DNA of 32,096 nucleotides from positions 1 through 32,096 of the forward strand of contig JAIQEU010000060.1 of the NCBI GenBank assembly GCA_020073665.1. Reading direction: 5' to 3'. The stretch is from Terriglobia bacterium. GTDB taxonomy: Bacteria; Acidobacteriota; Terriglobia; Terriglobales; Acidobacteriaceae. Shown piece after piece: positions 1 to 32,096 of the stretch. The position numbers and the translations under genes are program-made. Below the pieces are notes generated by a model. The model was not told where the DNA came from. It saw nothing but the letters and a program-made list of their open reading frames with translations, and made no database searches. Within the stretch, counting starts at the first letter, position 1, and each line of letters opens with the position of its first letter.

Positions 1-260
1 AGCCTTTTCGTCGTCAAGTTGAGTCCGATCTGACACCTTCCGGGCTGAGAAAAGGGTAGGAAACGGTAGTGAAAATTCGATAATTAAAGAAGCCCCCACG
101 GGCGATTCCACGCCGTTTTCGCTGCCAGACGGGGTTCGGGTCGGCTGGGGCGTTTCAGAGGTGCGGGCAGCCTTTGTGACCACCACAGATTGCTCACCGT
201 GGTAGTCATCGCAAGCCAGTTTGGCGTAATGCGAAGCCTACAGATTTGACAGGGTCACGA
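1..260. other. Left edge, no gene recognised
   Basis: The first 260 bases lie downstream of kwaB. I see no open frame with a convincing start and ribosome binding site, no tRNA and no clear terminator. A short GCCC/GGGC inverted pair near 101-114 lacks a T-tract. The element presumably continues leftward beyond the window. Confidence 0.4.
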
Positions 261-1166
261 TCAGCTTGTGATCTTCCTCCGACTCGCGGCTCTGAACGAC
301 TCCGGCGAACCCTTCACAAGTTCGACCTGATACAACCGACGATCTAGCACTCCTAGAAAGTCCATGACGCTGGAATCCTCAATGATCAGCTTGCCCTTGA
401 CCTCCTCTACCTTGACCCCGGTGTTCTCACAGAGTTTCAAAAGAAAGGCTTTGTCAACGTTGCGTGCCTCTTTTTGCGCACGGATCGAAGCGACATAGCG
501 TGCAGCGCGAGGATGTTTCGAGGCGTATTCCAAAATGGGAGCAAAATCTACGAACGGTAAATCGCTTTGAATCAGCTTCACATTGGCAGGTGCCGCAGCG
601 AGAATTGCTTCCTTGAGTTGACCGACGAACTCGAAGCCGCTGGGTCTCAGAACGGAGACTCCGTCATCGTCGGCGATCAGATCGAAATCGTTGTCAAGTT
701 TGAATACCTTGTCTGGGATAAGCCTCAATGCGTCAGTGGTGAATTGAACGAGCCTGCTTTTCAGAATCCCTTTGAAAGCGGTCGCCCGCCTTATCGCTGT
801 GAGACGACGCTTCTTGCCATCGACCATTTTGGCGAAGTAACAAAACACGTTTGACGTGTCGGACATGACCTTCCCGCTGACGGGCAAGTTATTTGCCTGA
901 TGAAGCGTTCGAATCTGCGTTGCCATTTCGTCATCCAGCGCCAGATACAAGTGTTCGAGGCTGGCATATTTCTGAGAGGGTTCGTAGGGAAGCGGAGGGT
1001 CGTCAATCTCATTCATTTCGCTCTGCGTGGTTTGTACCATCTCGCGCAAGGCGTCTTGCACGCTCGCATCGACTGGAACCAGCACGAAGTGCTGCCCTTC
1101 GTTCTCTTCCAAACCGACGCCAAATTCTGTCGCGTTAACGCTCTTGAAATCGAAGGCTACACTCAT
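261..1166 (-). CDS. kwaB: KwaB, DUF4868 protein of the Kiwa anti-phage system
   Basis: This 301-aa soluble protein has the size and general character of KwaB, the DUF4868 subunit of the two-gene Kiwa defence system. The family is reported to act with membrane-bound KwaA and to engage invading phage DNA and block its replication and expression. The assignment rests on the overall sequence (acidic N-terminal half, then segments around FKGILKSRLVQFTTDALRL and DFDLIADDDGVSVLRPSGFEF) and above all on the partner: the upstream gene encodes a four-helix membrane protein and its 3' end overlaps this start by 4 bases, implying translational coupling. The ATG at 1166 is taken because of that overlap. 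No catalytic motif is obvious, as expected for this family. An alternative is another DUF4868 protein outside Kiwa, but the pairing makes that less likely. Confidence 0.8.
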   Translation of the reverse strand: MSVAFDFKSVNATEFGVGLEENEGQHFVLVPVDASVQDALREMVQTTQSEMNEIDDPPLPYEPSQKYASLEHLYLALDDEMATQIRTLHQANNLPVSGKVMSDTSNVFCYFAKMVDGKKRRLTAIRRATAFKGILKSRLVQFTTDALRLIPDKVFKLDNDFDLIADDDGVSVLRPSGFEFVGQLKEAILAAAPANVKLIQSDLPFVDFAPILEYASKHPRAARYVASIRAQKEARNVDKAFLLKLCENTGVKVEEVKGKLIIEDSSVMDFLGVLDRRLYQVELVKGSPESFRAASRRKITS

Positions 1167-1729
1167 TGCTTCACCTCGAAGTAGACCGTGTCGCTAAGGC
1201 GGTACGCAATGATGTGTTGCCCGGCAGCCAGCGCTACTCGTGGAGTGATTAGAACTTGGCTGATCCTTCCACTTAGTGGATTTTCGTCCTCCGGTGGCGA
1301 GACCGTGAAAACACGATAGCCTCGGATGGCGAAGAGGATATTCATGTAGTGAAGGTTCAGGTGCCAAAACAGAAAGACAACAAACGCGAGCGCGGAGAGC
1401 AATGCAGCAAGGTCTCTCCACGAGCCTGTGTCTATCGGATAAAACGGCAGCAACATCGCGAATAAATAGACGAGCAGATGGTCGCGATGGTCTTCCGCCG
1501 ATCCGATTACCAACTCCCTCTTCTCCTGCAATTTTTGTGCTGTTCTGATTCGGAGCCACAAGAACAAATTGGGGAAGACCACCATAATGCCACAGAAGGT
1601 GAGCAGGTAGAGGTCGGGGATGATTTTGCTTCCCCTGATTGCCCACAGAATGAACAAGGGCGACACGCTGCTCAATACCATCAACAGCCTTGCGATCTTT
1701 AATCCTTCGCCTTGTGTTGTGCTTGGCAT
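1163..1729 (-). CDS. kwaA: KwaA, membrane subunit of the Kiwa anti-phage system
   Basis: This 188-aa protein has four hydrophobic segments long enough to cross the membrane (roughly residues 11-31, 40-60, 84-101 and 106-126), followed by a soluble C-terminal tail of about 60 residues. Size, four-helix layout and position directly upstream of a DUF4868 gene match KwaA, the membrane sensor of Kiwa. In known systems KwaA detects infection at the envelope and works with KwaB. The gene overlaps kwaB by 4 bases in an ATGA-type junction, so the two are surely cotranscribed. The ATG at 1729 begins immediately before the first helix. There is only about 80 bp to the divergent small gene at 1812, so promoters for both directions must lie in that gap. 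Confidence 0.8.
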   Translation of the reverse strand: MPSTTQGEGLKIARLLMVLSSVSPLFILWAIRGSKIIPDLYLLTFCGIMVVFPNLFLWLRIRTAQKLQEKRELVIGSAEDHRDHLLVYLFAMLLPFYPIDTGSWRDLAALLSALAFVVFLFWHLNLHYMNILFAIRGYRVFTVSPPEDENPLSGRISQVLITPRVALAAGQHIIAYRLSDTVYFEVKQ

Positions 1730-1811
1730 CTATGATCAGGGAGTGTATCCCAACCCCAATTCTAGTGTAACCGTGTAGCGAATAAAAAGCGAATCTGCTA
1801 CGCTGGTCGAC

Positions 1812-1988
1812 GTGGATGAAGGTCGCAAGCGCGTGCTCCTGATCGCCGCCAGCATCCTCGCCGCTCGAAAGCTGGCACAGTACGATAGCGGGGCGCGGGT
1901 TCCTGCAACCGTAGCTGCCATAGCGGATTCGATCCGGTGGGCAGAGAGGATAATGGAAGAGATTGATCGGCGGCATCCGGTGAAATGA
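1812..1988 (+). CDS. Small conserved hypothetical protein (58 aa)
   Basis: A 58-codon frame starts with GTG at 1812 and ends with TGA at 1986-1988. The product has the texture of a real protein: an alternating helical pattern with segments such as LLIAASILAARKLAQY and IADSIRWAERIMEEID, resembling a small family I associate with Acidobacteriota chromosomes and elements. Longer reverse-strand frames over the same bases (reaching 2520 and 2078) read as low-complexity Arg/Ser/Pro-rich shadows. It ends 4 bases before the next gene at 1993, suggesting an operon. Function is unknown; the start could lie a few codons upstream, since the frame stays open to a TAG just before 1785. Confidence 0.6.
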   Translation: MDEGRKRVLLIAASILAARKLAQYDSGARVPATVAAIADSIRWAERIMEEIDRRHPVK

Positions 1989-1992
1989 ACCT

Positions 1993-2733
1993 ATGAAGTT
2001 TTGCTGTCCGAGATGCAGAAGAGAGCAAGAGATCATTGGTGATACCAAGCCGAAATGCCTGATCTGCGACGTCAGCATGGTTCAAGCCACTAACAGCTAC
2101 AAAGGCTTGTGGATGAGTCCACGCTTTGTTATTTCGAGAATGAAACTGCTCATTGAGAAATACGGCTACCAAGACGCAACGACTAACGGTCGCTTCAAAA
2201 AGGAACGGGAAGCGTGGACTTCTGGAATGTATGCCCTTGGGCTGAGTGAGATGCAGAACCGGGAGTGGTGGGTTGAAATCGAAACGGTGGAACAAACCCC
2301 CGATACGAGATTGCACTACATGGATCAGAGTTCGGGACGAAATTGCATCCAGACGCAGAGCATCGAAATCGTAGATTGGGAAGAGCATGTGGACGATCCG
2401 ACGAAGGTCATAAAACAGAAATGCCAACGAGCTTATCCGCCCCACTTCTGCCTGTTGATGCTCGCCCGAAACGGAAAGAACCTCGACGTGGAATTGCTCA
2501 CTCAGGAGGTTCTTCGCCACAAGGTGCCATTCGGCGAAATTTGGATAACTGGTTGCCTTGCGGAAGGACTCATGACTATGGCGAGGATTGTTCCGAACGC
2601 TTTTCGATTTGATTTTGAAACTGCTCGTAGTCTTGAAAAACTAAAAGAGCAGGGGGACATCATGCAAAAGCTGAAACGCGGGACGAGCACCGAGGCTCAG
2701 GAACTCGGATTCGTATACCTGCCTTTGCCGTGA
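1993..2733 (+). CDS. Hypothetical protein with N-terminal zinc ribbon (246 aa)
   Basis: I do not recognise this family. The protein opens with CPRC (residues 5-8) and CLIC (residues 22-25), two CxxC knuckles 13 residues apart that would bind one zinc ion. The remainder is a mixed alpha/beta domain with a tryptophan-rich stretch (REWWVEIETVE) and no transmembrane helix. It lies 4 bases after the small conserved ORF and 68 bases before the PD-(D/E)XK-like gene, all on the same strand, so the three may form one transcription unit next to Kiwa. A nucleic-acid-binding or defence-accessory role is a guess from context only. Confidence 0.7.
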   Translation: MKFCCPRCRREQEIIGDTKPKCLICDVSMVQATNSYKGLWMSPRFVISRMKLLIEKYGYQDATTNGRFKKEREAWTSGMYALGLSEMQNREWWVEIETVEQTPDTRLHYMDQSSGRNCIQTQSIEIVDWEEHVDDPTKVIKQKCQRAYPPHFCLLMLARNGKNLDVELLTQEVLRHKVPFGEIWITGCLAEGLMTMARIVPNAFRFDFETARSLEKLKEQGDIMQKLKRGTSTEAQELGFVYLPLP

Positions 2734-2801
2734 AGAAAATTAGGGAAGGTTGCCAGTACATAGCGGCGTAGGCGAGAGTCCTGCGACCATCAATGTGATA
2801 G

Positions 2802-4580
2802 ATGCCAACGCCAAGAGCTTTTATTACCTATCGCGATCTTTATGACCGCCGTCCGACTGCGGAGGAGTTGCACGAACTCCTGAGAGGCTTGAACGCGTTC
2901 AATACCGTTCTGCTTCTGACCCGCCTGAACACCATGTTCCGGCACTCTTCGGTCAGCCTCGTGGAGCAAGACAGCGCTTCGCTTCAGATGTTTTTCGGTC
3001 AGCACTTTTTAGACGCGGAGACGCAGCGGCGGCTTCAACAACGATTTGGAGCACAGAACGCCGCTCATCGCCCTTTGTGTTATCCACTCCAACTTCTCGC
3101 CATGATAAGGCTTTCGTTGGTTTTCTGCGAAGGTGCTGATGATGCACGCCCAGACGTTTCCGAGGCTCATAGGCATCGTCTGGGGGCTGCCTGCTTAATG
3201 ATGGGTGATTTGTTTCTATCGCCGGAGGAGTTCCGCAACATCAATGAGGGCGCTCCTGACGACAGGCGAAAACAGTTGATGGTGCAATTCATCCCACAAT
3301 TTGAAATCGACAATCCGACTAGACTCCGCAATCTGCTGTTCAGGTCGTACGCAATGTACAGAATCGCATTGCAAGACCCGATCTTGCTCGACAGGATCAA
3401 GAGAGAGTGTGGCGGGCTTGACATCGAGAAAGAGTTCGAGCAGCTTGCCCATATTCCTATGGTGAACTGGCTGAGCCTTGTGTTCGGGGTCTACGTGGCT
3501 CTCGCGATCCACACGCAACAGGAATTTCTGGAAAAACCTGAAATCTTCATCATGAATCGTAAGAACTTCGTCGCAAACCCGGCGATCAGGCAAGCGCACA
3601 TTGACGAGTTTTTTGAATTGCTCTCGCTTAATTTCGATGAATTACGCGCCGAAATCCGCAAGGAACGTCCCGTCGATGAACGCTTTGATCTGGTTCCGTT
3701 CAAGTCCACACCTCTTTGGAAGACCGCCGAAAATAACTACGTCTGCGTAGACTTTTCGCTGGTCTCAGAGAAGTTGCACAACGGGGCTTATTTCATGCTC
3801 AGTTCGCGGTTGCCTGAGGACAAACGCTGGCGGATCCACAATGCGTGGGGATTGCTATTTGAGGCATACGTAAATTGGTTGCTGAAGAGTCTCGACGATC
3901 AAGACTCCGCTGAATTTTACCCCGACACATGTTGGCAAAACGGGGCAAAAGCCTTTGATGCAGTCCTTCGCAGAAAGAAAGTAGTGGTGGCGATGGAATA
4001 CAAGGGCGGTTTTTTGCGGCAGGATGCCCGGTATTCGAGCAATGTGGATGCTTTCATGCGCGACTTAGACGGCAAGATTTCTGAGGGCTGCTTTCAACTC
4101 GCGCGCAACATCGCAGAATTGTTTCCACCGAACGCGAACGGCAAGAATCTCCGTGATGTGCCCATTCCATCGGATGCGTTTTGTGTGCTCCCAGTGCTTG
4201 TCGTTCAAGATTCAATTCTAAGAACGCCGTTTGTCAATTACTTCCTCAACAAGAGGTTTCAGACCGAGCGTGAGCGATTCCCCAGCAAGCCGCAAGTGAA
4301 AATTCTGCCCTTGAATGTGATTCAGGTTACCCAACTTGAAACTCTGGTGGAGATGGCTGAGACATTCGGGACGGATTTTGTAGACACACTCCACAAGCGT
4401 TGCAACGTTGATCCAATAATGGGAGTAGACCTTCAAGATTTCATTTCACGGATGCCCGAATCGAAGCAGATGCGCTGCTCGAAACGGTTTGATGAGATGA
4501 TGACGAAAAGTCAGGAAGAAATGGAGACGATACTGTTCGGCGCGGGATACAAAGCCGAATCTGGTCAGCAAGCTACTTAG
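2802..4580 (+). CDS. Large protein with predicted PD-(D/E)XK nuclease domain (592 aa)
   Basis: The N-terminal ~340 residues are mostly helical and unrecognised. The C-terminal part contains a pattern typical of PD-(D/E)XK nucleases: an acidic residue in a helix (E354 in LLFEAYV), an aspartate at the start of a strand (D386 in AFDAVL), then a hydrophobic strand ending E399-Y-K401 followed by GG. The spacing (D-x12-E-x-K) fits the fold. The protein lies in a defence-rich region and is large enough to act alone, so a restriction-like or abortive-infection nuclease is plausible, but I cannot name the family. No signal peptide or membrane segment is visible. The downstream end runs into an interrupted gene, a sign of recombination at this junction. 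Confidence 0.7.
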   Translation: MPTPRAFITYRDLYDRRPTAEELHELLRGLNAFNTVLLLTRLNTMFRHSSVSLVEQDSASLQMFFGQHFLDAETQRRLQQRFGAQNAAHRPLCYPLQLLAMIRLSLVFCEGADDARPDVSEAHRHRLGAACLMMGDLFLSPEEFRNINEGAPDDRRKQLMVQFIPQFEIDNPTRLRNLLFRSYAMYRIALQDPILLDRIKRECGGLDIEKEFEQLAHIPMVNWLSLVFGVYVALAIHTQQEFLEKPEIFIMNRKNFVANPAIRQAHIDEFFELLSLNFDELRAEIRKERPVDERFDLVPFKSTPLWKTAENNYVCVDFSLVSEKLHNGAYFMLSSRLPEDKRWRIHNAWGLLFEAYVNWLLKSLDDQDSAEFYPDTCWQNGAKAFDAVLRRKKVVVAMEYKGGFLRQDARYSSNVDAFMRDLDGKISEGCFQLARNIAELFPPNANGKNLRDVPIPSDAFCVLPVLVVQDSILRTPFVNYFLNKRFQTERERFPSKPQVKILPLNVIQVTQLETLVEMAETFGTDFVDTLHKRCNVDPIMGVDLQDFISRMPESKQMRCSKRFDEMMTKSQEEMETILFGAGYKAESGQQAT

Positions 4581-4655
4581 TGTGCGTGGCACGGCGGGGT
4601 GCAGTTGCTGCGACGCCTCATCGTCCGAGGACTCATATTTCGGGAAGATAACGCC

Positions 4656-5172
4656 ATGACATTGGACGAATTCCGCCAATCGCTGACCGCGACTGAGCCG
4701 CCATCAGCACTCACCTTGACAGAAATCCGTGCCGCTCCTCATCCCCTCGCCGTCACCTCTAGCGTGTGCTCCCTGCCGCCCGATTCCGCGACATGCACGG
4801 TCACGCTCCCGGCGCGTGCAAGTTGATCGAACAGATCGGCAACGACCTGTTTCGCTGCTTCCTGCGGCGTGGCATTGAAGGCGTGACACGCCCAGAGCAC
4901 CGACACGGTTGACATCGTGCTCTTTTGTGCGACAGTTTCCGGTTTGGCGCGTTCCTGCTTTGCTGGCTCCATCACAGCTTTCTCCTGAGTTGCGACCCGC
5001 TCGCTGACTTACTCTCAATAATGAAAACGACAGCGGTAATTTCGGGATCAGCTTTCGCAAGGAAGGCGATCAGGGTAATGCCGCCTATTGGTACAACCGG
5101 GCGGGCAAGCCCGTTTGCCGGGATTCACTAGATGCCGAGTGGCAAAGCATCGTTAGAAGTCTGCTTTCATGA
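4656..5172 (+). pseudogene. Interrupted conserved hypothetical gene
   Basis: Two pieces of what appears to be one small gene are separated by about 300 bp. The 5' piece starts at ATG 4656 and reads MTLDEFRQSLTATEPPSAL. The 3' piece, ending with TGA at 5170-5172, reads KEGDQGNAAYWYNRAGKPVC and then DSLDAEWQSIVRSLLS. From memory these match the beginning and end of a ~100-aa family in which the middle is a WWDAKGDW-type segment; that middle is absent. The two pieces are in different frames, so no fused product can be made. The sequence between them carries a reverse-strand small gene at 4739-4975. This looks like replacement or insertion in a formerly intact gene. Confidence 0.55.
4739..4975 (-). 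CDS. Small hypothetical protein inside the broken gene (78 aa)
   Basis: This reverse-strand frame encodes a 78-aa protein with a charged N-terminal tail and a compact core (VSVLWACHAFNATPQEAAK, then a VTVHVAESGGREHTLEV strand pair). A Shine-Dalgarno-like AGGAGA lies about 8 bases before the GTG-ATG start pair at 4975, which supports it being expressed. It lies within the DNA that separates the two halves of the interrupted gene and may have arrived with that insertion. I do not recognise a function. A longer overlapping frame (to 5060) looks like a shadow. Confidence 0.5.
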   Translation of the reverse strand: MMEPAKQERAKPETVAQKSTMSTVSVLWACHAFNATPQEAAKQVVADLFDQLARAGSVTVHVAESGGREHTLEVTARG

Positions 5173-5436
5173 ATTGCGAATCCACTCTTGCGAGATGCAG
5201 CCCGTGAGTCGAGCATGCGCCCCAGTCTTGGGTAGGCGTCGAAGGTGCAAATAAGGGCTAAACTGATTCTTCGCATGTTGAAATGACGTTTGATAGGCAC
5301 GACCTTTCGTTCCTTTTCTCCCAAGCTGCGAATCCTCAGAATTGTGCATGATGTCTGATTTGGATCAGCTAGAACTTTTTCCACAGCCCGCAAAACACTC
5401 CAGTGTTAACAGGACTTCGCTGCCAGAAGATTTTCC

Positions 5437-5464
5437 TTGTACCGCTGGGAAAAGTTGCTATCAT
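5437..5464 (+). promoter_or_regulatory. Predicted promoter of the methyltransferase gene
   Basis: TTGTAC (5437-5442) and TATCAT (5459-5464) are separated by 16 bp, a reasonable sigma-70-type pair. The predicted start of transcription near 5471 leaves a ~27-base leader before the ATG at 5498, which carries a GGGAG ribosome binding site at 5488-5492. The promoter lies inside the repeat array described separately. Confidence 0.5.
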
Positions 5465-5489
5465 CTCTGCTATCAGAATTTCCCAGCGG
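5442..5489 (+). promoter_or_regulatory. Inverted and direct repeats over the methyltransferase promoter (candidate operator)
   Basis: A perfect 11-bp inverted repeat, CCGCTGGGAAA (5442-5452) and TTTCCCAGCGG (5479-5489), encloses two exact copies of TGCTATCA (5456-5463 and 5468-5475) spaced 12 bp start to start. The array spans the -10 region and ends at the ribosome binding site. The methyltransferase just downstream begins with a ribbon-helix-helix domain, a DNA-binding fold that commonly recognises short repeats of this kind, so autoregulation is a natural reading. Confidence 0.65.
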
Positions 5490-5497
5490 GAGCCGAC

Positions 5498-6703
5498 ATG
5501 GGTCAATTGCTAGTGCGCAACGTGCCAGAGGAAGTCCGGCACTGGATTGAGCAGGGTCGTCAACAGCACAACATGTCGCAGCAGGAGTTTATTCTCTCCA
5601 TTCTGCGACGTGCCAGTGTAGCAGAGCAGACTCCGCTGTTGCCCTTTGAATCGCCAGTGCAAGAGATCGCTGTTCCTGATTCTCTCCCATTCACGTTTGT
5701 CGATCTGTTCGCCGGGATCGGAGGTTTCCGTTTCGCTCTATCGGCGCTTGGGGGTCGGTGCCTTTTCTCGTGCGAGTGGGACAGATATTCGCAGAAGACC
5801 TACAAGGCATGGTTCGGCGAGACGCCTCATGGCGACATCCGCCAGATCAAACCGAAGGACATCCCCGATCATGATGTCTTGGCTGCGGGATTCCCCTGTC
5901 AGCCATTCTCCATCGCAGGCGTCTCTAAGAAGAAGAGTCTAGGTCACGCTCACGGATTCAAATGTCTCACGCAGGGTACGTTGTTCTTCAACATCGTCTC
6001 CATCGTCGAGGTCAAGAGACCCCCAGTCCTATTCCTTGAGAATGTCAAGAATCTTCAGTCGCACGATGGCGGTCGGACTTGGAAAACGATCACGGAGTCG
6101 TTGAAGGAACTCGATTACGTGGTTCGCTCGAAGGTCATTGATGCGGCGGGATGGGTTCCTCAACATCGGGAGCGAATCTACATTGTCTGCTTTGACAGAA
6201 AAGTGTTTGGGGACGATCCGCAGTTCAGTTTTCCCGACCCACCCGCCCAGACACCAAAGTTCAGGGACATCCTCGAAGAGAACCCAGATCGGAAGTACAC
6301 TCTGACCAGCCATCTCTGGGAGTATTTGCAGGATTACGCAAGGCGTCACCGAGAAAAGGGCAACGGCTTCGGTTTCGGCATTGCTGATCTCGACGGAGTC
6401 AGCAGGACGCTGAGTGCCCGATATTACAAAGACGGTTCTGAAATTCTGATAAAGCAAGATCGGAGAACGCCTCGACGACTGACACCGACAGAGTGTGCTC
6501 GTCTGATGGGGTTCCCCGGCGACAAGAAGATCGTGGTCTCCGATACGCAGGCGTATCGTCAGTTTGGCAATGCTGTCGTGCCTAAGGTTGCGAAGGCGGT
6601 GGGTGAACAGATCATCGCAACGCTCCGCTGGCATTTGATGCGGAGTGGCTGTCTGGTCAAAGCACGACAGAACGGTCATGCAGAACAACCAATAGCGAGT
6701 TAA
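5498..6703 (+). CDS. C5-cytosine DNA methyltransferase with N-terminal ribbon-helix-helix domain
   Basis: The protein transfers a methyl group to carbon 5 of cytosine. From the ATG at 5498 it is 401 aa. Residues 1-40 (LLVRNVPEEVRHWIEQGR onward) resemble a FitA-type ribbon-helix-helix DNA-binding domain as found in antitoxins. The catalytic domain follows: motif I FVDLFAGIGGFR (68-79), motif IV GFPCQPFS with catalytic C134, motif VI ENV (181-183), motif VIII QHRER (222-226), target-recognition region about 240-325, and motif X FGNAV (356-360). An in-frame TTG at 5342 would add 52 residues, but the predicted promoter, repeats and GGGAG site favour 5498. It is followed after 1 base by an EcoRII-type endonuclease, so the expected target is CCWGG or a relative, as for Dcm and M.EcoRII. 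The fused domain probably represses its own promoter and thereby times methylation against restriction. Confidence 0.9.
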   Translation: MGQLLVRNVPEEVRHWIEQGRQQHNMSQQEFILSILRRASVAEQTPLLPFESPVQEIAVPDSLPFTFVDLFAGIGGFRFALSALGGRCLFSCEWDRYSQKTYKAWFGETPHGDIRQIKPKDIPDHDVLAAGFPCQPFSIAGVSKKKSLGHAHGFKCLTQGTLFFNIVSIVEVKRPPVLFLENVKNLQSHDGGRTWKTITESLKELDYVVRSKVIDAAGWVPQHRERIYIVCFDRKVFGDDPQFSFPDPPAQTPKFRDILEENPDRKYTLTSHLWEYLQDYARRHREKGNGFGFGIADLDGVSRTLSARYYKDGSEILIKQDRRTPRRLTPTECARLMGFPGDKKIVVSDTQAYRQFGNAVVPKVAKAVGEQIIATLRWHLMRSGCLVKARQNGHAEQPIAS

Positions 6704-6704
6704 C

Positions 6705-7874
6705 GTGGCAAGCCCGAACTGCGAACGTGCCATCTTCGATGCCACACGAGTAGGTGGTGCGATCCTCAAGTTCATCTCTCCAAATGATGTCGGCACAACG
6801 GGCGGGCACCAATGCGGATACTATCTGCCCAAGGCCGCGTGGAAGATGTTCACTGAACACCCTCCGCGTAAAGGCGAAAACAAAGAAACCGAAGTCGAAG
6901 TCGCTTGGCAGGACGGCAGCGTCACGAAGTCTCGCGTCAAGTGGTATGGAAAAGGGACGCGAAGCGAATACCGACTCACTCGGTTCGGGCTGGGTTTTCC
7001 ATATCTCACGGCTGATTGCGTTGGCGATCTGCTCGTCCTCATCCCTGAAAGCCACACAAACTTCCTCGGTTACGTTCTCGACTCCGACGCGGATGTCGAG
7101 GAATTGGAAGCAGCCCTTGGTGTGCAGATCACAGAGACGTGGGCGGCATATCGGAGGGACGAGAAGCCAGTCGAAAACGAGGACGATTGTGTTGACCGTC
7201 GCTTCCGCAAATTCGCTGAGAAGATTGAAGATTTTCCAACGGGTGCCGCGTTCTCGGTAGAAGCGCGAGACGCCTTGATTGCGTGCGTCAAAGGGTTCAC
7301 CGCGTTGACGCCCGACGATCTTCTCATGCGTTGCATGGACACGGAGTACGCATTGTTCAAGCTCGTCGAACGGCAGCTTTGCCAAGATCAAATTTACGGA
7401 AGCCCCTTCAAGGATGTTGATGCGTTTCTCCGGGTAGCGTCGAGCATCATGAATCGCAGAAAGGCGAGAGCAGGACGTTCACTCGAAAATCACGTCAGCT
7501 ACGTCCTGAAAGAATCGCAGATTCCCCACGCGATACGACCTAAGAGTTTAGAAGGGGAACCGGACATCATCATTCCTAGTGCTGAAGCCTACCTCGATCC
7601 AAACTATCCAGTCGATAAATTGGTCTTCATCGGCATCAAGACGACCTGTAAGGATCGTTGGAGGCAGGTGTTGAACGAGGCTGGGAGAATTCCAGAGAAG
7701 CACATCCTGACAATCCAGCAAGGCATCTCCGCGAAACAGTTGACCCAGATGCACACTTCCCATGTCACCTTGATCGTTCCAAAGAAACTCCACCGCCAGT
7801 ACCCAAAGGGAACGCCGATCACCCTCTTGGATGTCGAGTCCTTTGTGGCGGATGTGAAGGCAAGGCTGTCTTAA
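6705..7874 (+). CDS. EcoRII-type restriction endonuclease
   Basis: This 389-aa protein matches the EcoRII family in length and two-domain design. The N-terminal ~180 residues correspond to the effector DNA-binding domain and the C-terminal part to the catalytic core. The core shows RAGRSLENH (256-263 region), EGEPDIIIP with D287, and a strand leading to IKTTCKDRWRQVLNEAG with K312, all signatures I associate with EcoRII. Family members cut at CCWGG and typically need a second site for activation. The GTG start at 6705 lies 2 bases after the methyltransferase stop and the stop codon abuts the vsr ATG, so the three genes form a translationally coupled operon. Specificity is inferred, not read directly. 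Confidence 0.88.
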   Translation: MASPNCERAIFDATRVGGAILKFISPNDVGTTGGHQCGYYLPKAAWKMFTEHPPRKGENKETEVEVAWQDGSVTKSRVKWYGKGTRSEYRLTRFGLGFPYLTADCVGDLLVLIPESHTNFLGYVLDSDADVEELEAALGVQITETWAAYRRDEKPVENEDDCVDRRFRKFAEKIEDFPTGAAFSVEARDALIACVKGFTALTPDDLLMRCMDTEYALFKLVERQLCQDQIYGSPFKDVDAFLRVASSIMNRRKARAGRSLENHVSYVLKESQIPHAIRPKSLEGEPDIIIPSAEAYLDPNYPVDKLVFIGIKTTCKDRWRQVLNEAGRIPEKHILTIQQGISAKQLTQMHTSHVTLIVPKKLHRQYPKGTPITLLDVESFVADVKARLS

Positions 7875-8279
7875 ATGGATGTACACACTCCCAAGCAACG
7901 CAGCTTCAATATGTCGCGGATTAGGGGCAAGGACACCAGCCCTGAGATGAAAGTGAGGCATTTGCTCCACTCCCTCGGATACCGATACAGACTGCACGTT
8001 CGCGATCTGCCGGGTTGCCCAGACATTGTGATGCCGAAACATCGGGTACTCATTTTCGTCCACGGCTGCTTCTGGCACATGCACAAGTGTCGCTTCGGCA
8101 GGGTCGTGCCGAAGACGAATACCGAGTTCTGGCAGACAAAGAGATCGGGAAATACGGAAAGGGACAGACGCAACGCCAGACAACTGCGGAAGGTCGGCTG
8201 GACTGTCCTCACGGTGTGGGAATGCGAGACTCGCAATCAGGAAAAGCTCAAGAGCAGACTCGAATCTCGACTCCCCTAG
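7875..8279 (+). CDS. vsr: Very short patch repair endonuclease (Vsr)
   Basis: The 134-aa product is a full-length Vsr nicking endonuclease. These enzymes cut 5' of a T in T:G mismatches produced by deamination of 5-methylcytosine at Dcm/EcoRII-like sites and so protect methylated motifs from C-to-T mutation. The N-terminus MDVHTPKQRSFNMSRIRGKD, the catalytic LPGCPD (D50), FVHGCFWH with H64 and H69, the zinc-site cysteines, EFWQTK, and TVWECE near the C-terminus are all canonical. Its ATG follows the EcoRII-type gene stop with no gap. Vsr genes commonly accompany C5 methyltransferases, which supports a CCWGG-like target for this island. Confidence 0.95.
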   Translation: MDVHTPKQRSFNMSRIRGKDTSPEMKVRHLLHSLGYRYRLHVRDLPGCPDIVMPKHRVLIFVHGCFWHMHKCRFGRVVPKTNTEFWQTKRSGNTERDRRNARQLRKVGWTVLTVWECETRNQEKLKSRLESRLP

Positions 8280-8293
8280 CACAAGGCGGGGCT

Positions 8294-8318
8294 GGTGTTG
8301 TGTGCTGACACAATCACC
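8294..8318 (+). promoter_or_regulatory. Hairpin between vsr and the MvaI/BcnI-type gene
   Basis: GGTG-TTGTGT and ACACAA-T-CACC form a 10-bp stem with one bulged T and a GCTG loop. There is no following T-tract, so it is not a standard terminator. It could attenuate readthrough or act as an operator for the next gene, whose ATG is 61 bases downstream. Confidence 0.35.
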
Positions 8319-8378
8319 CGATAGGAACCTTCGGCATCACTACCACGTCAGCCTCAGCGACCGATACGCTGGCAAAGG

Positions 8379-9785
8379 ATGCCAAGAAACAATCGCTCAC
8401 TAGCATCGGTTTTGCGGGAGTTTCATAAATTAGGAGTGAGCCGAGTGCTCGTGAAAGAACTGGCACTCAACGATAACTCGAAAAACCAGATTTACGTTGG
8501 CAGAGGATTCCAAACTCTGAATCTCATACCTGTCCGGGACGTATCTCCCAAAGAGCCGACAAATAACGAGAAGCCAGTTAACTTCAAAGCGAAACTGGAT
8601 TGGACGTGGTTGAGCGACGGTCAACACGTCGTAGCTCCCCATGCTCAACTCATCTTGTATCCGAAATACCCAGAGGTTCGGATTTCGGGGTTCCTGCGTG
8701 ACTGTCCGGTAGACAACCTCGCAGGTTCGCTCATGAATAGCCGTGCTAAAAATCGAGTTCTGTTCGTGGGAATAGCCAAACGAACGAAGATTTACGCATG
8801 TGTGGGAGGGCGTACAAGCCAGATCGCATCGGACTGGAACCGATACAAACGAAAAGCCACGGACTGGCAGGTGGTATCGCAAGGTGTAAGGCATTGGTCA
8901 CTGGTCGGAGCACGATTGACGAAGGGTCGTGCGGGGTTCTATCGGCTGGAGTTGATCGAAGGCAAGCTCGAAGTGGGATGTATTCGTGAGATTCTCGAAA
9001 AACTCCAAGAACTTCATCGAGAAGGATGGCACAACGCCAAACGCCTCACGCCATCCGGCATCATTGTGCCGTCTTCTGGAAGAAACTCAGGCGGGAATAC
9101 TCTGGAGTGCCTCTTCGAAATCGCTTCCAATCCGAGCAAAGAACCAGACTACAAAGGCTGGGAATTGAAAAACCTAGATGCTCAGACCGAGCGTCTGACC
9201 CTGATGACATCCGAGCCTAAAGACGGTCTGTACAAGCTCATGGGAGCAGGCGAGTTTGTAAGGCGATTCGGTTATCCAGATGAGACAAATCCCCGCCGTA
9301 GAAACTTCGCATCACCACACATCATTTCGAAGCGAAACCCGACAACCAAGTTAACTCTGAGCATCGAAGGATACAGCCGTCGCTCTAAGAAAATCACGAG
9401 TAACGATGGCGGAATCGTTTTGAAAACTGATAGGGGAGTGGTCGCTGCGAAGTGGAGATTTACGGACTTGATGTTCGACTGGAACCGAAAACACTCCCGA
9501 GTAGTCTTCGTGCCGTCCTCGTCCGCAGTCTTTGCTGGACGAAAGTACAACTTTCTTCAGAATGTGGCGATTGCAGAACAGAGTGACTTCTTGCTTTTTC
9601 TGGAGGCGTTAAGCGATAGAAAGGTGTATTTCGATCCGGGTACGAATGTTGTCTACACACGTGGCAGAGCAAAGGTACATCCGAGAAGCCAATTTCGCAT
9701 CAAACTCGAAGACTTGAATTCTCTGTATCGCACTTTCAATTGGGTGAGTGTCTGTGAACCGATTAAAGTCCGCAGACAGGGATGA
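8379..9785 (+). CDS. MvaI/BcnI-type restriction endonuclease (468 aa)
   Basis: The C-terminal half carries the hallmark of the MvaI/BcnI nuclease family: GGNTLECLFEI with E243, then PDYKGWELK giving D257 and E262-x-K264. Characterised members act as monomers that nick each strand in turn at CCWGG (MvaI) or CCSGG (BcnI) and are about 240 aa. This protein is nearly twice that, with an extra ~220-residue N-terminal region, possibly a DNA-binding or regulatory domain. It lies on the same strand as the methyltransferase, EcoRII-type enzyme and Vsr, with no methyltransferase of its own. The single C5 methylase may therefore have to protect against two unrelated nucleases. The start is uncertain: the AAGG before ATG 8379 abuts the codon, too close for a good ribosome binding site. 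Confidence 0.85.
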   Translation: MPRNNRSLASVLREFHKLGVSRVLVKELALNDNSKNQIYVGRGFQTLNLIPVRDVSPKEPTNNEKPVNFKAKLDWTWLSDGQHVVAPHAQLILYPKYPEVRISGFLRDCPVDNLAGSLMNSRAKNRVLFVGIAKRTKIYACVGGRTSQIASDWNRYKRKATDWQVVSQGVRHWSLVGARLTKGRAGFYRLELIEGKLEVGCIREILEKLQELHREGWHNAKRLTPSGIIVPSSGRNSGGNTLECLFEIASNPSKEPDYKGWELKNLDAQTERLTLMTSEPKDGLYKLMGAGEFVRRFGYPDETNPRRRNFASPHIISKRNPTTKLTLSIEGYSRRSKKITSNDGGIVLKTDRGVVAAKWRFTDLMFDWNRKHSRVVFVPSSSAVFAGRKYNFLQNVAIAEQSDFLLFLEALSDRKVYFDPGTNVVYTRGRAKVHPRSQFRIKLEDLNSLYRTFNWVSVCEPIKVRRQG

Positions 9786-10095
9786 CCGTTTTACTCTCAG
9801 GGGTCACTCGATTTTTTAACCCCCAGATATAAGCCGCTTCTTCCGTCCCGACTTCAGCGATGTGAAGGAAGTTTGGTGAGACCGCCCACCGTACTCTGCC
9901 GCTTGCGTCAGTCGCGCAAATGCGGCTCTCAACGTTTGAAGCATCGGAGTACTCGACCCACATCCTCTCCGAGGCTCTCTGGGCTGCCGCGACGACTCCT
10001 GCCTCGGTGCCTTCGTGGGGTTCGACAACACGACCGAGTTTCACCCCGTCACGATCCCGCACATCCCTGACCACAACGTTGGCGAGACTATTCAC
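9763..10095 (-). CDS. Hypothetical protein (110 aa)
   Basis: I do not recognise this family. The product is a soluble, beta-rich-looking protein (VVVRDVRDRDGVKLGRVVEP, RMWVEYSDAS). It begins with GTG at 10095, overlapping the 3' end of the upstream gene by 8 bases, and its 3' end overlaps the convergent MvaI/BcnI-type gene by 23 bases. It appears to be the last gene of the long minus-strand operon. Competing forward frames over this stretch look like arginine/serine-rich shadows. Confidence 0.55.
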   Translation of the reverse strand: MNSLANVVVRDVRDRDGVKLGRVVEPHEGTEAGVVAAAQRASERMWVEYSDASNVESRICATDASGRVRWAVSPNFLHIAEVGTEEAAYIWGLKNRVTPESKTVIPVCGL

Positions 10096-10816
10096 GACTA
10101 TTCCGTCTCAGGTGCTTAGTCCATCCAACATCATCGTGCTTGATAGTAGTTGTGTCGGCTCTGTCCTCAAATTGGACGATTAAGCTGTTGTTGTCGTTGG
10201 ACAATACAACCGCCTTCACATCACGGTGCCCAGCCCGACCATCGTCATAGACCAAGATGTCTCCGGTCTTGAGAGACTTCATGTGCTCCGAATTCATGTG
10301 AGTTTCGTTCGTTCCAGAATATGGTCGGGACTTGGTGAAGTCTGTGGCGTTTCTATGTTCCCGCACCTTGTCATAGCTGATGGCGAGTTCCGATCCGAGC
10401 CTCACCTTGTCGCCGTATTCATTCAATGGCTCGTTGTCGAGCGTGCCGAAGACAATACGCTTTTTGTCGTCGCGGCTCCCCACGATGATCCACATCCATT
10501 CTCCGGGCATACCGTCTTCGCCTTCGAACTCGACCTTTATGTGGTCGCCCCGTTCGTAGCATGGTTGGCAATCATCCCGGTGCCCTCGCGGCAGCCAGCA
10601 GCCCGGCGTCTTGGTGCAGTCCTGCTTCAGGGACTTGTTCTGTTCCCACCACCAAAAGCGGTTGGCTTTCATCGCCGCGTCGCCGGGCGTAGTGCCAGCC
10701 TTGTGCTCTCGGGGAAAGTCGAACGACCAAATGCCCTGCCAGTCCTCCATCTGCATGTTGATCGAGCGCAGGGCGTCCCTGACCTGATCCAGCCAGACTT
10801 CGTATGCGTCAGCCAT
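10088..10816 (-). CDS. Hypothetical protein with DUF2314-like segment (242 aa)
   Basis: A good ribosome binding site (GGAGG, 3 bases before ATG 10816) supports the start. The middle (HIKVEFEGEDGMPGEWMWI onward, through TLDNEPLNEYGDKVRLGSEL) has the GExMWV ... LDNxP ... Gdxv pattern of DUF2314-type domains, small beta domains of unknown function. A cysteine-containing stretch (CTKTPGCWLP, DDCQPCYERG) just before it could bind zinc. The C-terminal 60 residues (LKTGDILVYDDGRAGHRD) resemble another small beta-barrel. It overlaps the next gene by 8 bases. Function is unknown; the domain call is tentative. Confidence 0.6.
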   Translation of the reverse strand: MADAYEVWLDQVRDALRSINMQMEDWQGIWSFDFPREHKAGTTPGDAAMKANRFWWWEQNKSLKQDCTKTPGCWLPRGHRDDCQPCYERGDHIKVEFEGEDGMPGEWMWIIVGSRDDKKRIVFGTLDNEPLNEYGDKVRLGSELAISYDKVREHRNATDFTKSRPYSGTNETHMNSEHMKSLKTGDILVYDDGRAGHRDVKAVVLSNDNNSLIVQFEDRADTTTIKHDDVGWTKHLRRNSRE

Positions 10817-10894
10817 TGACCTCCATTGTAAGACCTCTATTCCGCGACGCCGCCCTACGGCGTTTGCTCAGAGAGCAATTTTAGCGATGCCGTC

Positions 10895-11395
10895 TCAGTT
10901 TGACCTCAGAATTCCGATTGTTCCGCAGACTTCTCCGGTTCTCTGAACTCCGGCTGAATCAACAACAATCACTACCGCGCTCGACTCCAGCAGAGCACGG
11001 ACACGCTTCCTGATCGTCTCAACAAATTCGTCTGGAACTATCGGCAAACGGTCTAGCGTCGGAAATTCTTCGACACTGAAGCGCGGGCCGCTGCGCGAGA
11101 TCAGCCAGTCCTGAAAGGTCGGTTTTGACCCGCCTTCCTTGAACGACCGAAAAGGGTAATAGGCGAACTCGGAGAGTCCCGATGGATGTTTGACTGATGG
11201 GGGTTTGTACCCTAAGAGCGAGATGATTGATAGTTGCGGGACGCTGGGGAGTCCGCGAACCCAGAGATCAATGACGTATTCGGGGACTGGTTTTGTTAGA
11301 GGGTTGTAAGTACCCCGACCGGGACGCCCGCAGGTGAACAGCCTACCGCTGCTGACGTACCATTCACGTAAATTGTAAGGCTCACAGTTTTTCAT
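10895..11395 (-). CDS. Hypothetical protein (166 aa)
   Basis: The ATG at 11395 overlaps the stop of the DUF2779 gene by 4 bases, a standard coupled junction, which supports both the frame and the start. The sequence is soluble, with an aromatic/proline-rich N-terminal half (LREWYVSSGRLFTCGRPGRG, YVIDLWVRGLP) and a helical C-terminal segment (VETIRKRVRALLESSAVVI). I see no known motif. Because it is coupled to a predicted nuclease it may be a partner or regulator of it, which is inference only. Confidence 0.6.
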   Translation of the reverse strand: MKNCEPYNLREWYVSSGRLFTCGRPGRGTYNPLTKPVPEYVIDLWVRGLPSVPQLSIISLLGYKPPSVKHPSGLSEFAYYPFRSFKEGGSKPTFQDWLISRSGPRFSVEEFPTLDRLPIVPDEFVETIRKRVRALLESSAVVIVVDSAGVQRTGEVCGTIGILRSN

Positions 11396-12864
11396 GAGCG
11401 CACTACCAGCTTATCCAGAAGTTTGACCATCGCAAGCGTGTCCAGCGCACAGTAATCGAGCAGCGCCTTCTTGATGTGCTCGCATTTGTCGGAACTCAAG
11501 CCGCCATACACCAGCGACTCCCAAGCCAACCCTGCGTCCTGCCCGTTTGCGACCTCCATGCCATCGTATGTCATCTCCGGCACGAGCGCGGGCAAAACCG
11601 ACTTGATCGAGTACGAGCCTGCGTATGCCGGATGATAAGTGTGTTCGCGCACGACAGGCAGCAGATCGAACAATCGCGTTTGGATCGCGTTAATACGATC
11701 CGCGAATTCGGGGAATGAACTGGCAAGTTCCGAGAGGCGCTGAGACTCAAAAGACGAATACACGACGATGCTGCCGCTCTCGCCCAGCCCGGCGAAGAGC
11801 GAGGTGATGAACTCGCGCCGGGGATCGTTCTCGTCTGTGGCGAGGAACTCATAGTGCTGTGGTTCCGAGCCGGGTCGTTGTTGGATGTGGGCTGACCATT
11901 GAAAAGGAATTTGCTGGTATGGATGAGTTTCAGCAAATCGAGGGATTGCCGGATTGATGGTCTCAAAGTCGAGGTAAGCGATGGGGTAGCGCAGTGTCGC
12001 CATTTTCAATGCCAGCCCGTCGCGGTCGAACCACGGTTCCCCAGTCTGAACGCACGTCGCCGCCCTTCGCTGAATATCCGTCAAATCGAAGTCATCGGGT
12101 ATCTCGCGGATGGACTCGATACCCATCTCCTCTAGTTCCTCCATCGCGCTGGCGTGGATTCGAGGTAAGTAGACGATGTGGTCATCCGGGTGCGGAGGAT
12201 TGCATCGGTCGTAGAACTCGCACGTGACCGGATCGGTGCAGTGCCGACCGGGAGCGATGTCCGGGGGGGCTGGCTTCGAAAGAATCGTGAACTCCGAACG
12301 TAGCTGGAACGTCAGCTTGGGCTGCAAGCGTTCCACCCTGCGCGTCAGATTCCTGATCTTGAAAAACCGCCGCACGTCGATGTCGCCCCCGTCGAAAACA
12401 TACCCGCGATTGACGTGAGCCAGAAACGCCGCAGCCACGTCCAGCCCGGAGCGGGAAACCACACGGTATTGAATGGCGACATCTTCGAGGTGGTGATCCT
12501 TGATCTCGGTCGTTGACTTGACTTCAATCAATCTCCAGCGCTTGTCCCGTCTGCGTTGCAAGATGTCCACACGAACCAGAACCCCGTCGTGCTCAAACAT
12601 CCCCTCAAAAATCGCTTGCACTGCCGGGTTGGCGACTAGCTCGCGAGTCGTGCGAATCGCTTGATCGAGACCGCGCTCGCTGACTTCCACTCCTCCGGGG
12701 AACAGTTTGCGTGCGAGCATGCCCGCTTCTCGTCCCTGCTCGATAATCGACTCGGCGGAATCGTCCGGCTGCGCGGCAAGTTCTGGGGAGTGGACGAGTA
12801 GATACAAACGCTTCAAGCATTGCACTCCGGCGCAGTATTTAGTTTTCGAGATTGTCATGCTCAC
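11392..12864 (-). CDS. DUF2779 protein: Cas4-like nuclease plus RNase H-like exonuclease domain (490 aa)
   Basis: The N-terminal half looks like a Cas4/RecB-type PD-(D/E)XK nuclease: C11/C16 near the start, D100 in VLVRVDIL, E114-x-K116 in RLIEVKST, and a cluster C209, C215, C221 that with an N-terminal cysteine would hold a 4Fe-4S centre. The C-terminal half is the DUF2779 domain, with a DnaQ-like opening AYLDFET (D299, E301) and a later YCALDT aspartate, suggesting a 3'-5' exonuclease fold. The start is the GTG at 12864 (GGAGGAG 7 bases upstream) or the in-frame ATG 6 bases later. It lies in the middle of the minus-strand operon. Likely role: processing of DNA or RNA ends in defence or mobile-element maintenance; the substrate is unknown. 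Confidence 0.8.
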   Translation of the reverse strand: MSMTISKTKYCAGVQCLKRLYLLVHSPELAAQPDDSAESIIEQGREAGMLARKLFPGGVEVSERGLDQAIRTTRELVANPAVQAIFEGMFEHDGVLVRVDILQRRRDKRWRLIEVKSTTEIKDHHLEDVAIQYRVVSRSGLDVAAAFLAHVNRGYVFDGGDIDVRRFFKIRNLTRRVERLQPKLTFQLRSEFTILSKPAPPDIAPGRHCTDPVTCEFYDRCNPPHPDDHIVYLPRIHASAMEELEEMGIESIREIPDDFDLTDIQRRAATCVQTGEPWFDRDGLALKMATLRYPIAYLDFETINPAIPRFAETHPYQQIPFQWSAHIQQRPGSEPQHYEFLATDENDPRREFITSLFAGLGESGSIVVYSSFESQRLSELASSFPEFADRINAIQTRLFDLLPVVREHTYHPAYAGSYSIKSVLPALVPEMTYDGMEVANGQDAGLAWESLVYGGLSSDKCEHIKKALLDYCALDTLAMVKLLDKLVVRS

Positions 12865-12866
12865 AG

Positions 12867-13082
12867 CTACTCCTCCGCGTGCAAAGGCTCCATTTTCAGG
12901 CTCATCTTTACTACGCGCAGATAAAGTTCTGCCGCGTCATCGAAAAGTCCCTGCCGCATGTAGATTTCCGCCAGCAGTTCGAGGTTCTCCGGGGTAGGCT
13001 CCGTCTTAATCAGGTTCATCATCAAGGCAGCCGCCCTGACCGTCTTGCCCTGCGCGAGAAATGCTTGTGCGATTTCTCTCAT
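12867..13082 (-). CDS. Small TPR-like protein (71 aa)
   Basis: The 71-aa product is entirely helical and resembles two tetratricopeptide-type hairpins (RAAALMMNLIKTEPTPENLE, LLAEIYMRQGLFDDAAELYL). Its ATG at 13082 overlaps the stop of the preceding 59-aa gene by 4 bases, and its TAG is 2 bases before the next start. TPR units mediate protein-protein contacts, so it may scaffold neighbours in this operon. Confidence 0.65.
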   Translation of the reverse strand: MREIAQAFLAQGKTVRAAALMMNLIKTEPTPENLELLAEIYMRQGLFDDAAELYLRVVKMSLKMEPLHAEE

Positions 13083-13258
13083 TGCTCCTCACGCCAGTGA
13101 CCGGGCACTACAAACGTGTCGTACCCGTTCTCCACGCCCTTGTTCCTGTGGTCTTCGGCTTCGAACAAGTCGAAAGTCACCGCAAGATTCCGGTTTTTGA
13201 CCTCTCCGTTCTCGTCAACACACAGCGTCCTCAGTACGAACACATGAACATAGTCCAT
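13079..13258 (-). CDS. Small hypothetical protein (59 aa)
   Basis: AGGAGG lies about 7 bases before the ATG at 13258, making this the best start; an upstream in-frame extension to 13345 would add 29 cysteine/serine-rich residues and lacks such a site. The product (MDYVHVFVLRTLCVDENGE, then NRNLAVTFDLFEAEDHRNKG) is a compact beta/alpha protein with no motif I know. It is coupled by a 4-base overlap to the TPR-like gene. Confidence 0.6.
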   Translation of the reverse strand: MDYVHVFVLRTLCVDENGEVKNRNLAVTFDLFEAEDHRNKGVENGYDTFVVPGHWREEQ

Positions 13259-13286
13259 CAAGGTTCCTCCTACTGCCATGGCATCC

Positions 13287-13808
13287 TCACTGCACTTCAC
13301 TGCCGCGCAGCCAACGCGTGACCCAGAGCAGGATGACGGGGGCATAAGCCGCCAGCGGGAAAAACTCGAAACCCAGAAGGAGTTTTGCGGGTTGATGGAG
13401 CGGGACGCAATGCCACGCGAAAAGGTAGAAAAAACCTAAGACATACGAAGCGAACAGCGCTCCGAACATGTACACGCTAGATTTTACGAGTGTGCAGAAC
13501 ATGCCTCCGTGAGCCTCACGCCACTTGTAAGCGAATACTCCTACATCGCGCCCTTCTCGCTTCCACTGCCGAACACTATGCCAGTGGACGGACATCGCCA
13601 TGTAGAAAGCGCACGACCATGGTGCCGCCCAGAAAAACACCTCGCCCATCAATGAGTAATCCGCCCTTGGGTTGTGACATATCAGGACGACTGGAAGAAC
13701 GAGAAGGACGACTGGAAAGAACGCCGCCCAAAGCACGAATGCAATGAACTGAAGCGCCTGTCTTACGACCCACCAGATAAGCTCTTGTACCTGCCGGATG
13801 ATTTCCAT
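13287..13808 (-). CDS. Integral membrane protein (173 aa)
   Basis: Four hydrophobic segments can be seen at about residues 19-43, 53-72, 108-130 and 145-165. Between the second and third is a charged stretch (VRQWKREGRDVGVFAYKWRE) likely on the cytoplasmic side. A GGAGG lies 10 bases before ATG 13808. It sits between two nuclease-containing genes of the operon. No family is recognised. Membrane partners of nucleases occur in defence systems, but here that is only suggested by position. Confidence 0.65.
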   Translation of the reverse strand: MEIIRQVQELIWWVVRQALQFIAFVLWAAFFPVVLLVLPVVLICHNPRADYSLMGEVFFWAAPWSCAFYMAMSVHWHSVRQWKREGRDVGVFAYKWREAHGGMFCTLVKSSVYMFGALFASYVLGFFYLFAWHCVPLHQPAKLLLGFEFFPLAAYAPVILLWVTRWLRGSEVQ

Positions 13809-13823
13809 TTACCCCTACCTCCG

Positions 13824-14822
13824 TTAGTGCCTGCTCACTACTGACATGCCGCCGTCGTTCCGTGGCTCCTTGGAGTCAAGCGTTGCTGTGGAGGTCTCAC
13901 ACAGTTCCCGCAACCGCTCCTTGTAGCGCACGACCATCGCCGAGACAGACTGGATCGCCTTCGCCGCTTTGCCGAGTTCCTTTTCGATTCTGTCGATTTC
14001 TGGAAATGTCCGGCGCAATTCCTCGGCGAGCATCGCATTCCGCTCCAGCAGGTCGAACCCCTGAACTCTCATGCGCTCGAAGATCGGCTTCAGCAAATCG
14101 AGGTCACGAACGATCCACTGCCGGGTTGTTCGCAGCAGCCAAACTCCATCCTTGCGGTTCCATCGCGATTCCCGGTCAGCCAGCCGAAGCTGACTCTCCT
14201 CGCGGGTGACCAGCGCGGCGACCCGTATCGACCGCTCCTTGGCATCGCGCACCAGCTTCTCGACGTCGCTTTCGGCGACAGCAGACTTGTCCTTGCAGTC
14301 GATGAGAATCTTTGGCTCGACAGGATCGCCGTTGGTAGCGCGGTACGCGAGGATGAAGTCGCCGTTTCGGGGCAGCTTGTCACTGATCCAAATGCCAGCC
14401 CACGTGCGGGCTTCGTCGGCGAAATCCATCTCCTCGCGTTTGCCGACGCGGGCAACCTTCGATAGCTCCGACGCCAGCACTTGGTTCCGCTCACGAAGCT
14501 CAGCGACTTCCCTCAATGAATCTTCAACGCGACGGGACAGAGTTTCCTTTTCGGATAGGGCGAGTCGCAGTTCGTCCTTGTGGCGATCCCTGATCTCTGC
14601 GGTGCGCTTCGCGAGTTCCGTCTCGAAGCGCGACCAAGCGTTCTGGTGATCGTTGGAGTGCTTCTGCTGAAGCAAGCGAAACGCTTCCTCGGCGGATAGC
14701 TGGGCTACGCGAGCAAAGTCCTTTACGCCGAGGCGGTCAAGAATCTCTGCACGGGTCAATTCGCCCGCACCACAGCACAGCGGACACTCGATGCTCTCGG
14801 ACGATTCGTAGTGTGTGGGCAT
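13824..14822 (-). CDS. DUF2130-like protein: zinc knuckle, coiled coil and predicted nuclease domain (332 aa)
   Basis: The N-terminus has CPLC (13-16), half of a zinc knuckle, followed by a long charged coiled coil (about 55-125). After it comes GKREEMDFADEARTW, then D155 in NGDFILAY and D175-C-K177 in ILIDCKDK, a layout like the PD-(D/E)XK core of DUF2130/RmuC-type proteins. A second helical, charged region (about 245-310) follows. A strong GAGGAGG site precedes ATG 14822. Family proteins resemble DNA-structure-specific nucleases, but activity has not been shown for this form, and the D-x-K variant may alter catalysis. It is in the minus-strand operon downstream of the recombinase. Confidence 0.7.
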   Translation of the reverse strand: MPTHYESSESIECPLCCGAGELTRAEILDRLGVKDFARVAQLSAEEAFRLLQQKHSNDHQNAWSRFETELAKRTAEIRDRHKDELRLALSEKETLSRRVEDSLREVAELRERNQVLASELSKVARVGKREEMDFADEARTWAGIWISDKLPRNGDFILAYRATNGDPVEPKILIDCKDKSAVAESDVEKLVRDAKERSIRVAALVTREESQLRLADRESRWNRKDGVWLLRTTRQWIVRDLDLLKPIFERMRVQGFDLLERNAMLAEELRRTFPEIDRIEKELGKAAKAIQSVSAMVVRYKERLRELCETSTATLDSKEPRNDGGMSVVSRH

Positions 14823-14884
14823 GCTTCCTCCTCGTTAACAGCGTGGGAGAGGAACTGAGACCGTAGGGGAGTGGTGAGTCGGCG

Positions 14885-15103
14885 CTACTTCTTGCGGTTG
14901 ATCAGAAGCCCCGGATCGCTCGTGTTGGTGGAGACGAGATTCCCGCGCCTGTCGCGGGTCGTCCGGAACCTGTCGCTGGTGCGCCCGATGATTTCATTGT
15001 GCTCGTCGCGGACGACATCGGATGTGCCGCCGCTGTACCCGGTCGTGACCGAACCGATGATCCTGCGACTGCCGTCGCGTATGAAATCTTTCTTGAGTGA
15101 CAT
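14885..15103 (-). CDS. Small basic protein with internal repeat (72 aa)
   Basis: GGGAGG a few bases before ATG 15103 gives a clear start. The protein is built of imperfect repeats of a short beta motif: RDGSRRIIGSVTTG, RDEHNEIIGRTSDR and RDRRGNLVSTNTSD. Each unit has the pattern RD-x2-G/N-x-ivg, like beta-hairpin (YD/RHS-like or 4-fold) repeats in small hypothetical proteins of mobile elements. No function is known. Confidence 0.7.
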   Translation of the reverse strand: MSLKKDFIRDGSRRIIGSVTTGYSGGTSDVVRDEHNEIIGRTSDRFRTTRDRRGNLVSTNTSDPGLLINRKK

Positions 15104-15122
15104 GTTTCCTCCCTGTTCCTGC

Positions 15123-15359
15123 TCACAACATACGAACTTGGTTTGCGTTCAGAACCCAGTGGCAAGCCACCTTGGCGTGCTCAGCGGCGGCTCGCCGCGT
15201 GAATAGCTTTTCGCAGACCAGACACCTGAGCACGTTTCTTCCGACTGCGACAAACACCTTGCCGATCTGGTCGGTGCGGGAGGAGTCCGTCTCTCGCCGA
15301 GCTTGTTCGTGAGCAGTCATGTCGATCAGCAATGGGTCACGAACGTATAAGTTCGTCAC
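15123..15359 (-). CDS. Small zinc-finger-like protein (78 aa)
   Basis: The core RCLVCEKLFTRRAAAEHAK and the following VACH place two cysteines three apart and two histidines in a C2H2-like arrangement, suggesting one zinc ion and nucleic-acid binding. The GTG start at 15359 overlaps the recombinase TGA (GTGA), so it is translationally coupled. An internal ATG at 15320 would give a 65-aa form that keeps the finger. The start region also contains a short palindrome, ACGAAC-N6-GTTCGT (15339-15356). Confidence 0.65.
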   Translation of the reverse strand: MTNLYVRDPLLIDMTAHEQARRETDSSRTDQIGKVFVAVGRNVLRCLVCEKLFTRRAAAEHAKVACHWVLNANQVRML

Positions 15360-16078
15360 CAGCGTGCCCCGGCTGAACTCGACTGCATAACGTGAACGGA
15401 ATCAACAAGACTGGCTGTCGGCAGCACGGAGCCTTCTTCACCACGCCTTGATCCCTTAACCAACTTGCAAACTAAACTGCGGGAAATGCCCCACTTTTTG
15501 GCGACGGCGGTCAGCGTCATCCCGTTCAGTCGGTCTCGCACAATGGCTGCCCGATCTAGGTTCATCGGTGCTCGACCAATGCGCACGCCATCCAGCTTCG
15601 CTCGACGCATTCCGGCGAGGACGCGCTCGCGGATCAGGTCAGATTCAAGTTCGGCAATGGAGCCAATTAGTGTCAAGAAAAGACGCACCATCGCCCCGCT
15701 CGTATCAACGTTTTCCCGTCGTGAGACAAAGACGACACCCAAGCTGTCGAACTCGTCCATCAGTTGGAGAAAGTGCTTGACGCTCCTTGCTACGCGGTCG
15801 AATGCTGCCACAAGCACCACCGAGAATTTTCTCTGCCGCGCTTCGGCGATTAGGGCGTCGAGTCCGGGGCGTCTCGCTCTCTTCCCTGAGACTCCGCTGT
15901 CCCTAAACTCCTGCACGACCTCATAGCCCCTTTGTGTCGCAAGCTCGCGCAGGTCGTAGAGTTGGCTTTCGACATGCTGGTCTGCAGTCGAGACCCGAAC
16001 GTAAATGGCTGCTTTCAGAAGTCGTTCTCCTGAAAGTGGACTAGGCGGCTGCCTGTCGTGTCTCTGTATCGTGTCCAT
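15356..16078 (-). CDS. Serine recombinase (resolvase/invertase family)
   Basis: This ~240-aa protein is a small serine recombinase. The catalytic serine is in AIYVRVSTADQ (S30), followed by the expected downstream signatures SGKRARRPGLDAL, VVAAFDRVARS with the conserved arginines, and the long E helix region ELESDLIRERVLAGMRRAK. A C-terminal helix-turn-helix (LTAVAKKWGISRSLVCKLVKG region) would bind DNA. The ATG at 16078 is chosen because a TATAAT box ends 7 bases before it, implying a leaderless message; an upstream ATG at 16087 overlaps that box. It heads the minus-strand operon. It may resolve multimers or invert or move a segment; the repeats around its promoter are candidate sites. Confidence 0.9.
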   Translation of the reverse strand: MDTIQRHDRQPPSPLSGERLLKAAIYVRVSTADQHVESQLYDLRELATQRGYEVVQEFRDSGVSGKRARRPGLDALIAEARQRKFSVVLVAAFDRVARSVKHFLQLMDEFDSLGVVFVSRRENVDTSGAMVRLFLTLIGSIAELESDLIRERVLAGMRRAKLDGVRIGRAPMNLDRAAIVRDRLNGMTLTAVAKKWGISRSLVCKLVKGSRRGEEGSVLPTASLVDSVHVMQSSSAGARW

Positions 16079-16147
16079 GGCACACATTATAAAGATTAGT
16101 GCTCAAGAAGTCAAGTGTATCGTGTCCCTAGGACACGCTGGTATAAT
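16065..16147. promoter_or_regulatory. Divergent leaderless promoters with repeated TGTATCGTGTCC sites
   Basis: Two exact copies of TGTATCGTGTCC occur at 16065-16076 and 16116-16127, 51 bp apart. The second extends into a perfect palindrome, CGTGTCC-CTA-GGACACG (16121-16137); the first into a weaker one (GTGTCC-ATGG-CACAC). A minus-strand TATAAT (16086-16091) lies just before the recombinase ATG and a plus-strand TATAAT (16142-16147) six bases before the zinc-ribbon ATG at 16154. Both messages would start at or within a base or so of their initiation codons. The repeats could be operators or recombination subsites. Confidence 0.6.
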
Positions 16148-16153
16148 GTGCAA

Positions 16154-16366
16154 ATGGGCTGGATGAGAATGCGGATCGCCGTGTGTGACGTGTGCGGGCA
16201 CAAGTGGATACCGGAGACTGAGGACGACCCGACAAATTGCCCTTCAAAGAAGTGCCGCTCACGACGGTGGAACAAGGGCGGCGTTGACGGCAGGACACGG
16301 GCAGCGCGGATAAAGACAGGGCGTAGCCGGAGGACGACGGCGAGGGAAAGCGGAACTATCTCATGA
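16154..16366 (+). CDS. Small zinc-ribbon protein (70 aa)
   Basis: The core IAVCDVCGHKWIP and NCPSKKCRSRRWNKGG supply four cysteines (CxxC and Cx4C) in the layout of a rubredoxin-like zinc ribbon, a type of small protein common in phages and elements. A basic tail rich in Arg/Thr follows. The ATG at 16154 is favoured because the TATAAT box at 16142-16147 puts the transcript start on this codon; a second in-frame ATG at 16163 is possible. It reads divergently from the serine recombinase and is followed after 13 bases by the SEC-C gene. Confidence 0.75.
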   Translation: MGWMRMRIAVCDVCGHKWIPETEDDPTNCPSKKCRSRRWNKGGVDGRTRAARIKTGRSRRTTARESGTIS

Positions 16367-16379
16367 GACCCCTGCCATT

Positions 16380-17564
16380 ATGAATAAAACGGGGAGGAAC
16401 GATCCGTGTCCGTGCGGGAGCGGCAAGAAGTTCAAGAAATGCTGTTTAGGAAGAGGTGCTTCTCCAGCTATGCCTAAGCAATCGGCAAAGGACGTGTCGC
16501 AGAAACCTTGGGGTGTTCCCGGCGAGGAGCATCAACTTTGGGTGGTTCCCCTAGAGGCAGGGCAAGAGCCTCCCACGAACTTGAGAGGAGCACCGGGGAA
16601 ATACAAAGTGCAGCTTTTGCTCTCACGTCCGGGCTATCCACTTACCGCTGAGCGTGAACACAAGTTTATTGACGACGTGGTCGGAGACTCGCATGTAGCC
16701 ATCACCAAACCTCTGAAGGAGCGCAAGGTCGAGGACGCGGTGATTGTGTTATTGCAGGCATCCGGGCACGGGCAGCGGATCACGTTCAAGGGATTGCCGA
16801 ATGACAACGGCTATCTTGGGAAGTTGGTGGTTGAAGAAATATATGCCAGCAGCTTTCACGAAGCCGAAGACCTCGCGTATCAGGTGATCGCGCCGTTTCT
16901 CAGCGCGTGGTCTCTACACTTAGATATTCCGATGCACGTTGAAACCATTCAGGTCACCGATCTCCAGACTCAGACGAACTCGCTCCGAGTGCGCACACCG
17001 CCGTTCGAGATGACGTTCGCGGGTGGTCTAACACCCGTGCTCACGGACGATTTCTGCCAATACGCGAGCCTCTATCGCGAGGGAATGAATAGCAACAGCG
17101 GTTTCTACCGCTTCCTTTGCTTCTACAAAATCATTGAAAGTATAGATTTTCGTCGCAGCAGAACGAACAGCGCGGCGAAGCAATCTGGGCAACAGGTTAG
17201 ACGTTTTCGGGAAGTCGTGCCTGCCGACGCTGGTGAGCTTCTTGCATTGCTGAAGGATGTTTACCCGTGGAGGACGCAGTGGGACACCTTTGCGCTAGAC
17301 CAAATCGTACCTGCCGATGTGCGGGGTAAGCGGATCGGGTGGGTGCGTGAGAAACACCTAAATCCCCTTAGGGTTGGTATCGCTCATGCCTTATTGAAGA
17401 CTGGGGAAATACGGATCACACTCGACAAGTTGGAGCACGTGCAGCAGGTGAACAAGTGGCTCCCATTGTGCCGTATCCTCGCAAGGATGGTACTGCGACA
17501 CGAGTTCCCAGCGGAGTTTGCGCTGACGATGAAACCACTTTTCCTCGGACAAGGAGCCAGATAG
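16380..17564 (+). CDS. SEC-C motif protein, otherwise unrecognised (394 aa)
   Basis: The N-terminus NDPCPCGSGKKFKKCC (residues 7-22) is a textbook SEC-C metal-binding motif (CxC...CC), as at the end of SecA and in many mobile-element and toxin-associated proteins. The remaining ~370 residues contain no motif I can name with confidence; a helical region (YRFLCFYKIIESIDFRRSR, then LNPLRVGIAHALLKTGE) recalls proteins loosely annotated as MauJ-like, with a conserved R-x-x-x-A-H that could be HEPN-like. It follows the zinc-ribbon gene and its TAG overlaps the GTG start of the next gene, so the two products are probably made in fixed ratio. Confidence 0.7.
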   Translation: MNKTGRNDPCPCGSGKKFKKCCLGRGASPAMPKQSAKDVSQKPWGVPGEEHQLWVVPLEAGQEPPTNLRGAPGKYKVQLLLSRPGYPLTAEREHKFIDDVVGDSHVAITKPLKERKVEDAVIVLLQASGHGQRITFKGLPNDNGYLGKLVVEEIYASSFHEAEDLAYQVIAPFLSAWSLHLDIPMHVETIQVTDLQTQTNSLRVRTPPFEMTFAGGLTPVLTDDFCQYASLYREGMNSNSGFYRFLCFYKIIESIDFRRSRTNSAAKQSGQQVRRFREVVPADAGELLALLKDVYPWRTQWDTFALDQIVPADVRGKRIGWVREKHLNPLRVGIAHALLKTGEIRITLDKLEHVQQVNKWLPLCRILARMVLRHEFPAEFALTMKPLFLGQGAR

Positions 17565-18607
17565 TGGTGGAGAGACTTAAACGGGAGTCCAGAAAACGCT
17601 TAGCCGCTCTCGCTTTCCACACGGGCTTGATGGCTTGCGACTACTACCGCTTTTCCGATCCTCCGTATCGAGGAAAAAGCTGGCATTTCGATCTAGTTCT
17701 TCCTGCAACGGACTTGCCCGTCGCATCGACAATAGTAGGCGACCGCATTTATCCGGCTAAGGAGGTTGTAATTTGGGCGGATAGAGATGTTGCTGCTCAA
17801 CGTGCGGCTGATCTTGCGCATGCTGCGCGGCTCTTGATTGAAGGTTCTAACCTCCTCTCTCACCTATATCCGGGCGAACACGCCCCGATCCATCGAGCGA
17901 ATTCAAACTTCTCTGTCAAACTCACGGAAGACGAGTCTGCGTTCCTCTCGCGCACGCAGACTGTAACGCCTAACATTCCGTTGGCGTGCCGAGTAGCGGC
18001 ACGGGCGTCTCTAACGTTGGAGTACGTCTACGCTTTGGCGAAGCTCCGACTGAGCTTGGAAACGTTTTCTGTTCCTTCTATCGAGCTAGACCCATTCCAC
18101 AGCGCGACTATTCCCAAGTCTCCCCTTCCCGAAGACCACGTTCGGATGGCTTTTGCGATAGTGACAGCATGGGGGTGCATCGAAGAGCTTGGCTTCGAAA
18201 TTCGCGCAAGCTCCAAAAAGCCTAGCAAATTGCCTGATGGAACGTGGAACCCCACTGTGCAGCTTGACCTCGAAGATAGATTGCGCCGTGGTCATGTCAA
18301 TTTAGGAGAAGCATTTCACTGGAGCCTCAGAGGAGCTAAAACAGGAATCGAGAGAAAGCGCCCGCCGAATATCATTCAAAAAGCGCCGTGGGCGAGATAC
18401 CAAGTGCGCGACGGAAAGTTGGCAATCATAGATGCTATTCACTACGTAAGCTTTCTACGGAGTTGGATTGCTGCGCACAAGACCGACAAGAGCCTGATTA
18501 GCGTGCTGTCTCCCTACGACGTGGCAAATGCACAATTTCTCGCACGCAGGCTAATGCTGGAGAAGATGGGATTTTGGCGAGACTTCGGAAAAACTCCACA
18601 AGATTAG
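17564..18607 (+). CDS. Hypothetical protein coupled to the SEC-C gene (347 aa)
   Basis: The chosen GTG at 17564 overlaps the preceding TAG (TAGTG) and has AAGGAG 7 bases upstream; an upstream ATG at 17456 would overlap 36 codons of the previous gene with no such site. The protein is mainly helical in its middle and C-terminal parts (RVAARASLTLEYVYALAKL, WGCIEELGFEIRASS) with a large central linker rich in Lys/Pro. It has no signal peptide. I do not recognise the family. The tight pairing with a SEC-C protein suggests a two-component system, possibly defence or toxin-antitoxin-like, which is inference. Confidence 0.65.
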   Translation: MVERLKRESRKRLAALAFHTGLMACDYYRFSDPPYRGKSWHFDLVLPATDLPVASTIVGDRIYPAKEVVIWADRDVAAQRAADLAHAARLLIEGSNLLSHLYPGEHAPIHRANSNFSVKLTEDESAFLSRTQTVTPNIPLACRVAARASLTLEYVYALAKLRLSLETFSVPSIELDPFHSATIPKSPLPEDHVRMAFAIVTAWGCIEELGFEIRASSKKPSKLPDGTWNPTVQLDLEDRLRRGHVNLGEAFHWSLRGAKTGIERKRPPNIIQKAPWARYQVRDGKLAIIDAIHYVSFLRSWIAAHKTDKSLISVLSPYDVANAQFLARRLMLEKMGFWRDFGKTPQD

Positions 18608-18876
18608 CTTGCGCTCGCATACCACAGCGAATGCGGTGACCATCGACTGCACGAAAGACATTGAGTTTCAGCCCACTGATGAAGGCAAGCTGGGCAGACG
18701 CCTCCAGTGTCGAATGTGTTCCACGCATGACCGCACTCGCAGAACCATTTGTCGTCTTTCCGAGGCGACCAGCCGCACAGCGGGCACCGAATACGTGAGC
18801 CGGAGGAATCGTGACTTTTCTCTTCCCCAAGCTCGCGGTCTGGAACAATGACCGTATTGTCCGCAATGGGAGTCAT
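18604..18876 (-). CDS. Small multi-zinc-ribbon protein (90 aa)
   Basis: Eight cysteines in pairs are arranged as CPLCGW, CECGHAW, CPACLHQW and CLSCSRW, each with an aromatic after the knuckle, which would bind two zinc ions. This pattern matches a small conserved family I have seen in bacterial genomes but cannot name. The N-terminal ~25 residues are likely disordered. It overlaps the end of the convergent 347-aa gene by 4 bases. The exact start is uncertain because no strong ribosome binding site precedes ATG 18876. Confidence 0.65.
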   Translation of the reverse strand: MTPIADNTVIVPDRELGEEKSHDSSGSRIRCPLCGWSPRKDDKWFCECGHAWNTFDTGGVCPACLHQWAETQCLSCSRWSPHSLWYASAS

Positions 18877-18929
18877 TCCCAGCTATTATGACCTCTCCGA
18901 CCGCTCTGGTTGTTTTGGACAGGAGCAGA

Positions 18930-20426
18930 TCACCCACTCCGATGCGCTGCGGCAAAATCAAAATCTTTTCTTAGGAGGCTCAGAAATTGACTTGGAGACA
19001 TAAACTCCAAAAACATTCTGGAGAGATAACCGATGAGGATGAACTGCTCCTTGTACGACGGATCATTAGCGATTTTAACTCCAATTCCGACTGCGTTCGG
19101 TGAACCGGGGATCAAGCCGCTCAACGATTGAAACTCTCCTAAATCCTTTTGTTGAATCCACCTCATCTCAAATCCCTTGGATCCGGCACGTTCAAAGAGT
19201 TTCGTGTAATCGAGTTGTGCAAAGACTGAAAGTCTTCCAAATAGAAGGTCGAGAATGAAGTCTTGCGGAAGCCAGAGGAATACTGGAGGCGGCCACATTG
19301 CGTGGAGATTCATCTGGACAAGATCGAAGAAAGGGTAAATCTTGCCCAACCCGTGAAGTTCATCTTTGTTTTGGGCGGAAAGTGTGCAGTCGCGAATCCC
19401 GAATTGCAGATGGTAGAAAAGGTGTGTAATCCCAATTCTACCCAGTTTTTCATAGCTCTCGTCGTTCACGGCGACCAATCGAAAACAGCTATCGACTATA
19501 GAAACCGCGACTCCCTCCGTTCGGGCTTTTTCGCAAAGATTCCCAATGGTCTCTCGGTACTCTTCAATCTCCACTTCTTCTGGTTTGAGCTTTATGGGGA
19601 TGTTGTGCATTATGTCGATCCCCTCATCGGTTTCGACGGCTCTCATGACCTCTCGATGCCGATCTTGCTGCCGGATCATCCTCTTCGCTTGGGAAACCGC
19701 TTTGGTTCCGAACTGATCCCGTATCTTATTGATGTGTTCGTCGGTGAGATTTCCCTTGCCCTCTTCGATGAATTCGCTCAGAAGGGCATTTATCTTTCCT
19801 TCTTTTAGTTCGATAAGGCTCCATTTCGGCGGCTTCGAAACAAAGCTAACCTTCACTAGGTCACCAACGTGAACGGTGGTCGTCAAGTCGGCAGCTAAGT
19901 GGAAATCGAGTCGCTCCTCGCGATTAAGATCGCTCGCACTCTGAACCGTCTTTCGGAGTGTGTCTGGTTCGATGTCGTGAATGCGATATTCGAGCATCAT
20001 TCTTCTAGGAATCCAGTTCTGCATTTTGAAAAGATGATAGAGAATTGTGTCTGCCAATCGCCGGAGGACGACCTGACGAGTCTCAATACACGCAATCAAT
20101 TGCTTATTCTTTTCAATTGCCTCCCTGTCTCGATTTCTAAGGCTCTCTTTTAGCTCTTGTTTCAGTTTCCGCACCTGCTGTTCATAGTCGATTACCAGAT
20201 CGCTGATTTTGTGTTGCGCCAAATCCCAGCCGTAGTGACATCCACGAATGAATCGCCGGAATGCGGAGGCATTTGCATCAATGACTGAAATCAAGTCCTT
20301 CGGATCGCGCAGGAGAGCGGCTTTCTGTAGAGCAGCGATACCTTGTTCGAACACCAAACTACAAAGTTGCCCTAAAATCGGTTCGAAGGCTTCGAGTTGA
20401 GGATGTTCCAAGTCTTGCTTGCGCAT
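18930..20426 (-). CDS. Unrecognised protein, AT-richer than neighbours (498 aa)
   Basis: The first ~140 residues form a helical, charged region with a probable coiled coil (DYEQQVRKLKQELKESLRNR). A middle domain (DFHLAADLTTTVHVGDLVKV) is beta-rich, and the C-terminal ~170 residues (LFYHLQFGIRDCTLSAQ, PPVFLWLPQDFILDLLFGRL) are hydrophobic but not clearly membrane-spanning. No catalytic motif is evident. By eye its codons are more A/T-ending than those of adjacent genes, suggesting separate acquisition. It stands alone between convergent and same-strand neighbours. A defence or housekeeping role cannot be assigned. Confidence 0.7.
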   Translation of the reverse strand: MRKQDLEHPQLEAFEPILGQLCSLVFEQGIAALQKAALLRDPKDLISVIDANASAFRRFIRGCHYGWDLAQHKISDLVIDYEQQVRKLKQELKESLRNRDREAIEKNKQLIACIETRQVVLRRLADTILYHLFKMQNWIPRRMMLEYRIHDIEPDTLRKTVQSASDLNREERLDFHLAADLTTTVHVGDLVKVSFVSKPPKWSLIELKEGKINALLSEFIEEGKGNLTDEHINKIRDQFGTKAVSQAKRMIRQQDRHREVMRAVETDEGIDIMHNIPIKLKPEEVEIEEYRETIGNLCEKARTEGVAVSIVDSCFRLVAVNDESYEKLGRIGITHLFYHLQFGIRDCTLSAQNKDELHGLGKIYPFFDLVQMNLHAMWPPPVFLWLPQDFILDLLFGRLSVFAQLDYTKLFERAGSKGFEMRWIQQKDLGEFQSLSGLIPGSPNAVGIGVKIANDPSYKEQFILIGYLSRMFLEFMSPSQFLSLLRKDFDFAAAHRSG

Positions 20427-20496
20427 GGTGCTTTTCGGGATCAGAGTTTACGAAAGCCGACCGAGCGTTATCTGGTACCGTAAATTTTCGCGTTCG

Positions 20497-21180
20497 CTAG
20501 AAATAGATAGTCGTTTCTAACCCCATTTCATCACGTTCGGGGGTGCAGACACGTTCTACTTGATTGCCATGCCCTCTCAGCCCAGTCCAAGCGGCTGCTG
20601 CGGCATCCAGCAGATCATCGGCTCCTACAAGCGAGGGGCGATTCGCGAGATGTCGTTCAATCTCCGCGAACACTGGACGTAGCGCGGCGATCCTTTCTGC
20701 AATGCCCTCTTTCGTCTTCTTGTTGTGCGCCATCGGTCGGCGCTGGTTGAGCGCCCAAAAGCACACTTCGGGGTGAACCTCGAATGCCCAATGCTGGCAG
20801 TCCGATGTAATCGTATCGTCTACCTGTTTGATCTTGGAGATGATCCCAAATGCCTGCTGGCTGAGTCCTTTGCCCGTCTTCTCGCGATTGATCTGACTTG
20901 CGGCGGCGTGAGTTATTGCCGACAGAGCCGCCCGACACGGTGCTGCGAACACGCTTGTACCACGCGGTTGACCGAGCAGCTTCCGCGCTGCCTTGTCACA
21001 CGCTCGTGAATAGTCGAACAGACCAATGGGGATGTCGATTGCCAGACCAAGAAGGTCGCTGGGTCGGCTCTTCAGCAGTCTTGGCACATCGACCAGTTCG
21101 ACGGACGAGGCAAGCGAAGGAATTTCGACCTTGAACGCGACCCATCCTGCGCGACATCCATCCACTCCGGCGACAAACAT
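20497..21180 (-). CDS. DUF429 protein, predicted RNase H-like nuclease
   Basis: The N-terminus FVAGVDGCRAGWV is the signature of DUF429, a family predicted to have an RNase H-like fold with nuclease activity. LGLAIDIPIGL (second acidic strand) and a C-terminal GADDLLDAAAAAWT, containing further acidic residues, complete the pattern. The ATG at 21180 immediately before this motif gives 227 aa, the usual length; the frame stays open further upstream. It lies 5 bases after the SRAP gene on the same strand, so the two are likely cotranscribed. The biological substrate is not established for the family. Confidence 0.85.
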   Translation of the reverse strand: MFVAGVDGCRAGWVAFKVEIPSLASSVELVDVPRLLKSRPSDLLGLAIDIPIGLFDYSRACDKAARKLLGQPRGTSVFAAPCRAALSAITHAAASQINREKTGKGLSQQAFGIISKIKQVDDTITSDCQHWAFEVHPEVCFWALNQRRPMAHNKKTKEGIAERIAALRPVFAEIERHLANRPSLVGADDLLDAAAAAWTGLRGHGNQVERVCTPERDEMGLETTIYF

Positions 21181-21185
21181 GGGAG

Positions 21186-21890
21186 TCAAGCGAAAAGAGA
21201 ATCCTGAGTCTTGGAAACCTCGACCGGACGAGAACATTCCACATCATCGTTTTCCACATGGTTGACGCGACTGCTCACCGGACAGCACCGCATCAGCCGG
21301 GCGTTGTAGGGCTTCAGCAATTCCGTAATGACCTGCGTGTTCGTCATGCCGGGGTCGAGCCAGAGATCGTAAGAATCAGGCTGAAGAATCACTGGCATTC
21401 GGTCGTGGATTGCCGACGTCAGTGAGTTGGGAATCGTGGTCAGAATCGAGCAGGATTTGACCCACTGTCCGCTAGGGTCTTTCCAACGATCCCACAGTCC
21501 GGCAAAGGCAAATAGTCCACCGTCACCGACCTCGAAGCAGAAGGGCTGCTTCGCCGAGCCACGCCGTTGCCATTCGTAGAAGCCATCTGCCGGAACGAGG
21601 CATCTGCGTAGCTTCATCGCTTCGCGGAACGCAGGCAAGGCGTGTGCCGTCTCCGATCTGGCGTTGATCATCCTCGCTGCGCCGGACGTGTCCTTCGCCC
21701 ATGACGGAATCAGTCCCCACCGCATCAGCGACAACTCGCGGACAGGTTCCTTCGGATGCTGGCGGATTGTCGGGACGCTTTGGGTTGGGGCGATGTTGTA
21801 TCGAGGCGACCAGTCCTCTTGCCAATCGGCAGTCTCGAAGTGTTCCTCGATGATCTGCTTTCTTCGCGACAATCGGTAGCGCCCGCACAT
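21186..21890 (-). CDS. SRAP-family abasic-site protein (YedK/HMCES-like)
   Basis: The 234-aa product is a SOS response-associated peptidase. Family members crosslink to abasic sites in single-stranded DNA through the N-terminal cysteine. MCGRYRLS places Cys2 correctly; PRYNIAPTQ, MRWGLIPSWAKD, INARSET, RRCLVPADGFYEW and the HDRMPVIL histidine are all conserved. Because the mature protein must start with Cys2, the ATG at 21890 is nearly certain, although the frame is open to 22001. It is followed by DUF429. Both genes suggest a DNA-repair function carried by the element or in the flanking genome. Confidence 0.93.
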   Translation of the reverse strand: MCGRYRLSRRKQIIEEHFETADWQEDWSPRYNIAPTQSVPTIRQHPKEPVRELSLMRWGLIPSWAKDTSGAARMINARSETAHALPAFREAMKLRRCLVPADGFYEWQRRGSAKQPFCFEVGDGGLFAFAGLWDRWKDPSGQWVKSCSILTTIPNSLTSAIHDRMPVILQPDSYDLWLDPGMTNTQVITELLKPYNARLMRCCPVSSRVNHVENDDVECSRPVEVSKTQDSLFA

Positions 21891-21972
21891 GTAAGGAGAA
21901 TTATGGCAGATCGCTCGCTGAATCGAGAGGGAGCTTGGAGACATCGAAAGAAGAGCAGTCGGAGAAGTGGTA

Positions 21973-22413
21973 ATGAAGCACGTGAAGACGCTCGAAGGCA
22001 TAGTCTCTGGTTGGGCGCGAATCTCGGTTCACCCCCATCGCTTTGGCGGGCATGAATTCCTCTTTGGGGCAGCAGAGGTCGGACATATTCACACCAATGG
22101 CATCGTTGACATACCCTTTACGCGACCAGTCCACGATGTGCTTTTGGCTGAGGGTCTCGCCGAAAAACATTGGTGGGTTCCGAATTCAGGTTGGATCACT
22201 TTCCGTATTCGCAGCGAACAGGACATCGCCCACGCGCAGTGGCTCATGCGTTTGTCATACCTCCGCTACGCGCTCAAGGAAGCCACAGACCCGCGCAGGC
22301 TTTTCGAGCAGGAGAGTGAAGAACTGCGGCTAAGCCCTCGCTTCAAATCCCTGCTAGAACCATTCGTACCCAAGAACACACCAGCGGCGTCGGCTCAGCC
22401 GCTTCCGGCATAG
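21973..22413 (+). CDS. Luciferase-domain (DUF5519-type) protein
   Basis: The segment PHRFGGHEFLFGAAEVGHIH, then VDIPFTRPVHD and PNSGWITFRIRSEQD, corresponds to the small alpha/beta domain annotated as luciferase-like (DUF5519), found in many bacteria with unknown biological role. The name comes from similarity to a fungal luciferase domain and does not imply light production here. The ATG at 21973 gives 146 aa; a GTG two codons upstream is possible. A frame with a strong AAGGAG site at 21904 overlaps in another phase and encodes an arginine-rich 50-mer that I do not consider real. It diverges from SRAP. Confidence 0.75.
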   Translation: MKHVKTLEGIVSGWARISVHPHRFGGHEFLFGAAEVGHIHTNGIVDIPFTRPVHDVLLAEGLAEKHWWVPNSGWITFRIRSEQDIAHAQWLMRLSYLRYALKEATDPRRLFEQESEELRLSPRFKSLLEPFVPKNTPAASAQPLPA

Positions 22414-22422
22414 GACTGGAAC

Positions 22423-22860
22423 GTGCCCAGAGTCAGAATGATCGCATTCCTCCTCATCCTCGGTGGAGCAGTGTTCGGTGTACTTGGCGCGTTGCATGCC
22501 ACTTACACTCTGCTCGATCTGCGCAACCCGCGACGACTTGTCCCTGCCGATCCCTCGGTTGCACACGCGATGGCGAATTCGGCTCTCAGGCTATCGGGTG
22601 GGCGCACGGACATGTGGCGAGCTTGGATTGGCTTCAACTTTAGCCACAGCCTTGGCGTGCTGATGGTTGCAGGTCTCGCGCTCTGGGCTGGGCTGCGATT
22701 CAATACGCTCCCGGTCGGCATCATTATTCCAGCGCTGACCCTGATCGGGTGCGTCTATCTGGTTCTCGCCCTGCTCTACTGGTTTCGCGCTCCTGCCATC
22801 GGCGTTGCCATTGGCACATGCTGCTTCGCCGTCGCATGGGTCTTGTCGCTGAGCGGGTGA
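22423..22860 (+). CDS. Small integral membrane protein (145 aa)
   Basis: Four hydrophobic segments lie at about residues 6-30, 70-90, 97-118 and 123-142. A conserved-looking stretch between the first two (SGGRTDMWRAWIGFNFSHSL) is typical of a family of small four-helix proteins annotated in diverse bacteria without known function. It starts 9 bases after the luciferase-domain gene with GTG 22423 (or ATG 22438) and is probably cotranscribed with it. Confidence 0.7.
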   Translation: MPRVRMIAFLLILGGAVFGVLGALHATYTLLDLRNPRRLVPADPSVAHAMANSALRLSGGRTDMWRAWIGFNFSHSLGVLMVAGLALWAGLRFNTLPVGIIIPALTLIGCVYLVLALLYWFRAPAIGVAIGTCCFAVAWVLSLSG

Positions 22861-22916
22861 ACTCGTCGCCAGCCCACTGATTGTGGTATCAGCATCGACC
22901 ATCACCTGAGGAAACA

Positions 22917-23219
22917 ATGCAAGTTCGCTACGACCGCATCACGACGACAATCGAGCGCGAATGGCTGGCTGAAATCATTGCGGGCACGAAGAAGATCGAG
23001 TACCGCCAGATCAAGCCGTACTGGACGAGGCGCTTCGCGAAGGTCTCGGTGCCGTTTGAACTGCGCCTACTCAACGGCATGAATCCCCCGGTTCCTGAAG
23101 TGACGGTGATGATCCACAGGATCACGAAGGATCGGAGTGCAGGCGAGTACAGGCTGCACATCAAGAAAGTCCTTAACTACAAACATTGGGACAAGCGGCA
23201 GCAGAAGCCGAAACGGTGA
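22917..23219 (+). CDS. ASCH-domain protein (100 aa)
   Basis: The pattern ITTTIEREWLAEIIAGTKKI followed by EYRQIKPYWTRRF fits the ASCH domain, a small beta-barrel (PUA-like) fold thought to bind RNA; several members hydrolyse modified nucleosides or regulate RNA. ATG 22917 has GAGG 6 bases upstream. The sequence between the barrel strands (FELRLLNGMNPPVPEVTV) is also typical of the phage-associated branch. It is the last gene of the plus-strand run before a group of small minus-strand genes. Confidence 0.8.
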   Translation: MQVRYDRITTTIEREWLAEIIAGTKKIEYRQIKPYWTRRFAKVSVPFELRLLNGMNPPVPEVTVMIHRITKDRSAGEYRLHIKKVLNYKHWDKRQQKPKR

Positions 23220-23259
23220 GTTGGCGAAGGGCGACGCCAAATCTCGCCGCGCACTCTTG

Positions 23260-23475
23260 TTATATGTCGATCCACTCGTCCACGAGTTCAGGATACGCAT
23301 GCCTGACTTCGCGCAGCAGGTCGCGGGCGGTCTCTAACCCCAGCCCCTCACCTGAAAGAACGAGGTCGATGGCGACGAGCATCACCCGCGCCAGCATGAT
23401 TTCCCTCCGATTGCGTTCTTCCGCCGATGGTAGCACCGCGACGGCGAGCACCTCTGGGCTATCTGTGTTGTCCAC
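23260..23475 (-). CDS. Small hypothetical protein (71 aa)
   Basis: GTG 23475 has a GGAGG six bases upstream, and the frame begins 12 bases after the stop of the preceding small gene, which supports both. The product is helical (AEERNRREIMLARVMLVAI, ETARDLLREVRHAYPELVDE), with no known motif. Codon use is consistent with its neighbours. Confidence 0.6.
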   Translation of the reverse strand: MDNTDSPEVLAVAVLPSAEERNRREIMLARVMLVAIDLVLSGEGLGLETARDLLREVRHAYPELVDEWIDI

Positions 23476-23487
23476 GTGTGTCCTCCA

Positions 23488-23679
23488 TCAAAACACGTCG
23501 GTTTCGCGTAGCCTGAGGCGCTCAGCTAAATCCGGGTACTTTCTGATCAAAGCCCAAAAATTCTTCCTCGCTCGCCACTTCGGACAACCCTTACCGAGGA
23601 GCCGACACCGCGCAACGGAACGCCAATACAGCATTCTTTCCGCCAGCAGGCACTCCCGAATCTGTTTTCGGCAATTCAT
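23488..23679 (-). CDS. Small cysteine-containing hypothetical protein (63 aa)
   Basis: From ATG 23679 the product reads MNCRKQIRECLLAERMLYWR, then SVARCRLLGKGCPKWRARKN, with four cysteines that could bind a metal and an arginine/lysine-rich surface suggesting nucleic-acid contact. GGAGG lies about 11 bases before the start. The frame remains open to 23754, but the extra residues are Arg/Ser-rich. It is followed by the 71-aa gene after 12 bases. Confidence 0.5.
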   Translation of the reverse strand: MNCRKQIRECLLAERMLYWRSVARCRLLGKGCPKWRARKNFWALIRKYPDLAERLRLRETDVF

Positions 23680-23842
23680 TTCACGAAAATCCTCCACACG
23701 GGCACGCGTGCCCCGGCTTTGAGCGAAAATCGAGCAGCGGTTCACTGAAGCCAAAGGACTTGGCTACGGCAGGCCTCGGATTTCCCCTCTACTACATGGG
23801 GTTTAAAAACCGTGAATGTCGATCGTTGGCGATGAGCAGCGC

Positions 23843-24217
23843 TCAAGCCGGGAGTTGGAGTGCTCCCGATGATTGAAAGTGCGGTTCGGTTGCCGTGTCG
23901 TCTTGACTCTGTCCGTGAATTCCTTCGACGGCTCGCAGCTTGCGCACGACTGCTCCGTAGTCCGCCGCGATCCCTGCTCCGGCACGTTGCAACACCCGGA
24001 CGTCGTCCTCTTTCAACTTGCCGCTGTCGATCTCGTGGAAAGTGAGCACGTCCGAGTAAGCGGGACGGAATAGCGTGATGGTATCCTCGCCGCGTCTTTG
24101 GTACTCGTCCCAGCATCCCCGGAGCGTCCGAACGTCTGCCTCCGACCATTGCCGCTTGTCGTAAGTTTCTTGCCCCAGCAGCGATAGCTGCTCGTCAGTC
24201 AACTCCTTCAACTTCAC
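23843..24217 (-). CDS. Hypothetical protein (124 aa)
   Basis: A strong GAGGAGG a few bases before GTG 24217 fixes the start. The protein is helical and acidic/basic mixed (LKELTDEQLSLLGQETYDKR, EADVRTLRGCWDEYQRRGED), with a C-terminal segment (DDVRVLQRAGAGIAADYGA). No family is recognised. Its 5' end lies next to the TGACAGT repeat region, so its promoter may be controlled by whatever binds there. A 64-aa frame further upstream (24195-24389) overlaps its start and the first repeats; I do not call it. Confidence 0.6.
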   Translation of the reverse strand: MKLKELTDEQLSLLGQETYDKRQWSEADVRTLRGCWDEYQRRGEDTITLFRPAYSDVLTFHEIDSGKLKEDDVRVLQRAGAGIAADYGAVVRKLRAVEGIHGQSQDDTATEPHFQSSGALQLPA

Positions 24218-24326
24218 GTACCCTCCTCACCTTAACTGTGGCGACAGCGCCAAAGACCATCTCGTAAATGGAATTGCTATTGTGTTTTTCGCGCAGCGCG
24301 GTTGGTTTGGGAACACCAGTCACCTT

Positions 24327-24521
24327 GGCTACTGTCACTTTCCTTAATCCGTATGCGCACGCTTCGGCAGGCTCAAAGGCTACTGTCAACCAGTGACAGT
24401 CGGATGACAGTTGGAGTTTCTAACAGATTGATAAAAGTAAAGTTTTTGATCTCTCACACGGATATAAGGACACTGACAGTTGAGTTCGAGTTTTGATCGG
24501 CAACTGTCACCTACTGACAGT
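24327..24521. repeat. Seven TGACAGT heptamers in two inverted pairs (candidate iterons or operators)
   Basis: TGACAGT or its complement ACTGTCA occurs at 24331-24337, 24382-24388, 24394-24400, 24405-24411, 24474-24480, 24503-24509 and 24515-24521. Two pairs form the same 19-bp palindrome design, ACTGTCA-N5-TGACAGT (24382-24400 and 24503-24521). GGCTACTGTCA is repeated 51 bp apart (24327-24337 and 24378-24388). No convincing gene lies here. The AT-rich stretch 24420-24470 is enclosed by the repeats, as at many plasmid-type origins, though a repressor control region is equally possible. Confidence 0.7.
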
Positions 24522-24658
24522 AGCGACGAGGTGAGAAACCCTGCCCAAGGCTGCGGCTGCGCAGCTTGCGATTCGTTGTGGCTCCAATCTTCGGACTACG
24601 AGAGTATTAAATAGAAGACATCGCATTTCGTTGCTGGGTGCGTTGGTTGACCTCTTTG

Positions 24659-24695
24659 GGGGAGCGGCGTAGTGAACCGCTCCCCTTTGTGTTTT
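24659..24695 (+). terminator. Rho-independent terminator, plus orientation
   Basis: GGGGAGCGG (24659-24667) and CCGCTCCCC (24677-24685) form a 9-bp GC-rich stem with a 9-base loop, followed by TTTGTGTTTT. The T-tract is on the plus strand, so it stops rightward transcription, yet no coding gene is visible to its left. It also overlaps the end of the minus-strand 125-codon gene and may act from both sides. Confidence 0.65.
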
Positions 24696-25068
24696 AGAAC
24701 GGCAGAGGGTCTTCTGGTGGCCACGGTGTCCACTGCACACGATCCTTCTTCGGATGGTGCAGATGCGGCAGCATGGCTTCTACTTCCTGCTTGCTGAGTT
24801 CTCGCATCTTGCGCTGATAGTCCCGTGCCAGTTGCTCCATCGCAGCGTCGTTAGCCCGATCTTCCGGCTTGCGGTACCTCTCCAGCTTGCGCCGACGCTT
24901 GCCCGTGGCGTTCATCCACGCATCCTCAACGCTGTCGTACTTGCCCAAGTAGGCGAGCACCTCCTGCTTGACCTTGGACTTCCCGGTCTTCTTGTCCCGA
25001 ACGCGCTTGTTCTGGACGAGGTAGTGCTGGACTGTCCCTTTGATGTTCTTCTTTCTCACGAATGCCAT
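24694..25068 (-). CDS. Basic hypothetical protein (124 aa)
   Basis: From ATG 25068 the protein starts MAFVRKKNIKGTVQHYLVQN and continues with KVKQEVLAYLGKYDSVEDAW, a beta-hairpin lead-in like that at the N-terminus of some IS4/IS1634-type transposases, but the rest is a short Lys/Arg-rich helical tail and no catalytic domain follows. It may be a DNA-binding regulator descended from such a domain. The frame is open upstream to 25110, but those codons coincide with the TTAGGCAC repeats. Its promoter probably lies inside that repeat array. Confidence 0.65.
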   Translation of the reverse strand: MAFVRKKNIKGTVQHYLVQNKRVRDKKTGKSKVKQEVLAYLGKYDSVEDAWMNATGKRRRKLERYRKPEDRANDAAMEQLARDYQRKMRELSKQEVEAMLPHLHHPKKDRVQWTPWPPEDPLPF

Positions 25069-25089
25069 GCGGTCTTCTCGCCAACCGTG

Positions 25090-25175
25090 ATTAGGCACCA
25101 CGTTAGGCACTACACACAGGGTAGCACAGAGCGGAGGATGGCAAGCGGTCGGTAGTGCCTAATGTAGTGCCTAAC
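25090..25175. repeat. TTAGGCAC array: two tandem pairs facing each other
   Basis: TTAGGCAC occurs at 25091-25098 and 25103-25110 (12-bp period); its complement GTGCCTAA occurs at 25155-25162 and 25167-25174 (again 12-bp period). The two halves make a 24-bp imperfect inverted repeat (25090-25113 and 25152-25175) separated by 38 bp. The array sits just upstream of the basic-protein gene at 25068 and would cover its promoter. It looks like a cooperative operator or a partition/recombination site. Confidence 0.65.
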
Positions 25176-25533
25176 TCGACTCCGGCAACGGCTGTATGCC
25201 GGGTCATAGCCCCGCCCTCACCCTTCGCCCTTTGTTCGAGACCCTTCCCCCGGCTCCTCGTTCATTTCAAACTGGCATTTTCATTATAAAACATATAAGT
25301 CATTGATATACAAAGACTTGCACTTCGCAAATGAGTTGCGAAGCTGAAATTCACGAAGAAAAATGTCTACCGAGTATTTATGTAGAGCGGTGCTGACACA
25401 GACCGCTGGCTGGTCAACCAGCCGCACAACAATCGGACGCCACTCGATCAAAAGTAGGGTCGGTAACTCAAGGCGGCGAGGACGGTGCGGATGCTGATAC
25501 GAACCAGCACTTCACAAAAGACGGAGGTCAACG
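25176..25533. other. Gene-free region with AT-rich tract and hairpins
   Basis: I find no convincing gene here. An AT-rich tract (about 25264-25320) is followed by a perfect inverted repeat, CTTCGCAA-N5-TTGCGAAG (25323-25343), then tandem hairpins: AGCGGT/ACCGCT (25386-25407, 10-base loop) and GGCTGG-TCAA-CCAGCC (25408-25423). The region precedes the replication operon and probably holds its promoter and leader, and perhaps part of an origin. Confidence 0.5.
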
Positions 25534-26220
25534 ATGGAAATCGTAGACAACCAACAACAGCAAATGACCGACACGGTCGCCACCGGGCTGCTGCCGATGG
25601 ATCTGACTGACCACACAATCGACGAGATCGTGGTCATGCAGTGCATCGCAATCGCAGAGCAGTGGCGCACGTTCAAGAAGTTCTTCGACGAGAACAAGCA
25701 CTGGCTTGTCGAGTTGAAGAAGCGCATGGGCGCACGGCAAGGCGTCGAGGGCAAGAAGTTCTTGTTCAACGGCGTCCACCTTAGCTGGACTGAGTTCGTC
25801 CAGCACTACATGAAGGTGACGCCCGCATACATGCGGATGCTTCTTGGCGATAAGCCGGAACCCAAAGAGGGCGACGGCGAGAAGCCTGAGAAGAAGGTCT
25901 ACACCCAGACGCAGTTCGACGAGGCGGTTGACAAAGCCTACGAGGAAGGCGTCGAGGCAGCGCGTGACGCTCAGGACGAAGCAGAGGATGAGGAAGCGGA
26001 AGATGAAGTCCTCACCCAAGGCGAGAAGGATCATATCGCAGCAGTGCCAAGCCGCAAGGCAGCAATCATTGCAGACGAGATTTTCCAGACGCTTTCAGCC
26101 GACCGTGGGATGAACTCCTACGACATTGGCGAGGTCATCGGCGAGTTGCAGAAGCTCAACAAGCCAAGCACCAAGCCGCAACCGACTCGCTTCGACCAAC
26201 CAACGGCACACGCAGCTTAA
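25534..26220 (+). CDS. Hypothetical acidic protein, first gene of replication operon (228 aa)
   Basis: CGGAGG lies about 8 bases before ATG 25534. The first ~110 residues are helical and aromatic-rich (AIAEQWRTFKKFFDENKHWL, LSWTEFVQHYMKVTPAYMRM), reminiscent of phage and plasmid proteins that precede replication genes. They are followed by a strongly acidic linker (AQDEAEDEEAEDEVLTQ) and a helical C-terminus ending in a Pro/Thr tail. No function can be assigned. It is the leading gene of a plus-strand run through to 30620. Confidence 0.7.
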   Translation: MEIVDNQQQQMTDTVATGLLPMDLTDHTIDEIVVMQCIAIAEQWRTFKKFFDENKHWLVELKKRMGARQGVEGKKFLFNGVHLSWTEFVQHYMKVTPAYMRMLLGDKPEPKEGDGEKPEKKVYTQTQFDEAVDKAYEEGVEAARDAQDEAEDEEAEDEVLTQGEKDHIAAVPSRKAAIIADEIFQTLSADRGMNSYDIGEVIGELQKLNKPSTKPQPTRFDQPTAHAA

Positions 26221-26233
26221 ACAGCAACGGTAA

Positions 26234-26288
26234 GGACGCATGTGGTTGCAGGGGAAGAAACACTGCGAACGACAAAGCCTGTGCGTCC
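26234..26288 (+). ncRNA. Structured leader between two operon genes
   Basis: GGACGCATGTGG (26234-26245) pairs with CCTGTGCGTCC (26278-26288) to give an 11-bp helix with one bulge and two G-U pairs. Inside it, TTGCAG (26246-26251) pairs with CTGC-G-AA (26263-26269). The loop contains GAAGAAAC. It is not a hammerhead (no CUGANGA). It could be an mRNA processing or regulatory element in the 95-base gap before 26316; I cannot match it to a known class. Confidence 0.4.
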
Positions 26289-26315
26289 CGAATAGCCCAT
26301 ATAGAGGAATCAACC

Positions 26316-26741
26316 ATGAACACTGATCGCAAGACAGCAGCACTGAAGGCAGCAGCAACCAAGGCTGCCAAGAAGCAGGCGGCACGTGGGCGTGTCATCG
26401 CTCGCAACGACGCCTACAACCAAAACCTGACCAACACAGCACGCCAGTACCTATATGACTCGGTACAGGAGATCAAGAGCGAGTACGAGGCGACGATCAA
26501 CGCCGCCTTGGACGAAGCGGAGATCGCAGCCTCCGAGTCCTTGCGCAACCTAGCCGGAGAGTTCGGCTGGTCGCTGGTGCAGGCAGCTTCCGAGGATGAC
26601 TACATCATGCTCGACAACTCGGTCGCACAGACCCTGCTCGACATCGTGTGGTTCGACGAGGAAGAAGAGTTCGAAGAACTCGAAGCCTGTGTTGAGTCAG
26701 CTAACACGCTGTATCCCGACACGGAGGTACAACCAGCCTGA
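26316..26741 (+). CDS. Hypothetical acidic helical protein (141 aa)
   Basis: AGAGGAA precedes ATG 26316 by about 6 bases. The N-terminal 30 residues are Ala/Lys-rich (KTAALKAAATKAAKKQAARG) and look like a DNA-contacting tail; the rest is helical and acidic (YEATINAALDEAEIAASESL, WFDEEEEFEELEACVESA). No family is recognised. The stop codon TGA (26739-26741) is followed after one base by the first hammerhead ribozyme, so the 3' end of this message would be generated by RNA self-cleavage. Confidence 0.65.
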   Translation: MNTDRKTAALKAAATKAAKKQAARGRVIARNDAYNQNLTNTARQYLYDSVQEIKSEYEATINAALDEAEIAASESLRNLAGEFGWSLVQAASEDDYIMLDNSVAQTLLDIVWFDEEEEFEELEACVESANTLYPDTEVQPA

Positions 26742-26742
26742 A

Positions 26743-26801
26743 GGTCGAAACGCCGTAACACCGACGCGGCGTCCGCGTGTAATGCACGCGCTGACGAGAC
26801 C
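26743..26801 (+). ncRNA. Hammerhead ribozyme 1 (stem-II-open permutation)
   Basis: All parts of a hammerhead are present. Stem II 3' strand GGTC (26743-26746) is followed by the core GAA (26747-26749). Stem III pairs ACGCCG (26750-26755) with CGGCGT (26767-26772), with an 11-base loop. C17 is at 26773, so cleavage falls after it. Stem I pairs CGCGTG (26774-26779) with CACGCG (26785-26790), with a 5-base loop. The core CTGACGA is at 26791-26797, and GACC (26798-26801) closes a perfect 4-bp stem II. A-U at the base of stem III and the GUC cleavage triplet are as required. It lies just after the stop of the 141-aa gene. Confidence 0.92.
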
Positions 26802-26831
26802 AGAGGTTACGCAGATAAGGGGGATCAACAC

Positions 26832-27023
26832 ATGTCACGGATCAAAGAGTATTACCAAGACGAACACGGAAACTGGCTGCCGGAGGCGAGAGCAATTCTT
26901 GCCAAGACAACTGCAACTCCAGACGCTACCAAGGAGACGCAAACTGTGCTCCGCATGAACGAAGTCGAGGTGCGACCGGAGTGCCTGCCCCAAGAAATCG
27001 AGGAGGAACTCGAAACGCCGTAA
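26832..27023 (+). CDS. Small hypothetical protein between two ribozymes (63 aa)
   Basis: AAGGGGGAT precedes ATG 26832. The product starts MSRIKEYYQDEHGNWLPEAR and ends in an acidic tail (CLPQEIEEELETP). It has no known domain. Its last codons (Glu-Thr-Pro-stop) are themselves the GAA-ACG-CCG-TAA that forms the 5' side of the second hammerhead ribozyme, so coding and ribozyme constraints overlap. Self-cleavage at 27032/27033 would leave the coding sequence intact with a 9-base 3' tail. Confidence 0.65.
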   Translation: MSRIKEYYQDEHGNWLPEARAILAKTTATPDATKETQTVLRMNEVEVRPECLPQEIEEELETP

Positions 27024-27060
27024 TGCGGCGTCCACTGGTTGTGCCAGTGCTGATGAGACC
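27005..27060 (+). ncRNA. Hammerhead ribozyme 2 (stem-II-open permutation)
   Basis: Same architecture as copy 1. The core GAA is at 27012-27014. Stem III pairs ACGCCG (27015-27020) with CGGCGT (27026-27031), with the 5-base loop TAATG. C17 is at 27032. Stem I pairs CACTGG (27033-27038) with CCAGTG (27044-27049), with loop TTGTG. The core CTGATGA is at 27050-27056, followed by GACC (27057-27060). Stem II is weaker: GG (27005-27006) and TC (27010-27011) can pair with GACC only with a three-base AAC bulge, probably because this strand is protein-coding. Compared with copy 1, stem I bases differ at several positions yet remain fully paired. The ribosome binding site of the next gene (AAGGAG, 27063-27068) follows immediately. 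Confidence 0.88.
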
Positions 27061-27076
27061 AAAAGGAGAACTAACA

Positions 27077-27331
27077 ATGACGGCACAGGAAGAAGCAAAG
27101 AAAATCATCACGCGTGTAGACCTTAACCACATGCTGGACGCGATGGTCGCACGCCGCGACGACTTGCTCGTCCAGTACATCGAGATGCACCCGGAACTGC
27201 GGCTTGACCAGATCGCGGAGAAGTTCGCGCTCACGCAGCCCGAAGTGTCCAGAATCATGAAACGGCACGGTGTGCAACGCCCGCGTGGATGGGCGTCACC
27301 CGCAGCAAGAAAGGTAACTATCGAGCAGTAA
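27077..27331 (+). CDS. Small helix-turn-helix protein (84 aa)
   Basis: ATG 27077 has AAGGAG 8 bases upstream, directly after the second ribozyme; a longer frame from 26981 would read through the ribozyme and is rejected. The C-terminal part LRLDQIAEKFALTQPEVSRI and the following MKRHGV form a clear helix-turn-helix like those in sigma-like and TrpR/Homeodomain-like regulators, so it probably binds DNA. The N-terminal half is helical (VDLNHMLDAMVARRDDLLVQ). It precedes the primase gene by 20 bases and may regulate this operon or the nearby repeats. Confidence 0.7.
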   Translation: MTAQEEAKKIITRVDLNHMLDAMVARRDDLLVQYIEMHPELRLDQIAEKFALTQPEVSRIMKRHGVQRPRGWASPAARKVTIEQ

Positions 27332-27351
27332 GTAGAGGTCACTAATTCACT

Positions 27352-29640
27352 ATGTCTAACAGCAACGCTCCCCTCGCGCATGCTCCACAGTATGCGGCGA
27401 TGGGCATACCGATCATCGCACTCGCACCGGGCACCAAGATTCCGTTCAAAGAAATGGAAGGCTGGCAGCACGGCGGCATTGCGACCACCGATCCGAAGCA
27501 AATCGAGAAGTGGAACAGTCAGTTCCCCAACGCCAACTACGCGCTGTGCGCCTTCGCGGTTGAAGACGGCAACTGCTTCCTTGAGTTCGATCAAGGCAAG
27601 CTGTCAGAAATCTGCGAGAAGTACGGACAGCCATTGCCACGTACTCGTGTGCATGTTTCTGGCAACGGCGGGAAGCACTTCATCTTCAAGCAGACGCCTG
27701 AGTCCATTGCGCTAGGCAACCGCAGCGCAGTCCGTGGCGGCAAGGAATGGTTCTCATTCCGCTCCAACAACAAGTATCTGGTGGCTCCGGGGTCTGTGCA
27801 TCCAAACGGAAACATCTACCGTGTGTTCCCCGGCTTCGACATCGAGCCGACGCCTATCCCTACATGGTTGGTGCGGGCGATTGACGAACTCGCCGTAAAA
27901 CCGAAGCCACAGCCCAAGGGCAGCGTCGAAGTACATGAAGCATTCGACTTCGATGACCTGATGGAGTTTCACAACATCGACATCGTTGGCGTCAAGGATG
28001 ACGTCTGGCACATCTGCACAGAGTGTCCCGGCGTTGACCGACGCCACGAACAGTCCGTGCTGACTGGCTTCTACTATGACGGATCGTCCTTCGGATGGTC
28101 ATGCTTTGCGGCGGGCTGCCCGCTGAATGGGAAGTCAATAGGCGAGGTGCTGAAGTTCCTCAACGACAAGAAGGGCGAACCGTACAAGGGGATCATCTGG
28201 TCTGATCCTAACGAGATTGATTGGGACAAGTTTGGCGTCGAGATTCTGGATGCCGACGAGATGGTGCAGGAGGAGTCCGTACACAGCAATGCCACGGCGG
28301 TCACAGCCGTCCCTTTTGCCGGGGATCAGCCTTCCACCGTTCAAACTCCTCCTGCTCCGGTGTGCGACGTAGCTGATTTCGATCAACTGATCGCCGAACG
28401 CGCAAACCAGTTGAATCCAGCGCCGTTGCCCGTGCCGGATGACATCGGCTCGATAGTGAACGCGCCGAAGGCGGAAGGACTCGCCTTCGACGTGCGGGCG
28501 CTGTACGGCAAGGCGGGAGAGATCGCTCGCAACACGACGCTGCCGCTTGGCTGGACATATCCCGGCGTTCTCGCCGTTGCCTCCGCACTTAACATCAAGG
28601 ATCGTGACGGACATGTCCGCTCCAACATTTACTGTGTGAACATCGCCCCAGTCGGTACGGCGAAGACCGTCGTGGCAGAAGCCATCGAGAAATCCATCTT
28701 CATGCCACTGAACAGAACGACCTACACCACGCCCGCCTCTGATCGTGGGCTGTGCAAGATGATCGGCAAGGATGGCAACACCCTGCTTTTGGTTGAAGAC
28801 GAGATGCGTGCGGTCTTCGGAAAATGTCAAATACCCAACTCAACGCTCGCGCAGACTTTTTGCAAGTTGTGGTCTAAGGACAACGCGGGCGTTGCCGACA
28901 AGAAGGGCGCAGACTCCTGCAACGGCAAGCTCTGCGTCTTGGGAAACATCGCATGCGAAGACGCCGCCGACTTCTCGAAAATTGTCGGGTCAAGCACCGT
29001 TACTGGTTTTTATGATCGCTTGCTGCTCGGTTACGACACGACGCCAGTGAAGTACCGCCCGTTGAACATCAAGCCTTCGTCCTTCACGGATGAGATGGTC
29101 GTCCGCGTCCCGACATGGGTCTGGGACGCCAAGGATGCTTGGGTCGGCGAGAATATCGCACGCCGCCGTCTGGGCGAACACGCCCTACGTGTGGCGCTTG
29201 TGACCGCAGCACTGAACGGCGACAAAGAGATCACACGTGACTGCTTCGTCGCCGCGCTGCGCTTCGTGGAGTGGCAAGAGCGATTGCGTGCCGAGTTCCG
29301 CCCCGGTCTAGCGGAGACGAAGGACGCCGAGTGCCTTGAAGCGGTGTATGCAGCATTGAAGGCACAGCGTGAGCACCAGAAGAAGACTGGCGAATATCCG
29401 AAAGGTGCTGATCTCGTGGGTCACAAACAGGAAGAATTGTGGAAGCTCATCAACTACAGCAAGGTTCTCTCCTCGAAGAATCTGTATCGAAAATACGGCA
29501 AGCTGGTGACCAGCGTGAAATCTACGCTGGTAGAGGACGGGTTCATCGAGTTCGTCAAGGAAGCGGATTACGACGAACAGAGCAATGAGAAGGAGCGGAA
29601 AAAGAAGACCCCATACTGCGTGCTGAAGAAGAATTTGTAA
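27352..29640 (+). CDS. Primase-polymerase fused to DUF3987-type ATPase/helicase (762 aa)
   Basis: Residues ~5-180 form a bifunctional primase/polymerase (Prim-Pol) domain: the metal-binding motif appears as FLEFD (E78, D80) and is followed by SGNGGKHFIF (103-112) with the conserved histidine. A cysteine cluster (C222, C225, C251, C256) suggests a zinc site. Residues ~375-690 are a DUF3987-like P-loop domain: a shortened Walker A PVGTAKT (433-439) and Walker B TLLLVEDE (477-484). Such proteins replicate phages and integrative elements by combining priming and unwinding. The usual first metal ligand Asp is Glu here, and the Walker A is compact, features to check. It is the central replication gene of the element. 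Confidence 0.85.
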   Translation: MSNSNAPLAHAPQYAAMGIPIIALAPGTKIPFKEMEGWQHGGIATTDPKQIEKWNSQFPNANYALCAFAVEDGNCFLEFDQGKLSEICEKYGQPLPRTRVHVSGNGGKHFIFKQTPESIALGNRSAVRGGKEWFSFRSNNKYLVAPGSVHPNGNIYRVFPGFDIEPTPIPTWLVRAIDELAVKPKPQPKGSVEVHEAFDFDDLMEFHNIDIVGVKDDVWHICTECPGVDRRHEQSVLTGFYYDGSSFGWSCFAAGCPLNGKSIGEVLKFLNDKKGEPYKGIIWSDPNEIDWDKFGVEILDADEMVQEESVHSNATAVTAVPFAGDQPSTVQTPPAPVCDVADFDQLIAERANQLNPAPLPVPDDIGSIVNAPKAEGLAFDVRALYGKAGEIARNTTLPLGWTYPGVLAVASALNIKDRDGHVRSNIYCVNIAPVGTAKTVVAEAIEKSIFMPLNRTTYTTPASDRGLCKMIGKDGNTLLLVEDEMRAVFGKCQIPNSTLAQTFCKLWSKDNAGVADKKGADSCNGKLCVLGNIACEDAADFSKIVGSSTVTGFYDRLLLGYDTTPVKYRPLNIKPSSFTDEMVVRVPTWVWDAKDAWVGENIARRRLGEHALRVALVTAALNGDKEITRDCFVAALRFVEWQERLRAEFRPGLAETKDAECLEAVYAALKAQREHQKKTGEYPKGADLVGHKQEELWKLINYSKVLSSKNLYRKYGKLVTSVKSTLVEDGFIEFVKEADYDEQSNEKERKKKTPYCVLKKNL

Positions 29641-29647
29641 GTTTCGG

Positions 29648-29708
29648 GTGCAACGCACTCGATGAGTGACAGAAGCAAGGGTTAACACTGGCTGACGGGC
29701 ACCTTGCT
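29648..29708 (+). other. Hairpin-rich spacer after the primase gene
   Basis: Several short stems overlap here: GTGC-aac-GCAC (29648-29658) or CACTC-gat-GAGTG (29656-29668), and AGCAAGG (29674-29680) with CCTTGCT (29702-29708). The last encloses CTGACGGG, which superficially recalls a hammerhead core but lacks the GAAA and stem III partners. No T-tract follows. A regulatory or processing role is possible. Confidence 0.35.
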
Positions 29709-29742
29709 CATTGATAGATCGCTCCGAGGGAGGGCAATCACT

Positions 29743-29862
29743 ATGAGCACACTACTAGCAACAGACAGAGGGGCTGAGTTTGCACGTCACACAGACCCGG
29801 ACACAACCGAAGAAGCAGCGGCATCCGTTCACGTCACCGCGCTTGAGCAGGACGTGCGGTGA
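29743..29862 (+). CDS. Very small phage-like protein (39 aa)
   Basis: A 39-codon frame starts at ATG 29743 with GGGAGGG about 8 bases upstream and ends with TGA overlapping the next ATG (TGATG, 29860-29864). The product MSTLLATDRGAEFARHTDPD and TTEEAAASVHVTALEQDVR resembles the N-terminal segment HTDPDTsxEAA...LE found in small phage and element proteins, which is why I accept it despite its length. Here it stops before the downstream winged-helix part those proteins normally have, so it may be a truncated remnant. Confidence 0.55.
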   Translation: MSTLLATDRGAEFARHTDPDTTEEAAASVHVTALEQDVR

Positions 29863-30620
29863 TGACCACGAAGTACCACGTCGTACTGGCGGACGTACAT
29901 TACCCCGAACACGATGCCAAGGCGCTGAAGGCTGTGTTCGAGTTCATCCGCAAGAACAGGAGGAAGATCGCAAGCGTGACGTTGCTAGGCGATGCGCTCG
30001 ACTGCGCCAACCTGAGTCGCCACACGAAGGGAAAACCCCGGCTACGCAAGCATCGCGGATACAAGCAAGACCTCGATGGCTTCACGCAGGACATATTGAA
30101 GCCTATCGAGGACGCGGTGCTGCCCGCCTGCAAGCTGACGTACATTTGCGGGAACCATGAGGATTGGATCGAATCTGATTTGCTGGACGAGATGCCAGAG
30201 CTAGACGGGATCGTGAACATTCCTGATGTGCTGCGCCTCGAAGAGCGCGGATGGAAATGGGTTCCGGTCGGCGGTCACATCGAACGCGCAGGATTCGTTC
30301 TGCTGCATGGCGACCAAATTGGATCAGGAATGCACGTCGCTAAGAAGATGGTGGACAGCGTCAATGAGAACTGCATCATGGGTCACGTACATCGTTTCTC
30401 AGCATTCTCCAAGGCTGCGCTGGTGACCGAGAAGAAAAAGCAGTTAGGCACAACACTGCCGTGCCTCTGTACTGTGGCACCAGCTTATGCAAAGAACCAG
30501 CCTAACGCGTTCGTCGTGGGGTTCGGAGTTCTTGAGGAGTGGGCATACAACCGAGCGAACCTCTACGTTCCAATCGTGATGGATGGGAAATTCAGCTTCG
30601 GCGGTGTGGTCTATGGCTAG
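29862..30620 (+). CDS. Calcineurin-like metallophosphoesterase (phage type)
   Basis: All metal-ligand motifs of the family are visible in order: ADVHYPEHD (D-x-H), LLGDALDC (GDxxD), YICGNHEDW (GNHE), LLHGDQIG (HGD) and MGHVHRF (GHxH). Such enzymes hydrolyse phosphoesters with two metal ions; phage-borne versions are thought to act on nucleic acids or nucleotides. The ATG at 29862 overlaps the preceding stop; GTG 29859 is an alternative. It ends the plus-strand replication operon and converges on the integrase gene. Confidence 0.88.
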   Translation: MTTKYHVVLADVHYPEHDAKALKAVFEFIRKNRRKIASVTLLGDALDCANLSRHTKGKPRLRKHRGYKQDLDGFTQDILKPIEDAVLPACKLTYICGNHEDWIESDLLDEMPELDGIVNIPDVLRLEERGWKWVPVGGHIERAGFVLLHGDQIGSGMHVAKKMVDSVNENCIMGHVHRFSAFSKAALVTEKKKQLGTTLPCLCTVAPAYAKNQPNAFVVGFGVLEEWAYNRANLYVPIVMDGKFSFGGVVYG

Positions 30621-30692
30621 CCGCCGCTAAGGCTCTTTTACTCAAGACTAATCCTCAGGGTTGGAATGTCATGGATCGACGGTTAATGGAGC

Positions 30693-31847
30693 CTACGAAT
30701 GAGTGGATTTTGCGAGCGCCTTACCTTTTCCCCAGATGGCATCGACCTTTGCCTTCACAATGTCGGACTGAGCCTTGGCTAAGTACCTCATCGCCGACTC
30801 TAACGACTTCCACCCCATGAGTCTTTGCACAGTCTTCAAGTCCATCCCGCCGTGCAGCAGCCGTGTTGCGCAGGTGCCGCGAAATTTGTGGACATAGGCA
30901 TTCTCAATTTCTGCTGCGGCTGCGATCTCCTGACAATCGTCCCACGAATGAACCCAGCGATGCCCGGTGCTTGTCGGGAACAGATAACGGCTGCTGCGGG
31001 GCAAGGACTTCAAAATTTCGACAAGTTCATGGGGAATTTCAACCGTTCGCTGCTGCCACGTCTTAGGCATAAAATCGCCCTTTGCCTCAACACGCAGAGT
31101 GCCTGCCTCAAGATCAACGCAGTCCCAAGTCAGATTCTCCAGTTCCTTTCGGCGCAAACCTGACATGAGATAAGCCTTGAACACCGCGTACTGGAACGGA
31201 TTGCAGTGCTCAAAGAACTTCTTCAACTCATCCTCGGTATAGACTTCAGGTTCCTTCTCTTCATACTTACCGTCCCGTTCGGTCACGATCCCGTCACCGG
31301 GTTTTTGCTTTTGCACAGCCCGCAAGAACTGTCCGACCCTTAACATCTTGTTTGATGCCGTGCGATCCGAGCGTTTACGGTCGATGAGCCATTGGCGGTA
31401 TTTCAGCAGGTGGAGTCGCTTAATCTGGGAGATGATGTTGGTTTGGCAGAAGGCGTGGAACTCCTCAAGCGTCTGCTTCATCAGCGCGTGAGACCGTGGG
31501 CGGTTAACGAGGCGGTATTCCTCAAGGTAGCGGGGCATCTCATAAACCATCAGAAGCGGTGGCGGGTCGTCCTGAATTTTGATTCCGTTCGCTTTTGCCG
31601 TCAGCAGGGATTCCCGCAACTCGCACATGCGGGTTGCCATAGACAGAGACGAGCACTTCGTCCACACCGTCTTCGCGCCGTCGCGGTGTCTGACGTAGTA
31701 AGACGCGTTTGGATGATGCTCCTCGTGGGAATTGACCAGCGCCCAGCCCGGCTTGGGTTTGTTGTTTTTGCCGATCACGGGCTTGCAATAACGCCATCCT
31801 GCTGACGTTTTGCAATACAGCCAGAGGCTCGCTTTGCGGTTTGCCAT
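30693..31847 (-). CDS. int: Tyrosine recombinase (integrase)
   Basis: The 384-aa protein is a phage-type integrase. The N-terminal ~110 residues form an arm-type region (ASLWLYCKTSAGWRYCKPVI), residues ~110-195 the core-binding SAM-like domain, and the C-terminal part the catalytic domain with R232 (SGLRRKEL), K256 (VEAKGD), H320-x-x-R323 (HKFRGT), W346 (LMGWKS) and nucleophile Y355 (AMRYLA). The start ATG at 31847 lies 80 bp from the 3' end of the tRNA-fMet gene, and the gene reads away from the tRNA. That arrangement points to integration into the tRNA 3' end. The neighbouring 31848-31926 gap should contain part of the attachment site and the int promoter. Confidence 0.93.
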   Translation of the reverse strand: MANRKASLWLYCKTSAGWRYCKPVIGKNNKPKPGWALVNSHEEHHPNASYYVRHRDGAKTVWTKCSSLSMATRMCELRESLLTAKANGIKIQDDPPPLLMVYEMPRYLEEYRLVNRPRSHALMKQTLEEFHAFCQTNIISQIKRLHLLKYRQWLIDRKRSDRTASNKMLRVGQFLRAVQKQKPGDGIVTERDGKYEEKEPEVYTEDELKKFFEHCNPFQYAVFKAYLMSGLRRKELENLTWDCVDLEAGTLRVEAKGDFMPKTWQQRTVEIPHELVEILKSLPRSSRYLFPTSTGHRWVHSWDDCQEIAAAAEIENAYVHKFRGTCATRLLHGGMDLKTVQRLMGWKSLESAMRYLAKAQSDIVKAKVDAIWGKGKALAKSTHS

Positions 31848-31926
31848 GATCGCTTAGGGTGCAATCATGGCTCCTTTTGGTAGGAATGCGGTAGGGGGAA
31901 GTGGATGTCGTTGATTACTAAAGTGT

Positions 31927-32003
<77 letters not shown>

Positions 32004-32008
32004 CAGCC

Positions 32009-32037
32009 ATCATAACAACCTGCCTAACGAGCGTCAA
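32009..32037 (-). promoter_or_regulatory. Promoter of the tRNA-fMet gene
   Basis: On the minus strand TTGACG (32032-32037) and TATGAT (32009-32014) are separated by exactly 17 bp, a near-consensus sigma-70 promoter. The predicted transcript starts only a few bases before the tRNA 5' end at 32003. This belongs to the host side of the junction. Confidence 0.8.
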
Positions 32038-32096
32038 ACCTGACGATTCCCAAATCGGGTTTGATCTAGCTTTTCTCTCGGCGCCGCTCGCAGGCC

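Follow-up and report, generated by a model that had tools for sequence, protein, structure and literature searches.

Why should a replication operon carry a hammerhead ribozyme on either side of a single 63-aa gene? The question is raised by a contig of a Terriglobia bacterium (JAIQEU010000060.1), in which two hammerhead-like sequences lie in tandem upstream of the gene of a Prim-Pol replication protein. A preliminary description of this DNA had proposed that the pair cleaves a polycistronic message into units and that the arrangement may be undescribed. Our best explanation, to which we assign a probability of roughly 60%, is that a mobile element carries two type II hammerheads in its replication operon, which would cut the polycistronic RNA in cis and thereby separate the messages.

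The operon and its mobile element

The window, that is the whole stretch of 32,096 nucleotides that was analysed, is one entire contig of the host genome. The genes follow in the order 228-aa ORF, 141-aa ORF, hammerhead copy 1, 63-aa ORF, hammerhead copy 2, HTH-like gene, Prim-Pol gene and metallophosphoesterase-like gene, and beyond the latter an integrase gene and a tRNA gene are found on the opposite strand (Table 1). The match of the 762-aa protein to PF09250 bears out the earlier description of a replication operon with a Prim-Pol protein. The 84-aa protein encoded upstream of it matches the PHROGs families phrog_14131 "DNA binding protein" (E = 7.3e-6) and phrog_2339 "HTH DNA binding protein" (E = 0.0024), and its Pfam matches are under the cut-off. 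The 141-aa ORF has no match in Pfam or PHROGs; for the 63-aa protein, searches of Pfam, PHROGs, phage records (E ≤ 0.1) and 297 further genomes from the same order yielded no relative. A consensus search for promoters between positions 25200 and 29900 found none, with 1.6 expected by chance.

The tRNA gene adjoining the integrase gene is likely the integration site of the element. Because the contig carries genes for a methylase, a MvaI/BcnI-type nuclease, a KwaB-like protein and also an SRAP protein, we regard the window as likely to hold an integrated mobile element with defence-type cargo. The cargo includes the KwaB-like (Kiwa) protein at 261–1166, the C5 cytosine methylase at 5342–6703 and the MvaI/BcnI-type restriction nuclease at 8379–9785.

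The gap of 95 nt after the 228-aa ORF holds no hammerhead according to the strict scan and to the covariance model R1 described below, and Rfam at E ≤ 5 returned there only a 13.1-bit match to an sRNA family. A 7-bp stem (GGACGCA/TGCGTCC) is found at 26225–26300, before the 141-aa gene; its fold z-score is −1.71 and it has no notable Rfam match.

Table 1. Features of the replication operon and the adjoining integration genes, in window coordinates
Feature	Position	Strand	Basis and remarks
228-aa ORF, upstream in the same gene run	25534–26220	+	
141-aa ORF	26316–26741	+	stop codon begins at −8 relative to the copy 1 GAAA
Hammerhead copy 1, type II	26743–26801	+	strict core scan, R1 64.2 bits, RF02276 25.3 bits; stem II GGTC/GACC, GAAA, stem III ACGCCG/CGGCGT, C17, stem I CGCGTG/CACGCG, loop TAATG, CTGACGA
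Predicted released RNA, 259 nt, 63-aa frame alone	26774–27032	+	inferred from the cut sites
63-aa ORF between the cuts	26832–27023	+	ribosome site AAGGGGG 26817–26823 (read by eye)
Hammerhead copy 2, type II	27008–27060	+	strict core scan, R1 51.0 bits, RF02276 31.8 bits; stem II TC/GA, stem III ACGCCG/CGGCGT, stem I CACTGG/CCAGTG, loop TTGTG, CTGATGA
84-aa HTH-like DNA-binding protein	27077–27331	+	ribosome site AAGGAG 27063–27068 directly after copy 2 (by eye)
762-aa Prim-Pol replication protein	27352–29640	+	PF09250 E = 1.7e-24, DUF3987 E = 9.8e-8, PHROGs DNA primase
Tyrosine integrase	30693–31847	−	Pfam PF00589 E = 4e-24, PHROGs integrase
tRNA gene adjoining the integrase gene	31930–32003	−	Rfam tRNA 65.1 bits

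Two type II hammerheads around the 63-aa gene

Read 5′ to 3′, each copy consists of the stem II 5′ strand, GAAA, the hairpin of stem III, UC, the hairpin of stem I, CUGANGA and the stem II 3′ strand; stems I and III are closed by loops and stem II is open. The core elements of the type II permutation, namely CUGANGA, GAAA and UH with the A15.1–U16.1 pair, are exact in both, and the strict core scan places the core at 26747–26797 in copy 1 (GAAA to CTGACGA) and at 27012–27056 in copy 2. Stem III has 6 bp and stem I 7 bp in both copies, which in copy 1 includes the closing pair of stem III and the closing U–G of stem I, and the two copies differ in stem II, with 4 bp in the first and only 2 bp in the second (strict scan). 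The stem I stretches are 17 nt long and carry UNNNG loops, and an A stands beside stem II in each copy. Cleavage is predicted at 26773/26774 in copy 1 and at 27032/27033 in copy 2.

In most of these points we come to the same view as the preliminary description, which had reported a co-oriented pair in the stem-II-open permutation, a common stem III, a stem I that remains paired in spite of base changes, and new 5′ ends at 26774 and 27033; both cores are indeed exact on one strand. Two details have to be amended. The orientation is the same as stated, but the starts of the copies are 265 bp apart and not 270 bp, and of the two copies said to lie exactly between genes only copy 1 does so, beginning one nucleotide after the stop codon of the 141-aa gene. 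Copy 2 is partly inside the 63-aa gene: it covers the final codons, and the stop codon (27021–27023) sits in the loop of its stem III.

Whereas 100 dinucleotide shuffles yielded no match to a search pattern with the common stem III, the window yielded two. The Rfam model RF02276 (Hammerhead_II) aligns end to end with both copies, but the check by Rfam hammerhead models that had been suggested earlier turned out negative, as neither copy (25.3 and 31.8 bits, respectively) reaches the gathering cut-off of 37 bits. Among 300 family genomes the same model has matches at E ≤ 0.1 in 20, the genome of the window included, with 22.1–32.7 bits in the other 19, and at all 19 of these loci the strict scan found no strict core. 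The Rfam score was dropped as proof, since matches of up to 32.7 bits occur where the strict scan finds no core, and for the same reason a covariance model of our own was built. This model, R1, is based on 47 hammerheads with a short stem I, taken from viral and bacterial contigs and not from the window; its alignment A1 comprises 47 of 58 candidates, which had already been thinned for similarity and filtered for a short stem I and at least four pairs in stem II. A covariation count on A1 was discarded as evidence, as the rows had been picked for perfect pairing and pair counts are therefore circular.

R1 scores copy 1 with 64.2 bits and copy 2 with 51.0 bits, and in the 5.42-Mb host genome (62 contigs, 150 candidates scored) these two are the sole matches at E ≤ 10, the E-values of R1 being rough because the calibration was short. 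In 398 family genomes, at least 38 bits are reached at ten places in seven genomes, the two of the window included, and the next match below has 26 bits; the place in G366 matches by construction, as it is the same stretch as L187, a row of R1. As far as sequence can tell, we regard the pair as confirmed, genuine type II hammerheads.

The folding figures are equilibrium predictions without tertiary contacts. They yield a fold energy with z = −0.80 for copy 1, which is not striking and is matched by 39 of 200 shuffles, and a moderate one with z = −2.77 for copy 2 (2 of 200). The predicted probability of stem II in copy 1 is 0.98 in 66 nt and 0.02 in 151 nt. In copy 2 it is 0.0 at both lengths, the value for stem I declines to 0.25 at 151 nt, and the minimum-energy fold of the copy alone is a shifted pairing that invades the core. 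These predictions would disfavour the active form in context, which we take as a warning, above all for copy 2.

Relatives in the family genomes

The nearest relative of the Prim-Pol protein among the 398 family genomes (G101, 43% identity over residues 11–759) is encoded behind an HTH-like gene, the same order as in the window, and the 11 kb read around it contain no hammerhead. The comparison with related elements that had been put forward as a check thus shows no conservation of the pair, as far as the best Prim-Pol homologue and the searches for the 63-aa protein go. Strict hammerheads were likewise found in none of the 29 Prim-Pol neighbourhoods L154–L182, and R1 on 16 such neighbourhoods gave one match of 12.9 bits. 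As no hammerhead lies near the G101 gene or in L154–L182, the ribozymes are not needed for the HTH/Prim-Pol module. No relatives of the Prim-Pol protein were found in viral contigs, and two, partial and distant, in plasmids; a blastn comparison of phage records with two hammerhead arrays and the operon of the window yielded no similar record.

Elsewhere in the family, a good and a damaged hammerhead flank one gene in G070, the product of which looks secreted as read from the translation, and in G091 one hammerhead stands between two genes, the second of which is ATPase-like by the same kind of reading. Further damaged hammerheads are present in G205 and G285.

Placement of hammerheads in viral contigs

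A first viral set was collected by a type II scan with one stem III sequence; at least 120 stretches match, and the set is a sample of them. Co-oriented arrays are many in this set, with up to eight hammerheads in one stretch among the matches listed (strict scan). The placement count used 183 non-redundant type II hammerheads with flanks, those too near the ends of stretches being left out. Among the matches listed, 158 of the 183 have a frame that is open for at least 60 codons and ends within −25 to +30 nt of the GAAA, compared with 39/183 on the antisense strand and 344/1830 at random positions of the same strand. If in addition a frame of at least 40 codons has to start 8–90 nt behind the core, the numbers are 153/183, 26/183 (antisense) and 239/1830 (random), again among the matches listed. 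The start test alone is lax (177/183 against 112/183 antisense and 1199/1830 random, among the matches listed).

The stop codon is at position −5 or −6 in 85 of the 183 hammerheads, at +9 in two and at +11 in one (among the matches listed), and the stops of the window copies, at −8 for copy 1 and at +9 for copy 2, fall within the viral range. None of 107 loci has hammerheads on both strands, and 32 of the 107 have two or more on one strand (among the matches listed). In a second viral type II set, with many members from related contigs, the share with both stop and start is lower (37/58); here stops inside the hammerhead occur at +10, +12 and +12, and at +19 in a group of related contigs.

The genes downstream of the first-set hammerheads are small (median about 95 aa, n = 170, among the matches listed). 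For the set A2, which retains 150 of these 170 genes, frames of fewer than 50 or more than 600 codons were left out. Pfam recognizes 23 families in these 150 genes, including DUF932 (4), HU-like DNA-binding proteins (3), ArdA (2), ArdC (1) and ParB (1), and PHROGs recognizes 94 families (both among the matches listed).

When the same stem III letters were searched in the three permutations, 25, 14 and 2 viral stretches matched for types II, I and III, respectively. One or more strict type II hammerheads occur in 24 of the 25 type II stretches (second set), and confirmed type I hammerheads are present in 12 of the 14 type I stretches (14 of 18 matches), of which L251 and L253 look like duplicates. 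Beside 129 seed matches of the first set there are 64 type II, one type III and no type I hammerheads among the matches listed, a count biased by the choice of these contigs for type II. The idea that type II is a requirement for intercistronic placement was weakened, as type I hammerheads are found at stop/start junctions too (11/14, with a stop/start window somewhat wider than that for type II). Four seemingly related contigs (L226, L232, L241 and L248) have tandem arrays of seven or eight type II hammerheads, and in L241 and L248 two hammerheads start only about 75 nt apart.

A proposed subclass with short stem I

Hammerheads with a stem I stretch of 16–18 nt are here called class B; of the 116 others in the first set, 112 have a longer stem I and are called class A. 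Among the matches listed of the first set, 68 of 70 class B members have at least four stem II pairs, only the first of which was fixed by the search, and all 14 of the second set have them. Their loops have U as the first and G as the last base in 56 of 70 cases (first set, among the matches listed) and in 9 of 14 cases (second set). The 4-bp stem II is preceded on its 5′ side by an A in 82 of 86 cases, and since this also holds for 34 of the 36 in which no stop codon overlaps, the A is not just a by-product of the stop codon.

With the Perreault consensus as a guide, complementarity of at least 4 bp between loop I and the tail that follows stem II was taken as the sign of a pseudoknot. In the first set such complementarity is seen in 15/70 class B members against a shuffled rate of 0.25, and in 110/116 of the others against 0.56 (among the matches listed). 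The contrast is weaker in the second set, with 4/14 against 0.32 for class B and 31/34 against 0.76 for the others. These statistics apply to the class; each window copy has only a distant 4-nt complement between loop I and tail, as found by eye. If the loop–tail pseudoknot is indeed missing from class B, the class may use a different tertiary contact; many hammerheads do not use the pseudoknot, as stated in the sections considered of Perreault et al. 2011 (PMC3088659). The traits which we propose for the class are a 4-bp stem II, an unpaired A on its 5′ side, a short stem I that is mostly capped by UNNNG, and no sign of the loop–tail pseudoknot. Copy 1 conforms to its relatives; copy 2 with its 2 bp breaks the stem II rule and is an outlier compared with the 68/70 among the matches listed.

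In a sample of members tested, Rfam passes 3 of 39 from class B and 16 of 26 from class A, and among ten further sources, the window included, one class B member passes (L183, 37.6 bits). As the short-stem-I class is mostly missed in this sample, their number in viral and mobile DNA is probably underestimated wherever annotation relies on Rfam.

As a tentative proposal, which we consider possible and somewhat less than an even bet, the pair would belong to a distinct and largely unannotated class B that is situated at stop/start junctions of viral and mobile DNA and gives each gene a hairpin-capped message, with copy 2 tied to translation as well by the stop codon in its stem III. None of the papers listed in the literature searches deals with class B. 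Novelty may lie in class B and in the stop codon within stem III. The contigs L131 and L145 have several hammerheads each with only one counted stem II pair and a very short stem I (13–14 nt in L131), which are perhaps a third class.

Proposed processing of the message and alternative readings

We consider intercistronic processing the best explanation of the pair because 158 of 183 viral type II hammerheads stand at the end of open frames, compared with about 20% in the controls (among the matches listed). From motif, pairing, position and relatives we infer cleavage, product fate and benefit as follows. Both hammerheads would cut the RNA in cis during transcription, copy 1 after the 141-aa gene and copy 2 at 9 nt after the stop codon of the 63-aa gene. 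Three products would result, the middle one a 259-nt message encoding only the 63-aa protein, the others an upstream message and a downstream message for the HTH-like and Prim-Pol proteins. In the predicted 259-nt RNA the 63-aa frame is intact and its stop codon ends 9 nt before the 3′ end, and the predicted HTH/Prim-Pol message has a leader of 44 nt after the cut of copy 2. The predicted cut positions therefore agree with the earlier claim that the 63-aa frame is placed on its own RNA and that a 5′ end arises 44 nt before the HTH gene.

In the type II permutation each upstream product would keep stem III at its 3′ end and each downstream product stem I at its 5′ end, so that every new end would be a hairpin, namely a 5′-OH stem I hairpin and a stem III hairpin with a 2′,3′-cyclic phosphate. 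Synthetic hammerhead insulators uncouple the stability and translation of neighbouring parts, and the hairpin ends should do the same for the neighbouring genes here. With a stem II of 2 bp and a stem III that is covered by a ribosome during termination, copy 2 should cut more slowly than copy 1; it would probably cut while translation has not yet arrived at the end of the gene, or in the interval between two ribosomes.

The position of the stop codon also allows a reading in which copy 2 is a switch that cuts only when translation does not proceed to the end of the 63-aa gene, and thus sets the level or timing of the HTH and Prim-Pol proteins. The stop at 27021–27023 in the stem III loop is in favour of it, as are the stops within hammerheads elsewhere (+9, +9 and +11 among the 183 of the matches listed, and the cases of the second set). 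Nevertheless, coupling to translation is not a general rule, because among the matches listed 85 of 183 stops are at −5 or −6 and few inside the hammerhead, and we consider such a switch unlikely. It is distinctly unlikely, in our estimate, that the ribozymes are passengers, that is selfish or decaying remnants which spread with mobile modules and have no regulated role here: such remnants would account for the missing hammerhead at the nearest Prim-Pol relative, the weak stem II of copy 2, the damaged copies in related genomes and the widely varying flanking genes, but not for two cores without deviation, a stem I that stays paired though its sequence differs between the copies, and a viral stop/start placement far above the controls (among the matches listed).

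Alternatively, the 259-nt middle piece could be ligated to a circular RNA carrying the 63-aa frame by a chimeric hammerhead composed of the downstream half of copy 1 and the upstream half of copy 2. Two direct copies around one unit are the geometry of retrozymes and viroid-like RNAs, according to the sections considered of PMC6155905. Moreover, adjacent viral copies are compatible in stem II above the between-contig rate (short-stem-I 10/20 against 0.30, the rest 39/52 against 0.41, among the matches listed), but shared descent alone would give this compatibility. Ten of the 20 neighbours in the short class cannot pair as chimeras and 14 of 20 have both own stems (among the matches listed), the chimera of the window would have a stem II of only 2 bp, and in the sections considered Perreault et al. 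detected neither spliced nor circular products (PMC3088659); a circle therefore appears very unlikely to us. A chance resemblance, or a structural element that is not cut, is hardly credible. It could appeal to the Rfam scores under the gathering cut-off and to the unexceptional fold energy of copy 1, and it is opposed by the shuffles without a match (0 of 100) and by 64.2 and 51.0 bits from the independent model R1, with the rest of the 5.42-Mb genome free of matches at E ≤ 10.

Relation to known systems

The message processing that we favour has a published precedent. As far as the sections considered of Perreault et al. 2011 (PMC3088659) go, multiple hammerheads flank individual prophage genes, it is proposed that long phage transcripts are cut into mRNAs of operon or gene length, and cleavage of prophage arrays is reported in vitro, with a single array also cleaved in E. 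coli. The suggestion that the arrangement may be undescribed hence cannot be upheld. Like the window, these prophage clusters have several close hammerheads, commonly of type II, around single genes or short blocks (PMC3088659, same sections), and the pair of the window, which encloses the 63-aa ORF in DNA with integrase, tRNA and Prim-Pol genes, is a case of at least two hammerheads around a gene in mobile DNA. In contrast to the clusters, the window pair belongs to a Prim-Pol operon, and none such is found in the sections of PMC3088659 compared. A further difference is that the window copies are without an evident near pseudoknot between loop I and tail, that copy 2 overlaps a stop codon, and that activity here is predicted. 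The tandem arrangement and the idea of processing are thus already published, and the pair adds a further case, in the Prim-Pol operon of a probably acidobacterial element.

With Rfam RF02276 the window copies share permutation and core, with scores under the cut-off of 37. The proposed cut of the window resembles RiboJ-type insulators in that a 5′ hairpin would be left ahead of the ribosome site; the insulator is, however, a man-made part, whereas the window pair is natural and lies between genes. Retrozymes and viroid-like circular RNAs have in common with the window that two hammerheads bound one RNA unit (PMC6155905, sections considered). Retrozymes carry type I or III hammerheads; both window copies are of type II, and the released RNA would be coding.

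The biological reason for hammerhead associations is still called unknown in the part considered of a 2023 paper (PMC10085705). The sharp geometry of stop codon, ribozyme and start codon makes a role of hammerheads in phages and mobile elements cheaply testable by cut sites, hairpin ends and per-gene stability.

Other ribozyme-bearing elements

In G165 a structured element of about 315 nt occurs twice with 82% identity, behind unrelated genes (L217:6078–6400, and on the minus strand of L216 from read-strand position 7890). It has a class B hammerhead at its start and a strong hairpin at its end, and its inner helix differs between the copies and still pairs. Rfam at E ≤ 1 gives only a sub-threshold hammerhead for this element, which is perhaps a noncoding RNA released by the hammerhead. 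Finally, Type-P5 twister ribozymes are found at L188:2593–2648 and L150:135–187, on the same strand as a type II hammerhead and about 2 kb away from it, so that two ribozyme classes share one mobile stretch in both cases.
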